Of a stretch of DNA of 64,000 bases, positions 1 to 64,000 are shown piece by piece. The translations under genes and the position numbers were made by a program. The notes beneath the pieces are model-generated. The model was not told the origin of the DNA. It searched no databases and saw only the letters and a list, made by a program, of their open reading frames with translations. This DNA is from Cypionkella aquatica. Lineage in GTDB: Bacteria; Pseudomonadota; Alphaproteobacteria; Rhodobacterales; Rhodobacteraceae. The stretch spans positions 186,001 through 250,000 of the forward strand of contig NZ_BSPP01000002.1 of the NCBI RefSeq assembly GCF_030161095.1, given 5' to 3'. Positions within the stretch are counted from its first letter, which is position 1; the number at the start of each line of letters is the position of its first letter.

Positions 1-410
1 ATGATGCGCCCGGAATTGGTCTGGCTGCGCCGCAGATTGGCGTTATGAAGCGGATCATCGTGATGGATTGTATCAAAGATGGCCCGCCCGAGCCGATGGT
101 TCTGCTAAATCCCAAGGTGCTGTGGTCATCCGAAGATCTTGCGACCTACGAAGAGGGGTGTCTGTCAATTCCCGACCAATATGCCGAGGTAAAGCGGCCA
201 AGTGGCGTGAAAGTTGTTTGGATGGACACCGAAGGTCTCGCGCAGGAACGCATGTTTGAGGGCCTTTGGGCGACCTGTGTGCAGCACGAGATCGACCATC
301 TGGATGGCAAATTGTTCATTGATTATCTTGGGCCGCTGAAGCGGCAGATGATAACCCGCAAGATGGAAAAGCTGAAACGCGAACGGGCACGATCAGGCGC
401 AGATTACTGA
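1..410 (+). CDS. def: peptide deformylase (5' truncated by window edge)
   Basis: Removes the N-terminal formyl group from nascent proteins. The reading frame is open from base 3, and 135 residues are visible. All three deformylase motifs are present: GIGLAAPQ (visible residues 4-11), EGCLS with the metal-binding Cys (about 51-55) and QHEIDH with the two metal His and catalytic Glu (about 94-99). The true start lies left of the window. The stop overlaps the next start (TGATG, one base shared), so it is translationally coupled to a second deformylase gene. As all motifs are intact, this is probably the working housekeeping enzyme. Confidence 0.95.
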   Translation, partial: DAPGIGLAAPQIGVMKRIIVMDCIKDGPPEPMVLLNPKVLWSSEDLATYEEGCLSIPDQYAEVKRPSGVKVVWMDTEGLAQERMFEGLWATCVQHEIDHLDGKLFIDYLGPLKRQMITRKMEKLKRERARSGADY

Positions 411-892
411 TGGCGGTTCTGCCGATCCTGCGCTGGCCGGATTCACGGTTAACAACTGTTTGTTCAGAAATCACCGGTGATGCGCGTGCGCTGGCCGCCG
501 ATCTGCTGGAAACGATGTATGATGCGCCGGGACGCGGCTTGGCAGCGCCTCAGGTTGGCGTGACGCAGCGGATTTTCGTGATGGATTGCACGTGGAAAGA
601 GGGCATTTATGCGCCGCGCGTGCTGATCAACCCGGAGATCCTTTGGAAGTCGGAAGAGACCGCTGCAGGCCCCGAAGGCTGTCTGTCTTTGCCCGGAATA
701 GTAACCGAAATTACCCGTGCGAAATCGGTGCACATGCGCTGGCTGGATCTGTCCGGGAAGATTTGTGAAGAAATGTTCACTGGCTTTGCTGCGATCTGTG
801 CGCAACACGAATTTGACCACTTGAACGGTGTGCTGACGCTGGATCACCTTGATCCGACCGCCCGCGCGACAGCGGAAAGTGCCCTTGCATGA
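410..892 (+). CDS. def: peptide deformylase, second tandem copy
   Basis: A 160-residue paralogue of the gene before it, with the motifs GRGLAAPQ (41-48), EGCLS (89-93) and QHEFDH (132-137), so Cys, both His and the catalytic Glu are kept and it is likely active. It overlaps the preceding gene by one base and the following one by four (ATGA at 889-892). It is a little short for the family (about 165-175 residues), mainly at the C-terminus. Its role beside the first copy is not clear; a different substrate preference is possible. Confidence 0.9.
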   Translation: MAVLPILRWPDSRLTTVCSEITGDARALAADLLETMYDAPGRGLAAPQVGVTQRIFVMDCTWKEGIYAPRVLINPEILWKSEETAAGPEGCLSLPGIVTEITRAKSVHMRWLDLSGKICEEMFTGFAAICAQHEFDHLNGVLTLDHLDPTARATAESALA

Positions 893-1392
893 CCATCAGA
901 CTTTGCCTGCCCTACCCGCATCCCTGCCTTAGAACGCCAGCGGCTTCGGTGCCCGAAATCACCGATGAAGTACGGGCAATCTGGGCGGATATGGTCGATA
1001 CGATGGATGCGATGCCGGGCTACGGGCTGGCGGCTGTGCAGATCGGCGTGCCGTTGCGACTGGCTGTTGTCGATTGCTCTGATCAGCGCGGGCAGGCGAT
1101 TTTGATGGCCAACCCAGAGGTTTTGCATGCCTCGGGACAGTTCCGCGAGCATGAAGAGGCATCGCCAAATCTGCCCGGTGTTTTTGCGGTGATCAGCCGT
1201 CCGCGCGCCGTGACCGTGCGGTTTTTGAACGCGCACAACCAAGTCGAGGAACGCGATTTTGTGAACCTTTGGGCAACGTCGGTGCAGCACCAGATCGACC
1301 ATCTGGCAGGCAAGATGTTCTTCGATCATTTGTCGGCAACCAAGCGCAAAATGCTGATCGCGCGCGCCGAAAAATTGCGGAAACGGCAATGA
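889..1392 (+). CDS. degenerate peptide deformylase-like protein
   Basis: Third member of the tandem deformylase run, 167 residues, start ATG overlapping the previous stop. Motif I is recognisable (GYGLAAVQ, 44-51), but motif II reads EASPN (90-94) where EGCLS is expected, so the metal-ligand Cys is gone. Motif III is QHQIDH (133-138), with Gln replacing the catalytic Glu. The protein keeps the fold length and an intact frame, so it is not an obvious pseudogene, but it should not be an active deformylase by the known mechanism. It overlaps fmt by four bases (1389-1392), consistent with one transcript. Confidence 0.85.
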
Positions 1393-2282
1393 AAATCATC
1401 TTCATGGGCACGCCCGATTTTTCGGTTTCTGTGCTGCGCGCACTGACCCAACATCATGAAATCGTTTCGGTTTACTGCCAACCTCCCCGTCCAGCAGGGC
1501 GCGGAAAAGTAGACCGGAAAAGCCCGGTTCAACTTTGCGCCGAAGCGCTTGATCTGCCCGTGCATCACCCGGTATCGCTGCGTTCAACGGACGCACAGCA
1601 GGCCTTCGCGGCGCATCGCGCTGATCTCGCCGTGGTCGTGGCTTATGGGCTGATCCTGCCGCAAGCCGTGCTGGATATGCCGCGTCTGGGCTGCCTGAAC
1701 ATCCACGCATCACTGCTGCCGCGGTGGCGCGGGGCGGCGCCAATTCAGCGTGCGATTATGGCGGGCGACGCTGAAACTGGCATCTGTATCATGCAGATGG
1801 AGGCCGGGCTTGATACTGGCCCGGTGCTCGCCCGTAGCGCCACCAAGATTGGCGCGGAAGAGACGACGGGCGAGTTGCACGACAGACTTTCCGCTATTGG
1901 CAGCGCGCTGATTTGTGAAACGATTGCGAAGCTGCCACTGGCCGCGACCCCGCAAGCAGAGCAGGGCGTCAGCTATGCCGCCAAAATCGACAAGGCCGAG
2001 GCACGGGTAGATTGGTCGCAGGCTGCGCATGAGGTGGATCGTAAAATCCGCGGCCTTTCGCCGTTCCCCGGCGCGTGGTGCGAGATCAATGGCGAGCGTA
2101 TAAAGCTGCTGAAATCGCGCGTGACCACGGCTTCGGGGCTTCCGGGGCAGGTGCTTGGTGGTTTGCATATCGCTTGTGGGCAGGGCGCGGTTGAAATTGT
2201 CGCGGCGCAGCGTGAAGGCAAGCGCGCGATGTTGGCATCCGAGGTGCTGAATGGATTGAAACTGCCGGAATTTCTGGTCTGA
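1389..2282 (+). CDS. fmt: methionyl-tRNA formyltransferase
   Basis: Formylates Met-tRNAfMet with 10-formyl-THF, the reaction whose product group the deformylases later remove. 297 residues from the ATG at 1389, which begins [12 protein letters not shown] as in the family and overlaps the preceding stop. Catalytic residues are visible as N104, H106 and D142 (motifs NIHASLLP and AGLDTG), and the [12 protein letters not shown] block is intact. The C-terminal tRNA-binding half follows. The same frame is open further upstream, but that part lies inside the def-like gene. Confidence 0.96.
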
Positions 2283-2442
2283 TCCTGCCAAAAACTGCTT
2301 AAAGCCGCATGTCTGGCTGAGGGTAACTCGGCTGCCTATGCCCGGTGAACAAAAGGTCTGAGTTGCTTGTGCATCGGCAGACTGCGCTATTCCATTTCGC
2401 CAATCCGTGCCCATATGACCTAGCACAAGTCAGGAGGCGCGG

Positions 2443-2679
2443 ATGGGTTTGGTGTTTTTGGTGATTGTGGGCACAGCGGCAGGTTTTCTTGCGACTCGGC
2501 TGATGCGAATTGACACCGATGTGCCAACAACGATCGTGATAGGCGTTGCGGGCGCGTTGATCGGCGGCTTCTTACTGCGCGGTCTGGTGTTGATCACCAG
2601 CTGGCTGGCCGGATTGGTCGGCGCGATACTTGGCGCTATCGTGCTGATTTGGCTTTACAAAATCTATATCGCGCGATGA
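2443..2679 (+). CDS. GlsB/YeaQ/YmgE-family small membrane protein
   Basis: A 78-residue very hydrophobic protein with three predicted membrane segments rich in Gly (a GTAAGF-type N-terminal helix, then IGVAGALIGG and LVGAILGAIV). This matches the transglycosylase-associated/GlsB stress membrane family, whose molecular function is unknown. A strong ribosome site (AGGAGG, 2432-2437) sits in front of the ATG. Its stop abuts the convergent regulator gene with no gap. The 160 bases between fmt and this gene hold no other coding signal. Confidence 0.8.
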   Translation: MGLVFLVIVGTAAGFLATRLMRIDTDVPTTIVIGVAGALIGGFLLRGLVLITSWLAGLVGAILGAIVLIWLYKIYIAR

Positions 2680-3192
2680 TCAGCCCAGCCGCTTGATCCC
2701 ATCGCCCAGCCTGAATCCTTTACCGCCGGCGGCATCCCACATCATCCGGCCCTGCCATGCCGCAAATATCATCGCGGCGGTTTCTTTGGCCTTGGCGCTG
2801 ACATCCAGCCGTGCGGCGATTGCCTGTTCCACTCCTGCACGCCAGGATTTCGCCCGGGCAACAAGCTCTGTATCGCGCAGGCTAAGCGTCAGCAATGCGC
2901 CAGGATCAATTGGCCCAGTCAGCGCTTTCAACAAGCCGGGCACGCCTTTGCTTTGGGTTGTGGCGTCGATTGCGGCGGTTTCTGCCAAGGCATCCAAGCC
3001 ATCCCAGGCTTGACTGATTGCCGTCAGGATCATGGCGTTGCAGCTGCCATAGCGCTGCACGAGTGTTGGCGCTGCAAGCCCGGTCGCGGCCGAAATCGCT
3101 GCGAAAGTCACATATTTTTCGCCCTGTTCCAGCGCTAAAGCCAGAACCATGTCGAAAACGCTTTGATCAGAAATGCGCTTTGTGCGTGCCAT
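2680..3192 (-). CDS. TetR-like transcriptional regulator
   Basis: 170 residues. The N-terminal ~50 residues read as a TetR-type helix-turn-helix (FAAISAATGLAAPTLVQRYG), followed by an all-helical ligand or dimerisation domain with no recognisable ligand signature. It converges on the GlsB-like gene with zero spacing. Target genes cannot be inferred from the neighbours. Confidence 0.7.
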   Translation of the reverse strand: MARTKRISDQSVFDMVLALALEQGEKYVTFAAISAATGLAAPTLVQRYGSCNAMILTAISQAWDGLDALAETAAIDATTQSKGVPGLLKALTGPIDPGALLTLSLRDTELVARAKSWRAGVEQAIAARLDVSAKAKETAAMIFAAWQGRMMWDAAGGKGFRLGDGIKRLG

Positions 3193-3269
3193 GCAGTCAA
3201 TATGACCAGATGTTCAAGAATTGCAAATCCAATGTGACGAAATATTCACTTTATAGCCAAGCACGGTGC

Positions 3270-3734
3270 TTATGGCAATTTTACTGGCTTGAATGGTGCC
3301 ATGCCTGCCCGCGCCAATTCGTCGGCACGCTCATTTTCGGCGTGTCCCGCATGGCCTTTGATCCAGCGCCAGACCACTTTATGCTTGGCCTGCGCTGCAT
3401 CAAGCCTTTGCCAAAGATCGACATTTTTCACCGGATCTTTGCCTGCGGTTTTCCAACCATTACGCTTCCAGCCGTGAATCCATTCGGTCACGCCATTCTT
3501 CACATAGGCGGAATCCGTCACAATCGTCAGCTCTGACACCCGAGTCAGCGCTTCCAGTGCCGAGATCGCCGCCAGCAGTTCCATGCGGTTGTTTGTGGTA
3601 TGCGCCTCGCCGCCCGACAAGGTCCGCTCTTTCACCACGGCACCGTTTTCGCGTGCCAGCATCAGAACACCCCAGCCGCCGGGGCCGGGATTACCCGAGC
3701 ACGCGCCATCAGCATAAGCGAACAATTCCGGCAT
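3270..3734 (-). CDS. rnhA: ribonuclease HI
   Basis: Degrades RNA in RNA-DNA hybrids. 154 residues, starting [10 protein letters not shown] at the ATG complementary to 3732-3734; a longer in-frame extension upstream would run into ispH and is rejected. The acidic catalytic set is visible: D9 in [16 protein letters not shown], the Glu in NNRMELLAA, the Asp in [10 protein letters not shown] and the Asp in ENERADELA. It follows ispH with a single base between the genes, so the two are probably cotranscribed. Confidence 0.96.
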
Positions 3735-3735
3735 G

Positions 3736-4698
3736 TTAGACACTTTCCCGCAAGATACGCGGCACTTTGAATTCGATGTTTTCTTGTGCGGTTTCGACCA
3801 ATTCCACCGTGGTGTCAAACCGCGCACGGAACGCGTCCAGCACTTCGTTTACCAGAATTTCCGGCGCCGAGGCCCCAGCCGTCACCCCAACAGCGCTGAT
3901 ACCTTCCAGCGCGCGCCAGTCGATATCAGTCGCCCGCTGCACCAGTTGCGCATAGGTGCACCCCGCCGAGCGGCCAACCTCGACCAGTCGCCGCGAGTTG
4001 GACGAATTCGGTGCGCCAATCACCAAAAGCGCGTCGATTTTCGGCGCAATCGCCTTCACTGCCGCTTGGCGATTGGTGGTGGCATAGCAAATGTCTTCTT
4101 TATGCGGGCCGACGATTCCCGGAAACCGCGCCTGTAACGCCGCTACAATCCCTGCCGTGTCATCCACCGAGAGCGTCGTCTGCGTGATGTAGGCCAGCTT
4201 GCCCGGATCGCGCACCACCAGCCCGGCCACATCCTCGGCGGTTTCTACCAACAACACCTCGCCCAATGGCAATTGTCCCATGGTGCCAATAGTTTCCGGG
4301 TGGCCGTCATGGCCAATCATCACCATTTGCAGGCCGGCAAGGTGATGACGCTCGGCCTCGTTATGCACTTTGGTGACAAGCGGGCAGGTGGCATCAACCG
4401 CAATCATCTTTCGGGCCTCGGCGGCGGCGGGCACCGATTTCGGCACGCCGTGGGCCGAGAAAATCACCGGGCGATCGAGCGGACATTCATCCAATTCTTC
4501 AACAAACACCGCACCTTGGGCGCGCAGGGCATCGACGACATATTTGTTGTGCACGATTTCATGCCGCACATAGACTGGCGCGCCCCATTTCTGCAACGCC
4601 AGTTCGACAATCTTGATCGCGCGGTCAACACCGGCGCAAAATCCGCGCGGGGCGGCGAGGTAGAGGGTTAATGCGGGCTGGGTCATCGGATTTCTCAT
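3736..4698 (-). CDS. ispH: 4-hydroxy-3-methylbut-2-enyl diphosphate reductase
   Basis: Last step of the MEP isoprenoid pathway, making IPP and DMAPP with a [4Fe-4S] cluster. 320 residues from the outermost ATG; a second ATG 12 bases in (4686, MTQPALTL) is about equally good because neither has a clear ribosome site. Cluster cysteines appear in [21 protein letters not shown] and [11 protein letters not shown]. IspH-specific motifs such as [10 protein letters not shown] and SAHGVPKSV are present. rnhA follows at once on the same strand. Confidence 0.96.
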
Positions 4699-4734
4699 GT
4701 TTCAGCTAGACCTAAGCCCAGAGGTTTGCCGCGT

Positions 4735-5367
4735 CTAGGGTTCGGCGTCAAAGTAATACGGCCCTGCGGCAAGCGCGCGCAGATGCCGGGCGATCTGGGC
4801 AGCTTCTTCACGATCAGCAAAGGCCCGCAGCGGCACCACAATCGCGGTGTCATAGTTCAGCACGAAGATATGGGTTGGGGTTTCCAGCACCTGACCGATC
4901 AATTCGGGCGACAGATAGGCGCAGTCATACGTCAGAATATCGGTGCCCGCGACGCAATCCACCCATTCTTCAAATTCGGCATGGATCGGGGCGGGCAGCA
5001 TGCGTGCGGCGCGAAACCTCTGCCAGATATTGATGCCGAGCAAAACCAAAGCCCATTGCAACGCCATCGCACCCAGAAAAACCGCCCAGGATTGCCAGCC
5101 GTCATCTGGCCCCTTGATCCACCCCGGCAGCAAGCCAAAGACGATGTCCCCGGCCATAAACCACGCGCCCAAAGCCCATTTTGCCCGGCCGGACCATTCC
5201 CGCTTTAGCTGCAGATAGGCCAATGCGTCGCTGCGATCCAAACGATAGGTCCAGCGTCGCAGCAAGCCGCCATCAAAATCACGGCTGGGTGTAACGGTGA
5301 AAGCCGAAGCAGTTTCCCGCCTCGGCTTTTCAAAAACAGTGTCAGAAATCTGGGGAATTTCTGTCAC
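4735..5367 (-). CDS. membrane protein with YcxB-like C-terminal domain
   Basis: 210 residues, GTG start overlapping the stop of the NYN gene by GTGA. Residues ~60-115 hold two membrane helices (ALGAWFMAGDIVFGLLPG and SWAVFLGAMALQWALVLLGI). The last ~90 residues look like a YcxB-type domain (…IFVLNYDTAIVVPLRAF…). Function is unknown. Tight coupling to the NYN gene suggests a shared transcript and perhaps a shared role. Confidence 0.6.
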   Translation of the reverse strand: MTEIPQISDTVFEKPRRETASAFTVTPSRDFDGGLLRRWTYRLDRSDALAYLQLKREWSGRAKWALGAWFMAGDIVFGLLPGWIKGPDDGWQSWAVFLGAMALQWALVLLGINIWQRFRAARMLPAPIHAEFEEWVDCVAGTDILTYDCAYLSPELIGQVLETPTHIFVLNYDTAIVVPLRAFADREEAAQIARHLRALAAGPYYFDAEP

Positions 5368-5936
5368 TTAACCTCAACAGCCAGTTCGTTTTGCTCAAGG
5401 CGCGGTTCGCGCGGCGGACGGCCGATCACGTCACGCAACTCGTCAAGCTCAATGAAATTGTCGGCCTGACGGCGCAATTCATCAGCGATCATGGGCGGTT
5501 GGCTGCGGATGGTCGAGACCACCGAAACCCGGACGCCCTGCCGTTGCAGGCTTTCGACCAGCGGGCGGAAATCGCCGTCCCCCGAGAAGATCACAATATG
5601 ATCGACCCGCGGAGCCAGTTCCATCGCATCGACCGTCAGCTCGATATCCATATTGCCTTTGACCTTACGGCGGCCTTGGCTGTCGGTGTATTCTTTCGCC
5701 GGTTTGGTTACCATGGTGAAGCCATTGTAATTCAGCCAATCCACCAGCGGGCGGATCGGTGAATATTCGTCATTCTCCAGCAGTGCAGTGTAGTAAAAGG
5801 CACGCAGCAGCTTGCCACGACGCATGAACTCGGAACGAAGTAACTTGTAGTCGATGTCGAACCCAAGTGCCTTGGCGGCCGCGTAAAGGTTTGATCCATC
5901 AATGAACAGCGCAAGCCGTTCGTCCTTGTAAAACAT
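5364..5936 (-). CDS. NYN domain (LabA/DUF88-like) protein
   Basis: 190 residues starting MFYKDERLALFIDGSNLY at 5936, chosen over an upstream extension because GGGGAAG sits just before this ATG. The NYN/PIN-like fold shows the acidic residues of ALFIDGSN (near residue 14), of GNMDIELTVD, and of FSGDGDF, which would bind metal in a ribonuclease-type active site. The family is linked to RNA processing or turnover in other bacteria; that activity is inferred here, not shown. Divergent from folK; about 140 bases separate the two starts. Confidence 0.85.
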   Translation of the reverse strand: MFYKDERLALFIDGSNLYAAAKALGFDIDYKLLRSEFMRRGKLLRAFYYTALLENDEYSPIRPLVDWLNYNGFTMVTKPAKEYTDSQGRRKVKGNMDIELTVDAMELAPRVDHIVIFSGDGDFRPLVESLQRQGVRVSVVSTIRSQPPMIADELRRQADNFIELDELRDVIGRPPREPRLEQNELAVEVK

Positions 5937-6079
5937 AAGTCTTCCCCTCGAAAAACATATCGCCAAACGCGCTTTCGTGAGTGGTCTACCTAATGTAGAT
6001 GGTCGGCGGCGAATAAAACGTGAATAGCAGGGTCGTCGCAGGACGGGCAAGCCAATCTGTTGTGAGGATATCAGCAACC

Positions 6080-6661
6080 ATGTTTACAGAAAAGCACGCT
6101 CTGATTGCGTTTGGCGCCAACCTGAATTTCGGCGAGATGCCGCCAAAGGCAACAATTCTTGCCGCTATAGCGGAACTTGCGGCGGTTGGGCTGCCGGTCA
6201 CGCGACTGAGCAACCTGTATCAAACGCCATGTTTTCCGGCGGGGGCAGGGCCCGATTATGTGAATGCGGCAGGCGTGGTGACGTTGCGTCATAGCATGGT
6301 TGCAGCTGACATTTTGGCTTGCTTGCATCGTATCGAGGCGCAATTCGGACGCGAACGTGTGCAGCGTTGGGGCATGCGCAGCCTTGATATCGACCTTTTG
6401 GCTTTGGGCGAATCGGTGTTGCCTGATCTGCAAACCTATATGCATTGGCAGGGTCTGGCTGCCGAGGATCAGCGCACCATCGCACCTGATCAGTTGATCC
6501 TGCCGCATCCACGTCTGGCCGAGCGTGCTTTCGTTCTGGTGCCGCTGCATGATGTGGCCCCAGATTGGCGCCACCCGATCACCGGGCTGAATGTGGCGCA
6601 GATGTTGGCCGCCTTGCCGCCAAAAGACCGTGCCGAAGTGGTCCCGCTGCCGTCCGCTTGA
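6080..6661 (+). CDS. folK: 2-amino-4-hydroxy-6-hydroxymethyldihydropteridine pyrophosphokinase
   Basis: Transfers pyrophosphate from ATP to the pterin in folate synthesis. 193 residues from ATG 6080 (MFTEKHALIAFGANLNFG). The HPPK signature is clear: RWGMRSLDIDLL near residue 95 and LPHPRLAERAFVLVPL near residue 140. An in-frame extension to 6020 is open, but the family N-terminus matches the later start. It stands alone in front of rpoZ. Confidence 0.94.
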   Translation: MFTEKHALIAFGANLNFGEMPPKATILAAIAELAAVGLPVTRLSNLYQTPCFPAGAGPDYVNAAGVVTLRHSMVAADILACLHRIEAQFGRERVQRWGMRSLDIDLLALGESVLPDLQTYMHWQGLAAEDQRTIAPDQLILPHPRLAERAFVLVPLHDVAPDWRHPITGLNVAQMLAALPPKDRAEVVPLPSA

Positions 6662-6734
6662 TTATGTCCTTGTCAAGCAGCAACATCGCGCCTAAATAGG
6701 CCGCTTCAAAGCCCCTCCCCTACTGGAGTCTTTC

Positions 6735-7088
6735 ATGGCCCGCGTGACGGTTGAAGATTGCGTCGATAAAGTTCCGAACCGGTTCGAACTTGTCTTGCTT
6801 GCGGCCCATCGGGCGCGCGAAATCCAGTCCGGCTCTGCCGCGACGGTGGATCGTGACAACGATAAGAACCCGGTGGTGGCCTTGCGCGAAATCGCCGAGG
6901 AAACCCAATTGGCGGACAGCTTGCGCGAACGCATGATCGAAGGTCATCAGACCCAGATCGAAGTGGACGAGCCGGAAGAAGACCAGATGGCTTTGCTGAT
7001 GTCGGGTGAAGTTGATCGCCCGATGCAGGACGATATGTCGGAAGAAAAGCTGCTGCGCGCGCTGATGGAAGCTCAGGGCGAATTGTAA
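6735..7088 (+). CDS. rpoZ: RNA polymerase omega subunit
   Basis: 117 residues. The N-terminal half is the conserved omega core ([39 protein letters not shown]). The acidic C-terminal tail is typical of alphaproteobacteria. Omega assists assembly of beta-prime and, in many bacteria, forms part of a ppGpp site on RNA polymerase. The rel/spoT gene that makes ppGpp follows 47 bases downstream, an arrangement widely conserved in proteobacteria. Confidence 0.97.
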
Positions 7089-7135
7089 GTCTGGACGAGC
7101 TTTAATTACGGGTTTTCCCGAAATGCGGGGCGGTG

Positions 7136-9253
7136 ATGATCGACGTTGAAGACCTCATCGCCCTTGTCAAAAACTACAATCCGCGTTGCAATTCTGATCT
7201 GATCCGCCGTGCCTATGCTTACGGCGCTGCGATGCACGACGGCCAGATGCGCAAATCGGGTGAGCCTTATTTCACCCATCCCGTCGCCGTTGCCGCCATC
7301 CTGACCGAACAGCAGCTTGATGATGCAACCATCATCACGGCTTTGTTGCACGACACCATCGAAGACACCAAATCCACCTATGCCGAGGTCGCCAAGCTGT
7401 TTGGCGAGGAAGTGGCGGAGCTGGTCGATGGCGTCACCAAGCTGACCAACCTGCAACTGTCCAACACCGAATCGCAGCAGGCCGAGAACTTCCGCAAGCT
7501 GTTCATGGCGATGTCGAAAGACCTGCGGGTGATCTTGGTCAAGCTGGCCGACCGTCTGCACAACATGCGCACGATCAAGTCGATGAAGCCGGAAAAGCAG
7601 GCGCAGAAGGCCCGCGAAACCATGGAAATCTATGCGCCTTTGGCCGGGCGTATGGGTATGCAGTGGATGCGCGAGGAACTGGAAGACCTGTCGTTCCGCG
7701 TGCTGAACCCCGAGGCCCGCAACTCGATCATCCGCCGCTTCCTGACCTTGCAGCGCGAATCCGGCGATGTGGTGCATCAGATCACCGCTGACATTCGCAC
7801 TGTGCTGGAAAAGGTGCAGATCGACGCCGACGTTTATGGCCGCGCCAAAAAACCCTATTCAATCTGGCGCAAGATGCAGGAAAAGGATCTGGCGTTTTCG
7901 CGCCTGTCCGACATCTACGGCTTTCGCGTCATCTGCGCCTCGGTCGCCGATTGCTACCGTATTCTGGGCGTGATCCATCAACGCTGGCGCGCAGTGCCAG
8001 GTCGCTTCAAAGATTACCTGTCTCAGCCGAAATCCAACGGTTACCGCTCGATCCACACCACGGTGTCTGGCCGCGACGGCAAGCGGGTTGAGGTGCAAAT
8101 CCGCACCCGTGAGATGCACGAGGTTGCCGAAGCAGGCGTCGCAGCACATTGGTCCTACCGCGAAGGCGTGCGCGCCAAGAACCCGTTTGCGGTTGATCCC
8201 GCCAAATGGATCGCCTCGATGACCGAACGTCTGGACGAGGGGGATCACGACGAATTCCTCGAAAACGTCAAATTGGAAATGTATTCCGATCAGGTGTTCT
8301 GCTTCACCCCGAAGGGTGATGTGGTGCAACTGCCGCGTGGTGCCACGCCGCTCGATTACGCCTATTCCATCCACACCCGCATCGGCAATTCCTGCGTTTC
8401 GGCCAAGATCGACGGCATCCGCGTGCCGTTGTGGACGCGGCTGAAAAACGGCCAGTCGGTTGAAATCATCACCGCCGAAGGTCAGCGTCCGCAGGCATCC
8501 TGGATCGACATTGTCACCACGGGCCGCGCCAAGGCTGCGATTCGCAAATCACTGCGCGAAGAGGATCGCGGCCGCTTTATGCGGCTTGGTCAAGAACTTG
8601 CCCGCGCCGCTTTTGAGCATGTCGGCAAAAAGGCCACAGACAAGGCCCTGCGCACCGCCGCCAAAATGCTGGGGATGCCGGATGAAACCGAGCTTCTGGC
8701 GGCCCTCGGCTCGGCTGAGTTGACCGCCCGCAAAGTGGTCGAAACCCTTTACCCGGAACTGGTGCAACGCGGCGCGGATGAGGTCGAATCTGCCCGTGCC
8801 GTCATCGGTATGCCGGATGATCAGACCTTCCGGCGCGCACCCTGCTGCCAACCGCTTCCGGGCGAACGCATCGTCGGGATCACCTATCGCGGCCAAGGTG
8901 TGTTGATCCATGCGATTGATTGCCCGGCCTTGGAAGAGTTTGAAGAACAGCCGAACCGCTGGGTCGATCTGCAATGGCACGCGGGCCGTCACGCAGCCAC
9001 CAACACGGTTGCGCTGGATGTTGCCATCTCGAATGACCAAGGCGTTTTAGGTCGGATCTGCACCTTGATTGGCGAGCAGAAAGCCAACATATCCGATCTG
9101 CGCTTTACCGAACGCAAACCGGATTTTTATAGACTTATCATTGACGTGGACTTGCGCGACGTCGAACACTTGCACATGGTGATGACGGCCCTCGAGGCTG
9201 AAACCGATGTCGCACAAGTGTCGCGGCATCGTGATATGACACGCAAGCCTTAA
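7136..9253 (+). CDS. relA/spoT: bifunctional (p)ppGpp synthetase/hydrolase
   Basis: About 705 residues, RelA/SpoT homologue of the long bifunctional (Rsh) type. Domains in order: HD hydrolase (HDGQ near residue 34, HDTIEDT near 73), synthetase (YGFRVICASVADCY, then SNGYRSIHTTV), TGS (VFCFTPKGDVVQLPRGATPLDYAY), a helical and Cys-containing region (CCQPLPGERIVG) and a C-terminal ACT domain (LGRICTLIGEQKANISDL). With HD residues intact, both synthesis and hydrolysis are expected. A GTG directly before the ATG (7133) is an alternative start. Confidence 0.96.
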   Translation: MIDVEDLIALVKNYNPRCNSDLIRRAYAYGAAMHDGQMRKSGEPYFTHPVAVAAILTEQQLDDATIITALLHDTIEDTKSTYAEVAKLFGEEVAELVDGVTKLTNLQLSNTESQQAENFRKLFMAMSKDLRVILVKLADRLHNMRTIKSMKPEKQAQKARETMEIYAPLAGRMGMQWMREELEDLSFRVLNPEARNSIIRRFLTLQRESGDVVHQITADIRTVLEKVQIDADVYGRAKKPYSIWRKMQEKDLAFSRLSDIYGFRVICASVADCYRILGVIHQRWRAVPGRFKDYLSQPKSNGYRSIHTTVSGRDGKRVEVQIRTREMHEVAEAGVAAHWSYREGVRAKNPFAVDPAKWIASMTERLDEGDHDEFLENVKLEMYSDQVFCFTPKGDVVQLPRGATPLDYAYSIHTRIGNSCVSAKIDGIRVPLWTRLKNGQSVEIITAEGQRPQASWIDIVTTGRAKAAIRKSLREEDRGRFMRLGQELARAAFEHVGKKATDKALRTAAKMLGMPDETELLAALGSAELTARKVVETLYPELVQRGADEVESARAVIGMPDDQTFRRAPCCQPLPGERIVGITYRGQGVLIHAIDCPALEEFEEQPNRWVDLQWHAGRHAATNTVALDVAISNDQGVLGRICTLIGEQKANISDLRFTERKPDFYRLIIDVDLRDVEHLHMVMTALEAETDVAQVSRHRDMTRKP

Positions 9254-9306
9254 CGGAATATCCGCAAGGCTTAGCCCGTTGGGCAGAAAGGAAGCGGGGC
9301 CGCTCT

Positions 9307-10023
9307 ATGGTTTTCAAACGTCGGCAACCGCTGGGATGGCTCGCTTGGATGCGCGAGATGGTCTATCCGAAGGGTGGCTTCAAACGTGCAACCCGCTACG
9401 TCATCCACCGCATGAGCCGCCTTCCCGATGATCCGCACCGCATCGCCCGCGGCATTTTCGCGGGGTTTCTGGTGGGCTTCCTGCCGCTGCCGGGATTGCA
9501 ATTCGTGGCGGCTTGGGCGGCAGCGCGTCTGGTGCGCGGCAATTTGCTGGCGGCATTGCTGGGCACGTTCAACACCAATCCCGTCACCACTCCGTTCTTT
9601 GCCGTATTTGCGATGTCCTTTGGCCACTGGATCATGGGAGTGCCGGGAAAGCTGAGTTTCGAGGCTATTATTGACGCCTTTGGCGTCGCTGGCGCCGACC
9701 TGTGGCGTAATTTCGTGGCGCTGTTCACCCCAGCGCAGATGCATTGGGGCGGTCTGATCCGGTTTTGGCACGAGATTTATGTGCCCTATTTTATCGGTGC
9801 ATTGCTGCCCGGTCTGGTGATTTCGGCGGTTGCCTATTACCTGACCATCCCCTTGGTGCAAACCTATCAGAAGGCCCGCGCCGCCAAGGCCGATGATCGC
9901 CGCGAGCGCAGGCACCGCCTGAAACTCGCGGTCGCAGACGCCAAGAACCGCCTGTTGCACCGCACTGACAAAGATGGCGAAAGCCGCCCCGCTGGCGATG
10001 ATACAGGCGCTGGCGCGCAGTAA
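9307..10023 (+). CDS. DUF2062 membrane protein
   Basis: 238 residues. DUF2062 hallmarks are visible: an amphipathic N-terminus with DPHRIARGIFAGFLVGFLPLPG, then GTFNTNPVTTPFF, and two to three membrane segments including one at ~160-185 (ALLPGLVISAVAYYLTI). The C-terminus is basic and hydrophilic. Function unknown; the family is commonly found near rel/pdxJ/acpS in this group. AAAGGAAG before the start is a good ribosome site. Confidence 0.8.
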   Translation: MVFKRRQPLGWLAWMREMVYPKGGFKRATRYVIHRMSRLPDDPHRIARGIFAGFLVGFLPLPGLQFVAAWAAARLVRGNLLAALLGTFNTNPVTTPFFAVFAMSFGHWIMGVPGKLSFEAIIDAFGVAGADLWRNFVALFTPAQMHWGGLIRFWHEIYVPYFIGALLPGLVISAVAYYLTIPLVQTYQKARAAKADDRRERRHRLKLAVADAKNRLLHRTDKDGESRPAGDDTGAGAQ

Positions 10024-10066
10024 ATTCGCCGCTATATTCGGCTGGGACATCACGGGAAAGAACAGC

Positions 10067-10816
10067 ATGGCACATCTGGCGCGGCAACGGCTTGGCATCA
10101 ACATTGATCACGTCGCCACCGTGCGCAACGCCCGTGGCTCGGTCTGGCCCGATCCCCTGCGTGCTGCGCTTATTGCCGAGGCTGCTGGGGCGGATGGCAT
10201 CACAGCACATCTGCGCGAAGATCGCCGCCATATCCGCGATGAAGATATGGCAGCGCTTGCCGCAGGCATAGGTATCCCGTTGAACTTTGAATGTGCCGCG
10301 ACGGATGAGATGGCCGCGATCATTCTGCGCCTGAAGCCGCATGCCGTCTGCCTTGTGCCGGAAAACCGGGCCGAGCGGACCACCGAAGGCGGCCTTGATG
10401 TGGCCTCGGACGCCAATCGGCTGACCCATTTCATCACGCCCCTGCGCGAAGCTGGTTGCCGGGTGTCGATGTTCATTGGCCACGCGCCTGCCCAGATTGA
10501 GGCTTCTGCCCGCATTGGTGCGGCCGTGGTGGAATTGCACACCGGCCACTACTCTGACCTGCACGCCGAGGGCCGTCTGGCAGAGGCCAAGGCTGAACTG
10601 GATGCCCTGCGCAAAGGTGCCGCTTTTGCCCACAGCCTTGGGCTCGAAGTCCACGCCGGTCACGGGCTGACCTACGACAACGTCACCCCCATCGCCGCTA
10701 TCCCCGAAGTGGCAGAGTTGAACATCGGCCATTTCCTGATTGGTGAGGCGATCTATGTCGGCCTGGAAGCCGCCATTGAGAAAATGCGTGTTCTGATGGA
10801 TCAGGCCCGCGCTTAG
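10067..10816 (+). CDS. pdxJ: pyridoxine 5'-phosphate synthase
   Basis: Condenses 3-amino-1-hydroxyacetone phosphate with deoxyxylulose 5-phosphate in the de novo vitamin B6 route. 249 residues from ATG 10067 (MAHLARQRLGINIDHVATVRNARG), preferred to an upstream in-frame ATG inside the DUF2062 gene. Motifs GINIDHVATVR, DGITAHLREDRRHI, CLVPE and the C-terminal GHFLIGEAIYVGL are intact. Its TAG is followed without a gap by the acpS ATG. Confidence 0.96.
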   Translation: MAHLARQRLGINIDHVATVRNARGSVWPDPLRAALIAEAAGADGITAHLREDRRHIRDEDMAALAAGIGIPLNFECAATDEMAAIILRLKPHAVCLVPENRAERTTEGGLDVASDANRLTHFITPLREAGCRVSMFIGHAPAQIEASARIGAAVVELHTGHYSDLHAEGRLAEAKAELDALRKGAAFAHSLGLEVHAGHGLTYDNVTPIAAIPEVAELNIGHFLIGEAIYVGLEAAIEKMRVLMDQARA

Positions 10817-11230
10817 ATGATCCTCGGCATCGGTTCTGACCTGTGTAATATCGAGCGGATCGAAGCCACTTTGGCCCGCCACGGCGACCGCTTCAAAACC
10901 CGCGTCTTTACCGAACGCGAGCAGAAAAAGGCCGAAAGCCGCCCTCGCGCAATTGCTGCCACCTATGCCAAACGCTGGGCAGCAAAAGAGGCATGCTCCA
11001 AAGCCCTCGGCACCGGCCTGCGCATGGGGATTTCGTGGAAAGACATGGCGGTGTCCAACCTGCGCACCGGCCAGCCCGTGATGCACCTGACCGGATGGGC
11101 CGCCGAACGCTTGGCCAGCATGACGCCGCCCGATCATCACGCGATCATTCACGTCACTTTGACCGACGACCACCCTTGGGCGCAGGCTTTCGTGGTGATC
11201 GAGGCCCGCCCCGGCCCCGCGCCAACTTGA
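10817..11230 (+). CDS. acpS: holo-[acyl-carrier-protein] synthase
   Basis: Attaches phosphopantetheine to ACP, which activates fatty acid synthesis. 137 residues with the AcpS signature [15 protein letters not shown] (catalytic Asp at residue 8) and the second metal-binding motif [16 protein letters not shown] (Glu near 58). It starts directly after the pdxJ stop; pdxJ-acpS is a conserved pair. Whether it also serves the polyketide synthase at the right end of the window is unknown. Confidence 0.95.
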
Positions 11231-11281
11231 CTCCCGCCCCCCCGGCGCGCATGTAGCGGCAAAACTTGAGGATCAGGCATC

Positions 11282-12061
11282 ATGGCGAAAAACGAAGGCG
11301 GCATTGTCGAGACGGTGAAAACCGTGGTCTATGCCCTGCTGATCGCGGGCGCGTTCCGCACTCTGTTCTTCCAGCCGTTCTGGATTCCGTCTGAATCGAT
11401 GAAAGACACCCTGCTGGTCGGCGATTTCGTTTTCGTCAACAAAATGGCCTACGGCTATTCCAAATACTCCTGCCCTTTCGCGCTTTGCCCGATCTCGGGC
11501 CGTATCCTTGCCTCTGATCCTGTGCGCGGCGATGTTGTGGTGTTCCGCCATCCGGTGAACGGCTCGGATTTCGTCAAGCGTCTGATCGGCCTGCCGGGTG
11601 ACAAGATTCAGATGAAAGCGGGCGTGCTGTACATCAACGGCGCCATGGTGCCGCAAGTCGCCGATGGCACCTTCCAAGAAGTGATGGAGCCGCAGGGCCC
11701 GATGAAATCCCGCCCGCGTTGCAGCAATGGCGCGGTCGGCGATGGCGCGATCTGCGAGAAAGAGCGCTTCCGCGAAACCCTGCCGAACGGGGTCGTGCAT
11801 GATGTGATGAACATTGAAGACGACAGTTTTGCTGACAACACCGATGTGTTCACCGTGCCCGAAGGCCAGTATTTCTTCATGGGCGACAACCGCGACAACT
11901 CTCAGGACAGCCGCTTTTCGCAGGCCGCTGGTGGCGTCGGCTTTGTGCCCGCCGAATATCTGATCGGCCGCGCCGACCGCATCATCTTCTCGTCTGCTGG
12001 CACCTCGATGCTGTATTTCTGGACTTGGCGCGCCGACCGCTTCTTCAAGGCGGTGGAGTGA
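11282..12061 (+). CDS. lepB: signal peptidase I
   Basis: Cleaves signal peptides of exported proteins. 259 residues; one N-terminal membrane helix (about 11-30). The Ser-Lys dyad is visible as S39 in IPSESM and K99 in [11 protein letters not shown]. Box E is seen as [12 protein letters not shown]. The insertion between the dyad and box E contains a Cys pair, common in Rhodobacteraceae. The stop overlaps the rnc start by GTGA, so expression is coupled. Confidence 0.96.
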
Positions 12062-12747
12062 GGCTCGCGGCGGATCTTAAGGCCTTCGAGGCGCGCATCG
12101 GGCATCAATTCAGCCAGCCCGAACTGCTGCTGCGCGCCGTGACCCATGCGTCGATTTCCTCAAGCACCCGGCCCGACAACCAACGCCTTGAATTCCTTGG
12201 CGATCGGGTCTTGGGGCTGGTGATGGCCGAAGCCCTTCTAAGCGCAGATACCGCCGCCTCAGAGGGCCAACTTGCCCCACGTTTCAACGCATTGGTGCGC
12301 AAAGAGGCCTGCGCCGAAGTCGCGCGCGAGGTGGGTTTGGGCGATGTGCTGAAACTCGGCCGCTCGGAAATGCTGTCAGGTGGGCGCCGCAAAGAGGCCC
12401 TGCTGGGTGATGCGATGGAAGCGGTGATTGCCGCCGTTTATCAAGATGGCGGCTTTGATGCCGCCCGCGCGCTGATCCTGCGGCTGTGGGGGCCGCGCAT
12501 CGGGGCGGTCGAGCAAGACGCCCGCGACCCAAAAACCTCGCTGCAGGAATGGGCTCAGGCCCGCGCCATGCCGCCGCCAGTTTACACCGAACAGGGCCGG
12601 ACTGGCCCAGACCACCAGCCGATCTTCACCGTTGAAGTAAAGCTGGAAAGCGGCGAGGCTGAAATTGCCCGCGCCGGATCGAAACGTGTGGCCGAACAAG
12701 CCGCAGCCCGCGCCCTTTTGGCCCGGATGGAGACTTCTGATGACTGA
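12058..12747 (+). CDS. rnc: ribonuclease III
   Basis: Processes rRNA precursors and structured RNAs. 229 residues from the GTG at 12058, which overlaps lepB by four bases. The nuclease signature is [13 protein letters not shown] (41-53), with catalytic E45 and D49. The usual first Glu of the signature is Gln here, a change I recall from other alphaproteobacterial enzymes. A double-stranded RNA-binding domain begins around residue 155 ([11 protein letters not shown]) and ends near [14 protein letters not shown]. It overlaps era by eight bases. Confidence 0.95.
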
Positions 12748-13693
12748 AGACAGTAAATTGACCGGGCGCATGCCCGACGGCCCCGGCACCCGCGCAGGCT
12801 TTGTGGCGCTGATCGGCGAGCCGAATGCTGGTAAATCCACCCTGTTGAACCGGGTGGTGGGAGCCAAGGTTTCCATCGTGACGCATAAAGTGCAAACCAC
12901 CCGCACCCGTATTCGCGGTGTGGCGATGGAAGGTGTTGCGCAGATCGTGTTCGTCGACACGCCGGGCCTGTTCCGCCCGCGCCGCCGTCTGGACCGCGCC
13001 ATGGTCAAAGCCGCTTGGGGCGGTGCTGCCGATGCCGATGTCATCGTGCTGCTGATCGAGGCGAACCGTGGCCTGACCGAGGGCGTTGAAACCATCATCG
13101 ACCGCATGAAAGACCAGATCCCGCAGGGCCAACCAGTGGCTTTGGCGATCAACAAGATCGACAAGGTCAAGGCCGAGGTGCTGTTGGCCTTGGCAGAAAA
13201 GATGAATGAAGCGTTTCCGTTTGCGAAAACCTTTATGATCTCGGCGGAAAAAGGCTATGGCGTCAAAGACTTGCGCGAGTGGCTGGGTGCGCAGATCCCC
13301 GATGGCCCATGGTTCTACCCCGAAGATCAGATCGCCGATCTGCCGATGCGGATGATCGCTTCAGAAATGACGCGCGAAAAGCTGACGCTGCGGCTGCATG
13401 AGGAATTGCCCTATCAATTGACGGTGGAAACCGAGAAATGGGAAGACAAACCCGACGGCTCCACCCGGATTGATCAGATCATCTATGTGTCCCGCGATGG
13501 CCATAAGGGCATCGTTTTGGGCAACAAGGGTGAGACGATCAAGTCGATCGGCCAAGCCTCGCGCGCCGATATTTCCGAATTTCTGGGCCGCACTGTGCAT
13601 CTGTTCTTGCAGGTGAAGGTGCGCGAGAATTGGCAGGATGAGCCCGAGCGCTATTCCGAAATGGGTCTGGATTTCAAAGACGGCGAGGCGTGA
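12740..13693 (+). CDS. era: GTPase Era
   Basis: Ribosome-assembly GTPase that binds the 16S rRNA 3' region. 317 residues from ATG 12740. G-motifs: GEPNAGKST (G1), DTPGLF (G3) and NKID (G4), followed by a KH RNA-binding domain ([11 protein letters not shown]). The overlap with rnc completes the conserved lepB-rnc-era order. A double-hairpin repeat begins eight bases after its stop. Confidence 0.97.
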
Positions 13694-13700
13694 GGCAGAC

Positions 13701-13745
13701 GGAATTCGCAGTCGAATTCCGGCACGAAATTTGTGACAAATTTCG
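13701..13745 (+). repeat. double-hairpin intergenic repeat, copy 1
   Basis: Two adjacent perfect inverted repeats: GGAATTCG/CGAATTCC (13701-13708 with 13713-13720) and CGAAATTTG/CAAATTTCG (13725-13733 with 13737-13745), with four bases (GGCA) between them. It lies eight bases after the era stop. The same layout is found after rfbB at 48718-48759, so this is a dispersed REP-like element, possibly protecting or ending the transcript. Confidence 0.75.
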
Positions 13746-13786
13746 GATTCGATATGTCAACGCGCGCGCTTTTGGGGTCTGGTGAA

Positions 13787-13820
13787 GCCTCCCGGCGGGG
13801 AGTATTTGAAAAAGAGCAAC
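13787..13820 (+). repeat. GCCTCC-GGCGGG-AGTATTT repeat, copy 1
   Basis: GC-rich core (GCCTCCCGGCGGGGAG) followed by TATTTGAAAAAGAGCAA, ending just before the ATG of the DUF1491 gene. The same string occurs at 43301-43331 in reverse and at 43352-43370. The core can form a short hairpin followed by TATTT, like a weak terminator; similar strings are common in Rhodobacteraceae intergenic DNA. Confidence 0.65.
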
Positions 13821-13821
13821 G

Positions 13822-14157
13822 ATGGTCGCGCGACTGACATCTGATCTTTGGGTTTCGGCCTATCTCGCCCGGCTGCGGTTGGCGGATATACCAGTCTATG
13901 TCACCGCCAAGGGCGATCCCACGGCGGGGGCGGTCCTGGTCAAGGTCGCCAGTTTGGATGGCAAGGCGCGGGCCTATCAACGCTCGTTTGATCTGCAGGC
14001 GGATGCGCGAGTTTGGGTGGTGTTGGCTGAGGGGGCCGAGACCGAGGTGGACGCGCTGTTGGCCCGTCAGCGCAGCCGCGACCCTGATCTTTGGGTGATA
14101 GAGTTAGAGGATCGACAAGGTCGCAGTCTGTTGGATCAGGCGGGTTTGGCCGATTGA
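13822..14157 (+). CDS. DUF1491 family protein
   Basis: 111 residues matching the DUF1491 pattern (MVARLTSDLWVSAYLARLRL at the start, VYVTAKGDPTAGAVLVK, DPDLWVIELEDRQGRSLL near the end). Small soluble protein of unknown function, found mainly in alphaproteobacteria. Its last 22 bases overlap the 3' end of the convergent Pr6Pr-type gene. Confidence 0.8.
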   Translation: MVARLTSDLWVSAYLARLRLADIPVYVTAKGDPTAGAVLVKVASLDGKARAYQRSFDLQADARVWVVLAEGAETEVDALLARQRSRDPDLWVIELEDRQGRSLLDQAGLAD

Positions 14158-14774
14158 AACCGATTGGCGTGCAGGATGCGCGCGGCGGCTGCGACGGCAA
14201 GGCAAAGCAGCGTCAGGGCCAGCACCAAAGCGGCCAGATTGCGCCCGACATGCGCCCAGCCCAAGGCGTCTGCGTTCAGGAATGCATAGGGCCAGAACCC
14301 GGTTTGCGCGCCGCGGATCAACGCATAGCCGCCATAAAGCGCGGGCCAGATCAGCCATTGTGGCAGATCGCGCCACTGCACGGCTTTTGGTGCAAACACC
14401 AGCCACCAAAGCGCAAAGCCCAAAGGCATCGCCGTATGCAGCCCCAGATCGGCCCACCAGCTCAGGCCTTCCGTCGGAAACTGGCTGGCCAGCAGCGCGT
14501 GATAAATGATTCCCACCGCACCGATCGAGACCAGCAGACCTGCTGCCCGCGCAGACGAGATCTGCCAGCCCTTGGTGATCGCCAGCAGGTGCGTCACCAG
14601 TAAGGCATTGGTCAAAATGGTGAAATACCCCGCCATCGCCCAGATACGATCTGTTGCCAATGCCACTCCGATCAGCGCGTCAAACTGGGCGCGCAGAGCG
14701 GCAAGGCCGATGATGGCAAGGACAAAGGCGAACATACGCGCAAACATGGCAGCAATCTGCGCCAATTTGATCAA
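14136..14774 (-). CDS. Pr6Pr family membrane protein
   Basis: 212 residues with about six membrane helices and conserved family features: YFTILTNALL near residue 50, then YHALLASQ, a His in DLGLHTAMPLGFALWW, and ALYGGYALIRGAQTGFWPYAFLNA. This matches the Pr6Pr/FAR-17a-like membrane family, whose function in bacteria is not established. It converges on and overlaps the DUF1491 gene. Confidence 0.75.
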   Translation of the reverse strand: MIKLAQIAAMFARMFAFVLAIIGLAALRAQFDALIGVALATDRIWAMAGYFTILTNALLVTHLLAITKGWQISSARAAGLLVSIGAVGIIYHALLASQFPTEGLSWWADLGLHTAMPLGFALWWLVFAPKAVQWRDLPQWLIWPALYGGYALIRGAQTGFWPYAFLNADALGWAHVGRNLAALVLALTLLCLAVAAAARILHANRFQSAKPA

Positions 14775-14820
14775 ATAGCAAGCCTTGCTCTGTCGTGACG
14801 CTGCGTCGATACTGCGGTCT

Positions 14821-15549
14821 ATGGAATGGCGCGATCAGGGGGCGGTGATTTCGGTGCGCCCGCAGGGCGAGACATCGGCGATTGTCGAAGTGTTCACGCA
14901 TGCGCATGGCCTGCACGCCGGGGTGGTGCGCGGCGGTGCCTCGCGCCGGATGGCGGCAGTGTTGCAACCCGGCAGTCAGGTGGATGTGGTCTGGCAGGCG
15001 CGGCTGTCAGAGCAGATCGGCAGCTTTAAGGTCGAGCCTTTGCGCAGCCGGGCGGCGCTGTTGTCTGACCGTCTGAACCTTGCCGGACTGAACGCCGTCT
15101 GTGCCATGCTGCGCGCGGCCTTGCCTGACCGCGAATCGCATCCCAATCTTTATGCGCGCTCGATTGCCTTGCTGGATGCGCTGGAAACCCCCGGCTGGCC
15201 GCCCGATTACCTGCGCTGGGAGCTGGCCTTGCTGGAGGAATTGGGCTTTGCGCTGGATCTGTCCCGCTGCGCCATCACTGGCAGCCGTGAGGATCTGGCC
15301 TATGTCAGCCCGAAAACCGGACGGGCCGTCAACCGCGATGCGGCAGGCGATTGGGCCGGGCGGTTGTTGCCGTTGCCAGCGGTTTTGCTGGGGCAGGGGC
15401 CTGCAAGCCCGGTCGAAATCGCCCAAGGCTTCGCGCTGACCGGGCATTTCCTGAATCGCGCGTTGGAGCCGACCCTGAACGGCAAGCCCCTGCCCGAAGC
15501 GCGTGCCCGCTTATTGGGCATCTTGGCGCGAGATCAATCCGCGCAATAA
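14821..15549 (+). CDS. recO: DNA repair protein RecO
   Basis: Recombination mediator of the RecFOR gap-repair pathway. 242 residues from ATG 14821 ([20 protein letters not shown]), with an N-terminal OB-fold and helical C-terminal part containing [22 protein letters not shown]. Only one Cys of the usual zinc-binding set is obvious, as is common in alphaproteobacterial RecO. recO often follows era; here two unrelated genes and two repeats lie between them. Confidence 0.93.
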
Positions 15550-15620
15550 TAGTCGCGGATGGCATAGTCGCCGTCGCGGGCAAGCCAGATATCGGGCCGC
15601 AAGCAAAGCCATATACCAGC

Positions 15621-16838
15621 ATGGCCCTGCGGTATCAGTCTTTGGAGTTGAAACACTCCGCCAACCCAAAACTCCAGCATTTCGCTTTGCTTGCGGGGCT
15701 AGAGGCGGCGGTGCGCGGCACGTTGATTTCCACGATTCCGATTGCGGTTTATGACGCGTTCGGGTCGGCGCAGAATCTGTCCACCGTCTATCTGACTGCG
15801 GGCGTTATCACCCTGTTCTGGGGCCTGATGGTGCCGCGCCTGACGCAGATCTGGCCGCGCCGCTGGGTTTATTCGGCGGGATGCGTGTTCTATCTGATCT
15901 CGATGGTGCTGTTTGTGACGGGCACGCAATGGTCGGTGCAACTGGGCATCCTGATCATGTCGATGGCCACAGTGACCTGCTTTGTTTGCTTCAACGCCTA
16001 TGTGCTGGATTATGTGCCGCGCGCCGATCTGGGCCGCACGCAAAGCTTGCAAATGGTCTATGCCGCAGCCCCTTGGGCAATTGGCCCGATGAGCGGGGTG
16101 TATATGCGGGCACTTTGGGCACCATTGCCGTTCATCGTGGCCGCGGTGTTCTCGGTGATCCTGTTTGGGGTGTTCTGGTATCTGCGCCTGGGCTCGGGCA
16201 AGCAAATCACCCGCGCCAAGGGCCCAGCGGTCAATCCGCTCGCCTATCTTGGGCGATTCTTCCGGCAACCCCGCCTGATCGCAGGCTGGCTGTTCGCGGT
16301 GATCCGGTCCTGCGGCTGGTGGGTCTATGTCGTCTATGTCCCGGTGTTCTGCATCGAGGCCGGATTGGGCGACAAGCTCGGGGGCTTCATGCTGTCGGTG
16401 TCCAACGCCACCTTGCTGCTGTCGCCGTTCATGGCATCATGGGTGCGCCGCCGGTCCGTCCGCATCGCGTTGCGCTGGGCGCTGGCCTATTGCGCCATCC
16501 TGTTCTGCTTGGCCACCATCGCCGCCCCATTGCCGTGGATCACCATCGCCTGCCTGTTCTTAGGCTCGTTCGGCCTTGTGATGCTGGATGTCTCTGGTGG
16601 TTTGCCGTTCATGATGTCTGTCAAACCGTCCGAGCGGGCCGAGATGGCCGCCGTCTATTCCAGCTTCCGCGATGTGTCGGGTATTGCGACGCCCGGCATG
16701 GCGTGGCTTGTGTTATGGGTGGCCCCGCTGAACTTCATCTTTGCCGCCTCGGGCCTTGCCTTCGCCGCCGCCTATTTCATTGCGGGTGGCCTGCATCCGC
16801 GCTTGGGCTCCTTGCGGCCCTCGCGTGGAAACCCCTAA
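15621..16838 (+). CDS. major facilitator superfamily transporter
   Basis: 405 residues from ATG 15621, with about twelve hydrophobic segments spread over the whole length and the MFS-like inter-helix loop GLMVPRLTQIWPRRW after the second helix. Substrate cannot be assigned. The frame is open upstream into recO, but the first ATG outside recO fits the membrane topology. Its last four bases overlap the end of the convergent mcd gene. Confidence 0.8.
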   Translation: MALRYQSLELKHSANPKLQHFALLAGLEAAVRGTLISTIPIAVYDAFGSAQNLSTVYLTAGVITLFWGLMVPRLTQIWPRRWVYSAGCVFYLISMVLFVTGTQWSVQLGILIMSMATVTCFVCFNAYVLDYVPRADLGRTQSLQMVYAAAPWAIGPMSGVYMRALWAPLPFIVAAVFSVILFGVFWYLRLGSGKQITRAKGPAVNPLAYLGRFFRQPRLIAGWLFAVIRSCGWWVYVVYVPVFCIEAGLGDKLGGFMLSVSNATLLLSPFMASWVRRRSVRIALRWALAYCAILFCLATIAAPLPWITIACLFLGSFGLVMLDVSGGLPFMMSVKPSERAEMAAVYSSFRDVSGIATPGMAWLVLWVAPLNFIFAASGLAFAAAYFIAGGLHPRLGSLRPSRGNP

Positions 16839-18487
16839 TCCAACAGCCTGCGCGCGATCACCTGGGCCTGAATTTCCGCAGCCCCTTCAAAGATATTCAG
16901 AATCCGCGCGTCACACAGGATCCGGCTGATCTGATACTCCAGCGCAAAGCCGTTGCCGCCATGGATCTGCAACGCATTATCCGCCGCAGCCCAAGCCACC
17001 CGCGCGCCCAGCAGTTTGGCCATCCCCGCCTCCAGATCGCAGCGCTTGCCGTGATCCTTCTGCCAAGCGCTGAAATAGGTCAGCTGCCGTGCGATCATCA
17101 CCTCGACCGCCATCATCGCAAGCTTCCCCGCCACTCGAGGGAACGCGATCAAGGCTTTGCCAAACTGTCGCCGGTCCGTGGCATATTGCATCCCGACTTC
17201 CAAAGCATTCTGCGCCACCCCAATCGCCCGCGCTGCCGTCTGTATCCGGGCGCTCTCAAACGTCTGCATCAACTGCTTGAAACCTTGCCCCGGCACCCCG
17301 CCCAAAAGGTTCTCGCCTTTCACCTTAAAGCCGTCAAACGCCAGCTCGTATTCCTTCATGCCGCGATAGCCCAAAACCTCAATCTCGCCCCCGGTCATCC
17401 CTGGCGTCGGAAAGGGTTCGGCATCGGTCCCCGGCAGCTTTTCTGCCAGAAACATCGACAAACCTTTGTAGTCGGTGCTGTCAGGATCGGTCCGCGCCAG
17501 CAGGGTCATCACATGGGTGCGCGCCGCATGGGTGATCCACGTTTTGTTCCCCGTGATCTCCCAAGCCCCGTTCCCCTCAACCGCCCGCGTGCGCAAAGAC
17601 CCCAGATCGCTGCCGGTGTTCGGTTCGGTAAACACCGCCGTTGGCAGAATTTTCCCGCTCGCCAGCTTTGGCAACCACTGCGCTTTTTGCGCATCCGTCC
17701 CGCCGCACAAGATCAATTCGGCAGCAATCTCGGACCGGGTGCCCAGCGACCCCACTCCAATATATCCGCGCGACAACTCTTCGGAAACCACCACCATCGA
17801 GGCTTTCGACAAGCCATAGCCGCCGAATTCCTCGGGAATCGTCAGGCCAAACACCCCCATCTCGGCCAAAGCTTCGACAATCTCCATCGGGATCAGTTCA
17901 TCGCGCAGATGCCAGCCATGCGCATGGGGCGCGACCTTTTCATCGGCAAAGCGGCGAAACTGGTCGCGGATCATCTCCAATTCATCATCCAGACCACTGG
18001 CGCCAAACGTCGCCCGCCCCTGATTGTCCTGCATCAAAGCCACCAGTCGCATCCGCGCCGCAGGGCTGTTGCCCTCGGCCATCAACACCGCCGCAGCAAG
18101 CCCAGGAGCCGCCGAAATCCCCAAATCGCCCAGCCGCGCCATCTCGCCCTGCGACATCGGAATCCCGCCATAGATCTGGGCAAGATACTCGCCAAAGCCG
18201 ATCTGCAGGATCAGCGCCTCCATCTCGCCAAACGTGCCATCGGCGTCCAGCCGCCCCGCCCAAGCCCGCAACTGCCGCAAAGCCTCGGTATAGGTCGCCA
18301 GCCACGACAGGCTATGCGCGGCAAACTGATGGTCTTCCATCGCGGCAGAGGCGACTTTTCCGCCCACCGAAACCCGCCCACGCAAAGCCTCGCGCCCGCG
18401 CCCAAACAGCGCCTCAACCTCGGGCAAGGCTTCGGCGGTCAGCCGCAAAAGATCGGTCATAACGCCAGAGTTCTGATCCAAAGCCAT
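16835..18487 (-). CDS. mcd: (2S)-methylsuccinyl-CoA dehydrogenase
   Basis: Acyl-CoA dehydrogenase of 550 residues, about 170 longer at the N-terminus than the usual family, which is the recognised hallmark of the ethylmalonyl-CoA pathway enzyme Mcd. The dehydrogenase core starts near residue 160 (DELEMIRDQFRRFA) and shows FTEPNTGSDLGSLRT, the flavin-site NKTWITHA, and the C-terminal base Glu in NIFEGAAEIQ. It oxidises methylsuccinyl-CoA to mesaconyl-CoA and passes electrons to ETF, whose genes are at 28.9-30.6 kb. Another long acyl-CoA dehydrogenase type is the alternative, but less likely. Confidence 0.85.
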   Translation of the reverse strand: MALDQNSGVMTDLLRLTAEALPEVEALFGRGREALRGRVSVGGKVASAAMEDHQFAAHSLSWLATYTEALRQLRAWAGRLDADGTFGEMEALILQIGFGEYLAQIYGGIPMSQGEMARLGDLGISAAPGLAAAVLMAEGNSPAARMRLVALMQDNQGRATFGASGLDDELEMIRDQFRRFADEKVAPHAHGWHLRDELIPMEIVEALAEMGVFGLTIPEEFGGYGLSKASMVVVSEELSRGYIGVGSLGTRSEIAAELILCGGTDAQKAQWLPKLASGKILPTAVFTEPNTGSDLGSLRTRAVEGNGAWEITGNKTWITHAARTHVMTLLARTDPDSTDYKGLSMFLAEKLPGTDAEPFPTPGMTGGEIEVLGYRGMKEYELAFDGFKVKGENLLGGVPGQGFKQLMQTFESARIQTAARAIGVAQNALEVGMQYATDRRQFGKALIAFPRVAGKLAMMAVEVMIARQLTYFSAWQKDHGKRCDLEAGMAKLLGARVAWAAADNALQIHGGNGFALEYQISRILCDARILNIFEGAAEIQAQVIARRLLD

Positions 18488-18653
18488 TGCGTCCTCACCC
18501 TATGCTGCATCTGCAAATGCCTAATCCCTTCGCATCCGCAGCGCAACAATAATTCACTTAGATGCAGCGATAAGACCGAAAATGTCGCACTGGATTTTCA
18601 GGATGCGCAGCACGACACCTCGCTTTAGACATGCGGCGCAAGGGAGAGTAGAC

Positions 18654-19424
18654 ATGGAATATCTTATGGCAGGCATGACGCCGCAAGCCTTCGTGGCAGC
18701 GCTCGCCATCACTTGCTTTGCAGGCTTCGTCAAAGGTGCCGTCGGTTTTGCCATGCCGATGATCATGATCTCCGCCTTCTCCAGCTTTTTGCCGCCCGAA
18801 ACCGCGCTTGCAGGCCTGATCCTGCCGACATTGATCTCAAACCTCAGCCAAGCCTTCCGCCAAGGCGTAGCCCCGGCATGGCAAACCGCCGTCACCTACC
18901 GCCGCATGCTGATCGCCACTGTGATTTTTATCGTGATCTCGGCGCAATTCGTCCGCATCATCCCGCAAGACCTGTTCCTGCTGCTGCTGGGCCTGCCGAT
19001 CACCGCTTTCGCCGCCTTGCAACTGGCAGGCGTCGGCCTCGCCCTGCGGCTGGAGCATCGCAGCCGCGCGGAGTGGATTCTGGGCGCAGTCGGCGGGCTT
19101 TATGGTGGCTTGTCCGGCGTCTGGGGCCCACCGCTGCTGGTCTACTTGCTGTCGATCAAAGCCGACAAGTTGGAAACCGTCCGGGTGCAAGGCGTGGTGT
19201 TCCTGATCGGTGCCGCCGTGCTGCTGGCGGCGCATTTGCAGTCTGGCGTGATGACCCCCAGCACCACTGCCTTCTCCGCCGCCCTCGTGCTGCCCGCCAT
19301 GATCGGCCAATCGCTCGGCGTCGCGATTCAAGACCGACTCGATCAATCAAAATTCCGCCGCTGGACACAAATCCTGCTGGTGCTGACAGGCCTTAACCTG
19401 ATGCGCCGGGCCCTCGGCCTCTAA
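18654..19424 (+). CDS. TauE/SafE family (TSUP) anion permease
   Basis: 256 residues from ATG 18654 with GGGAGAG in front. Seven to eight membrane helices in two repeats, with the TSUP-type GFVKGAVGFAMPM near residue 25 and the second-half counterpart GAVGGLYGGLSGVWGPPLLVYLL near 145. The family exports or imports sulfite, sulfoacetate or related anions; the substrate is not given by the neighbours. Divergent from mcd. Confidence 0.85.
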   Translation: MEYLMAGMTPQAFVAALAITCFAGFVKGAVGFAMPMIMISAFSSFLPPETALAGLILPTLISNLSQAFRQGVAPAWQTAVTYRRMLIATVIFIVISAQFVRIIPQDLFLLLLGLPITAFAALQLAGVGLALRLEHRSRAEWILGAVGGLYGGLSGVWGPPLLVYLLSIKADKLETVRVQGVVFLIGAAVLLAAHLQSGVMTPSTTAFSAALVLPAMIGQSLGVAIQDRLDQSKFRRWTQILLVLTGLNLMRRALGL

Positions 19425-19447
19425 TCGCTAAAACTTGCTTAAAAGTT

Positions 19448-19500
19448 TCATCCTCTCTGCTCAAATATCCCACGGGGGTCTGGGGGTGTGAAGCCCCCAG
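19448..19500 (-). repeat. GGGGGTC/GTGGGATATTT intergenic repeat
   Basis: Read on the minus strand: a hairpin with 7-bp arms (CTGGGGG at 19480-19486 with CCCCCAG at 19494-19500), then CCCCCGTGGGATATTTGAGCAGAGAGG. The layout (GC hairpin, GGGATATTTG, purine-rich tail) resembles the GGGAGTATTTGAAAAAGAG repeats at 13787 and 43301. It lies between the ends of the TSUP gene and pckA. Confidence 0.55.
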
Positions 19501-19575
19501 CCTTACTGCCGCAAGCCAAAGATTAAGATTTCCTAAAGGCGCGGCCGTAAGCCCTTGAAATCAAAAGGCGCAAAA

Positions 19576-19594
19576 CGGTCCCGAGTTGGGACCG
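19576..19594 (-). terminator. intrinsic terminator of pckA
   Basis: Inverted repeat CGGTCCC (19576-19582) and GGGACCG (19588-19594) around GAGTT. On the minus strand the hairpin is followed by TTTTGCGCCTTTT. It lies seven bases beyond the pckA stop. Confidence 0.75.
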
Positions 19595-19601
19595 CTCCTT
19601 T

Positions 19602-21200
19602 TCAGCCAATCGCCGCAGCCTTCACATCGGCATCAATGAACGGCACATATTGCGCGAAATTATCGGCAAACATCCCCACCAGTTTCGCAGCCTGCGCATC
19701 ATAAGCCGCCGCATCACCCCAGGTCGCGCGCGGGTCCAGCAGCGCCGCATCGACCCCCGGAACCGAGACCGGAACCTCAAAGCCAAAGTTCGGATCGCGC
19801 CGGAACGCCCCCGCGCCCAATGACCCATCCAAAGCCGCCGTCAGCAGTGCCCGCGTCGCCTTGATCGGCATCCGTTTTCCCGTGCCATATTTGCCGCCCG
19901 TCCAGCCCGTATTCACCAGCCAGCACGACGCACCAAACTGCGCAATCTTGGCCTGCAACAGCTTGCCGTAAATCTCCGGTCGCCGCGGCATGAAGGGCGC
20001 GCCGAAACAGGTCGAGAACGTCGGCGTCGGCTCCACAATCCCGCGCTCGGTCCCCGGCGTTTTCGAGGTGAAGCCCGAGAGGAAATGATACATCGCCTGC
20101 GCCGGCGTCAGCCGCGCAATCGGCGGCAGCACGCCATAGGCATCGCAGGTCAGCATGATCACATGCTTGGGATGCCCGCCCATGCCCGTATCCGACGCGT
20201 TCGAGATATAGTCCAGCGGATAGGCGCAGCGCATATTTTCGGTCAGGCTGGTGTCGCTGAAATCCAGATCCAGCGTTTCGGGATCGAACACCATATTCTC
20301 AACCACCGTGCCAAAGCGCGAGGTGGTGGCATAGATCTCGGGTTCCGCCTCGGCCGACAGATGGATCGTCTTGGCATAGCAGCCGCCCTCAAAGTTGAAG
20401 GTGCCGCGATCCGACCAGCCATGTTCATCATCGCCAATCAGGATCCGCGACGGATCCGCCGACAAGGTGGTTTTCCCCGTGCCCGACAGCCCGAAGAACA
20501 CCGCCGAATCCACCGGGTTGCCGATCGCATGGTTGGCCGAGCAATGCATCGGCATCACGCCCTTTTCCGGCAAAAGGTAGTTCAGCAGCGTGAACACGGC
20601 TTTCTTGTTCTCGCCGGCATAAGCGGTGCCACCAATCAGGATCATCTTGCGCTCAAAGTTCAGCGCGATCACGGTTGTGGTGCGGCAGCCATGCTTGGCG
20701 GGATCGGCTTCGAACGACGGGCAGTTGATCACCGTCCACTCCGGCACAAAGCTGTCCAATTCAGCCCGCGCGGGACGCCGCAGCATGTGGCGGATGAACA
20801 GGCCATGCCATGCCAGTTCCGTCACCATCCGCACGTCCAGACGGTGCACCGGGTCGGCGCCCCCGAACAGATCCTGCACGAAATAGTCGCGGCCCTGCAT
20901 ATGCGCCAGCATATCGGCATACAGCCGCTCGAACGCATCGGGGGCCATCGGCGCGTTGTTGTCCCACCAGATCGTCTCCTCGACGCCAGCGGTGCGCACC
21001 ACAAATTTATCCTTGGGCGAGCGGCCGGTAAATTGCCCGGTCGAGCATAAAAACGCACCACCTTTGCCCAGTTGGCCTTCGCCCCGCGACACTGCGGCTT
21101 CGACCAAAGCAGGCTCGATATAGTTGTAATAGACGTGACCCAGACCGCTGATGCCCTGATCTTCCAACCGTTGCGATGGGTTCACACGTCCATTCATCAT
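19602..21200 (-). CDS. pckA: phosphoenolpyruvate carboxykinase (ATP)
   Basis: Converts oxaloacetate to PEP at the entry to gluconeogenesis. 532 residues from the first of two adjacent ATGs (21200, [10 protein letters not shown]), with GGGAG six bases upstream; longer in-frame extensions are rejected. ATP-type signatures: [10 protein letters not shown] near residue 65, P-loop [14 protein letters not shown], and [10 protein letters not shown]. Divergent from chvI, an arrangement kept in many alphaproteobacteria. Repeated GTTAGC motifs upstream may be operators. Confidence 0.97.
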
Positions 21201-21553
21201 AGTAAGCTCCCGTTCCCGCCAATATGGGGGATAAAGTTTCCATCCCTGAAACGCCCTGCGAAGCACGCGTTTTCGCGCGGAACCAAGTTTTTGGCCCGAC
21301 ATTCGCGCTATAACATACGGATTTTTCACGGAATAGGACGCCAACCGACAGTTAGCGCAACCATTTTCGGGTTAGCGCAACCAAAATGGAGTCGATAGGA
21401 AAACTGCGTCATATTAGTCATTCATTTGGAAATTTAGCGCCTGATGGACTCTCAGGTCAGGGGTGATTCGCAGTTAGCAGTTGCTAACTTGGCCGGGAAA
21501 ACGGAATATATGTCAAAAATCAGGCAAGCCGAGCAGAATAGGGAAGCCCAAAC
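21201..21553. promoter_or_regulatory. pckA-chvI divergent control region
   Basis: 353 bases without a gene, holding the divergent promoters of pckA and chvI. GTTAGCGCAACC occurs at 21351-21362 and again at 21371-21382, exactly 20 bp apart. An interrupted palindrome GTTAGCA-GT-TGCTAAC lies at 21473-21488. With the G before it, the second copy reads GGTTAGCGCAACC, a near-palindrome with GGTT/AACC arms like LacI-family sites. A PckR-type repressor, as known for pckA in Sinorhizobium, is a reasonable candidate; this is inference. Confidence 0.55.
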
Positions 21554-22255
21554 ATGGCAAGGATCGCCCTTGTAGACGACGACAGGAATATCCTGACGTC
21601 TGTATCAATGACTCTTGAGGCTGAAGGTTTCGAAGTTGAAACTTTTAACGACGGGCAATCCGCTTTGGATGCCTTCAACCGTCGCATGCCGGATATGGCC
21701 GTGCTCGACATCAAGATGCCCCGGATGGATGGCATGGATTTGTTGCAGCGTCTGCGCCAGAAATCCACCATGCCGGTGATCTTTCTGACCTCGAAAGATG
21801 ATGAAATTGACGAAGTTCTCGGCCTGCGGATGGGGGCTGATGATTACGTCAAAAAGCCGTTCAGCCAGCGGCTTTTGGTCGAACGCATCCGCGCGCTGTT
21901 GCGCCGCAATGATGCGATTGTGACGGGTGAAGTCGCCGTCACCGAGGAAACCAAGATTATGGAGCGTGGGCATCTGCGCATGGACCCGTTGCGCCATTCG
22001 GTGGCTTGGAAAGGCCGCGATGTCTCGCTGACCGTGACCGAGTTCATGTTGCTGCAAGCCTTGGCACAGCGCCCCGGCTTTGTGAAAAGCCGCGATCAGT
22101 TGATGGATGTCGCCTACGATGATCAGGTCTATGTCGATGACCGCACAATCGACAGCCATATCAAGCGGTTGCGCAAGAAAATGCGCTCGGTTGATGATGA
22201 TTTTGCAGCGATTGAGACGCTGTATGGCATTGGTTATCGCTACAACGAAGAGTGA
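21554..22255 (+). CDS. chvI: two-component response regulator ChvI
   Basis: 233-residue OmpR-family regulator. Receiver domain with acidic pocket DDD (8-10), phospho-acceptor D52 ([13 protein letters not shown]) and K101 in YVKKPF; winged-helix DNA-binding domain from ~135 ([34 protein letters not shown]). Paired with ChvG nine bases downstream. In rhizobia ChvG/ChvI controls envelope, exopolysaccharide and acid responses; the same role here is inferred. Confidence 0.95.
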
Positions 22256-22264
22256 CCGCATCCG

Positions 22265-23956
22265 ATGACAGCGGCGCAAAACATATCCATGAAAGACGCA
22301 ACCCCGGCGAAAAAACCGGGAGAGCTGCTTTTGGGCGAAGATTGGGTCTCGCCCGAAGTGGTGGCCGATAGCGCCTTGTCCGAGGGGCGGGGGCGGCGGG
22401 GACTTGTCTCGTTGAACCGCTCGCCGCTGGCGCGCAAGATCATCGTGTTCAACCTGATGGCGCTGGTTATTCTGGTCGCCGGTGTTTTGTTCATGAACCC
22501 GTTCCGCGACAGTCTGGTGTTGCAACGCGAAAAGGCCTTGGTGACCGAGGCGCAACTGACCTCCAATGTGGTGGAAAGCTTTGCTGCCAATGCGAATGGC
22601 GTGCTGCCCACGAGTCTGAACACCGTAGCCATCGGCCCCGGAGTTGAGGTTTTTGTATTTGATACCAAGGGCTTGTTGGTGTCGCGCAGCATCGGTCAGG
22701 CCCGTGCGACAGATACGGTGCGCGATGACCGCAAGACCGTGATCACCCATTTTCTGGATGCGATTTGGCAGGGCGTTTCGGGTCTGCTTGGCGCGGGCAC
22801 ATCTGCGCCCACTGCCCCGAATGGCGAGGCTTTGGCCCGCAACCTTTACTCAAAGGCGCTGGGCGGTGACGTGGCTGCGAACACCGGGCGCGGTGTCGAT
22901 GGCGGCGCGCAATTCTCGGTGGCAAGCCCGGTGAAACAGAACGGCGCTGTCATCGGCGCGGTCGTTCTGATCTCGGCGGAGGGCGAAATTGACCGTCTGG
23001 TGCGCTATGAGCGCGAGCAGATCTTGCAGATGTTCGTGATCGCGTTGCTGGTGTCGATTGGCCTGTCGCTGGTTCTGGCCTCGACAATCGCCAATCCGTT
23101 GTCTGATTTGGCCGCCGCGGCAGAGCTTGGCCGTGACCGCGATGCCCGCAAAATGTCGCCCGGCCGGGTGCGAATCCCGGATCTGGCTGCGCGGCCCGAC
23201 GAAATTGGCCGTCTGTCTGTTGCCATGCGCGGCATGGTCGCGGCGCTTTACGACCGCATCGACGCGAATGAACAATTCGCCGCCGATGTGGCGCATGAAA
23301 TCAAGAACCCACTGGCGTCGCTGCGGTCTGCCGTGGGGTCGATGCGGATGGTCAAAAAGGAAGAGCACCGCGAAAAGCTGCTCAACGTGATCGAACATGA
23401 TGTGCGGCGGCTGGATCGCCTCGTTTCCGATATCTCGAACGCGTCGCGGTTGGACTCTGAGCTGGTCAAGGAAGAGGAAGAAGAGTTCAACCTGCTGAAA
23501 ACCCTTACCAACCTGACCGAATATCTCGGCGATCAGGCGCGTGAGAAGCAAGTTGAATTTATCACCGATTTCCCAACCGAAGCCATCAAGATCCACGGGC
23601 TAGAGGGGCGCTTGGCGCAGGTGTTCGTCAATCTGATCACCAATGCCGTGTCGTTCTGCGATGATGGCGATGCGGTGCGGGTTTGGGCGCGCAGGCGGGA
23701 AAACCGCGTGCTGATCGTGGTCGAAGACACCGGGCCGGGCATCCCGGAACAGGCGCTGACCAAGGTGTTCAAGCGGTTTTACTCTGACCGTCCCGCGACG
23801 CATTTCGGCAATAACTCGGGCCTTGGGCTGTCGATCTCCAAGCAGATTGTCGAGGCGCATGGCGGCGTGATCTGGGCAGAAAACATCCGCCCAACCAACG
23901 CCGACCCCACCTCGGAACCGCTGGGTGCGCGGTTTGTGGTCGGTCTGCCGGTGTGA
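22265..23956 (+). CDS. chvG: sensor histidine kinase ChvG
   Basis: 563 residues. Long cytoplasmic N-terminus, first membrane helix near 58-78 (IIVFNLMALVILVAGVLF), periplasmic sensor domain to ~255, second helix (MFVIALLVSIGLSLVLAS), then HAMP. The DHp domain has phospho-acceptor H344 (DVAHEIKNPLASL), and the ATPase domain shows NLITNAVSF, EDTGPGIP and NSGLGLSISKQI. The stop overlaps the GTG of the hprK-like gene, tying phosphotransferase genes to this system. Confidence 0.94.
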   Translation: MTAAQNISMKDATPAKKPGELLLGEDWVSPEVVADSALSEGRGRRGLVSLNRSPLARKIIVFNLMALVILVAGVLFMNPFRDSLVLQREKALVTEAQLTSNVVESFAANANGVLPTSLNTVAIGPGVEVFVFDTKGLLVSRSIGQARATDTVRDDRKTVITHFLDAIWQGVSGLLGAGTSAPTAPNGEALARNLYSKALGGDVAANTGRGVDGGAQFSVASPVKQNGAVIGAVVLISAEGEIDRLVRYEREQILQMFVIALLVSIGLSLVLASTIANPLSDLAAAAELGRDRDARKMSPGRVRIPDLAARPDEIGRLSVAMRGMVAALYDRIDANEQFAADVAHEIKNPLASLRSAVGSMRMVKKEEHREKLLNVIEHDVRRLDRLVSDISNASRLDSELVKEEEEEFNLLKTLTNLTEYLGDQAREKQVEFITDFPTEAIKIHGLEGRLAQVFVNLITNAVSFCDDGDAVRVWARRRENRVLIVVEDTGPGIPEQALTKVFKRFYSDRPATHFGNNSGLGLSISKQIVEAHGGVIWAENIRPTNADPTSEPLGARFVVGLPV

Positions 23957-24372
23957 CAAAGGCGCTTTTGCACGCCGCTTGCGTTGCGGTGAACGGGCGC
24001 GGCGTGTTGATCCTCGGGGCGTCGGGTGCGGGGAAGTCGGCGCTGGCCTTACAATTGATCGCCTTAGGCGCCGCACTGGTCGCGGATGATCAAACCGAAA
24101 TCACAGCGCAAAACCAAGAGCTTATCGCCACATGCCCCGCCTCGATCAGCGGTAAGATAGAGGCGCGCGGTGTCGGCATCCTGCACAGCCCCGCCTGTGG
24201 CCCCACCCCGATCAGCCTTGTGATTGACCTCGACCAGCCCGAAACCGATCGCCTGCCGCCACACCGCAGGATATCTTTGCTGGACGTCACACTGCCCCTT
24301 GTCCTTGGCAGCCAAAGCAACCATTTTCCAGCCTCAGTTCTGTGTTATCTCAAAGGGACACGACTGGCATGA
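23953..24372 (+). CDS. hprK: short HPr kinase/phosphorylase
   Basis: 139 residues, GTG start overlapping chvG. Only the C-terminal kinase domain of HprK is present, as usual in alphaproteobacteria: P-loop GASGAGKS (22-29), VADDQTEI, and the region with [13 protein letters not shown]. It should phosphorylate HPr on Ser46; the ptsH gene 1.3 kb downstream keeps that serine. Next to rapZ, EIIA and HPr genes this forms the regulatory nitrogen-PTS set. Confidence 0.92.
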
Positions 24373-24379
24373 GGATGGC

Positions 24380-25288
24380 GTGACACAACATTCGGAACCT
24401 GTTGCAGAGCATCAGCTGGTGCTGATCACCGGCCCTTCGGGCGCTGGCCGCTCGACCGCTATTCACGCGCTGGAGGATCTGGGGTTTGAGGTGATCGACA
24501 ATCTGCCCCTGTCGCTGGTGCCGCGGTTGATTGATGGCCCCAGTCTGGGCCGCCCGATCGCGCTGGGCCTGGATGTGCGCAACCGTGATTTCAACACCAC
24601 CGCACTGATCGAACTGATTGACACATTAACCCGCGATCCGCGTGTCAGTCTTGAGCTGATTTATCTGGACTGCGACCCGTCAGAACTGATCCGCCGCTAT
24701 TCGCAGACCCGCCGCCGCCATCCGCTTGCGCCGCAGGAAACCCCGACCGAAGGCATCGCGCGCGAGATTGATCTGCTGACCCCGGTGCGGGTGCGCGCGG
24801 ATCATCTGATAGACACGTCGGAAATGTCACCGCACGATCTCAAGGCCGAGATTGGCCGCTGGTTTGATCATGGCAAATCGACGCAAATGGCGGTTTCGCT
24901 GCAATCCTTCAGCTATAAACGTGGGCTGCCACGCGGGCTGGATATGGTGTTTGACTGCCGGTTTCTGGCGAATCCCTACTGGCAGCCGGAATTGCGCGAC
25001 AAGGATGGGCGCGATCCCGCCGTGACCGCCCATATTGAAACCGATGCACGCTTTGTTGATTTCTTCCAAAGGTTGCAGGGGCTTGTGCTGATGCTACTGC
25101 CAGCCCATCTTGAGGAAGGCAAAGCGCATCTCTCGATTGGCTTTGGCTGCACAGGCGGGCAACATCGCTCTGTTGCAGTTGCAGAAAAACTCGGCAATGT
25201 GCTTGCAGAAGCGGGCTGGCCGGTGTCAAAACGGCATCGTGAATTGGAACGCAGGGCAGCGACTATGCCTGCTCTAGGGTCGAGGTAA
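24380..25288 (+). CDS. rapZ: RNase adapter protein RapZ
   Basis: 302 residues, starting at GTG 24380 with GAGGATG just ahead. N-terminal P-loop GPSGAGRST, then [14 protein letters not shown] and LDVRNRDF; C-terminal domain with [17 protein letters not shown] and [10 protein letters not shown]. In enterobacteria RapZ governs GlmS level through sRNAs and RNase E; in alphaproteobacteria the target is less certain. A longer frame upstream overlaps hprK and is rejected. Confidence 0.94.
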
Positions 25289-25295
25289 GACACGC

Positions 25296-25691
25296 GTGAT
25301 CGGTATCGTGATCGTGGCACATGGTGGCTTGGCGCGGGAGTATCTCTCGGCGGTCGAACACGTGGTTGGTCCGCAGACCTCCATGCGGGCGATCGCGATT
25401 GAGGACGACCATGACCGCAGCGCCAAGCAGCGCGAAATTTGTGACGCCGCAGATGCGGTGGATCAGGGGCAGGGTGTGGTGATGGTGACCGATATGTTCG
25501 GCGGCTCGCCATCGAACCTGTCGCTGATGGCCTGTGCCGCGTCCGAGCGGCGCATCATCTACGGCGCAAACCTGCCGATGCTGATCAAGCTGGCCAAATC
25601 CCGTGATCTGCCGGTGACAGAGGCTGTCGCGGCTGCGCTAGAAGCGGGTCGCAAGTATATAAACTCGCTCGATTTGGGCGGGGGGGCCTGA
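25296..25691 (+). CDS. ptsM: PTS EIIA component, mannose family
   Basis: 131 residues, GTG start. Phospho-acceptor His9 sits in VIVAHGGLAREYL; DMFGGSPSNLSLM is the second family block. No EIIB/EIIC sugar permease genes are nearby, so this is a regulatory phosphotransferase protein rather than part of a sugar transporter. Next to ptsH; EI (PtsP) must be encoded outside the window. Confidence 0.9.
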   Translation: MIGIVIVAHGGLAREYLSAVEHVVGPQTSMRAIAIEDDHDRSAKQREICDAADAVDQGQGVVMVTDMFGGSPSNLSLMACAASERRIIYGANLPMLIKLAKSRDLPVTEAVAAALEAGRKYINSLDLGGGA

Positions 25692-25692
25692 A

Positions 25693-25962
25693 ATGGCGCC
25701 GCAGACGCTGTATATCGTGAACGAAAAGGGCCTGCATGCCCGCGCCTCGGCCAAGTTCGTCGAGGTGGTCGAGGAATTTGACGCGACGGCACAGGTCAGC
25801 AAAGACGGCATGACAGTCTCGGGCGACAGCATCATGGGGCTTTTGATGTTGGCAGCATCACGCGGAACCTCTATTGAGGTCGATACCAGTGGGCCAGCCG
25901 CTGCGGCGCTTGCCGAGGCTCTGGCGGCTCTGGTGGCCAATCGCTTCGGAGAAGAATTCTGA
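25693..25962 (+). CDS. ptsH: phosphocarrier protein HPr
   Basis: 89 residues. His15 in EKGLHARASAKFV is the EI-dependent site and Ser46 in SGDSIMGLLML is the HprK site; both are kept. It begins one base after the EIIA stop. The hprK-rapZ-ptsM-ptsH run downstream of chvG suggests that HPr(Ser-P) signalling and ChvG/ChvI are expressed together. Confidence 0.95.
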   Translation: MAPQTLYIVNEKGLHARASAKFVEVVEEFDATAQVSKDGMTVSGDSIMGLLMLAASRGTSIEVDTSGPAAAALAEALAALVANRFGEEF

Positions 25963-25988
25963 GGCGCGACGGGGAAGGCTTACGCTTC

Positions 25989-26864
25989 GTGACAGACACG
26001 CCACAGACAGAGACCGTCGCAGGTCAGGCTCCGGCCAAGCGTGAATATGACATGCGGCGGCTGTCCTATGCGGGGACGTTCAGCAACCCTTTCAAGGCGG
26101 GCACGATTCGCGCGATTGAATGGTTGACCGCCAAGATCACCCTTTTGAAGCTGATCCGCGATTTTGAGCGCTCGGGTGCGCCGTTTGGCTCGCCGTTCTG
26201 GCCCAAAGCGATCAAGCAAATGGGCATCCGAATCGACACGCCCCCGGAAGAGATCGCGCTTATTCCGCCGACCGGGCCGCTGGTTGTGGTGGCGAACCAT
26301 CCGCATGGGCTGGTCGATGGCATGATCATGGCCGAAATGGTCAACCGGGTGCGGTCCGACTTTAAGATCCTGACCCGAAGCCTTCTGACGGGTATTCCCG
26401 AAGTTGCAGAATTCATGATCCCGGTGCCATTCCCGCACGAGGAAAACGCGCGCGAATTGGGCTTGCAGATGCGCAATGAAACCATGGCGCATCTGAAGGC
26501 TGGCGGCGTGATTATCGTGTTTCCGGCGGGCAAGGTTGCGATGTCCGAAGGCTTTTTTGGTCCGGCGATAGAGGCTGAATGGAACGTCTTTACCCACAAG
26601 ATGATTCAGCGCTCGGGGGCGACGATCCTGCCGATCCATTTCACCGGGCAGAATTCGCGGTCCTTCCTGATTGCCAACAAGCTTTCAGATACCTTGCGGC
26701 AGGGCCTGTTGCTGTCCGAGATCAAGCGGGCTTTGTTCAAGCCACAGCGCCCCTATATCGGCGCGCCGATCCCGGCATCCGAGTTGGATAAATGGGATGG
26801 CAACCCGCGTGGCTTCTTGGCCTGGCTGCGCCAACACACGCTTGATCTGGGCAAAAAGCCGTAA
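25989..26864 (+). CDS. lysophospholipid acyltransferase family protein
   Basis: 291 residues, GTG start. The acyltransferase motif reads NHPHGLVDG near residue 98, a His-X5-Asp spacing seen in the hemolysin/OlsA-like subgroup, and block III is VFPAGKVAMSEG near 180. It probably acylates a lyso-lipid or ornithine lipid; the substrate is not determined. It lies 26 bases after ptsH. Its stop codon is inside a small terminator hairpin. Confidence 0.8.
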   Translation: MTDTPQTETVAGQAPAKREYDMRRLSYAGTFSNPFKAGTIRAIEWLTAKITLLKLIRDFERSGAPFGSPFWPKAIKQMGIRIDTPPEEIALIPPTGPLVVVANHPHGLVDGMIMAEMVNRVRSDFKILTRSLLTGIPEVAEFMIPVPFPHEENARELGLQMRNETMAHLKAGGVIIVFPAGKVAMSEGFFGPAIEAEWNVFTHKMIQRSGATILPIHFTGQNSRSFLIANKLSDTLRQGLLLSEIKRALFKPQRPYIGAPIPASELDKWDGNPRGFLAWLRQHTLDLGKKP

Positions 26865-26871
26865 GGCTTTT
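26854..26871 (+). terminator. short terminator hairpin overlapping the stop codon
   Basis: AAAAGCC (26854-26860) and GGCTTTT (26865-26871) around GTAA, which contains the stop TAA of the acyltransferase gene. The last four T residues of the right arm act as a short U-tract. Confidence 0.5.
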
Positions 26872-26897
26872 CGCAGCCAGGTTGGCGATTTTGCTGC

Positions 26898-26975
26898 GAA
26901 AGTCTTAAGAAATGCTTAATCAGCCCTCGCAACCCTTTGATTTCATTAAATCGAAAATTTGTCCACGCGTGGACA
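26898..26975 (-). repeat. palindrome-headed 3' element, copy 1
   Basis: On the minus strand: one base after the hbd stop comes the perfect 16-bp palindrome TGTCCACGCGTGGACA (26960-26975), then an AT-rich ~60-bp tail with TTCGATTTAATGAAATCAA, GGGTTGCGAGGG and TTAAGACTTT. The tail aligns, with small gaps, to those at 35349 and 38854. No open frame is shared. Function unknown. Confidence 0.75.
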
Positions 26976-26976
26976 C

Positions 26977-27852
26977 TTACCGCGTCGGGACCGGAACCTC
27001 ACCGCGATAATCATAAAACCCGCGCTGCGTTTTCCTGCCCAACCAGCCTGCCTCGACATATTTTGACAGCAGCGGGCAGGGCCGATATTTCGTGTCGCCT
27101 AGGCCCTCATGCAGCACATTCATGATCGCAAGGCAGGTATCCAGCCCGATAAAATCCGCCAGCTCCAGCGGCCCCATCGGATGATTGGCCCCCAATTTCA
27201 ACGACTCATCAATCGACTTCACCGAGCCCACGCCCTCATACAGGGTATAAACGGCCTCATTGATCATCGGCATCAAAATCCGATTGACGATGAAAGCTGG
27301 GAAATCCTCGGCGCTTGCCGCCGTTTTGCCCAGCTTGCCGACCACGGCCAGCAAGGTGTCATAGGTTGCTTTATCGGTCGCAATACCCCGGATCAGCTCT
27401 ACCAGCTGCATCACCGGCACCGGGTTCATAAAGTGAAAGCCCATGAACTTCTCGGGCCGGTCTGTCCGGCTGGCTAGCCGGGTGATCGAGATGGATGAGG
27501 TGTTCGAGGTCAGAATCGTCTGCGGCGCCAGATGCGGCAGCAGCCCGTCAAAGATCGCGTTCTTGATGGCTTCTTTCTCGGTCGCGGCCTCAATCACCAG
27601 ATCAAGCGGCCCCAGATCCGCCAAAACCGCCGTGGTCCTGATCCGCGCCATCGCCGCCGCCTTATCCTCGGCCAAAAGCTTGCCGCGCGAAACCTGCCGC
27701 TCCATATTCTTGTCGATGGTGGCGATAGCTTTGGCCAGCATTTCGGGGTTCACATCATTCAGCAACACCTCGAACCCGGCCTGCGCGAACACATGTGCAA
27801 TCCCGTTGCCCATCTGCCCCGCTCCAACGATGCCCACCGACCGGATTTCCAT
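26977..27852 (-). CDS. hbd: 3-hydroxybutyryl-CoA dehydrogenase
   Basis: 291 residues from the ATG at 27852 ([20 protein letters not shown]). NAD-binding GAGQMG, catalytic His/Glu in [17 protein letters not shown], and the C-terminal domain with [18 protein letters not shown]. It interconverts acetoacetyl-CoA and 3-hydroxybutyryl-CoA with NAD(P)H. Together with mcd and etfAB in this window it fits acetyl-CoA assimilation by the ethylmalonyl-CoA route, although PHB or butyrate metabolism is also possible. Confidence 0.93.
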
Positions 27853-28012
27853 GCCAAACGCCCCTTTTCTGCTGTGCGGCACAATCGCAGCCCAAAGCGC
27901 CGGGCGCAAGGCCGGGGCAGCGCCTAGAATTTGTCATAAATCCGCCCATTAGCAATTTGGAAAGACGATTCGGGCGAAGTTGATCTTGGGTGCTAAGACG
28001 ATTGGGTGGGCT

Positions 28013-28840
28013 ATGGCTTATGTGTTTCCCGGCGAGGGGTCGCTGGATTATTTTCCATGCCGATATGGCAGCTCGCGGGTGTTATTCCGCGGGCCAAGAC
28101 GAGATATCGAGCGTGCCTATGTTGCTGTTCTGGGGGGGACCGAAACCTATGGCAAATTCGTACCGGTGCCATTCCCCGATCTGATCGAGCGGCAGTTGGG
28201 TATGCCCGTTGTCAATCTGGGGTGCATGAATGCCGGCCCCGATGTGTTCATCAACGAAGCAGGAGTGACAGAGATCGCAGCGCAAGCCTCTGTCACTGTG
28301 GTGCAGGTGCTGGGGGCGTTGAACCTGTCCAATCGCTATTACGCTGTGCATCCGCGCCGCAATGATCGGTTTCTGGGGGCAACGCCGTTGCTGCGGACGA
28401 TCTTCCCGCGCGTGGATTTTACAGAGTTCAATTTTACCCGCCACATGCTGATGGCGTTGCAGTCTGCCTCTGTGGACAAGTTTGAGGTGGTCGCAGACGA
28501 GTTGCGCGCGGCTTGGGTGACGCGGATGAAGCTGCTGCTGTCACGTCTGGGCAAAACCACAATTCTGCTCTGGGCGTCTGACTTGCCGCCGCCGCAGCCT
28601 ACGCGCCGGGTTGATCTTACCTGCAATCCGCTGCTGATCGACACCGAGATGATCAACGCGATTCGCGCCCCCGTGGCCCGCTATGTGCAGGCGGTGTTCA
28701 GCGCTCAGGCACTGTCTCAGGGTGTGGATGGCATGGCTTTCGCGTCGATGGAGGCACCTGCGGCGGCAGGCCTGCCGGGGCCAGCCGCACATCAAGAGAT
28801 CGCAGATATGTTGATGCCCGCAATCCATCAGTTGATGTAA
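28013..28840 (+). CDS. DUF6473 family protein
   Basis: 275 residues from ATG 28013 (MAYVFPGEGSLDYFPCRYG). Hallmarks are LFRGPRRDIERAYVAVLGGTETYGKF near residue 25-50, then PFPDLIERQLGMPVVNLGCMNAGPDVF. The family is common in Rhodobacteraceae and has no known function; the VNLGCMNAGPD stretch recalls SGNH-like folds. A TTG 33 bases upstream is an alternative start, but the family begins at this Met. Confidence 0.75.
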   Translation: MAYVFPGEGSLDYFPCRYGSSRVLFRGPRRDIERAYVAVLGGTETYGKFVPVPFPDLIERQLGMPVVNLGCMNAGPDVFINEAGVTEIAAQASVTVVQVLGALNLSNRYYAVHPRRNDRFLGATPLLRTIFPRVDFTEFNFTRHMLMALQSASVDKFEVVADELRAAWVTRMKLLLSRLGKTTILLWASDLPPPQPTRRVDLTCNPLLIDTEMINAIRAPVARYVQAVFSAQALSQGVDGMAFASMEAPAAAGLPGPAAHQEIADMLMPAIHQLM

Positions 28841-28841
28841 A

Positions 28842-28863
28842 AAGGGCGCCCTAAGGCGCCCTT
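28842..28863. terminator. bidirectional terminator
   Basis: Hairpin AAGGGCGCC (28842-28850) with GGCGCCCTT (28855-28863) around CTAA, between the convergent ends of the DUF6473 gene and etfA. Confidence 0.75.
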
Positions 28864-28882
28864 CTGTCATACTTCAAACAGC

Positions 28883-29809
28883 TTACAGCTTTTCAATCAG
28901 TTCCGGCACTGCGGTGAACAGATCGGCCACCAGCCCGTAATCTGCCACTTGGAAAATCGGCGCTTCTTCATCCTTGTTGATCGCGACGATGACTTTGCTG
29001 TCCTTCATCCCGGCAAGGTGTTGAATCGCGCCAGAAATCCCAACCGCGACATACAGCTGCGGGGCGACGACTTTGCCGGTTTGGCCCACTTGCCAATCGT
29101 TTGGCGCATAGCCACTGTCGACAGCCGCACGCGAAGCACCAACGGCGGCGCCGAGCTTGTCAGCCAGTTTCTCAATCAGATCAAAGCTTTCCTTGCTGCC
29201 AACGCCACGGCCACCTGAAACCACGATCCCCGCCGAGGTCAACTCGGGACGATCAGAGGTTGCGGTTTTATCCTCAACCCAAGCCGACAGACCGGCTTCG
29301 CCCGGGCCGCCGATTTTCTCGACAGCTGCCGAGCCGTTGGCTTCAACGGCGGTAAACGTCGCGGTGCGGACGGTGAACACCTTCTTGGCATCCGCCGACT
29401 TGACGGTTTGCACAGCGTTGCCTGCATAGATCGGGCGCTCGAACGTGTCGGCGTCGATCACTGCGGTGGCATCAGAGATCACCATCACGTCCAACAAGGC
29501 AGCCACACGCGGCAGCACGTTCTTGTTGAAAGCGGTGGCAGCTCCACAGATGTGGCTGTAACCGCCAGCCAGACCAACCACCAAAGCTGCGGTCGATTCT
29601 GCCATGCCGTGGCAATAGGCGTGATCGTCGGCGAACAACACTTTGGAAACGCCGGACAATTTGGCAGCTTCGGCCGCCGCAGCATCGCCACCCGTGCCAG
29701 CAACCAGCACATGCACCTCGCCCAGCGAAGCCACGGCAGCCAGGGTTTTTGCAACGGCGTCGGTCGCCAAAGCGCCTTCGTTTACATCCGCAATCAGCAG
29801 AACGGCCAT
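28883..29809 (-). CDS. etfA: electron transfer flavoprotein alpha subunit
   Basis: 308 residues. The N-terminal domain starts [12 protein letters not shown]; the C-terminal FAD-binding region shows VSGGRGVGSKESF, GASRAAVDSGY, QVGQTGKVVAPQLY and ISGAIQHLAGM. Accepts electrons from acyl-CoA dehydrogenases (Mcd is a likely client) and passes them to ETF-quinone oxidoreductase. The start overlaps the etfB stop (ATGA). Confidence 0.96.
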   Translation of the reverse strand: MAVLLIADVNEGALATDAVAKTLAAVASLGEVHVLVAGTGGDAAAAEAAKLSGVSKVLFADDHAYCHGMAESTAALVVGLAGGYSHICGAATAFNKNVLPRVAALLDVMVISDATAVIDADTFERPIYAGNAVQTVKSADAKKVFTVRTATFTAVEANGSAAVEKIGGPGEAGLSAWVEDKTATSDRPELTSAGIVVSGGRGVGSKESFDLIEKLADKLGAAVGASRAAVDSGYAPNDWQVGQTGKVVAPQLYVAVGISGAIQHLAGMKDSKVIVAINKDEEAPIFQVADYGLVADLFTAVPELIEKL

Positions 29810-30570
29810 CAGATCACCCCCGCTTCGTCTTTGAGTTTCGCAATCAACTCGGCAACCGAGCTTACTTTGACGCCAGCCTTGCGGCCCGCAGGTTCAACGG
29901 TTTTCACAATGCTCAGACGCGGTGCCACATCCACACCGAAATCAGCCGGGGTTTTGATCGCCAAAGGCTTGGCCTTGGCTTTCATGATGTTCGGCAGGCT
30001 TGCATAGCGCGGTTCGTTCAGGCGCAGATCGACCGAAACGATGGTCGGCATTTTCACCGAAATCGTCTGCAAACCGCCGTCCACTTCCCGGGTGACCACG
30101 GCTTTGTCGCCGTCAATCGCCAGCTCGGACACAAAAGTCGCCTGCGACCAGCCCAGCAGCGCCGACAGCATCTGGCCGGTGGCATTCATATCGTTATCAA
30201 TGGCTTGCTTGCCACACAGCACGATACCGGGGGCTTCTTCCTTGACCACAGCGGCCAGAAGTTTCGCCACCGAAAGCGGCTCAATGTCGGTATGCACGTT
30301 GTCAGTCGCTTCGATCAGGATCGCGCGATCCGCACCCATCGCCAAAGCGGTGCGCAGGGTTTCCTGACTTTGCTTGACGCCGATGGAAACCACCACAACC
30401 TCGGTTGCGATGCCCTTTTCCTTCAGCCGGATCGCTTCTTCGACAGCGATCTCGTCAAACGGGTTCATCGACATTTTCACATTGGCAAGATCAACCCCGG
30501 AACCGTCCGCTTTCACGCGCACTTTCACGTTGTAGTCGATCACACGTTTGACAGGTACAAGAACCTTCAT
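29809..30570 (-). CDS. etfB: electron transfer flavoprotein beta subunit
   Basis: 253 residues beginning [16 protein letters not shown]. The AMP/FAD-binding region includes [24 protein letters not shown] and the recognition loop [18 protein letters not shown]. First gene of the etfBA pair, with AGAGATG ahead of the start. It forms a heterodimer with EtfA. Confidence 0.96.
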
Positions 30571-30687
30571 CGCGCATCTCTCCGTTCAATGGCCCGAAGG
30601 CCGCCCAAGCTCTCGCAGCCGTCATATCGTGTTGCAAGTCCGTATAACAGACCAAAACCGACAGAAATAAGCGGCGCTACGTCGCGT

Positions 30688-31260
30688 CTAGCGCGTGAGG
30701 CCCGGCACCCAGAGCACGTCATCGCGGCCATCATTGTTGGCGATACGGCCCGCGACGAAGAACCAATCGGACAGCCGGTTTAGGTATTTCACCGCCTCGG
30801 GGTTCACTGCCTCGGAGGCAGCAAGTTCCACCACCAAACGCTCGGCCCGTCGGCTGACTGTGCGGCACAGGTGAAGATGCGCCGCCAAAGCGCTGCCACC
30901 GGGCAAAATAAAGCTGCGCAAGGGCGTCAGCCGCGTGTTCATCGCGTCAATTTCCGATTCTAGGCGCGCCACTTGCCCGGCAATCATCCGCAGCGGCGGA
31001 TAGGTGGCCTCGGCATCTTTATCCATGTCTGGGCTGCAAAGGTCCGCACCCAGATCGAACAGGTCGTTGGAAATCCGCTGCAGAGCCGCATCCAGATCGC
31101 CGCTGCTGTGTTGCCGTGCCAAGCCTACCGTCGCATTGGTCTCATCCACCGTGCCATAGGCGGTGACGCGGGCCGAGTGTTTGGCTACCCGAACCCCGTT
31201 GCCCAAAGCGGTTTCGCCCTTATCGCCGGTTTTGGTGTAAATCTTTGACAGAACGACCAT
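30688..31260 (-). CDS. ATP:cob(I)alamin adenosyltransferase, PduO type
   Basis: 190 residues with the family N-terminus KIYTKTGDKGETALGNG, the motif RRAERLVVELA and the final block KYLNRLSDWFFVAGR. It makes adenosylcobalamin, the cofactor of ethylmalonyl-CoA and methylmalonyl-CoA mutases, in keeping with mcd in the window. Its start overlaps the stop of the small HIG1-like gene by one base. Confidence 0.93.
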   Translation of the reverse strand: MVVLSKIYTKTGDKGETALGNGVRVAKHSARVTAYGTVDETNATVGLARQHSSGDLDAALQRISNDLFDLGADLCSPDMDKDAEATYPPLRMIAGQVARLESEIDAMNTRLTPLRSFILPGGSALAAHLHLCRTVSRRAERLVVELAASEAVNPEAVKYLNRLSDWFFVAGRIANNDGRDDVLWVPGLTR

Positions 31261-31469
31261 CAGTTGCCCCCCCGGCTGCGATAATAGGCGTAGCCCACGA
31301 TGATGATGACTGCCCCGGCCTGCGCGATAATTCTGTAGCGCATCAGGCGGTTAGAGTGTTTGCGGTTGAAATCGCCACCCTTGGCAAAGCTGCCGATGCC
31401 AATCATCAGGATGATCAGCACCAGAAAACAGGCAAGGATGCCGATGATGAAAATCGGGTCGCTGGGCAT
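31260..31469 (-). CDS. HIG1-domain twin transmembrane helix protein
   Basis: 69 residues: helix 1 (IFIIGILACFLVLIILMIGI), the conserved loop SFAKGGDFNRKHSNRLMRYRI, helix 2 (AQAGAVIIIVGYAYY). This is the HIG_1_N-type small protein of alphaproteobacteria; mitochondrial relatives act with cytochrome oxidase. It overlaps the adenosyltransferase start. Confidence 0.8.
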   Translation of the reverse strand: MPSDPIFIIGILACFLVLIILMIGIGSFAKGGDFNRKHSNRLMRYRIIAQAGAVIIIVGYAYYRSRGGN

Positions 31470-31534
31470 GAGAGCTCCTTTCGCTTTGCCCCTGATTTAG
31501 GCGCTTGCGCAGAAAAAGCGAGGCGGAAAACGCC

Positions 31535-32359
31535 TCAGCCTTTGGCGATCAGCCAATCCAGCATCGCGGTTGGCAGAATCCGCCGGGCAAAGCCCATCAG
31601 ATACGTCGGCGTTGTGACAAAATACCGCGCCTTTGGTCGCGCTGATTCCAAAGCGTGGATCAGCTTTTCTGTCACCGCAGAGGCGGGCAACTCCCAACGA
31701 TCAGGCGGGCCTGCTTCATAAAGCCTGCCACGCAGTGACGCATATTCCGAAGCGCGGGCCGAGTTTTGCCAATCAATCCAGCGCTCAAAATGCGGAATCG
31801 CCTTTTCGCGGATGGATGTTCCGATCGGCCCCGGTTCGATCAAAATGATCTTGATGCCGGTGTCGGCCATCTCAATCCGCAGCACATCCGTCAGCCCTTC
31901 CATGGCGAATTTGGTCGCCACATAAGCGCCACGCCATTTCAGCGCGACAAGGCCAAGCACCGAGGAACAATTGATAATCCGCCCGCCGCCTTGCGCACGC
32001 ATCAAAGGGATCACCCGCCGCGTCAGGTCGTGATAGCCGAACAGGTTGGTCTCAAAAATCGCGCGCAACGCACCACGCGGCAGGTCTTCCACCGCGCCGG
32101 GGCAGGCAAAAGCGCCATTGTTGTAAAGTGCGTCCAGCTTGCCGCCGGTGCGCGCGACCACCTCCGCTACCGCGGCCTCGACGCTTGCCTCATCTGCGTA
32201 ATCCAGCGCGAAACTTTCCAAGCCCTCGGCGCGCAAACGCTCGCAATCGGGTTCCTGCCGACAGGTTGCAAACACCCGCCAGCCCCGCGCCCGCAAGCCG
32301 CGCGCCGCGTCCAGCCCGATGCCAGACGAGCATCCCGTGATCAAAATTGTGCGTTCCAT
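31535..32359 (-). CDS. short-chain dehydrogenase/reductase
   Basis: 274 residues. NAD(P)-binding TGCSSGIG near residue 8, Ser in NCSSVLGL, and catalytic YVATK near residue 147. Classical SDR with an unassigned substrate; the C-terminal extension is similar to retinol-dehydrogenase-like SDRs. No functional link to neighbours is visible. Confidence 0.85.
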   Translation of the reverse strand: MERTILITGCSSGIGLDAARGLRARGWRVFATCRQEPDCERLRAEGLESFALDYADEASVEAAVAEVVARTGGKLDALYNNGAFACPGAVEDLPRGALRAIFETNLFGYHDLTRRVIPLMRAQGGGRIINCSSVLGLVALKWRGAYVATKFAMEGLTDVLRIEMADTGIKIILIEPGPIGTSIREKAIPHFERWIDWQNSARASEYASLRGRLYEAGPPDRWELPASAVTEKLIHALESARPKARYFVTTPTYLMGFARRILPTAMLDWLIAKG

Positions 32360-32430
32360 GCCTGTGCCCCTTTGTGGGTTTTCCCCTTCCTAGGTGCTGC
32401 GGCAGGTTTCGACAATCATTCAGTGCAAAA

Positions 32431-32880
32431 TCACTCGCGCAACAGACGCGATGCGATATAGCCCTCAATCCCATCCCCTTCGACGCGGATCAGGGACCAG
32501 CCATCGACGCCCTCACCTTGCGCCACCACCAGAACCGATTCGCCACGGGTCAGCCGGTCAACCACGTCATAATCCTTGCCCGGGCCAGAGCGGACATTAG
32601 CGGATGTTGAGGCAATCACCATCACCAGGCCCGCTGCAGCCACTACAGGCTCTGGCGTAGTTTGGACTGAAACCGGCGTCGCCATCAGCGGCGCGTCCGG
32701 CACGAAAGCCGCCTGCGTCACAGGTAAAACCGCAGGTTCTGGGGTTTGCGACAGCATCACAGGTGCGGCCACCACGGGCACCGCCGCTATCATGCCAAAG
32801 CGTTGCTGGCCACGATCAACGCCGCCGAAAACCATTGCAGCATAAAGGCCCGCACAGAGAAACAGAGTTAATTTGAACAT
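32431..32880 (-). CDS. SH3-domain envelope protein
   Basis: 149 residues from ATG 32880. N-terminal hydrophobic segment (FKLTLFLCAGLYAAMVFGG) is a signal peptide or anchor, then a Pro/Ala/Val-rich linker, and a C-terminal bacterial SH3 domain (ASTSANVRSGPGKDYDVVDRL, YIASRLL). Such domains often bind peptidoglycan peptides; the role here is unknown. Confidence 0.8.
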   Translation of the reverse strand: MFKLTLFLCAGLYAAMVFGGVDRGQQRFGMIAAVPVVAAPVMLSQTPEPAVLPVTQAAFVPDAPLMATPVSVQTTPEPVVAAAGLVMVIASTSANVRSGPGKDYDVVDRLTRGESVLVVAQGEGVDGWSLIRVEGDGIEGYIASRLLRE

Positions 32881-33037
32881 CTTACAGGCACCCCACTGAT
32901 CGCCCGCAGCCATAGCACAATGCTACCAGAAACAGAGTGGAAAAAGCAGCGATTTCTCCCCCTAAACTGCGCAGGGCCGGCGCTGAATTTGCGTTTTTCG
33001 GCTGGACCAGCCTCGCCCCCCGCTCTACACCACATCC

Positions 33038-35341
33038 ATGTCCGACGCCGAAGATGACCCCAAGATAGAGCCGATTACCCTCGCGGAGCCTTTGGCCCGC
33101 GCGATTGGTGAACGCTATCTGACCTATGCCTTGTCCACCATTATGCATCGCGCCCTGCCGGATGCACGCGATGGTCTGAAGCCCGTTCATCGCCGTATCC
33201 TTTATGCTATGCGAGAGCTAAAGCTTTCAGCGACCTCTGCGTTCCGTAAGTCTGCAAAAATATCTGGCGATGTGATGGGAAACTATCACCCGCATGGCGA
33301 TTCCGCGATTTACGACGCGATGGCGCGGCTCGCGCAAGATTTCAACGTCCGCTATCCGCTGGTGGATGGCCAAGGCAACTTCGGCAACATTGACGGCGAT
33401 AACCCAGCAGCATCGCGTTACACCGAGGCCCGCCTGACCGCGATTGCCGAGACGCTGATGGAGGGGTTGACCGAAAACGCGGTCGATTTCCGTCCGAACT
33501 ATGACGGCACGCTGGAAGAGCCGGTCGTGATGCCCGCTGCCTTCCCGAACCTGCTGGCGAATGGCTCGTCTGGTATCGCCGTTGGCATGGCCACCAACAT
33601 TCCGCCGCATAACCTCGAAGAACTGATCCTCGGTTGCCATGCGATGATGGCCGATCCCGCGATCAGCGATGACGCCTTGGTTGACATCATCCCCGGCCCA
33701 GATTTCCCCACTGGCGGTGTGATGATCGAACCTCGCGCGACGATGGTTGAGGCATATCGCACCGGGCGTGGTTCTTTCCGCACCCGCGCGAAATGGCATG
33801 TCGAGGATTTGGGCCGTGGCACTTGGCAGATCATCATCACCGAGATCCCGTATCAGGTGCAGAAATCCAAGCTGATCGAAAAGCTGGCCGAACTTATCCA
33901 GACCAAGCGTATTCCTTTGCTCGCCGATGTGCGCGACGAATCCGCCGATGATATTCGCATCGTGCTTGAACCGCGCTCTCGCACGGTTGAGGCCGATATG
34001 CTGATGGCGGCCTTGTTCAAAAGCTCGGATCTTGAGGCGCGGTTCAGCCTGAATATGAACGTGCTGATCGACGGGCGGCAGCCGAAAGTGTGCAGCCTGA
34101 AAGAGGTTCTGCGCGCCTTTCTCGATCACCGCCGCGATGTTCTCAAGCGCCGCAGCACGCATCGGATGGAGAAGATTGATCACCGGCTTGAGGTGCTCGA
34201 AGGCTTTATCATCACGTTCCTGAACCTAGATCGCGTCATCGACATCATTCGCTATGACACCGATCCCAAGGCCGCTTTGATGGCTGAACACTGGGGCAAG
34301 CCGCACAAGCGCGCGATGTCCGAGAAGGATTATGTCCCACCGAAACCCGGCGAGGGTGAGCTTTCAGAGGTGCAGACCGAAGCCATCCTGAACATGCGCC
34401 TGCGCTCTTTGCGGCGGCTTGAGGAAATGGAGCTGCTGGCCGAGCGCGATGCTTTGATGGCCGAGCGTGCCGGGTTGGTTGATCTGCTGGAAAGCGACGC
34501 GTTGCAGTGGAAGCAGATCGGGCTGGAACTGGACGATATTCGCAAGCGGTTCGGCAAGGAAACGGCTTTGGGTCGCCGTCGCACCGCCTTCGCCGAGGCG
34601 GGCGAGGTCGAGGAAGTCAGCTTTGAAGCAATGATCGAGCGCGAGCCGATCACCGTGGTTTGCAGCCAGATGGGCTGGATCAGGGCGTTGAAAGGTCATG
34701 TCGATCTGGCGACCGAGCAGAAATTCAAAGACGGCGATACCGCGCGTTTCGCGTTCCATGCCGAGACCACCGACAAAATCCTGCTGATCGGCGCGAATGG
34801 GCGGTTCTATACTTTGGTCGGCGTCAACCTGCCCGGCGGGCGCGGCATGGGGGAACCTGTGCGGCTGATGGTTGATCTGCCGAATGATTCCGAGATCGTC
34901 GATTTGCAAATCTTCCGCTCGGGTGAAAAGCTGTTGGTGGCCTCGTCGGCGGGGGATGGTTTTGTCGTCACCTCGGATGAGGTGCTGGCGCAGACCCGCG
35001 CGGGCAAGCAGGTGCTGTCTTTGGGGGCCGGGGTCAAGACCGCGATCTGCCGCAAGGTTGTGGGTGATCATGTCGCCGTGGTCGGCGATAACCGCAAGGT
35101 TCTGGTGTTCCCGCTGGCGGATTTGCCTGAGATGGCCAAGGGTAAGGGCGTGCGGCTGCAGAAATATAAGGACGGTGGGCTTTCGGATGCCACCACCTTT
35201 GTTTTGGCGGCTGGATTGGCGTGGAAAGACCCGGCTGGGCGGACGCGGACTGAAACTGATCTGGGCGAATGGATCGGGGCGCGGGCAACGGCTGGGCGGA
35301 TGGCGCCGCGTGGCTTCCCGCGGGACAATCGCTTCAATTGA
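33038..35341 (+). CDS. parC: DNA topoisomerase IV subunit A
   Basis: 767 residues. The breakage-reunion domain shows [19 protein letters not shown], the quinolone region [11 protein letters not shown] (wild-type-like Ser and acidic residue), and the catalytic Y128 in [12 protein letters not shown]-terminal beta-propeller follows from about residue 530. It decatenates daughter chromosomes with ParE, encoded elsewhere. The stop is followed seven bases later by the palindrome-headed repeat. Confidence 0.96.
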
Positions 35342-35348
35342 GCGTGGC

Positions 35349-35427
35349 TGTCCACGCGTGGACAAGCTTGCGCTTTATATGATTTCAATGCCTTAGAGGG
35401 GTGTCATTCACCTATCGTTAAGCTTTT
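35349..35427 (+). repeat. palindrome-headed 3' element, copy 2
   Basis: Starts seven bases after parC: TGTCCACGCGTGGACA (35349-35364), then GCGCTTTATATGATTTCAATG, GAGGGGTGTCATTCA and a distal GTTAAGCTTTT. The distal end covers the stop codon and last codons of the convergent kdgK, so part of the element is also coding. Confidence 0.75.
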
Positions 35428-36308
35428 GGTGCCACTAACGCACCGGGTGCTGCGATCACTTGTGCCGCCAAGTTCGCGGCACCGTGCAAACACGCGGCCA
35501 TCGCCGCGCCCTGTATCCGGGCCGCCAGAAACCCCGCGTTAAAGCTGTCACCCGCCGCCGTGCTATCGACTACGGGGCTGGGCGCTGGCTGCATCTGATG
35601 CGTGGCACCGTCCCAAGCCTGAACGATTCCCGCGCCGTTTTTCACCACCACGCAACCCGCGCCCCAACCGCGATAGCGCGCGATGGTAGCCGTAGGGCTG
35701 GCGTCACCAAACACCCGCGCGTCTTCATCAAACGACGGCAAAACCACATCCGCGCCCGCTGCGGCAGCCGCGATCCAATAGCGCAGATCGGCGGCATCAG
35801 GCCAAAGCCGTTCGCGCATATTGGGGTCGAAGGCCACGACCGCGCCCGCCGCGCGCGCCTGCGCGATTGCCGCCAGCAAAGTCGCGCGCCCGGCCTGCGA
35901 CAGGATCGCCAAAGTGATACCAGAGAACACCACCAACCCGGCCCCGGCCAATCCTTGCGCCAAGGCGGCGGGATCATCGGCCAGTGTCTTTGCCGCCGAA
36001 CTGTCGCGCCAATAGCTAAAGCTACGCTCGCCATTTTGCAGCGTGATCAGGTAGATCCCGACCGAGCGGCCATCGACGCGCGCAACATGCGCCACACCAA
36101 CGCCTGCGGTTTGCATGAAGCCCAGCATTTGATCTGACAACGCATCACTTCCGACGGCACTCAGATAATCAACGCTGCAAGCCGCGGGTAACAACCGGCG
36201 CAGATACCATGCCATGTTGAACGTATCGCCAGCAAAGCCCTGCCGCAGCAGACCGCCACCAGTGGGCGACAGCTCGACCATACACTCCCCTATTGTCACA
36301 ACCCGCAT
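35418..36308 (-). CDS. kdgK: 2-dehydro-3-deoxygluconokinase (PfkB family)
   Basis: 296 residues from ATG 36308 (MRVVTIGECMVEL) with AGGAG in front. PfkB features: GGLLRQGFAGDTFNMAWYL at the N-terminus, the KdgK-like YWRDSSAAKTL, and the C-terminal VDSTAAGDSFNAGFLAAR with the catalytic Asp. It phosphorylates KDG in the Entner-Doudoroff-type breakdown of uronates or galactonate. The partner aldolase is not in the window. Confidence 0.85.
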   Translation of the reverse strand: MRVVTIGECMVELSPTGGGLLRQGFAGDTFNMAWYLRRLLPAACSVDYLSAVGSDALSDQMLGFMQTAGVGVAHVARVDGRSVGIYLITLQNGERSFSYWRDSSAAKTLADDPAALAQGLAGAGLVVFSGITLAILSQAGRATLLAAIAQARAAGAVVAFDPNMRERLWPDAADLRYWIAAAAAGADVVLPSFDEDARVFGDASPTATIARYRGWGAGCVVVKNGAGIVQAWDGATHQMQPAPSPVVDSTAAGDSFNAGFLAARIQGAAMAACLHGAANLAAQVIAAPGALVAPKA

Positions 36309-36441
36309 CGCATACTCCTGCATCTTTGCCAGAATGGGCGCAGCAGGCCTTGCCCGCAAGTGCGCCGCCGCAAGTGCGCCATTGAACCGCGCCCGCGCAG
36401 AGGCTACCCTGCGCGGCAGTGCAGCAATCAGGATTTTCAGC

Positions 36442-36687
36442 ATGGCGCAGCGACTTCATCTGGTGTTTGGCGGCGAACTTGTCAGCCCGCAGAAGAATGT
36501 GTTCAAGGATGTCAGCCAGATTCATATTGTGGGCATGTATCCCGATTATGCGACCGCCTTTGGCGCATGGAAAGCCGAGGCGCAGCGCACGGTCGACAAC
36601 GCCCATATGCGCTATTTCATCGCGCATATTCACCGCTTGCGCGAAGAAGGTGTGCCGGGATCCCTGACCGAGGAGATGGGCGCGTAA
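36442..36687 (+). CDS. DUF4170 family protein
   Basis: 81 residues from ATG 36442 (MAQRLHLVFGGELVSP), with KDVSQIHIVGMYPDYATAFGAWKA and RYFIAHIHRLREE. Small soluble protein of unknown function that regularly precedes the Kdo-transferase and lpxK genes in Rhodobacteraceae, as here, so a link with lipid A synthesis is plausible. The waaA-like gene begins 15 bases downstream. Confidence 0.8.
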   Translation: MAQRLHLVFGGELVSPQKNVFKDVSQIHIVGMYPDYATAFGAWKAEAQRTVDNAHMRYFIAHIHRLREEGVPGSLTEEMGA

Positions 36688-36702
36688 AAGCGACCGTTTT
36701 TC

Positions 36703-37893
36703 ATGGTGCTCTCTCTCGGCCGCACGCTTTACAATCTGACGGCGCGGCGGGCGGGCGGGGGTGATGATGCTCGCCCGGCGCGTCCACCGGGTGACCTGAT
36801 CTGGCTGCATGCGGCCGAGGTCGGCTGTTCGCGTGGGTTGCGGCAACTGGCCCTGCGTCTGGTCGAGGAACTGGGCGTCACAATTTTGCTGACCTGCCCC
36901 GACGAGGTGCCACTTACCGCCAATATGCTGCATCAGCATCCGCCCGCCGACACGCCCGCCGAGGCCCGTGCTTTTCTGTCACATTGGGCCCCTGCTTTGG
37001 TGATCATGGCCGAGGGCGAGTTGCGCCCTGCGGTGCTGCACGAGGCCGAACAGCGCAAGCTGGCTGTGATCATGGTTGATGCGCGCGCGCCTTATCTGAT
37101 GCAAGGGCGCGAGGGCTGGTATCCGGGGCTGATCCGCACGGCATTGCGCTCGATCAAGCAGGTGCTGGCGGTGGACGAGGCGGCGGCGCGGGCGTTTCGA
37201 CGCGCGGGTGCGGGCGAAGTCGCGGTGGCGGGGCGGATGGAGGAACCTTCGGCGGCGTTAAGCTATCATGAACCCGAGCGGGCGATGCTGGCGGGGCTCA
37301 TGGCGACGCGACCGGTGTGGTTGGCGGTGGATGTGCCTGCGGCGGAAGAGGCGGCGGTGATCGCAGCGCATCGCTCGGCGTTGCGGTTGGCGCATCGGTT
37401 GCTGCTGATCTTGGTGCCGCAGGATGCCGGGCGGGCGGCGGAACTGGCTGCGGGTATGGAAGCAGCCGAGGGTTGGACGGTGGCTCAGCGCGCGTTGGAT
37501 CAGGAACCCGACACCGAAACCGAAGTTTATATCCCGGATTCTGATGCTGAATACGGGCTGTGGTATCGACTGGCCCCGGTCAGCTATATGGGCGGATCGC
37601 TGTTGGGCGAGGGGTGCGCGCGCAATCCGATGGAGCCTGCGGCTTTGGGATCGGCGATTGTTTACGGGCCAAGGCCGGGGGGGTATGGATCCGTTTTTGG
37701 CCGCTTGGGTGCGGCGCAGGCGGCGCGGGCGGTGGGCTCGGCGGGCGATCTGGGCGATGCGCTGAGCGATCTTTTGGCGCCGGATAGGGCTGCTCGGCTG
37801 GCGCAGGCGGCATGGACTCTGGCCTCGGACGGGGTTGAGGTGACGGACCGCGTGGTTGATTTCGCGCGGGATGTGCTGGACGGGAGGAGCTGA
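36703..37893 (+). CDS. waaA: WaaA-like 3-deoxy-D-manno-octulosonic acid transferase
   Basis: 396 residues, somewhat shorter than the usual ~420. The GT30 nucleotide-sugar side is clear: [22 protein letters not shown] near 300 and IVYGPR. The acceptor-side motif reads HAAEVGCS (residues ~31-38), where the family has HAxSVGE; the Glu taken as catalytic base is replaced by Cys. No clear N-terminal membrane anchor. Located between DUF4170 and lpxK, overlapping lpxK by one base, so a role in the lipid A-Kdo core is likely, but activity is uncertain. Confidence 0.8.
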
Positions 37894-38852
37894 TGCGTGC
37901 GCCGGGATTTTGGCGGAACCCGCCCGAGAGGCCGGGGCTTTGGGCGCGGGTGTTGGCGCCGCTGGGCTGGATCTATGGCTGGGCTACGGCGCGGCGGTTG
38001 CGGCAGCCGGGGTATAAGGCAAGCGTTCCGGTGATTTGCATTGGCAATATCAATGCGGGTGGGACGGGGAAAACCCCGACAGCGATTGCCTTGGTGGAAC
38101 GATTGGGCGCGCGGGGGCGGCGGGTGGCGGTGGTCAGTCGCGGACATGGCGGCTCTTTGACGGGGCCGATGCGGGTGGATATGGCGCGGCACCGGGCGGA
38201 TCAGGTGGGGGACGAGCCGCTGTTGCTGGCGGCGTTTTGTGAGGTTTGGGTCTCGAAGGATCGCGCGGCGGGGGTGCGGGCGGCCGAGGCTGCGGGCGTG
38301 GATGTTGTGCTGCTGGACGATGGATTTCAGAACCCGTCGGTGGTGAAGGATTTGTCGATTGTGGTGGTCGATGCGGCGGTGGGGTTCGGCAACGGGCGTT
38401 GCATTCCGGCGGGGCCGCTGCGGGAGCCGGTTGAGGCGGGGCTGAAGCGGGCAGATTTTGTGCTGGCGATTGGCGGGGATTTTGCGGTGGAAGGCGTGGC
38501 TTGCTTGCGGGGGCGGCTTGAGGTGCTGGCGATGGGGATGGCTTGGACGGGCGAGCGGGTGCTGGCTTTTGCGGGCATCGGGCGGCCAGAGAAGTTCTTT
38601 GCGACCCTGCTGGGCGAGGGGGCTGTGGTGGTCCGGGGCGAGGCTTTGGACGATCATCAGCCGCTGTCCGAGGCGTTGCTGACCCGGTTGGAAATCGAGG
38701 CCTTCGCGAAAGGGGCGCAGTTGGTGACGACGGAAAAGGATGCGGTGCGGCTGCCCGAGGCGTTCCGGGCTCGGGTTTTGACCCTGCCGGTCAGGCTGCG
38801 GATTGAGGATTGGGCGCCGTTGGAGTCGGCGTTTGATCGGTTGGGGATATAG
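37893..38852 (+). CDS. lpxK: tetraacyldisaccharide 4'-kinase
   Basis: 319 residues. N-terminal membrane-proximal helix ([15 protein letters not shown]), then [13 protein letters not shown] (Walker A near residue 50), [25 protein letters not shown] and [10 protein letters not shown]. Phosphorylates the lipid A precursor at the inner membrane. Overlaps the waaA-like gene; a palindrome-headed repeat begins one base beyond the stop. Confidence 0.95.
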
Positions 38853-38853
38853 C

Positions 38854-38932
38854 TGTCCACGCGTGGACAGGCTATCGGTTTATGAAAAATCAATGGGTTA
38901 GATAGGGGTCATTCAGGGTTTGTTAACTTTTG
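38854..38932 (+). repeat. palindrome-headed 3' element, copy 3
   Basis: One base after lpxK: TGTCCACGCGTGGACA (38854-38869), then ATCGGTTTATGAAAAATCAA, GGGTTAGATAGGGGTCATTCA and GTTAACTTTT. Closest to copy 2 in the GGGGTCATTCA block. The 38966 gene follows 33 bases beyond its end, so here it is also in a 5' region. Confidence 0.75.
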
Positions 38933-38965
38933 ACCGCGTTGCCCACATCAGGAGAACATCGGATT

Positions 38966-39586
38966 ATGTCTAATATTGAATCGCTCTTCGTCACCCGGCT
39001 TTATCGCGCGGCTTTGGCCGAGCAGGGCAAGCCGATTGATCTGGCAGAGCTGGAAAACTCGTGCCTCGCCATCGCCGAAGATGATGAGGCGGGGCAGGAT
39101 TGGTGCGAAAAGCACGGCTATGCGGGCTATACCAGCTATGCTTCGCTGGACGATCTGCCGTGGCGGTTTCCGATTTTCAAAGCCTTGGTCAAGGTGTTGG
39201 ACAAGCATCTCGAGGGCTTTGTGAAGGATGTGCAGTTTGATCTGGGCGAGAAAAAGCTGAAACTCGACAGCCTGTGGATCAATATTTTGCCGCAGGGCGG
39301 GATGCACAGCGCGCATATCCATCCGCATAGCGTGATCTCGGGGACGTGCTATGTGACGATGCCGATGGGCACCTCGGCGATCAAGTTTGAAGACCCAAGG
39401 CTTGCGATGATGATGGCCGCCCCGCCGCGCAAGGCCAAGGTGCGCGATGAGTTGCGGACCTTTATCTACCGTGCGCCTGAGGCGGGCGAGGTGCTGATGT
39501 GGGAAAGCTGGCTGCGCCACGAAGTGCCGATGAACATGGCGGAAGAGGACCGGATCAGCGTGAGTTTCAATTACGCTTGGGGGTGA
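38966..39586 (+). CDS. TIGR02466-family putative 2OG-Fe(II) oxygenase
   Basis: 206 residues from ATG 38966 with AGGAG upstream. N-terminal start MSNIESLFVTRLYRA; iron-binding type motif MHSAHIHPHSVISGTCYV near residue 113, a second His in WLRHEVPMN, and the Arg of RISVSFNYAW near the C-terminus. Substrate unknown. Stands alone between lpxK and a toxin-antitoxin pair. Confidence 0.75.
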   Translation: MSNIESLFVTRLYRAALAEQGKPIDLAELENSCLAIAEDDEAGQDWCEKHGYAGYTSYASLDDLPWRFPIFKALVKVLDKHLEGFVKDVQFDLGEKKLKLDSLWINILPQGGMHSAHIHPHSVISGTCYVTMPMGTSAIKFEDPRLAMMMAAPPRKAKVRDELRTFIYRAPEAGEVLMWESWLRHEVPMNMAEEDRISVSFNYAWG

Positions 39587-39613
39587 GGGGAAACGCCTTA
39601 TCGGCACCCAAGG

Positions 39614-39880
39614 TCAGTAATGATGGCGGCATTGCGCGATTTCCAGAATCTGATTGTCGCCGCTGCCTGAAACCCGGTAAACGAGGCGGTGTTCTGCGGT
39701 GATCCTTCGTGACCAAAACCCGGAAAGGTTGCCTTTCAACGCCTCTGGCTTGCCCGTTCCGCTGAACGGGTGCCTGCGACATTCCTCAATCAAGACGTTG
39801 ATTCTGAAGAGGATCGTGGTGTCTGCCGTCTGCCAGAAAATGTAATCGGCCCAAGCAAGGCTGGCGAATTTAAGCTTCAA
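39614..39880 (-). CDS. yoeB: YoeB family toxin (mRNA interferase)
   Basis: 88 residues. Family features: N-terminal FASLAWADYIFWQ, KINxLI-like RINVLIEECRRHPFSGTGKPEALKG with the catalytic Glu, SRRITAEHRLVYRV with catalytic Arg, and the invariant C-terminal His-Tyr (CRHHY). It cleaves ribosome-bound mRNA when free. Overlaps the antitoxin gene by 11 bases. Confidence 0.94.
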   Translation of the reverse strand: MKLKFASLAWADYIFWQTADTTILFRINVLIEECRRHPFSGTGKPEALKGNLSGFWSRRITAEHRLVYRVSGSGDNQILEIAQCRHHY

Positions 39881-40127
39881 CGATCAGCTCTTTTTCCGCG
39901 CCGCCGCCTGCATTGAGTTCAGATATAGCCTCACGCAGACGATCCGCATTGCGCGGCGAAGACAGTAGGTGCAGCGTTGCCTGAATGGCGCTCCATTCGC
40001 TTTGCGCCACCATCACAACGGATTCGCGCCCAGTTCGGGTGATTATGGTTTCTTCGCGATCCTGAACGACCTTGTCCATCGCACTCGCCAAGCCGTTTCT
40101 GGCATCGGTATAGGTTAAGATGTTCAT
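39870..40127 (-). CDS. yefM: YefM family antitoxin
   Basis: 85 residues from ATG 40127 (MNILTYTDARNGLASAMDKV). Phd/YefM DNA-binding N-terminus with ETIITRTGRESVVMVAQSEW, and a C-terminal helix that would wrap YoeB. An upstream in-frame Met (40193) would place the operator inside the gene and is rejected. The pair represses its own promoter through the TGTACA sites upstream. Confidence 0.92.
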   Translation of the reverse strand: MNILTYTDARNGLASAMDKVVQDREETIITRTGRESVVMVAQSEWSAIQATLHLLSSPRNADRLREAISELNAGGGAEKELIVEA

Positions 40128-40174
40128 GGCACCCCGTTGGGTTTGCGCGATTTGGTTCTGCTTTGGATGGTATA

Positions 40175-40192
40175 TGTGCAGAATGTTGTACA
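40175..40192 (-). promoter_or_regulatory. YefM-YoeB operator
   Basis: TGTACA at 40187-40192 and the one-mismatch TGTGCA at 40175-40180, centres 12 bp apart, about 50-65 bases ahead of yefM. The E. coli yefM operator is known to hold two palindromes with TGTACA cores at this spacing. Confidence 0.65.
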
Positions 40193-40302
40193 TGTCAAGG
40201 CTGTGCCAAGGCGGGATTGAGGTGGCTTTGACTACCCGGTCGGGTTCTCAAGATCATCAGCAAAGCCCCGGCCCGGAATCAAGGCGCATTAGCGCCGCCG
40301 GG

Positions 40303-40370
40303 CAGCGCCCTCCTCCCGGCCCGGCCACCGGCCGGGCGTTCTTCGCGGAAATCCTCCACTGGAGGATTTC
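40303..40370. repeat. GC-rich double-hairpin intergenic repeat
   Basis: Contains GCCCGGCC/GGCCGGGC (40319-40326 with 40330-40337) and a perfect 11-bp inverted repeat GAAATCCTCCA/TGGAGGATTTC (40348-40358 with 40360-40370) around a single C. It sits in the 514-base gap (40193-40706) between the TA operator and trm112. Apart from this I see no gene in that gap; frames through it look like repeat-derived noise. Confidence 0.65.
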
Positions 40371-40706
40371 TGATCGCTCATCACCCCCCCGGGCGGGCGC
40401 TTTTGGGCTGTGCCGCTTAGAATTTCTTGGGAGTTTGTTGAGGCATAAATTGCCTAGAATATCTGTGGCTCGCACACCCGGCGGTCAGGCGTTGGCCTAT
40501 GGGGTGCGGGTGAGGCGAATTGGAGCCCTATCCTAAAGACAAGGCTTGGTGTGCGCAGAGCCGTTCATTTTCATGCGTGCCCGGACTGGGGGCCGGGCTG
40601 TTTCGCTACAACTTTGCACCCGATAAAGCCTTCAGGGGCGCTTGTCAGTCGAGGCGGTCTGCCTGCGACACGTTTGTTTGTCGAAGTGCTCGGTTGAAGC
40701 CCTGGG

Positions 40707-40931
40707 CTATTCGATCGCGCGAGCTTCGCTGACCAGCATGATCGGGATGCCGTCACGGATCGGGAAGGCCAGATGTGCGGCTTTCGAGATCAGCTCCATC
40801 TTTTCGGCGTCATAGGTCAGCACGGCTTGGGTGACGGGGCAAACAAGGGCCTCTAACATGCGACGGTCGTGCGGGGTGGCGGCGTTGGACGGCGTTGCGG
40901 TGGTCGCGGATGCGTCTGGGGTATCGGTCAT
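40707..40931 (-). CDS. Trm112 family protein
   Basis: 74 residues: a low-complexity Ala/Thr-rich N-terminus, then the Trm112/YcaR core [37 protein letters not shown]. Bacterial members are small proteins of uncertain function; eukaryotic Trm112 activates methyltransferases. The start overlaps the stop of the Lon-domain gene (ATGA). Confidence 0.85.
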
Positions 40932-41566
40932 TGCAGGGTCTCGTCTCGGCCATCAGAGTGCAGGGCGAATTCCAAAAGGGTCACAAGGGTTTCCCGGCGG
41001 GTGATCAGCGAAGGGGCTTCGAGCAACGCCTGTTTGTCTTCGGGGCTGAATGGCAACAGCATCGACAGCGAGTTGATCAAAAGCTCGGTCTCGGCGGCTT
41101 TGATGCCGCTCCAATCGGTGCCAAGGTCGCGGGTGGCGAAATAGCGCGAGAGCAGCGCAAGGAAGGGTTCGCGTTGAAAATCGGGGTCGGTTTCTTCGCG
41201 GCCCAGATCGCGGCTGAACGGTTGCCAGTCAATATTTGCGCGCTTGTAGGGGGTGAAGCCTTCGACCTCGGCGCGCAGGCGAAAGCGCGACACGCCGGTG
41301 AGGGTAATCATATAGCGGTGATCCTCGGTCTCGGAAAAACCGGTCAGACGACCGGCGCAACCGATTGCGGACAAACGCTTTTCACCCTGCGGACCCAGAC
41401 GCGGCTGGATCATGCCGATCAGACGGTGCGGGGTTTTCATGCAATCTTCCAGCATCGCCAGATAGCGCGGCTCGAAGATATGCAGCGGCAGGCGGGCGCG
41501 CGGCAGCAACAGCGCACCCGGCAGCGGGAACAGGGGCAGTGTGTCGGGCAGGTCGGTTTGCTTCAT
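40928..41566 (-). CDS. LON peptidase substrate-binding domain protein
   Basis: 212 residues; the second of two adjacent ATGs is preferred because GAGGG lies four bases ahead of it. Begins with the Lon N-terminal type [30 protein letters not shown] and has [20 protein letters not shown], with no ATPase or protease domain. Thought to bind unfolded substrates. Forms a conserved unit with the thioredoxin-TPR gene upstream and Trm112 downstream. Confidence 0.88.
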
Positions 41567-41623
41567 CATGCCCTCTAGCTAGTGCTGGCGTTGCTGGAAG
41601 CAATACGTTCAGACATATTGCGG

Positions 41624-42538
41624 TCAGGCAAAAATCATCGAGGACAGGCGGCGACGGCCTGCCAGCACGATGGGATCCTGCGGTTTCAGCGCGTCAAAGA
41701 TGGTGAACAGCTGGGTGCGGGCGGCGTTGTTGTTCCACTCGCGGTCCAGCTTGAACAGATCCAGCAGGGTGCTGACGGCTTCTTCGACCTTGCCATTGGC
41801 ATGTAGGGCGGTGGCGAGGTCGAACAGGATCTGTGGGTTTTTCGGATCAGCGGCATGGGCTGCGCGCAGATCATCTTCGGGGCCAGCCGATGCGGCCTGA
41901 CGGGCCAGATCAAGCATGGCGCGGGTGGCCTCGACTTCCTTGGCTTTGGCAAGCGCGCCGGGGGCGGTGGTGATCAGGGTTTCGGCCAGATCAAGATCGC
42001 CAAGTGCGAGATGCGCGCGGATCAGGCCAGCATAGGCCGCGACGTTTTCAGGCTCTTCTTCAAGGATCGCGGTGAAGGTTTCGACGGCATCGGCAAACTC
42101 GCCATCCTCCAGCATGGTCTCGGCGGCGGCGATGGCATCGGCAAGGCCGTTGTCCGGCGCGGGGCCCATCGCGGCGAGCTTATCAACAAAGCGTTTCAGA
42201 TCGGACGCACCGATGTTGCCTTGGAAGGCGTCAACCGGCTGGCCTTGGAAAAAGGCGAAAACCGTGGGGATCGACTGGATGCGCAGCTGGGCGGCGAGGG
42301 CCTGATTTTCGTCGACGTTGATTTTCACCATGCGCACGCTGCCTTTGGCGGCAGTGACTGCGGCTTCCAAGGCAGGGCCAAGCGTCTTGCAAGGGCCACA
42401 CCACGGTGCCCAGAAATCAACGATGATCGGGGTGATCTGCGACGGCTCGATCACGTCTTGCATGAAGCTGGCTTCAGAGCCGTCGATGATCAGATCGTTG
42501 GCAACGGGTGCCGGGGGGGTGGTGGGGGTGCCGAACAT
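41624..42538 (-). CDS. thioredoxin-TPR co-chaperone (CnoX/YbbN-like)
   Basis: 304 residues from ATG 42538 (MFGTPTTPPAPVAND). Thioredoxin domain with WAPWCGPCKTLGP near residue 45 and the cis-Pro in SIPTVFAF, then TPR-like helices from ~135 (EFADAVETFTAILEEEPENVAAYAGLIRAHL is one repeat pair) to the end. Both active-site Cys are kept, unlike E. coli CnoX. The open frame continues upstream into the GDSL gene region and is rejected there. Confidence 0.88.
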   Translation of the reverse strand: MFGTPTTPPAPVANDLIIDGSEASFMQDVIEPSQITPIIVDFWAPWCGPCKTLGPALEAAVTAAKGSVRMVKINVDENQALAAQLRIQSIPTVFAFFQGQPVDAFQGNIGASDLKRFVDKLAAMGPAPDNGLADAIAAAETMLEDGEFADAVETFTAILEEEPENVAAYAGLIRAHLALGDLDLAETLITTAPGALAKAKEVEATRAMLDLARQAASAGPEDDLRAAHAADPKNPQILFDLATALHANGKVEEAVSTLLDLFKLDREWNNNAARTQLFTIFDALKPQDPIVLAGRRRLSSMIFA

Positions 42539-42652
42539 GGAAAGCCTCACGGGAATTGGGTCGGCTTCTATATGGGGGGCGGGGGGCAAAAGGGGAAGGG
42601 GGTTTACGCAGGTGTCGGGGCCTCGTAGCGTGGCACAAAATGGGGGGATAAG

Positions 42653-43285
42653 ATGCCGGTAGTGATGTGTTTTGGCGATAGCAACACGCATGGAACAGCG
42701 CCGATCGTCGATCTGGCGGTGTATGAGCGTTATGGTCCGGGGGTGCGCTGGCCATCCCGGGTGCAAGCGGCTTTGGGCTGCGACATGATCGAGGAAGGTC
42801 TGCCGGGGCGCACGACGATGTTCGACGATCCGATCATGGGCGCGCATATGAACGGGGTCACCGGCTTGAAAATCGCGCTGGAAAGCCACGGGCCGCTGGA
42901 TGTTCTGGTGCTGATGCTGGGCACCAACGACAGCAAGGCGCGTTTCACTTCGACGCCGCAGGCGGTGCTTGGCGGCGTGGCAAGCCTGCTCGACATCGCG
43001 CAGCACCGGCTGATGCAAGAGCGGCATGGCGGGTTCAGGATCTTGCTGATCTGCCCTGCTCCAGTGGTCGAGACCGGCCCGATCCGGCATGAATTCTGGG
43101 GCGGTGCTGCGCGGTCGGCTGCGCTATCGCCGCTCTATGCGGCTTTGGCGCAGGCGCGCGGGATTGACTATCTGGACGCAGGCACGGTGATCAATGTCAG
43201 CCCGTTGGACGGTGTGCATTTTGATCAGGCCGCTCATGGCAAGCTTGCAGAGGCGGTTTCAGCAAAGCTGAAAGCGATGATCTAA
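42653..43285 (+). CDS. SGNH/GDSL hydrolase
   Basis: 210 residues. Block I CFGDSNTHG (nucleophile Ser10), block III GTNDSK near residue 91, and block V DGVHFDQAAH with the Asp-His pair near 185. No signal peptide, so cytoplasmic. Similar to arylesterase-like SGNH enzymes; the substrate is unknown. Confidence 0.88.
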   Translation: MPVVMCFGDSNTHGTAPIVDLAVYERYGPGVRWPSRVQAALGCDMIEEGLPGRTTMFDDPIMGAHMNGVTGLKIALESHGPLDVLVLMLGTNDSKARFTSTPQAVLGGVASLLDIAQHRLMQERHGGFRILLICPAPVVETGPIRHEFWGGAARSAALSPLYAALAQARGIDYLDAGTVINVSPLDGVHFDQAAHGKLAEAVSAKLKAMI

Positions 43286-43300
43286 GCGGGCTCTTGGTAT

Positions 43301-43370
43301 TTGCTCTTTCTGAAATACTCCCGCCGGAGGCATCCGACATCGGCCCCAGAAGCCTCCGGCGGGAGTATTT
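43301..43370. terminator. perfect 19-bp inverted repeat made of two GGCGGGAGTATTT repeats
   Basis: AAATACTCCCGCCGGAGGC (43313-43331) and its exact complement GCCTCCGGCGGGAGTATTT (43352-43370) around a 20-base loop. The left copy extends to TTGCTCTTTCTG (43301), matching the 13787 repeat tail. It lies between two convergent genes and would act as a bidirectional terminator. Confidence 0.75.
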
Positions 43371-43455
43371 AGACCAATGTGAAACGGCTTAGCGCGGCCA
43401 AGACCCGAAGGGGCGAGGCCGCGGGAGCGGGACGCAAATTTTACTCATGTTTTAT

Positions 43456-44241
43456 TCAAGCCGAGGCTGAAAGGTCGGACCAGCCGCAGAGCGAGGCGAG
43501 GTATTCCGGCGCGTGGGAAATGCCGACCGACATATTGGCGCGGAATGTCTCGGATCGGTAATCCTGCCAGCGGTTTTTATAAAGATGCAGGCCGGATTTG
43601 CTGATTTTGATGATCGGGGTGCGCAGCGGCAGCTGAGCGCGCCATTTTTGGCGCATCGCGGTGTAGGCTTGCACGAAATCCCCGCGCAGATGGTCATGGT
43701 AGCGGTCGTTGTGGATCGTGGGCAGCGCCCCTGCATAGGCGTGCAGGCCAGCGGTGCGGGCGGTTGTGACGATATCGGTGCCATACATATGCCAGCCGGG
43801 CAGAGCCTCGTCAAAGCGCAGGCCAGCAGCGCGGCGCATGACGATGACCATTTCATCATAGCTTTGCACCTTGGCTGGCGCGGTGGGGACGCGGCCGACG
43901 ATCAGGCCGATGCTCGAAGACCAGACCGGGCCGATGTGGCTGGCATCCAGACCCACGCCGAATGGGCCGTAAAGCGCCCAGTTTGGATCAACCGCTTCCA
44001 ATTCGCGCAAGCGGCGCGACAGCAGTGCATCCCAGCCGCGGGGCAGGTAAACATCGTGATGCGCGAAGACCATGATTTCGGCACCTGTGGCGTCGATGGC
44101 GCGGTTATAGGCGACGGCCGCAGACGGTGCGCCGCGTTCCAGATGCAGCGGAGCGGTGCCTTCCGCGATGATCGGAGAGCGCGCCAGATTGTCATTCAGG
44201 ATCGCGTCGTTGTGGCTGGCGCAGATGATGGCGAGGCTCAT
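43456..44241 (-). CDS. glycosyltransferase, GT-A type
   Basis: 261 residues. GT-A-like features: IICASHNDAIL at the N-terminus, VAYNRAIDATGAEIMVFAHHDVYLPRGW with HDV in place of a DxD, and LHAYAGALPTIHNDRYHDHL. Sugar donor not identifiable. Overlaps the upstream GT4 gene by ATGA, so the two form a minus-strand operon at the left border of the polysaccharide locus. Confidence 0.75.
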   Translation of the reverse strand: MSLAIICASHNDAILNDNLARSPIIAEGTAPLHLERGAPSAAVAYNRAIDATGAEIMVFAHHDVYLPRGWDALLSRRLRELEAVDPNWALYGPFGVGLDASHIGPVWSSSIGLIVGRVPTAPAKVQSYDEMVIVMRRAAGLRFDEALPGWHMYGTDIVTTARTAGLHAYAGALPTIHNDRYHDHLRGDFVQAYTAMRQKWRAQLPLRTPIIKISKSGLHLYKNRWQDYRSETFRANMSVGISHAPEYLASLCGWSDLSASA

Positions 44242-45524
44242 GCTGAATTCTGCACCGTCAGGTGATGGTCGGCAAGGTCTTGGCTTTGCGTGTTCATTGC
44301 ATCAAGCCTTAGCGCGTCAGAGAAATGTACGGCAAGTTTGGCGGCTTCGGTGTTGCCATCGTGGCGGGCCATTGCACGGGCGCGGGCGGCAAGGCCCATC
44401 TGCGCCAAAACATCATTGGGGGTGTTGGACAGGGCGACGATGGCATCGGCCAGCGCGGCAGGATCGCCGGCGGGCACCAGCCAGCCTTCGTTCGGCGTCA
44501 GCAATTCGGGCACGCCGTTGATGCAGGTAGAGATCACAGGGCGACCGCAGGCCATAGCCTCAATCACCACCATCGGCAGACCTTCCGCCAACGAGGGCAG
44601 GATCAGAGCATGGGCATTTGCGATGGCCGCGCGCACACCAGATTCGTCGACCCAGCCTGCGATGTGGATGCGGTCTTTGATGCCGTGGCGGGCGATTTCA
44701 CCGTCAATCAGCGTGCGCAACTCGCCATCGCCGCAGATTGTCAGGGTCAGGCCCGGCAGGCGTTTGGCGGCGATGGCCATGGTTTCGATCAGCACCGGAA
44801 AGCCCTTTTGCTCGCACAAACGGCCAATGGCGACCAGATGCGGGCCACCTTCGGGCATTGGCGCGGGCGCGGGGTAGCCAGAGGTTTCGACGCCGCAATG
44901 CACCTCTTTGATCTTTGACCATTCGGGGATCTGGCTCCAGCGAAACAGCTGACTGCGGCAGTAGCTGGAGATTGCGACGGTAAAGCGGGCGCGGGCGATT
45001 TTTTCGGGGAAGGAAAATGCGCGGGGGGCATCGAATTCTTCGGGGCCGTGGACGGTAAAGCTGAAACCGGGGCCGCCGAGGGCCTCGGCCAGCATCGCCA
45101 CGGTGGCAGAATTGGTGCCGAAATGCGCGTGGATGTGTTTGATGCCCAGCTCTTGCGCGCGGCGGGCGATATGGGCGGCCTCTAGCAGGTAAATCAGATG
45201 GCGCGGCACGCCGCCGGTTCCTGGGCCACCGGACTTGCCTTTGTTGCCGCAGCGGAGCGCCATTTTCAGCCCCGCGAGCGCCTGTCCGGGGTGCCTGAGC
45301 ATCCAGCCCAAGCTGGAGCGCAGCAGGTTTTTGCCGCCAATTTCCAACACATGTTCGGTCTTGTCATCTTCGGTGAAATCGACCGGGTCCACCAAAGCGC
45401 CGCGATCCGAGCGCATGGCAAAGCGGTGCACCTGCCAGCCCATGGTTTCAAGCGCTGCAATTTCGCGGCGAATGAAGGTGTGCGATGGCTTGGGATAGGT
45501 GTTGATCAGGTAAGCAATCTTCAT
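44238..45524 (-). CDS. glycosyltransferase family 4
   Basis: 428 residues with the GT-B fold. N-terminal AYLINTYPKPSHTFIRREI, HIHAHFGTNSATVAML, FTVHGPEEFD; C-terminal donor site with VAIGRLCEQKGFPVLIE, ICGDGEL and the EX7E-type LPSLAEGLPMVVIEAMACGRPVI. Resembles colanic-acid WcaL-type and ExoL-type enzymes. Divergent from the flippase gene. Confidence 0.88.
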   Translation of the reverse strand: MKIAYLINTYPKPSHTFIRREIAALETMGWQVHRFAMRSDRGALVDPVDFTEDDKTEHVLEIGGKNLLRSSLGWMLRHPGQALAGLKMALRCGNKGKSGGPGTGGVPRHLIYLLEAAHIARRAQELGIKHIHAHFGTNSATVAMLAEALGGPGFSFTVHGPEEFDAPRAFSFPEKIARARFTVAISSYCRSQLFRWSQIPEWSKIKEVHCGVETSGYPAPAPMPEGGPHLVAIGRLCEQKGFPVLIETMAIAAKRLPGLTLTICGDGELRTLIDGEIARHGIKDRIHIAGWVDESGVRAAIANAHALILPSLAEGLPMVVIEAMACGRPVISTCINGVPELLTPNEGWLVPAGDPAALADAIVALSNTPNDVLAQMGLAARARAMARHDGNTEAAKLAVHFSDALRLDAMNTQSQDLADHHLTVQNSA

Positions 45525-45685
45525 TTGGCACCGTTTTGCGTCTTGCTTTCGTCGATAGGCGCGGCTTTTGGCGAGATTAAGGCGAATTTAGCACTTTCGC
45601 GTCTAGATTATAGCCAAATCGACGTTCATTGAAGGGTTACGCGTCTCTGCCATGGGTCGGGGCGAATTGGTAAAGGGTTGGATGA

Positions 45686-47038
45686 ATGTCAGAGATGCAT
45701 GAAACCGCGCCTGCGGGAAGAAGTTTGTTCGCGCGCGCGTTGCGGGGCTCGGCGTTCACGGCGGGGTCTTATGTGCTGACGCAGGTGATGCGGCTGGGCT
45801 CTAACCTTATTCTGACGCGGATTCTGGCGCCGGATGCCTTTGGCGTGATGGCTTTGGTGTCGGTGGTGCTGGTCGGCATGGTGATGTTTTCGGATGTCGG
45901 GGTTTCGGCCTCGATTTCGCAGAACAAGCGCGGCGACGACCCGGATTTTCTGAACACAGCTTTCACCATCCATGCGTTTCGCGGCACGATGTTGTGGCTG
46001 GTGACCTGCGGGTTGGCGTGGCCATTGGCGAGTTTCTATCATGCGCCCGAGTTGAAGTATCTGCTGCCGGTGGCGGGGATTTCGCTGTTCATCTCGGGGT
46101 TCAATCCGACGCGGATTGACACGGCGACGCGGCATTTGCTGCTGGGACGTGTGACATTGCTGGATCTGATCGCGCAGGCGATTGGCATTGTGGCGATGGT
46201 GGTTTTGTCGCTGATGACACATTCGGTCTGGGGCTTGGTGATTGGCGCGATTGTCGGGTCTTTGGCAAAGCTGGTGCTGACTTGGGTGTATCTGCCGGGG
46301 CCAGCGAACCGCTTTCACTGGGACAAATCGGCGGGGGTAGAGCTGATCCATTTCGGCAAGTGGATCTTCATGTCAACCGCCTGCGGCTTTGCGCTGGCGC
46401 AGGGCGACAAGGCGATTTTCGGGCATTATCTGACGCTGGAAGAGCTGGGGATCTACAACATCGGCTATTTTCTAGCCTCGTTCCCGCTGCTGTTGGCGCG
46501 GGCGGTGAACAGCCGGATCATGATTCCGCTGTACCGTGACCATCACCCGGCAGATTCGGCGGCAAACTTTGCCAAGATGCGGAAGCTGCGCTGGGCGATC
46601 TCGGGCGGGACTTTGCTGTTGCTGGGATTTTTGGCGGTGATCGGGGTGCCGCTGGTCGGCATCATGTATGACGCGCGCTATGCGGCGGCGGGGTTCATCG
46701 TGGTGATGGTGGCGCTGATCCAGATGCCGGAAACCATCGGCATCACCTATGATCAATCGGCGCTGGCAGCGGGCGATGGGCGGAATTATTTCTGGCTGCA
46801 GGCGTTGAAGGCCTTCGTGCAGACGCTGGCATTCCTGATTGGGGTCACTCAAGGCGGGCTTGAGGGGGCTTTGCTGGCGCAGGCCGTGGCGCTGGTTGCG
46901 CTGCATCCGGCGGTGATCGTGCTGGCGCGCAAGCATCGGGCGTGGGATCCGCTGAACGATATTGTGCTGTTCAGTCTGGCGGCGGTGCTGGTGGCGTTGG
47001 CGTTTTGGGTCAATGCTGACATGCTTGGCATGCTTTAA
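45686..47038 (+). CDS. Wzx-type lipopolysaccharide/exopolysaccharide flippase
   Basis: 450 residues with about 12 membrane helices and no soluble domain. MATE/MOP-type start GSAFTAGSYVLTQVMRLGSNLILTRILAPDAFG, a helix-10-like NIGYFLASFPLLLARAVNSRI and MPETIGITYDQSALAAGDG. Similar to WzxC/ExoT. It would flip undecaprenyl-linked repeat units across the inner membrane. First plus-strand gene of the polysaccharide locus; rfbC follows after 73 bases. Confidence 0.88.
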   Translation: MSEMHETAPAGRSLFARALRGSAFTAGSYVLTQVMRLGSNLILTRILAPDAFGVMALVSVVLVGMVMFSDVGVSASISQNKRGDDPDFLNTAFTIHAFRGTMLWLVTCGLAWPLASFYHAPELKYLLPVAGISLFISGFNPTRIDTATRHLLLGRVTLLDLIAQAIGIVAMVVLSLMTHSVWGLVIGAIVGSLAKLVLTWVYLPGPANRFHWDKSAGVELIHFGKWIFMSTACGFALAQGDKAIFGHYLTLEELGIYNIGYFLASFPLLLARAVNSRIMIPLYRDHHPADSAANFAKMRKLRWAISGGTLLLLGFLAVIGVPLVGIMYDARYAAAGFIVVMVALIQMPETIGITYDQSALAAGDGRNYFWLQALKAFVQTLAFLIGVTQGGLEGALLAQAVALVALHPAVIVLARKHRAWDPLNDIVLFSLAAVLVALAFWVNADMLGML

Positions 47039-47111
47039 GGTCATATTTCGGTCTGGGTCTGGCCGCAAAGCTGCGATAGAGCTTAGCAAAACGATGTGAA
47101 CAGGTTGAGAT

Positions 47112-47675
47112 ATGCAGATTGAAGAAACGGCGCTGCCGGGCGTGATGATTGTGACGCCCAAGCGGTTTGGCGATGACCGGGGCTGGTTTTCCGAAACGTG
47201 GAACGCGGATGCAATGGCGGCCGCGGGCCTTGGCTTGGGGTTCGTGCAGGACAACCACTCGATGTCGGCGGCGGTGGGCACGTTGCGCGGGCTGCATTAT
47301 CAAGCGCCTCCGCGTGCGCAGGACAAGCTTGTGCGCTGCACGGCGGGGTTGATTTTCGATGTGGCGGTGGATTTCCGGCGCGGCTCGCCGACCTTTGGCA
47401 AATGGGTCGGGGTCGAGCTTTCGCCGCAGAATGGGCGGCAGTTGCTGGTGCCTAAGGGCTTTCTGCACGGCTTTGTGACGCGGGCTGCCAATACCGAAGT
47501 TCAGTATAAATGCACCGATGTGTATGCGCCCGACTGTGATGGTGGCGTGCGCTGGGATGATCCTGAGATTGGCATTGTGTGGGGTCTTTCGGGCGCTCCG
47601 GTTTTGTCGGGCAAGGATGCGGTGGCACCGTTGTTGCGCGATGTGGCCTCGCCGTTTGAATGGGTGATGGCATGA
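47112..47675 (+). CDS. rfbC: dTDP-4-dehydrorhamnose 3,5-epimerase
   Basis: 187 residues. Cupin-type epimerase with [33 protein letters not shown] with the catalytic His, [15 protein letters not shown] and [10 protein letters not shown]. Third step of dTDP-L-rhamnose synthesis. Its stop overlaps the rfbB start (ATGA). Confidence 0.96.
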
Positions 47676-48715
47676 AGATTCTGGTGACGGGGGGCGCGGG
47701 CTTTATCGGCTCGGCCGTGGTGCGTTTGGCGGTGTCGCGCGGGCATGAGGTGGTCAATCTGGATGCGCTGACCTATGCGGCCTGTCTGGACAATGTGGCC
47801 GAGGCTGCGGGGTCGAACCTATATAGCTTTGAGCAGGCGGATATTCGCGACCGCGCCCGGCTGGATGAGATTTTCAGCCTTCATCGCCCGGATGTGGTGA
47901 TGCATCTGGCGGCGGAAAGCCATGTCGACCGCAGTATTGATGGCCCCGGCGATTTCATCCTGACCAATATCAACGGTACCTATAACATGCTGGAGGCGGC
48001 GCGGGCCTATTGGGTCAGTGCGGGCAAGCCTGCTGGCTTCCGGTTTCACCACATCAGCACGGACGAGGTTTTCGGCTCGCTGGGCGCCGAAGGGCAGTTC
48101 ACCGAGGAGACCTCTTACGATCCGCGCAGCCCTTATTCGGCGTCAAAGGCGGCGAGCGACCATCTGGTGCGGGCGTGGCATGAAACCTATGGCTTGCCAG
48201 TGGTGCTGACCAATTGCTCGAACAATTACGGGCCGTATCATTTCCCGGAAAAGCTGATCCCAGTGGTGATTTTGAATGCGTTGGCGGGGAAACCTTTGCC
48301 GATCTATGGCGACGGGTCGAACGTGCGCGATTGGCTTTATGTCGAGGATCACGCCGACGCTTTGCTGTTGGTGGTGGAAAAGGGCGCGCTGGGGCGCAGC
48401 TATAATATCGGTGGCGAGAACGAGCGCAGCAATCTGCAATTGGTGCAAACCCTCTGCGGGATTCTGGATGCCAAGCGGCCCAAGGCCTCGGGCTCTTATG
48501 CCGATCAGATCACCTATGTGACGGATCGCCCGGGGCATGACGCGCGCTACGCGATTGATCCCAGCCGTATCCGCGAGGAATTGGGTTGGCGGCCATCGGT
48601 GACGGTGGAGCAGGGTTTGGAGAAAACCGTGCAATGGTATCTGGACAATGAAGCGTGGTGGAAGCCGCTGCAGGCGCGTGCTGGTGTGGGCGTGCGGCTG
48701 GGGGTGAAAGCGTGA
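47672..48715 (+). CDS. rfbB: dTDP-glucose 4,6-dehydratase
   Basis: 347 residues from ATG 47672. Extended [15 protein letters not shown] at the N-terminus, [15 protein letters not shown], the catalytic [27 protein letters not shown] (Tyr-Lys) and [17 protein letters not shown]. Second step of the rhamnose pathway. Separated from rfbD by a double-hairpin repeat only. Confidence 0.97.
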
Positions 48716-48717
48716 TC

Positions 48718-48759
48718 GGAATTCGCACGAATTCCGTGACGATTTTCGCGCGAAAATCG
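48718..48759 (+). repeat. double-hairpin intergenic repeat, copy 2
   Basis: GGAATTCG-CA-CGAATTCC (48718-48735), GTGA, then the perfect 20-bp palindrome CGATTTTCGCGCGAAAATCG (48740-48759). Begins two bases after the rfbB stop and fills the gap before rfbD. Same layout as 13701-13745. Confidence 0.75.
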
Positions 48760-48770
48760 GGGGAGTGGCT

Positions 48771-49622
48771 GTGAGGGCACTGGTTTTTGGTCAAACCGGG
48801 CAGGTTGCGCGCGAATTGGCGCGGCGCTTGCCTGCTGGCGTTACAGCCGCGTTTCTGGGGCGGGATCGTGCCGATCTGTCGGATCCTGCGGCCTGTGCGG
48901 CGGCGGTGATGGCTTGCGATGCCGACGTGGTGATCAATGCGGCGGCTTGGACGGCGGTGGACAAAGCCGAGACCGAAGACGCGGCGGCGTTGGTGGTGAA
49001 CGGCGATGCGCCGGGGGCTATGGCGCGGGCTTGTGCCGCCAAGGGGCTGCCGTTCGTGCATATCTCGACCGATTATGTCTTTGATGGCGCGGGCTATCAG
49101 CCGTTTGCTGTGGATCATCCGGTGGCGCCTTTGGGGGCTTATGGGCGCACCAAACTGGCGGGCGAGCGCGCCGTGCAGGCAGCGGGTGGGCGCTTTGTGA
49201 TCCTGCGGACCTCTTGGGTGGTGTCGGCGCATGGCGCGAATTTCGTCAAGACCATGCTGCGGCTGGGTGCATCGCGCGACAGTCTGAATGTGGTGGCCGA
49301 TCAGATCGGCGGGCCGACGCCTGCGGCGGATATTGCCGACGCGGTTTACGCGCTGGCACGTGGCTTGCTTGAGGGCAAGGCCAGCGGCGTGCAGCATTTT
49401 GCGGGTGCGCCCGATTGTTCATGGGCGGATTTCGCGCGCGAGATCATGGCGCGGGCCGGCTTGGCTTGTGTGGTGAATGACATTCCCTCAAGCGCCTATC
49501 CGACGCCCGCAAAACGTCCGCTGAATTCGCGGTTGGATTGCAGCGGTTTGGCGGCGTTTGGTCTTGTGCGGCCAGATTGGCGCGACGGTTTGGATAAGAT
49601 TTTGCAGGAGGTATCGGTATGA
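48771..49622 (+). CDS. rfbD: dTDP-4-dehydrorhamnose reductase
   Basis: 283 residues. GTG 48771 is chosen because GGGGGAG ends five bases ahead; another GTG at 48765 would sit on top of that site. N-terminal [36 protein letters not shown], and YGRTKLAGE with the Tyr-Lys pair. Last step making dTDP-L-rhamnose. Overlaps rfbA. Confidence 0.95.
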
Positions 49623-50491
49623 TGCGCAAGGGGATCATTCTGGCGGGCGGCTCTGGCACGCGGCTGTGGCCGATCACGATGGGCGTCAGCAAGCAGCTTT
49701 TGCCGATCTATGACAAGCCGATGATCTACTATCCGTTGTCGGTGCTGATGCTGGGTGGCATCCGCGAGATTGCCATCATCACCACGCCAGACGATCAGCC
49801 GCAGTTCATCCGATTGCTGGGTGATGGCAGCCAATGGGGCCTGTCGCTGACCTATATCGTGCAGCCCTCGCCGGATGGTTTGGCGCAGGCCTATCTGTTG
49901 GCGAAGGATTTTCTGGCCGGTGCGCCGTCGGTGCTGGTGTTGGGCGATAACATCTTTTTCGGCCATGGCCTGCCCGAGATTTTGGCCTCGGCGGGGGCGA
50001 AGCAGGCAGGTGGCACGGTGTTCGGCTACCGCGTCGCTGATCCCGAGCGGTATGGCGTGGTGCAGTTTGACGCCGCAGGCAATGTGCAGGCGATCATCGA
50101 AAAGCCAGAGGTGCCGCCGTCAAACTATGCGGTGACCGGGCTGTATTATCTGGACGCGCGCGCGCCGGAACTGGCGGCTCGGGTGAAACCTTCGCCAAGG
50201 GGCGAGCTGGAAATTGCCGATCTGCTGGAGATTTATCGCGCCGAGGGCAGTCTGACGGTCGAAAAGATGGGCCGCGGCTTTGCATGGCTGGATACCGGCA
50301 CGCATGGCAGTCTGCTGGATGCCGGGAACTTTGTGCGCACCCTAGAGGCGCGGCAGGGCTTGCAGGTGGGGTGCCCGGATGAGATCGCCTATCGTGCCGG
50401 TTGGATCGACAAGGCGGCGCTGCTGGCGCGGGCGGAAATTTTCAGAAAGAACGACTATGGCCGCTATTTGTTGGGGATTGTTTCCGAATAG
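49619..50491 (+). CDS. rfbA: glucose-1-phosphate thymidylyltransferase
   Basis: 290 residues; AGGAGG stands seven bases before the first of two adjacent ATGs. Nucleotidyltransferase signature [20 protein letters not shown], then [33 protein letters not shown] and [15 protein letters not shown]. First committed step toward dTDP-rhamnose. Last of the four overlapping or closely spaced rhamnose genes. Confidence 0.97.
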
Positions 50492-50632
50492 CCCAAAGAT
50501 AGGGGAATCCTTCGCGCCAAGGTTGAAATTGGCGCGCGTTCTGCCGGGTTTTTAGCATTTTTCGCTAGTATTGTTTCTGAAACGTGGCAGAATAAAGAGG
50601 TCAGGTTTCGTCTGATACGCCGGTGGTGAATC

Positions 50633-50809
50633 ATGTTGGTCGGTTTGATAATCAGTGCAATTTCGGGCGGGACGGCAAGTTTGCTGCTGTCTCTGCTGCA
50701 TGATGTCAGCTTGGTTTATGCGCTGCTGTCCTACCCCCTGGGCGGTATGCTTGCCATCGCGCTGTTTGCTGGTTGGTGTTTTCTGCGTGAAGGCCGCGAG
50801 TCGGTCTAA
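50633..50809 (+). CDS. 58-residue small membrane protein
   Basis: ATG 50633 to TAA 50807. Begins MLVGLIISAISGGTASLLL, has two hydrophobic segments (about 1-20 and 27-49) and ends FLREGRESV. GGTGGTG lies just upstream. Codon use is like the neighbours, and a hairpin starts four bases after the stop. The family was not identified. It sits between rfbA and the exoY-like gene, so it may belong to the polysaccharide machinery, but this is only positional. Confidence 0.55.
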   Translation: MLVGLIISAISGGTASLLLSLLHDVSLVYALLSYPLGGMLAIALFAGWCFLREGRESV

Positions 50810-50812
50810 GGC

Positions 50813-50834
50813 TTTCGACGAATTTGCGTCGAAA
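50813..50834 (+). terminator. hairpin after the small membrane gene
   Basis: TTTCGACG (50813-50820) and CGTCGAAA (50827-50834) around AATTTG, four bases beyond the stop at 50809. No long T-run follows, so termination would be weak or factor-dependent. Confidence 0.45.
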
Positions 50835-50837
50835 TAG

Positions 50838-51242
50838 AAACAATAGCGGCGCGCTTTTGGCGTGACTTCTGTGTTTGCTTGGGCGAAGTGATTCGCCCGA
50901 AATTTCTGCAGTGCGGAATTTCATATGCTCCTGCGGCGGAGAGCGTTTTTCGCGGTTCACGTCAGGGTTGCGCTATACTGAATCAAGGCAAGATCATGGC
51001 GGCAGTATGGCGAAATATATCGGTTAAAATGGCCTAAATATGTCCGCCCCCCCGCGAAAGGTGTCGCCAAGCCTGTAGGGGAACGGCTAAATTGCAGGTG
51101 GGGGCGTACTTGTTAAGTGCGGCAAATAGACTGCTAACTTTCAGATCGGATCCGGCCAAACCGGGACTAGGTTTGTTTCCTGAAACCCATGCAACGATGG
51201 GGTCGGGGTGTGTGGTTTATGGTTGTCGTTTGGTGACCTGTA
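50838..51242 (+). other. 405-base leader ahead of the exoY-like gene
   Basis: No convincing gene. It contains the hairpin pair GGGCGAA/TTCGCCC (50881-50898) directly followed by GAAATT...AATTTC (50899-50922), then a GC hairpin before GTTTTT near 50945, and an AT-rich stretch at 51005-51045 that may hold the promoter of the exoY-like gene. A long 5' leader or a small RNA is possible; the sequence alone cannot decide. Confidence 0.4.
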
Positions 51243-51962
51243 ATGACAATCAACTACCAAGACTTCTTCAACTATCGATCCACCTCGGCTGACCCCGACA
51301 AAGCTGCAGATCTTGCGCCCTTGGGTGCAATGGTGAAGGTCAATCCGTCAGGGCGTGGGCCATATCGGCGCTTTTTCAAGCGCGCGTTCGATGTCACGGC
51401 AATCTTGTTGGCGGCTCCGGCTGTTGTGCCTGTGGTGGCGATTGCGGCGATTTTGGTGGCGCGCGATGGCGGCAGCCCGTTCTACACACAGATGCGTGTC
51501 GGCAAATCCGGCAAGCGGTTCCGTATGTGGAAGCTGCGCTCGATGGTGCGGGATGCGGATGAGCGGATGGAAGAATTCCTTGCTGCAAACCCCGAAGCCC
51601 GGATGGAGTGGGACAGCACGCAAAAGCTGAAGTCCGACCCGCGTATCACCCGCACCGGTAAATTCCTGCGCAAGTCGTCGCTGGATGAACTGCCGCAGCT
51701 GTGGAACGTGTTGACCGGGGATATGAGCTTGGTCGGGCCGCGCCCGATGATGATCAACCAGCAGAGCATGTATCCGGGGCGGGCCTATTACGCGCTGCGT
51801 CCGGGGATCACGGGGTATTGGCAGACCTCGGGGCGCAATCGCACGACGTTTGAGGCGCGGGCGCAGTTTGATGATGCCTATGAGGCTGATCTGTCGCTGG
51901 TCACGGATATGAAGGTGCTGGCGGCGACCGTGGGTGTGGTGGTGCAGGGCACCGGTTACTGA
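51243..51962 (+). CDS. initiating sugar-phosphate transferase (ExoY-like)
   Basis: 239 residues, monotopic polyprenyl-phosphate phosphosugar transferase. One N-terminal re-entrant helix (DVTAILLAAPAVVPVVAIAA), then GSPFYTQMRVGKSGKRFRMWKLRSM, SSLDELPQLWNVLTGDMSLVGPRP and LRPGITGYWQTSGRN. It transfers the first sugar-phosphate onto undecaprenyl phosphate and so starts the repeat unit of this locus. Short form without the WbaP-type N-terminal extension. Confidence 0.93.
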   Translation: MTINYQDFFNYRSTSADPDKAADLAPLGAMVKVNPSGRGPYRRFFKRAFDVTAILLAAPAVVPVVAIAAILVARDGGSPFYTQMRVGKSGKRFRMWKLRSMVRDADERMEEFLAANPEARMEWDSTQKLKSDPRITRTGKFLRKSSLDELPQLWNVLTGDMSLVGPRPMMINQQSMYPGRAYYALRPGITGYWQTSGRNRTTFEARAQFDDAYEADLSLVTDMKVLAATVGVVVQGTGY

Positions 51963-52024
51963 GCTGGGCGGTTCGGCCACAGATTTTGGTTGAGATGTCT
52001 GCGGTCTGAGCACATTCTGATCCG

Positions 52025-52051
52025 GCTCGCCCCGTTTGGGGCGGGCTTTTT
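52025..52051 (+). terminator. intrinsic terminator of the exoY-like gene
   Basis: GCTCGCCCC-GTTT-GGGGCGGGC (52025-52046) followed by TTTTT (52047-52051), 63 bases after the stop. Confidence 0.85.
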
Positions 52052-52063
52052 GCTTTGGCGGGG

Positions 52064-52101
52064 CTGGGACAACGCATCGCGGAAGTGTCCCAGCTGGGAC
52101 A
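52064..52101. promoter_or_regulatory. cluster of CTGGGACA half-sites
   Basis: CTGGGACA at 52064-52071 and 52094-52101 (30 bp apart) and its complement at 52086-52093. The last two form the perfect 16-bp palindrome TGTCCCAGCTGGGACA. It lies between the 3' ends of the exoY-like and wzz genes, just past a terminator. Regulator unknown. Confidence 0.45.
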
Positions 52102-52238
52102 AATTTCTGTAGGTGGTGGAATGAGAAAAACCGACCACAGGATGTTGATTTTGATGGCCATAGCGCAAAGGTTACGGCCCTTTGGCTGGGCTATGGGCCG
52201 AGGATGATCTTGTAGCGCGGGCCCAGCTGTAGCCCGGT

Positions 52239-53597
52239 TCAGCCGATCACGGCAGCGAGCAAAATCAGTAGCAAAGTGGCCCCGCCCGCGATCATGGCAA
52301 AGCGCCTTAGACCGAAAGCCGCGCGCTTGGGATTGTCGATCAGGCGCAGGGCTGCGCTGCCCAAGCGGCCTTTGGGGGCGCGGATTTCCGGGATGCAGAC
52401 CACGGGTTCAAGATCCAGTTGGCGCTGCATCTGCGCGGCTGTGCGCACGACGGGGCGCATCAGATCCAGCACAAAGGCCAAGGTCAGCGCTGCCAGCAAG
52501 CTGGCCACGGCCCCGGCGATGGCGATTTTCTTCTTACCGCCGCCCGTGGGATATTCTGGCGACAAGGCGCGGTCGAGCAGGGTAAAACGTTCGGCCTGTT
52601 GACGTTCGGACAGGCGCTGCGTGGTTTCCGCCTCTGCCATGCGCTGCGTTACGTTGTCATACTGGCCCTGCAACTGTTGCAGTTGGCGGTCATAACCTGC
52701 CAGCACACGTTCCACTTCGGGAGTGGCGGCAAGCGCGGTTTCAATCGCAGATTTGCGGGTGTTGATCGAGGCGATCTGGGCATTCAGCACGTCAATCTGG
52801 GCGGCAATGTCATCAAAGCGGCGCTTGTCGGTTTCGCGCTGCACCTGCTTTTGCGTGATGGCGTTCTGCTCGTTCTGCAAGCCGACCAGATCTTGCGTGG
52901 CCTGACGCAGATCGTCGGACAGACTGACGATTTCATCGCGGCGGGCATCGGTCAAGGTGGGCATGGCATCGGCATTGGCATTTTTATAGGCGGCGACTTC
53001 GGCCTCGAGTTTGGAGATTTGCTCGTAAACCCGCGCTTCTTCCTCGCGGAAAAACGCGACATTGGTATCGGCGCGGCTGCGCTGACCGGCGGCGCTTTGA
53101 TCAAGGATGCCTTGGGCGAAATCATTGGCCAGCTGTGCGGCCATCTCGGGGTCGCCATAGCGCACCGCAACAATGATCGCCGAGATGCTGCGACCCTGAC
53201 CGAACGCCTGCCCGCCCGCGCTGTCGACGGCCTGAAAGGTGACAGAACTGCGCAAAGCGATCAGCTTTTCATCATTGGCCAGTTGAGGTTGATCGGCAAA
53301 CAGGTTGTGACGCTCGATCACCGCGTTCAGGGCATCGCGGGTGGTCAGCCGCTGTTCGATGGTTTGCAGAATTTGCGCCGAGCCGCCGCCATCGGGCTGC
53401 ACCTGCCCGCCCTGTGCGTTGGTTTCGGCGACCTGCGCGCCCTCGATCTGGATCACTGCTGCGGATTCGTAAATGTCGGGTCGGGTTTTTGCGAAGACCA
53501 CGGCGGCCAACAGGCCGGTGAGGGTGATCAGAATGATCATCCAGCGCCGACGCAGCAGCAGGCTGACAAGTTCTTCGATAGATTGAATTTGACCCAT
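52239..53597 (-). CDS. Wzz-type chain length determinant / polysaccharide co-polymerase
   Basis: 452 residues. First membrane helix at ~18-36 (WMIILITLTGLLAAVVFAKT), a long periplasmic coiled-coil region to ~340, and SPEYPTGGGKKK before the second helix near 358-378. A third hydrophobic segment lies at the very C-terminus, and there is no kinase domain. It sets polysaccharide chain length with Wzy. The partner ATPase gene lies just upstream, three bases away. Confidence 0.88.
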   Translation of the reverse strand: MGQIQSIEELVSLLLRRRWMIILITLTGLLAAVVFAKTRPDIYESAAVIQIEGAQVAETNAQGGQVQPDGGGSAQILQTIEQRLTTRDALNAVIERHNLFADQPQLANDEKLIALRSSVTFQAVDSAGGQAFGQGRSISAIIVAVRYGDPEMAAQLANDFAQGILDQSAAGQRSRADTNVAFFREEEARVYEQISKLEAEVAAYKNANADAMPTLTDARRDEIVSLSDDLRQATQDLVGLQNEQNAITQKQVQRETDKRRFDDIAAQIDVLNAQIASINTRKSAIETALAATPEVERVLAGYDRQLQQLQGQYDNVTQRMAEAETTQRLSERQQAERFTLLDRALSPEYPTGGGKKKIAIAGAVASLLAALTLAFVLDLMRPVVRTAAQMQRQLDLEPVVCIPEIRAPKGRLGSAALRLIDNPKRAAFGLRRFAMIAGGATLLLILLAAVIG

Positions 53598-53600
53598 GAT

Positions 53601-54473
53601 CTACTTCTTCGCGTAGCGGTAGCGGCCCGCGTTGAAATCCTGAGCGCGGTTCAGCACCACGCCCAGCAAGGGGATGCGCCCCTCAAACATCTTTTCACAG
53701 GCGCGGATTTCGTCGGGCGAGGTTTGTGCGCCATCGGTGACCAGCAGCACGGCATCAAGATTGGGGCCAAGCGCCAACAGGTCGTCATTCACCAAAGCGG
53801 GCGGCAGATCGTAGATCACCACCTCGGGGTCGAGTTGTTCGATCATCGCGGCGAGGGCTGTGACGGTGTCAGGGTCGTGCAGCGTTTCTGAGGCGCGCTC
53901 GATCGGATGGGTGTTCAGACCCAGCGCAAGGGTGCGGCCAAAGCGGCGGAATTCGCTTTCCAAGGGCTGATGCCCGGCCAGAAACTCTGCCAGATCAACG
54001 TCGTCTTTGACGCCAAGGATCTGTGCGATCTCGGGGTGGCGCAAATCGAAATCCATCAGAACGGTGCGGCTGGCCGGGCGACGGGCCAGCGAAAACGCAA
54101 GGTTGGTGGCGACAAAGGACTTGCCGCAGCCATGCGTCGGCGAGGTGACGGCGATGCGCTTCCAGCCTTTTTCGGCCAAACCACGCAGCAGGCGGGTGCG
54201 CAGAATGTCAAAGGCGACGGCGGCGGGATGATCTGACGCTTCTAGAAACAAACCGTTTCCAGATTTGGATTTCACATCAGCCTGAACCTGAGCCAGTGAT
54301 TCCCAGACCCGCGCGGGGTTGAACAAGGCAGGCAGGGTGCCAGAGAAAATCTCTCGTCCGGTCTGAAGATCGGGAGAGACATCGTGATACGACCCGGACT
54401 GGCCGGTGCGAAACAGCGACACGCCAGCGGCTTTGCGCTGGTTGTCTTGTGGGCCGTTTTGGTCGGCAGTCAT
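53601..54473 (-). CDS. BY-kinase-like ATPase (CpsD/CapB family)
   Basis: 290 residues from ATG 54473, which has GGAG nine bases ahead; other in-frame ATGs at 54488, 54536 and 54587 are possible. Walker A variant SPTHGCGKSFVATNLA, Walker A' VLMDFDLRHPEIA, Walker B EVVIYDLPP. The C-terminus has only two Tyr (GRYRYAKK) instead of a Tyr-rich cluster. In most Gram-negatives this domain is fused to Wzz; here it is separate but adjacent, so the two proteins probably interact. Confidence 0.85.
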   Translation of the reverse strand: MTADQNGPQDNQRKAAGVSLFRTGQSGSYHDVSPDLQTGREIFSGTLPALFNPARVWESLAQVQADVKSKSGNGLFLEASDHPAAVAFDILRTRLLRGLAEKGWKRIAVTSPTHGCGKSFVATNLAFSLARRPASRTVLMDFDLRHPEIAQILGVKDDVDLAEFLAGHQPLESEFRRFGRTLALGLNTHPIERASETLHDPDTVTALAAMIEQLDPEVVIYDLPPALVNDDLLALGPNLDAVLLVTDGAQTSPDEIRACEKMFEGRIPLLGVVLNRAQDFNAGRYRYAKK

Positions 54474-54813
54474 GGCAAAAATCTCCATATCTGCGGGGCC
54501 TGTGGGCCGCGATGACAAGATGTTGTGTCGGTTCATCCGAAGGGTAGGCTCCTGCAACACTGCGCCAAAGCGGGGCGCAAGCAACATAACAACGGGCTGC
54601 CCTTCGGCAGGGGTGAAACAAGACGCACCACGCGCAACCCTGCGCTGGCTGGCGCGTGGCTGATCAGGATTCGTCCAGGCCCCCGCCTAGAAGCGTTACA
54701 CATAGCTGAACTTGCCCCGAATTGAAAGACTTACGGGGCATGCTGTGGGTGCAGCGGGGCATGGCCAAGGCACAAACATGGCCTTAGATTGGCAGCAATT
54801 CAGGAGGCGTGGC
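54474..54813. promoter_or_regulatory. divergent control region of cpsD-wzz and the GT2 gene
   Basis: 340 bases between divergent starts. Contains CCACGCGC/GCGCGTGG (54628-54635 with 54652-54659) around 16 bases and a small CTGCC-CTTC-GGCAG hairpin near 54595. No gene seen unless cpsD starts further upstream. Regulatory role is inferred from position. Confidence 0.4.
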
Positions 54814-55773
54814 ATGCAAGATGCGGTGATTGACGCGGTGGTGATCGGGCGCAACGAGGGCGCGCGGCTGATCCAGTGCCTGCAATCGCTGCAAGGCCGG
54901 GTGCGGCGGTTGATCTATGTGGATTCGGGGTCGGGCGATGGCTCGGTTCAGGCGGCGCGGGATTTGGGGGCCGAAGTGGTGGCGCTGGACATGCGGCTTG
55001 GCTTCACGGCGGCGCGGGCGCGCAATGCGGGGTTGGCGGTGCTGGCGGCGGGAGGAGAGGCGCCTGCATTCGTGCAGTTTGTCGATGGCGATTGCGAGGT
55101 GCAGCCGGGGTGGCTGGCGGCGGGCTTGGCGGGATTTGCGGCGCATCCGGGGGCTGTGGTGATCTGTGGCCGCAGGCGCGAGCGGTTTCCCGAGGCGTCG
55201 GTGTATAACGCGCTGGCGGATCGGGAGTGGGATACTCCGGTCGGTCAAGCGCTGGCCTGTGGGGGCGATGCGCTGATGCGGTTTGCGGCGGTGCAGGCGG
55301 TGGGCGGCTATGACGCCAGCCTGATCGCCGGAGAAGAGCCGGATCTGTGTCTGCGGTTGCGCAGGGCGGGTGGCGAGGTCTGGCGGATCGTTGACGAGAT
55401 GACGCTGCATGACGCGGCATTGCTGCGCTTTGGGCAGTGGTGGCGGCGGATGGTGCGGGCGGGCTATGCCTTTGCCGAAGGTGCCGCGCGGCATGGGTCG
55501 GCTGCTGAACGGCATTGGCTGGCCGAGACGCGGCGGGCGGTGGTGTGGGGATTGGTGTTGCCGGTGGTGATGGTGTTGGCGGGGCTTTTGCATCCGCTGG
55601 GCTGGCTGTTGGCGCTGATTTATCCCGCGCAGGTGGTGCGGTTGGTGCGGCGCGGCGGTTTGGCTTGGGGCTTTTTCAGCGTGATCGGCAGGTTTGCCGA
55701 GGCGCGTGGGGTGGCAAGTTACTGGGCCAACCGGGCGCGGGGGCGCAGGCGTGGTTTGATCGAGTATAAGTAG
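54814..55773 (+). CDS. glycosyltransferase family 2 with C-terminal membrane helices
   Basis: 319 residues from ATG 54814 with AGGAGG six bases upstream. GT-A fold: VVIGRNEGARLIQCLQSL, YVDSGSGDGSVQAAR, FVDGDCEVQPGWL (DxD-type), then a Cys-Gly-Gly-Asp segment CGGDALMRFAAV and EEPDLCLRLRRAG. Two hydrophobic helices near 245-285. It could extend the lipid-linked repeat unit. Confidence 0.85.
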   Translation: MQDAVIDAVVIGRNEGARLIQCLQSLQGRVRRLIYVDSGSGDGSVQAARDLGAEVVALDMRLGFTAARARNAGLAVLAAGGEAPAFVQFVDGDCEVQPGWLAAGLAGFAAHPGAVVICGRRRERFPEASVYNALADREWDTPVGQALACGGDALMRFAAVQAVGGYDASLIAGEEPDLCLRLRRAGGEVWRIVDEMTLHDAALLRFGQWWRRMVRAGYAFAEGAARHGSAAERHWLAETRRAVVWGLVLPVVMVLAGLLHPLGWLLALIYPAQVVRLVRRGGLAWGFFSVIGRFAEARGVASYWANRARGRRRGLIEYK

Positions 55774-56526
55774 TCAGCGGCGGCGCAGGTTCAGCGCGGC
55801 CAAGATCTGTCGCGGCAGAATGGCGAAGCAGGCAGCATAGCGCGGCACCATGCGGCGCGGATCGCGCAACGCCCGCCACAGCCATTCCAGCGCAAGTGCC
55901 CGCATCCAGCGCGGTGCGCGGGTTTGGCTGCCGGCCAAAAAATCAAGCCCCGCGCCAAAGCTGGCAAAGCCGGTGTGCGGCGCAAGGCTGCGGCCCCGCG
56001 CGGCGATGACCTCTTGCTTGCCCGCGGGCAAGGCAAGGACGCAAAATCCGATGTCGGCGGCGGCGAGGCGGGCCAAAATAGCGTCAGCCTCGGGGCCCTG
56101 CGGATCAAAACCCATCGGCGGTGCGATTTTAAGGGCGATGTGCAGGCCGGGGATCCGCGCCTCAAGCGCCGTCGCCGCGATGGCAAGGGCCGCATCGGTG
56201 GTGCCGATCAGCGCGACCGGGCGGCCCGCTTTGACGGCCAGATCCACCAAGGGCAGCACCATGTCAGACCCCGGCACCAAAGCCACCGGGCGGTGCGCAA
56301 GGCGGGACAACCAAACGATTGGGTTGCCATCGGCCACTACGAAATCTTGCGCGGCATAAGTAGCGCGAAACGCGGGCGAAGAGTGGAGTTTCACCAGATG
56401 GTCAAGGTTGATCGTGGCCAAGGCAAAGCCGTCGCGGGCGGCAAAGCGGGCAGCGACGGCCGCGATCAGTGCGGCGCGGTCATGAATGTTGACGGTGATC
56501 GTCGTCGTATCGAACTGAAACTGCAC
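55774..56526 (-). CDS. WecG/TagA/CpsF family glycosyltransferase
   Basis: 250 residues if the GTG at 56526 is used; AGAAAGG lies just ahead and the product then begins where relatives do. Family motifs are FALATINLDHLVKL, VVADGNPIVWLSRLA, LVPGSDM, and LPAGKQEVIA near 165. GT26 enzymes add ManNAcA or other sugars to lipid-linked intermediates. Alternative in-frame starts lie at 56580-56643. Alone on the minus strand inside the locus. Confidence 0.82.
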   Translation of the reverse strand: MQFQFDTTTITVNIHDRAALIAAVAARFAARDGFALATINLDHLVKLHSSPAFRATYAAQDFVVADGNPIVWLSRLAHRPVALVPGSDMVLPLVDLAVKAGRPVALIGTTDAALAIAATALEARIPGLHIALKIAPPMGFDPQGPEADAILARLAAADIGFCVLALPAGKQEVIAARGRSLAPHTGFASFGAGLDFLAGSQTRAPRWMRALALEWLWRALRDPRRMVPRYAACFAILPRQILAALNLRRR

Positions 56527-56673
56527 CCTGCGCCTTTCTGAGATAACTGGCGGCGTCGCACAGCAAAATGGCTGAAACATGGCCATTGCACCAGTAAAAC
56601 GCGAACATATTGTTTCGCAAACGCTGCATTGAAACCGTTGCAAGGTTTTGGCGATTCATACTACTTGCGAAGG

Positions 56674-57567
56674 ATGAATAAAGTCAGCACGCATCGCCAA
56701 TCGGTTGATCTGGCCCGCTTCCTTGCCTGTTTTGGCATCGTGGCGGCGCATGTCTATGCGCTGGTGGATGATTGGGCCGGGCATCTGTCGCTGGGATTGT
56801 TTCTGGTGCTGACCGGCTTTCTGGCAATGCAGTCGTTTCAACGCGCGGGCGGCAATTACAATTTCGTGACGCGGGCGCAAAGGTTGTTGCTGCCTTGGCT
56901 GTTCTGGTCAGCGTTCTTCCGGCTGATTGATCTGAAAGTCTCGGATTCGCCGGAAAAATGGCAGATTTTGCATGATCCGTGGACGCTGTTCGTCGGATCG
57001 GCAATTCATCTGTGGTTCTTGCCCTTTGTGGCGCTGGCGATGCTGCTGGTGAAACCTGTCGGGCGGTTCGTCACGACTCCGGCGCGATTGGCGGCTGCGC
57101 TGGCGGTGGTGGTGGTGGTGTCGGTGCCGATGTTTTGGGCGATGCATGTCTACAAACCGCCTGCGCCACTGACGCAATGGCTGTATTCGCTGCCAGTTTA
57201 TACCTTGGGCCTGTTGGTTGGGATTGCGCATCCGATGGGACGCTCGATCTGGCCGATCATTGCCGGGGCGGCGATGGCGCTTGGCGCGTATATGGTGACT
57301 GAGGCCGAGCCGTGGGCCTGGACGTTGTTTGGCGCCGTGCTGCTTTTTGAAGCGTTCTGGCGGGTGCAAATGCAGCACAAGGCGCTGCCATTGCTGGGGC
57401 AGGCGGCGTTTGGCATTTATCTGCTGCATCCGTTTTTCATGCTGGTGACCTATAAACTCGCCGGTCCGGGTGTGGACAAGATGATCGCCACATTGGCCAC
57501 TTTTGGCATGAGTTGGGCCACGGTGGTGCTGTTGCGGCGGATCCCGATTTTCTTGCGGCTGACCTGA
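56674..57567 (+). CDS. acyltransferase 3 family membrane protein
   Basis: 297 residues from ATG 56674 (a TTG at 56629 would lengthen it). About nine membrane helices; the OafA-type N-terminal RQSVDLARFLACFGIVAAHVYAL contains the Arg/His pair of the family, and later FGIYLLHPFFMLVTYK. Likely adds O-acetyl, succinyl or a similar group to the polysaccharide. Confidence 0.82.
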   Translation: MNKVSTHRQSVDLARFLACFGIVAAHVYALVDDWAGHLSLGLFLVLTGFLAMQSFQRAGGNYNFVTRAQRLLLPWLFWSAFFRLIDLKVSDSPEKWQILHDPWTLFVGSAIHLWFLPFVALAMLLVKPVGRFVTTPARLAAALAVVVVVSVPMFWAMHVYKPPAPLTQWLYSLPVYTLGLLVGIAHPMGRSIWPIIAGAAMALGAYMVTEAEPWAWTLFGAVLLFEAFWRVQMQHKALPLLGQAAFGIYLLHPFFMLVTYKLAGPGVDKMIATLATFGMSWATVVLLRRIPIFLRLT

Positions 57568-57665
57568 TGTGGACCCAAACCCGATATTTGCCGAAGCTGA
57601 TATTGGTGATAACGGGCCGCATGTGCTAAGATGCTGGCCTTGCTGACAGAAAGCTGAACCGCGCC

Positions 57666-59084
57666 GTGGCCTCGCCAAATATCATTGCCTTTATGATGCT
57701 GTTTGTCTGGCCTTTGGTCTGTTGGCAGTTGTGGCGCAGGTTGGACCCGGCGCGGGCGCTGATCTGGACGGTGTTGGGTGGCTATCTGATCATGCCGCCG
57801 CTGACGGTGATCAACTTTCCGATCATCCCGGATCTGGACAAAACGACGATTCCAAATCTGATGGCTTGGGTGGGCGCGCTATACGTGCGTCACGACAAGA
57901 TCAGTTTTCTGCCTGAAGGCCGGATCGGCAAGGTATTGATCCTGATCTATATTATCTCGCCCTTTGGCACGGTTTTGACCAACACCGATCCGATTTACTT
58001 CGGAGCTGCCTATCTGCAGGGCATGAAAATCTACGATTCTGCGGCGGCGGTGGCGAACCAGTTCATCGCATTGCTGCCGTTCTTGCTGGCGCGGCGCTAC
58101 TTGGGCAATCCTGCGGGTATGCGTGCAGTGATTGAGGCGCTGGTGCTGGCCGGGCTGTGGTATTCGGTGCCGATGCTGATCGAGGCGCGGTTTTCGCCTC
58201 AGATGAACGTCTGGGTTTACGGCTTTTTCCAGCACGACTTTTTCCAGACCATCCGGCAAGGAGGCTATCGCCCGGTGGTGTTTTTGCCGCATGGGCTTTG
58301 GGTGGCGTTCTTTGCGCTGATGGTGGTGCTGGCGGCGATGGTGCGGCTGCGCGATACGACCTCGGAGCTGCGACCAAAGGCACTGCTGATCGCGCTGTAT
58401 CTGGCCTTCATGCTGTATGTCTGCAAAAGCGCGGGCGTCGCGGTTTATGCGTTGTGCCTGACGCCCCTGGTGTTGCTGGCAAACTGGCGGCTGCAGGTTT
58501 TGGCAGCGGCGGCGATTGCGGTTTTGGTGATCAGCTATCCGGTTTTGCGCGGGCTGCATCTGGTTCCGGTGGAGCAGATTGTCAATTTTGCCAATGGGTT
58601 CAGCGCTGACCGGGCGGGCTCGTTGCAGTTCCGCATTGATAATGAAGAGCTGTTGTTGGCGCGGGCGCAGGAAAAGGCGCTGTTTGGCTGGGGTGGCTAT
58701 GGCCGGGCGTTTCTGCATGATCCGATCACCGGGCAGATGACCACGATTGCCGATGGCGCTTGGGTGATCGTGATGGGCACCTATGGCTGGATGGGTTTCA
58801 TTGCCGAGTTCGGGCTGACCAGCCTGCCGATCCTGCTGCTGGGGCGTGAGGCGTTGTCTCGGTATGCGGCGCCGTTCAACCGCTATAGCGCGGGATTGGC
58901 GTTGATTTTGGCGGCCAATCTTTTCGATCTTTTGCCCAATGCGACGCATATTCCGTTCACTTGGCTGATGGTCGGCGGCTTGTTGGCCGAGGCCGAGCGG
59001 ATGCGGCAGCTGCGGCTGGATGCGCAGCGCTTGGTGCTGCGACAGCATCTGCAACACGGCAAACAGAAGCGGACGGTGATCTGA
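57666..59084 (+). CDS. O-antigen polymerase/ligase-like membrane protein
   Basis: 472 residues, GTG start. About ten to twelve hydrophobic helices with a large periplasmic loop in the second half (DNEELLLARAQEKALFGWGGYGRAF is typical of the Wzy/WaaL loop). It is the only polymerase candidate beside the flippase and Wzz. The stop overlaps the next transferase start by one base. Confidence 0.78.
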   Translation: MASPNIIAFMMLFVWPLVCWQLWRRLDPARALIWTVLGGYLIMPPLTVINFPIIPDLDKTTIPNLMAWVGALYVRHDKISFLPEGRIGKVLILIYIISPFGTVLTNTDPIYFGAAYLQGMKIYDSAAAVANQFIALLPFLLARRYLGNPAGMRAVIEALVLAGLWYSVPMLIEARFSPQMNVWVYGFFQHDFFQTIRQGGYRPVVFLPHGLWVAFFALMVVLAAMVRLRDTTSELRPKALLIALYLAFMLYVCKSAGVAVYALCLTPLVLLANWRLQVLAAAAIAVLVISYPVLRGLHLVPVEQIVNFANGFSADRAGSLQFRIDNEELLLARAQEKALFGWGGYGRAFLHDPITGQMTTIADGAWVIVMGTYGWMGFIAEFGLTSLPILLLGREALSRYAAPFNRYSAGLALILAANLFDLLPNATHIPFTWLMVGGLLAEAERMRQLRLDAQRLVLRQHLQHGKQKRTVI

Positions 59085-60076
59085 TGCGGGTGGATATCGG
59101 CGTCTTTGCGCATAACGAGGCGGCTGGGATTGCGGCGATGATGGCGCGGCTGCTGGCGCAGGATATTTTCGCCGATGCGGGGTTTGAGGCAAGGGCGTTG
59201 GTGCTGGCGAATGGCTGCGTCGATGACACGGAGGCGCTTGCGCGGGCAGCGGGCGCAGAGGTTGCCGATCTGCCAGAGGGCGGTAAATCCCGGACATGGA
59301 ACCGCTTCGTGCATGATCTGGCGCGACCTGACGCCGATGTGCTGGTGTTTGTCGATGCCGATATCGCGTTTTGTGATGCGGGGGCACTGCGGCGGTTGGT
59401 GCAGGCTTTGGGCGCGCGTTGGGTGATCAACAGCCAGCCGATCAAGGATATCGTGGCGCAGCCCGAGGGGTTGTCAGCCTTGGACAAGATCATCGCGGCG
59501 GCGGGTGGCGGTTTGGACGATTGGAAAACCGCGATTTGTGGCCAGCTTTACGCGATGCCTGCGCCGGTGGCGCGGCGGTTTCATCTGCCGATTGGCCTGC
59601 CGGTTGAGGATGGTTTTCTGCGCGCGATGGTTTTGACCGACGCGCTGACCGAGCCCGAGGATTTCGCGCGGATTGGCGGCGCTGATGACGTTTGGCACAT
59701 CTATGCGTCAGAGCGGTCTGTGCGCGCCCTGATCAAGCATCAGGTGCGAATCGTGGTCGGATCGGCGGTGAATTTCGCAGCCTTTGCGGCGTTGGTTTCG
59801 GTGACTGCGGCGCGGCGCCATGATGAATTGGCGCGGGCTGCGGGTGATCCGGCTTGGCTGAGTGCGGTGCTGCGGGCGCGGTTGCCGCGCTGGCCGTTCG
59901 GCTATGTGCCGGGGCATTTCCTGATAAAGCGGGTGGTGCGGGCTGCTGATCAACCGCGCGCGCTGCTGCGACCAAAACGGCTGTTGATCACTGTTCTGGG
60001 CTTTGGTTTTGACCTGATCGTCTACTGCCGCGCGCAATGGGCGATGCTGCGCGGCACAGGCGCTGGGCATTGGTAA
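59084..60076 (+). CDS. glycosyltransferase family 2
   Basis: 330 residues from ATG 59084. GT-A features: GVFAHNEAAGIAAMMARLL, LANGCVDDTEAL, VLVFVDADIAFCDAGAL with DAD, INSQPIKDIV, and LPVEDGFLRAMVL. A hydrophobic C-terminal part (TVLGFGFDLIVYCRAQ) may attach it to the membrane. Coupled to the polymerase-like gene. A longer upstream frame lies inside that gene. Confidence 0.82.
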   Translation: MRVDIGVFAHNEAAGIAAMMARLLAQDIFADAGFEARALVLANGCVDDTEALARAAGAEVADLPEGGKSRTWNRFVHDLARPDADVLVFVDADIAFCDAGALRRLVQALGARWVINSQPIKDIVAQPEGLSALDKIIAAAGGGLDDWKTAICGQLYAMPAPVARRFHLPIGLPVEDGFLRAMVLTDALTEPEDFARIGGADDVWHIYASERSVRALIKHQVRIVVGSAVNFAAFAALVSVTAARRHDELARAAGDPAWLSAVLRARLPRWPFGYVPGHFLIKRVVRAADQPRALLRPKRLLITVLGFGFDLIVYCRAQWAMLRGTGAGHW

Positions 60077-60257
60077 GCGGCGTTGCTGAAACTTTGCCAT
60101 AACCGGGCCGTATTGTTGAAATAGGAAGGCATTGTTCAAAAGCCCTGTCGTCGCCATTTTAATGGAGTTGATAGGGTGTGAACTGTGACGATTTGGGGTA
60201 AATTGTTGAGATCTGCTGTGGGTTTGTCGCCTGCGGACAGTCGGGAAGATAAGGCAT
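60077..60257 (+). promoter_or_regulatory. upstream region of the polyketide synthase gene
   Basis: 181 bases with no gene, less GC-rich than its surroundings; no clear terminator or operator was recognised. AAGG lies four bases before the PKS start. Confidence 0.3.
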
Positions 60258-63200
60258 ATGAGCAAGGATTTCGGTGACTTGAACATCAGCGATAACGACA
60301 TCGCTGTGGTTGGCATGGCCGCGCATTTGCCGGGGGCTGCTGATATTGCCGCCTACTGGTCCAATCTTGCCGGGGGCATCGAATCGATCCGGGTGCTGTC
60401 AGAGCCAGAGCTGCTTGCGGCTGGCGAAAGCCCGGCGCGGCTGCGGAAGGCCAATTATGTGGCTTCGGCAGCGGTGCTGGATGGGTTTGAGCAGTTCGAT
60501 GCAGATTTCTTCGGCTTTTCGCCGAAAGAAGCCGCGATCATGGATCCGCAGCACCGCCAGTTTCTTGAGGTGGCGTGGGAGGCGTTGGAAAACGCAGGCC
60601 ATCCTCCCGAGAATTTTGCAGGCTCCATCGGGGTTTATGCGGGCTGCGGAATGGGCAGTTATTTCTACTTTAACCTGTGTTCAAACCGCGATCTGGTTGA
60701 TCAAACCGGCATGTTTTTGCTGCGCCATACCGGCAATGACAAGGATTTTCTGGCCACCCGCGTCAGCCATATCTTTGATCTGAGAGGGCCGTCGATCAAT
60801 GTGCAGACCGCCTGCTCGACATCACTGGTCGCGGTGCATTTTGCCACGCAAGCGCTGCTGAACGGCGAATGTGACATGGCTTTGGCGGGCGGCGTGACGA
60901 TCGAGCTGCCGCATGCGCGCGGCTATCTGTTCACCGAGGGCGAGATTCTGTCCCCCGATGGCCATTGCCACGCCTTTGATCATCGCGCGGAAGGCACGGT
61001 GTTCGGCTCGGGTGCGGGGGTGGTGGTTTTGCGGCGGGCCCGCGATGCGATCCGCGATGGCGACCATATTTGGGCGATCCTGAAGGGCAGCGCTGTCAAT
61101 AATGATGGCGCGGCAAAGGCGGGCTACCTTGCGCCGTCGGTGGATGGGCAGGCGAAATGTATTGCCGAGGCGCAGGCGATTGCCGGAGTTTCGGCGGCGG
61201 ATGTGTCTTATGTGGAATGTCATGGCACCGGAACTTATCTGGGCGACCCGATTGAGGTCGCGGCGCTGACGCAGGCGTTCCGGCAGACCACGGATGCGGT
61301 GGCCTCGTGCCGCATCGGTTCGGTCAAGACCAACATCGGGCATCTGGATACGGCGGCCGGGGCGGCTTCGCTTATTAAGGTCGCGCTGTCGCTGCACCAT
61401 CGGCAATTGCCGCCAAGTTTGGGCTATGAGGCCCCGAATCCGTCGATTGATTTTGCGAGCAGCCCGTTTGTGGTAAATGATCAGCTGCGCGATTGGGGCA
61501 GCCTTGGGCCACGCCGGGCGGGGGTGAATTCGCTTGGCGTTGGCGGCACCAATGCGCATGTGGTCTTGGAAGAAGCCCCCGCGCGGGCGGAGGGCGAAGA
61601 CAGCCTGTGGCCGTTCCAACCTATTGTTATCTCGGCAAAATCCAAGGCAGCTTTGGATGCCGGGGCGGGGCGGTTGGCTGCGCATTTGCGCGCAGATGCG
61701 TCGCAGGATCTGGCCGATGTTGCTTATACGTTGAAAGAAGGTCGTCGCGCGTTTGAAAAGCGGCGGGTGCTGGTGGCGGGCAGCCATGAAGAGGCGGCTG
61801 ATCTGCTGGAAGGTGGCGATCCGCGCCGCGTGTTTAACCATGATTTTCTGGGCGAAAGCCCCGAAGTGGTGTTCATGTTTCCCGGCGGCGGTGCGCAATA
61901 TGCCGGAATGGCGCGGGATATCTACGCGACAGAGCCGGTGTTCGCCGATTGGATGGACCGGGGTTTGGCGGTGCTGCAACCCAAGCTGGATTACGATATT
62001 CGGGCTTTGTGGCTGCCGGAAATCGGGATGGAAGCGACAGCCAATGCACGGTTGAAGCGGCCGTCGGTGCAATTGCCGCTGATCATGATTACCGAATATG
62101 CGCTGGCGCAGCTGTATATGTCGTGGGGGGTGACGCCTACGGCGCTGGTCGGCCATTCGATGGGCGAGAACACGGCGGCCTGTCTTGCGGGCGTGATCAG
62201 CTTTGAAGATTGCATCGGCCTTGTGCATCTGCGCGGCACGCTGTTTGACACGATTGCGCCGGGTGGGATGCTGTCGGTGCCCCTTTCGGAAGCGGATTTG
62301 CGCCCGTTTATCGTCGGCGATCTGGATTTGGCTTCGGTCAATGCGCCGGGGCTTTGCGTGGTGTCCGGCCCGGATGCCAGCTTGCTGGCTTTGGCTGCGG
62401 AACTGGCGAAGGTCGAGGTTGAGACCCAGCGGATTCAGATCGACATCGCTGCACACAGCCGGATGCTAGAGCCGATTTTGACGCGGTTTGGCGATTACCT
62501 AAGAAAAGTTCACTTAAGCGCGCCGCAGATTCCGATTGTGAGCAATCGTTCAGGAATTATGCTGACTGAGGCCGAGGCCACCAGCCCGGACTATTGGGTG
62601 CAGCACCTGCGCAACACAGTGAATTTCCAAGCCTGCATGGCCGATCTGATGGCAGAGCCGGGGCGGGTCTACCTTGAAATGGGCCCCGGTCGGGCGCTGT
62701 CCTCCTTGGCGCAGGCCAATGGTGTGCCGCAGGGGCAAGTGATCGCGGCGCTGCGGCATCCCGAGCAGAAAATGGCCGATGATGCGTGGCATATGGCCAG
62801 CATCGCGCGGCTGTGGGCTTGCGGCGTGGCGGTGGATTGGGAACCGATCTGGGCAGGCGCGCGGCGCAATCGGGTGGTGCTGCCGGGCTATGCCTTTCAG
62901 CGCAAACCCTATTTCATCGAACCCGGCAAGGGTGCCGAGGTTGAGGCGCAGGCGCTGCCCGCCCGTATCGAGGATATCGGCGATTGGGGCTGGAAACCGC
63001 ATTGGCGGCCCGCGGCGACGGGATTTGACTTCGCCGCAGATTTTGGGGATGCGCCGAAAGAGAACTGGCTGATTTTCCTTGATAAAGAAGGCCTTGGTGC
63101 GATTTGTGCCGCAAAGCTGCGGGCGGGTGGGCACAATGTACAAACCGTGCGGGCGGCGGATGCCTTTGGCCGCGACGGCGAGGGCGGCTATATGCTGCCA

Positions 63201-64000
63201 CCCGAACGTGGTCGCGAAGGCTATGATCTGCTGATCCGCGATCTGGTGGCGCGGGGCCAAACCCCGAACCGGATTGCGCATTTCTGGCTGGTGACGCGGA
63301 GCCCCGATTTCCGCCCCGGATCAAGCTTTTTGCACCGCAATCTGGAGCAGGGCTTTTACAGTCTGATGTTCCTGGCCCAAGCGATTGCCGAGGAAAATCT
63401 GCCGCGCCCGTTGCATATCACCGTGGCCTCGACCGGGGCTTCGCAGGTGAAATCCGAAGCTTTGGCTGACCCGGAAAAGGCGATGATCGCAGGCCCCGCA
63501 CGGGTGATCCCGCGCGAGTTGCCGGGGGTGACGGTTTCGACCCTTGATCTGGCTTTGCCACCGCAGCCGCGTCGTGGCAAAGCCGCACTGGAGCCCTTGG
63601 CCGAGCAGGTGTTGGAAGATCTTCTGGCCGTGCCCAATAGCGTGATCGCAGCCCTGCGCGGTGAAAAGCGCTATGAACTGGGGTTGAAGGCCGCTGACCT
63701 TGGCGAACAAAAATTCACATTGCCGCAGGGCGCGCATGTGCTGATCACTGGCGGCTTTGGCGGCATCGGTTTGACCATCGCGGAAGACCTGATCCAGCGG
63801 TTTGGGGCGAAAATCACGCTGATCGCGCGGCGCAATCTGCCCGATCGGGGCACTTGGGCCAAGTATCTGGCGGCGCATGACCCCTCTGGCCCGATTGCGC
63901 GGCGGATTTTGGCGCTGCAACGGCTGGAAGCCTTGGGCGGCGAGGTTTTGGTCGCCCCAGCAGATGTCTGTAATCTGGAAGATATGCGCGCGGCGGTGGC
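60258..64000 (+). CDS. type I polyketide synthase, KS-AT-KR visible (3' truncated by window edge)
   Basis: Open for 1247 codons from ATG 60258 to the window end. KS: AVVGMAAHLPGA, active C186 in QTACSTS, H322 in CHGTGT, H362 in NIGHLD. AT from ~537: FPGGGAQ, nucleophile S634 in GHSMGE; the specificity position reads AAHS, not HAFH or YASH, so the extender unit is open. From ~885 (WGWKPHWRP) a KR structural part, then the catalytic KR with ITGGFGGIGL near 1163. No DH, ER or ACP before the edge. Same strand as and next to the polysaccharide genes. Confidence 0.93.
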   Translation, partial: MSKDFGDLNISDNDIAVVGMAAHLPGAADIAAYWSNLAGGIESIRVLSEPELLAAGESPARLRKANYVASAAVLDGFEQFDADFFGFSPKEAAIMDPQHRQFLEVAWEALENAGHPPENFAGSIGVYAGCGMGSYFYFNLCSNRDLVDQTGMFLLRHTGNDKDFLATRVSHIFDLRGPSINVQTACSTSLVAVHFATQALLNGECDMALAGGVTIELPHARGYLFTEGEILSPDGHCHAFDHRAEGTVFGSGAGVVVLRRARDAIRDGDHIWAILKGSAVNNDGAAKAGYLAPSVDGQAKCIAEAQAIAGVSAADVSYVECHGTGTYLGDPIEVAALTQAFRQTTDAVASCRIGSVKTNIGHLDTAAGAASLIKVALSLHHRQLPPSLGYEAPNPSIDFASSPFVVNDQLRDWGSLGPRRAGVNSLGVGGTNAHVVLEEAPARAEGEDSLWPFQPIVISAKSKAALDAGAGRLAAHLRADASQDLADVAYTLKEGRRAFEKRRVLVAGSHEEAADLLEGGDPRRVFNHDFLGESPEVVFMFPGGGAQYAGMARDIYATEPVFADWMDRGLAVLQPKLDYDIRALWLPEIGMEATANARLKRPSVQLPLIMITEYALAQLYMSWGVTPTALVGHSMGENTAACLAGVISFEDCIGLVHLRGTLFDTIAPGGMLSVPLSEADLRPFIVGDLDLASVNAPGLCVVSGPDASLLALAAELAKVEVETQRIQIDIAAHSRMLEPILTRFGDYLRKVHLSAPQIPIVSNRSGIMLTEAEATSPDYWVQHLRNTVNFQACMADLMAEPGRVYLEMGPGRALSSLAQANGVPQGQVIAALRHPEQKMADDAWHMASIARLWACGVAVDWEPIWAGARRNRVVLPGYAFQRKPYFIEPGKGAEVEAQALPARIEDIGDWGWKPHWRPAATGFDFAADFGDAPKENWLIFLDKEGLGAICAAKLRAGGHNVQTVRAADAFGRDGEGGYMLPPERGREGYDLLIRDLVARGQTPNRIAHFWLVTRSPDFRPGSSFLHRNLEQGFYSLMFLAQAIAEENLPRPLHITVASTGASQVKSEALADPEKAMIAGPARVIPRELPGVTVSTLDLALPPQPRRGKAALEPLAEQVLEDLLAVPNSVIAALRGEKRYELGLKAADLGEQKFTLPQGAHVLITGGFGGIGLTIAEDLIQRFGAKITLIARRNLPDRGTWAKYLAAHDPSGPIARRILALQRLEALGGEVLVAPADVCNLEDMRAAV

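Follow-up and report, generated by a model that had tools for sequence, protein, structure and literature searches.

An oriented element of about 80 bp, in which a palindrome, an IHF-consensus-like core and a pair of boxes follow one another in that order, was found behind stop codons across the genome of Cypionkella aquatica. The layout and the placement are observed directly, and together they suggest which proteins may bind the element and what it may do. The best explanation, to which somewhat less than an even chance is given, is that the element is a DNA-level nucleoprotein boundary which would mark the ends of genes or operons and stop or insulate transcription.

The window, the whole stretch of 64,000 nucleotides analysed here, had been described in a preliminary description as holding three perfect copies of a palindrome, each 1-7 bases past a stop codon and followed by an alignable tail. 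This observation is correct, and of wider extent than described. With up to 3 mismatches allowed, shuffled windows gave on average 0.32 palindrome matches, and 0 of 100 shuffles reached 3. The three tails match a profile model with E values of 4.5e-17 to 1.1e-21, partly by construction, since they themselves, with 45 further copies, were used to build it. The names hbd, parC and lpxK agree with Pfam (3HCDH, topoisomerase IV/gyrase A and LpxK). A fourth copy in the window, belonging to a second family, had been overlooked. The features are as follows.

26898-26975, minus strand: element copy 1, family A, 1 nt past the hbd stop (26977-26979, minus strand); opposite it a convergent plus-strand gene ends at 26864
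26960-26975, minus strand: dyad of copy 1, TGTCCACGCGTGGACA (exact sequence match)
26930-26942, minus strand: IHF-consensus site of copy 1, AATCAAAGGGTTG (motif match to the published consensus)
26905-26919, minus strand: TTAA-N7-TTAA box pair of copy 1 (sequence)
35349-35428, plus strand: element copy 2, family A, 7 nt past the parC stop (35339-35341); the next gene, of the PfkB family, is convergent
35349-35364, plus strand: dyad of copy 2, TGTCCACGCGTGGACA (exact sequence match)
35383-35395, plus strand: IHF-like site of copy 2, TTTCAATGCCTTA (motif match; T replaces A at the second base)
35407-35421, plus strand: TTCA-N7-TTAA box pair of copy 2 (sequence)
38854-38934, plus strand: element copy 3, family A, 1 nt past the lpxK stop (38850-38852); the next gene, of the 2OG-Fe(II) oxygenase family, is co-directional
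38854-38869, plus strand: dyad of copy 3, TGTCCACGCGTGGACA (exact sequence match)
38888-38900, plus strand: IHF-consensus site of copy 3, AATCAATGGGTTA (motif match, sequence)
38912-38926, plus strand: TTCA-N7-TTAA box pair of copy 3 (sequence)
19515-19593, minus strand: element copy, family B, 8 nt past the stop of the PEP carboxykinase gene (19602-21167, minus strand)
19577-19593, minus strand: dyad of the family B copy, GGTCCCAACTCGGGACC (sequence)
19548-19560, minus strand: IHF-like core of the family B copy, TTTCAAGGGCTTA (motif match, sequence)

Genome-wide, the family A dyad occurs in 49 exact copies, 47 of them distinct, and with up to 2 mismatches it is found at 92 or more sites per strand versus 1 for the reversed control; some of these near-matches are probably members of another palindrome family, TGTCCCNGCNGGGACA. 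The tail is not confined to the three window copies, as TCAA was found in 48 of 48 A copies, at +20 (42 copies) or +19 (6 copies) from the dyad, with TT four bases beyond it in 47. The boxes read TTMA-N7-TTAA in 29 of 48 and a looser form in 40. In the 48-copy profile the core positions are nearly invariant, the spacers vary freely with a mild G bias and the flanks are near background. The tail pattern has 50 matches in the genome versus 0 for the reversed pattern. Dyads are mostly two-fold symmetric and about 15-19 bp long, and the boxes of a pair are spaced by 11 bp in most copies. Among 47 copies defined by the dyad, the IHF consensus WATCAANNNNTTR (PMC10380432) is matched strictly by 30, and by 42 if W is accepted at the second place. 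Family B joins a different dyad to the same kind of tail, and its boxes equal the CtrA consensus TTAA-N7-TTAA exactly in 13 of 17 copies, versus 6 of 48 in family A. A MAFFT alignment of the mixed families misplaced the B arms and was excluded from the counts.

Nor is the placement relative to genes random. A co-directional stop lies within 20 nt upstream of the dyad in 33 of 48 A copies versus 1 of 48 in the opposite-strand control, in 8 of 18 B copies versus 1 of 18, and in 16 of 25 copies versus 0 of 25 in another genome, G060, where 5 of 30 loci without an exact dyad were omitted. When the interval was widened to 60 nt, the opposite-strand control rose to 13/48 (A), 5/18 (B) and 15/25 (G060), as expected because convergent genes lie nearby. 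Together with the tail counts, these numbers strongly support an element that is defined, has an orientation and goes with gene 3' ends, as proposed earlier. The next gene is convergent for 44 of 63 A and B copies (3 of 66 had no assignable neighbour), versus 118 of 310 gene ends on contig C7 (P 5e-6). Two of the 25 G060 copies lie inside called genes. On C7 the element stands at 11 of the 310 gene ends, and the majority therefore do without it. Ordinary terminators were found at 4/48 and 7/48 A ends (two strands) versus 11/50 and 12/50 element-free convergent ends, which is a trend only. Convergent placement may stem from promoter avoidance.

The preliminary description had offered three functions: a 3'-UTR RNA structure, a protein site or a small mobile repeat. 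Of these, the protein site fits best, because the size of the dyad is nearly fixed, flanking bases as a rule do not lengthen its stem, no covariation links its arms where it varies, and the core behind it is IHF-like. It is distinctly unlikely that the dyad acts as an RNA hairpin in the 3'-UTR, terminating transcription or protecting the mRNA 3' end, although its position directly behind stops would suit such a role. The dyads do fold as hairpins, symmetry is mostly retained by the dyads of different genera, which a hairpin would explain too, and some orthologous dyads have compensated arms across species (GCGCCACGTGTGGCGC). The two families differ here: a hairpin followed by a T-run, as in a classical terminator, is formed by 12 of 18 B dyads, which are of the GGTCCC type, and by 2 of 48 A dyads, which are of the TGTCCA type. 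Covariation was not seen between the arms; in 25 variable A dyads of two species (G009 and G004), each fitting the A consensus at 9 or more of 16 bases, no position paired more often than in shuffles beyond chance, with 5 of 30 loci omitted (4 of family B and 1 dyadless). The outer three pairs form in 6, 6 and 4 of 14 G009 dyads, while in 6 of 11 G004 dyads G/T at positions 6 and 11 would stay a wobble pair in RNA. Flanks as a rule leave the stem unextended (2 of 56 tests below 0.05), whole-element folds of the four window copies are scarcely out of the ordinary (z -0.9 to -2.1), and Rfam gave no match at the gathering score for the window and 20 loci. A conserved RNA hairpin is thus not supported for the A dyad, since its arms do not covary where the dyad varies.

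Among relatives the element is patchy. By the tail pattern it is present in no fewer than 5 of 150 genomes of the family, a lower bound because the pattern misses Antarctobacter-type tails (TTTAC), and 5 of 15 genus genomes have no copy by model R1, which is biased towards near-exact dyads because these went into it. IHF/HU-family genes are present in 15 of 15 genus genomes, both element-carrying and element-free. In other genera, different dyads precede the same tail layout. When loci were found by the dyad alone, TCAA-N4-TT followed in 46/47, 20/22, 27/31, 20/20 and 8/16 cases in five genomes, versus 1/15 in a control of other taxa, viral contigs and one Rhodobacteraceae MAG; the exact core was kept in just 8 of 16 in a Pseudorhodobacter MAG. 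Antarctobacter was taken from these counts, because the stop-distance pattern was overly strict for it (6 copies, 1 within 20 nt). These counts omit nine single Rhodobacteraceae loci, seven of which have the tail or a variant by eye, while it is absent in two (L107 and L137, Pararhodobacter). The palindrome stands without a tail at two Pararhodobacter loci and in one Rhodobacteraceae MAG.

At orthologous gene ends the dyad is lineage-specific and has been swapped in place with the layout retained. The element was kept by rule in 28 of 42 such ends, with an identical dyad in 5. This set comprised 12 ends with orthologues (of 16 queried, because 30 of 50 matches were fetched), 6 of 14 hbd loci and 6 of 15 lpxK loci; at the hbd and lpxK loci outside it, only those of the own genome carry the element. 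By eye, the 14 rule misses are 9 variant or degenerate copies and 5 empty ends (L010 and L041 in both G009 and G001, and hbd in G012), one of which, L041 in G009, has a hairpin with a T-run. The third function proposed, a recently mobile repeat, finds no support, given how often orthologous gene ends still carry the element; the element may nonetheless have arisen by copying.

The copies could also be old small repeats of selfish origin, decayed to different degrees, which a transposase, now lost or still unknown, once spread by recognising the dyad and targeting gene ends; this account is unlikely but draws on several observations. The dyads are lineage-specific and the genera patchy, element-bearing genes are seldom shared between genera, degenerate copies exist (hbd in G001, for example), and the last six codons of rsmB in G060 derive from the dyad, as if it had been inserted before the stop. 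Against this, core positions are nearly invariant while spacers vary, no terminal inverted repeat, such as a MITE would carry, was seen by eye in the 48-copy profile, and congeners have positions in common, with 5 genes matching between G000 and G006 (the 31 G006 entries collapse to 28 distinct sites, and 17 entries have a usable upstream frame) besides the orthologous ends kept by rule. Mobilisation by a RAYT was rejected, as no PF01797 match was found in the own genome at E 0.001; such Y1 matches were seen in three of the 15 genus genomes, one being over the cut-off. An element-flanked transposon was considered for G060, where 11 of 15 pairs closer than 10 kb face outward and none inward, yet six genes examined there are core or ordinary metabolic ones, including proS-, hisC-, rsmB- and murD-like genes. 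The 74 sites of the own genome form 7 close pairs with no outward bias.

Sites organising the chromosome (nucleoid, segregation or supercoil domains), set at gene ends for least disturbance, are improbable. Element-rich genomes have about 50-100 dispersed copies (overall, dozens to about 100 in some Rhodobacteraceae), IHF is an architectural protein, and the layout recalls parS of plasmid P1, in which IHF binds between ParB boxes. However, among 100 of 106 G060 matches the spacing is scarcely more regular than expected by chance (CV 0.86 vs 0.99, P 0.07), and a role of this kind does not require sites to stand so close to stops, within a few nt. Replication polarity was likewise rejected, as these 100 matches lie interspersed on both strands of the G060 contig, judged by eye from contig position.

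Several known systems share parts of this architecture. BIME-1 of E. coli (REP-IHF-REP) also combines extragenic palindromic repeats with an IHF-interacting segment, and REPs have been tied to transcription termination (PMC2817692). Two opposed REPs around an IHF segment were not found here; the element has a single dyad, then the IHF-like core, with the 11-bp box pair on the opposite side, and unlike BIME-1 it is set by stop codons and has no RAYT in its own genome. REPs tagged with GTAG/CGTC, the CGTC type being common in alphaproteobacteria (PMC3733652), are likewise short dyads that recur tens to hundreds of times, but the element has no unpaired tag or CCA tail by its dyad and has instead a long, conserved, oriented tail. 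In the 48-copy profile the GTAG/CGTC tag is absent, flanking bases being near background (mild G bias at -1) and TGTC lying inside the dyad. Intrinsic terminators share the gene-3' position and, in family B, often the hairpin and T-run, but the dyad is fixed within a genome, is followed by a long tail and in family A has non-covarying arms. CtrA boxes have the sequence and spacing of the boxes in family B and in G060, the published consensus having been used in Dinoroseobacter shibae (PMC4046655), yet the element lies behind genes and not at promoters. Correia elements (CREE) are also small dispersed repeats and can bind IHF (PMC2649163), but their inverted repeats surround the core, whereas here a single dyad stands at one end. 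Another Rhodobacterales motif, HRC-8-4, lies between cco operons (PMC8632094). In the published work searched, which took in few subscription papers and no preprints, no description of the element was found, and four dyad sequences returned 0 papers.

In the nucleoprotein boundary favoured here, a dimeric protein would occupy the dyad, IHF would introduce a bend some 28 bp away from the centre of the dyad, as the motif match suggests, and a protein recognising direct repeats spaced by 11 bp would bind the tail, the whole making a folded complex. RNA polymerase leaving the gene would meet this barrier, and transcription would be ended or insulated, above all between convergent genes. In family B this kind of tail is joined to an ordinary terminator made of a hairpin and a T-run, and this would account for A and B dyads being able to replace one another. 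More doubtfully, the element may represent a new modular class of gene boundary, in which an exchangeable operator, an IHF bend and a CtrA-type direct repeat behind stop codons would form a protein-made stop or insulator between convergent genes, possibly linked to the cell cycle through CtrA; both IHF and CtrA are assigned by motif match. Bacterial gene ends are generally attributed to RNA hairpins or Rho. A DNA-type element at gene ends, with a dyad that gives way to a classical terminator hairpin behind the same gene in sister species, would open protein-based formation of 3' ends to direct test and would supply a natural set of interchangeable parts built around an unchanging IHF-like site.

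The three palindromes behind hbd, parC and lpxK, which the preliminary description had located in the window, are correctly positioned and are no chance occurrence. In the 4.04 Mb genome of Cypionkella aquatica the palindrome occurs exactly 49 times, including two contig duplicates; 50 sites (the 49 and one with a mismatch) were fetched and 48 distinct ones analysed as family A. The element loci of C1 and C11 recur on the short contigs C6 and C12, and a model match on C14 has a score equal to that of one on C7; these short contigs may be duplicates of parts of the long ones (C6/C1, C12/C11, C14/C7).

In a dyad-anchored profile of the 48 copies, the upstream flank is near background with a mild G bias at -1, and sharply conserved blocks follow downstream. 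TCAA is present in 48/48 (+20 in 42 copies, +19 in 6). It is preceded mostly by A/T and followed four bases later by TT (47/48 and 48/48 at its two positions) and then a purine (48/48). By sequence, this core is a match to the IHF consensus WATCAANNNNTTR printed in PMC10380432, strictly in 30/47 dyad-defined own-genome copies and in 42/47 with W at the second place. Two boxes, spaced 11 bp, begin about 11 bp beyond the core, as TTMA-N7-TTAA in 29/48 family A copies and as a looser pair in 40/48. The exact TTAA-N7-TTAA, the CtrA consensus printed in PMC4046655, occurs in 6/48 A copies versus 13/17 copies of a second family, B. Spacer positions vary freely save for a mild G bias, and recent copying therefore does not explain the block conservation. 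The stretch between core and boxes differs by lineage, being CAGAGACG at Antarctobacter loci and a similar CAGRGRCSG in genomes G073 and G163 (among loci L326-L328 and L333-L335); in G060, from another genus, CTTGGAC fills the interval between the boxes.

Copies were also collected by dyad alone and scored for TCAA-N4-TT at the expected position. It was found in 46/47 copies of the own genome, 20/22 of Antarctobacter heliothermus, 27/31 of Tabrizicola Prado224, 20/20 of Cypionkella psychrotolerans and 8/16 of a Pseudorhodobacter MAG, against 1/15 in a control set, where the palindrome comes from other taxa, viral contigs and one Rhodobacteraceae MAG, L145. Two Pararhodobacter loci carry the palindrome without the tail. 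The tail pattern alone matches the own genome 50 times forward and 0 times reversed.

Searching the own genome by tail revealed the family B dyad, GGTCCCAACTCGGGACC, with 18 copies in the stretches examined, one of them in the window behind the PEP carboxykinase gene. Related species carry TGTCGCACNGTGCGACA, TGTCGCACGCGTGCGACA and GGTCCCGGCTCGGGAC; in other genera the same kind of tail follows GCGTCCGAGCTCGGACGC (G060), GTGTCCCACGGTGGGACAC (G073), GCGTCCCATGATGGGACGC (G163) and CCCTGTGTTACAGGG (G153, symmetric in 2/4 copies read). Across the family, 150 genomes were scanned with one representative for each genus, and tail-pattern matches are clearly in excess in 5 of them (106, 64, 22, 13 and 5 versus controls of 0, 0, 1, 1 and 1); in a few others matches equal controls.

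The proposed bias towards gene 3' ends and orientation, scored with gene calls from a simple custom gene finder, was borne out. In 33/48 A, 8/18 B and 16/25 G060 copies the dyad follows a co-directional stop at a distance of ≤20 nt, with 1 (1/48 for A), 1 and 0 in mirrored controls. At ≤60 nt the counts are 36, 11 and 19 versus 13, 5 and 15; the ends of neighbouring convergent genes account for these high controls. Under a slightly different ≤20 nt rule, the stop was found in 13/22 Antarctobacter (control 1), 16/31 Tabrizicola (control 2), 10/16 Pseudorhodobacter MAG (control 4) and 11/20 C. psychrotolerans copies (control 2); the palindromes of other taxa show no excess at gene ends (2/15, control 2). 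The neighbouring gene is convergent for 44/63 own-genome copies versus 118/310 contig C7 gene ends with a gap of 60 nt or more (P = 5e-6), and in 16/23 cases in G060. Close element pairs (<10 kb) on G060 contig C1 face outward in 11/15 and inward in 0, a bias not seen in the 7 close pairs of the own genome.

Within the genus, the element stands behind lpxK in 7/15 genomes and behind hbd in 5/14, with one further degenerate hbd copy. The lpxK-end dyads differ among genomes:

Dyads at the lpxK end
G000 (own genome) and G006: TGTCCACGCGTGGACA
G001: GGTCCCGAGTTGGGACC
G005: GGTCCCAACTCGGGACC
G004: TGTCCACGTGTGGACA

Orthologues of twelve more gene ends behave in the same way. By rule, 28/42 orthologous ends keep the element, only 5 of these 28 with the exact own-genome dyad; by eye, the remaining 14 comprise 9 of variant or degenerate look and 5 empty ends. 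A hairpin with a T-run is visible at one empty end (L041, G009), and no clear one was seen by eye at the other four. In different genera, the genes bearing the element are seldom the same. The rsmB gene of G060 ends, ahead of its stop, in six codons that consist of dyad sequence (ASELGR; L368:2036-2056); in G006 the element lies directly past the rsmB stop.

That the A dyad acts as an RNA hairpin rather than a DNA site is unlikely, even though some orthologues have compensated arms and dyad symmetry is mostly retained across genera. In 25 variable A dyads of G009 and G004, half-sites are conserved (CC.C..G.GG), but arm pairing does not exceed shuffles at any of eight positions. Nor do flanking bases lengthen the stem beyond shuffles in 54/56 tests, which covered eight positions in each of seven sets; the other two are position 3 in Tabrizicola (16/32 against 8.2 expected) and position 2 in G006 (12/28 against 6.7). 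G/T at positions 6/11 in 6/11 G004 dyads is asymmetric as DNA and a wobble pair as RNA. Whole-element RNA folds of four elements are near ordinary, and Rfam gave no match at gathering score.

A hairpin-plus-T rule is satisfied by 12/18 B dyads and 2/48 A dyads. Hairpins of the B type are known to end transcripts, and since A and B dyads swap at the same gene ends, a common job is suggested. For family A, a dimer on the dyad, bending by IHF and a protein on the boxes would together form a barrier. IHF/HU-family genes occur in 15/15 genus genomes, which permits an IHF role without proving it. At A ends, further ordinary terminators number 4/48 on the element's own strand and 7/48 on the opposite one, compared with 11/50 and 12/50 in element-free convergent regions, a weak trend towards rarity at A ends.

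The nearest known kind is BIME-1 (REP-IHF-REP), but the element shows neither its REP tag nor its paired REPs, and the own genome gave no RAYT match. The accessible parts of the literature searched hold no description of the element, and the papers searched no match to four dyad sequences. Another palindrome family, TGTCCC-NGCN-GGGACA (window 52086-52101; own-genome C7, e.g. 2911, 200289-200345, 301674-301760), is often clustered in 2-3 copies, mostly without an IHF-type tail; several copies have a CCACAA...GTGG motif some 40-60 bp downstream. Many CCCCGGACTTGATCCGGGG palindromes on C7 (e.g. 30880, 33489, 470245) form inverted pairs about 40 bp apart that appear REPIN-like.

Model R1, built from near-exact dyads, finds elements in 10/15 genus genomes and none in G008, G010, G011, G013 and G014; these five congeners without an R1 match offer a natural contrast for identifying the dyad-binding gene.
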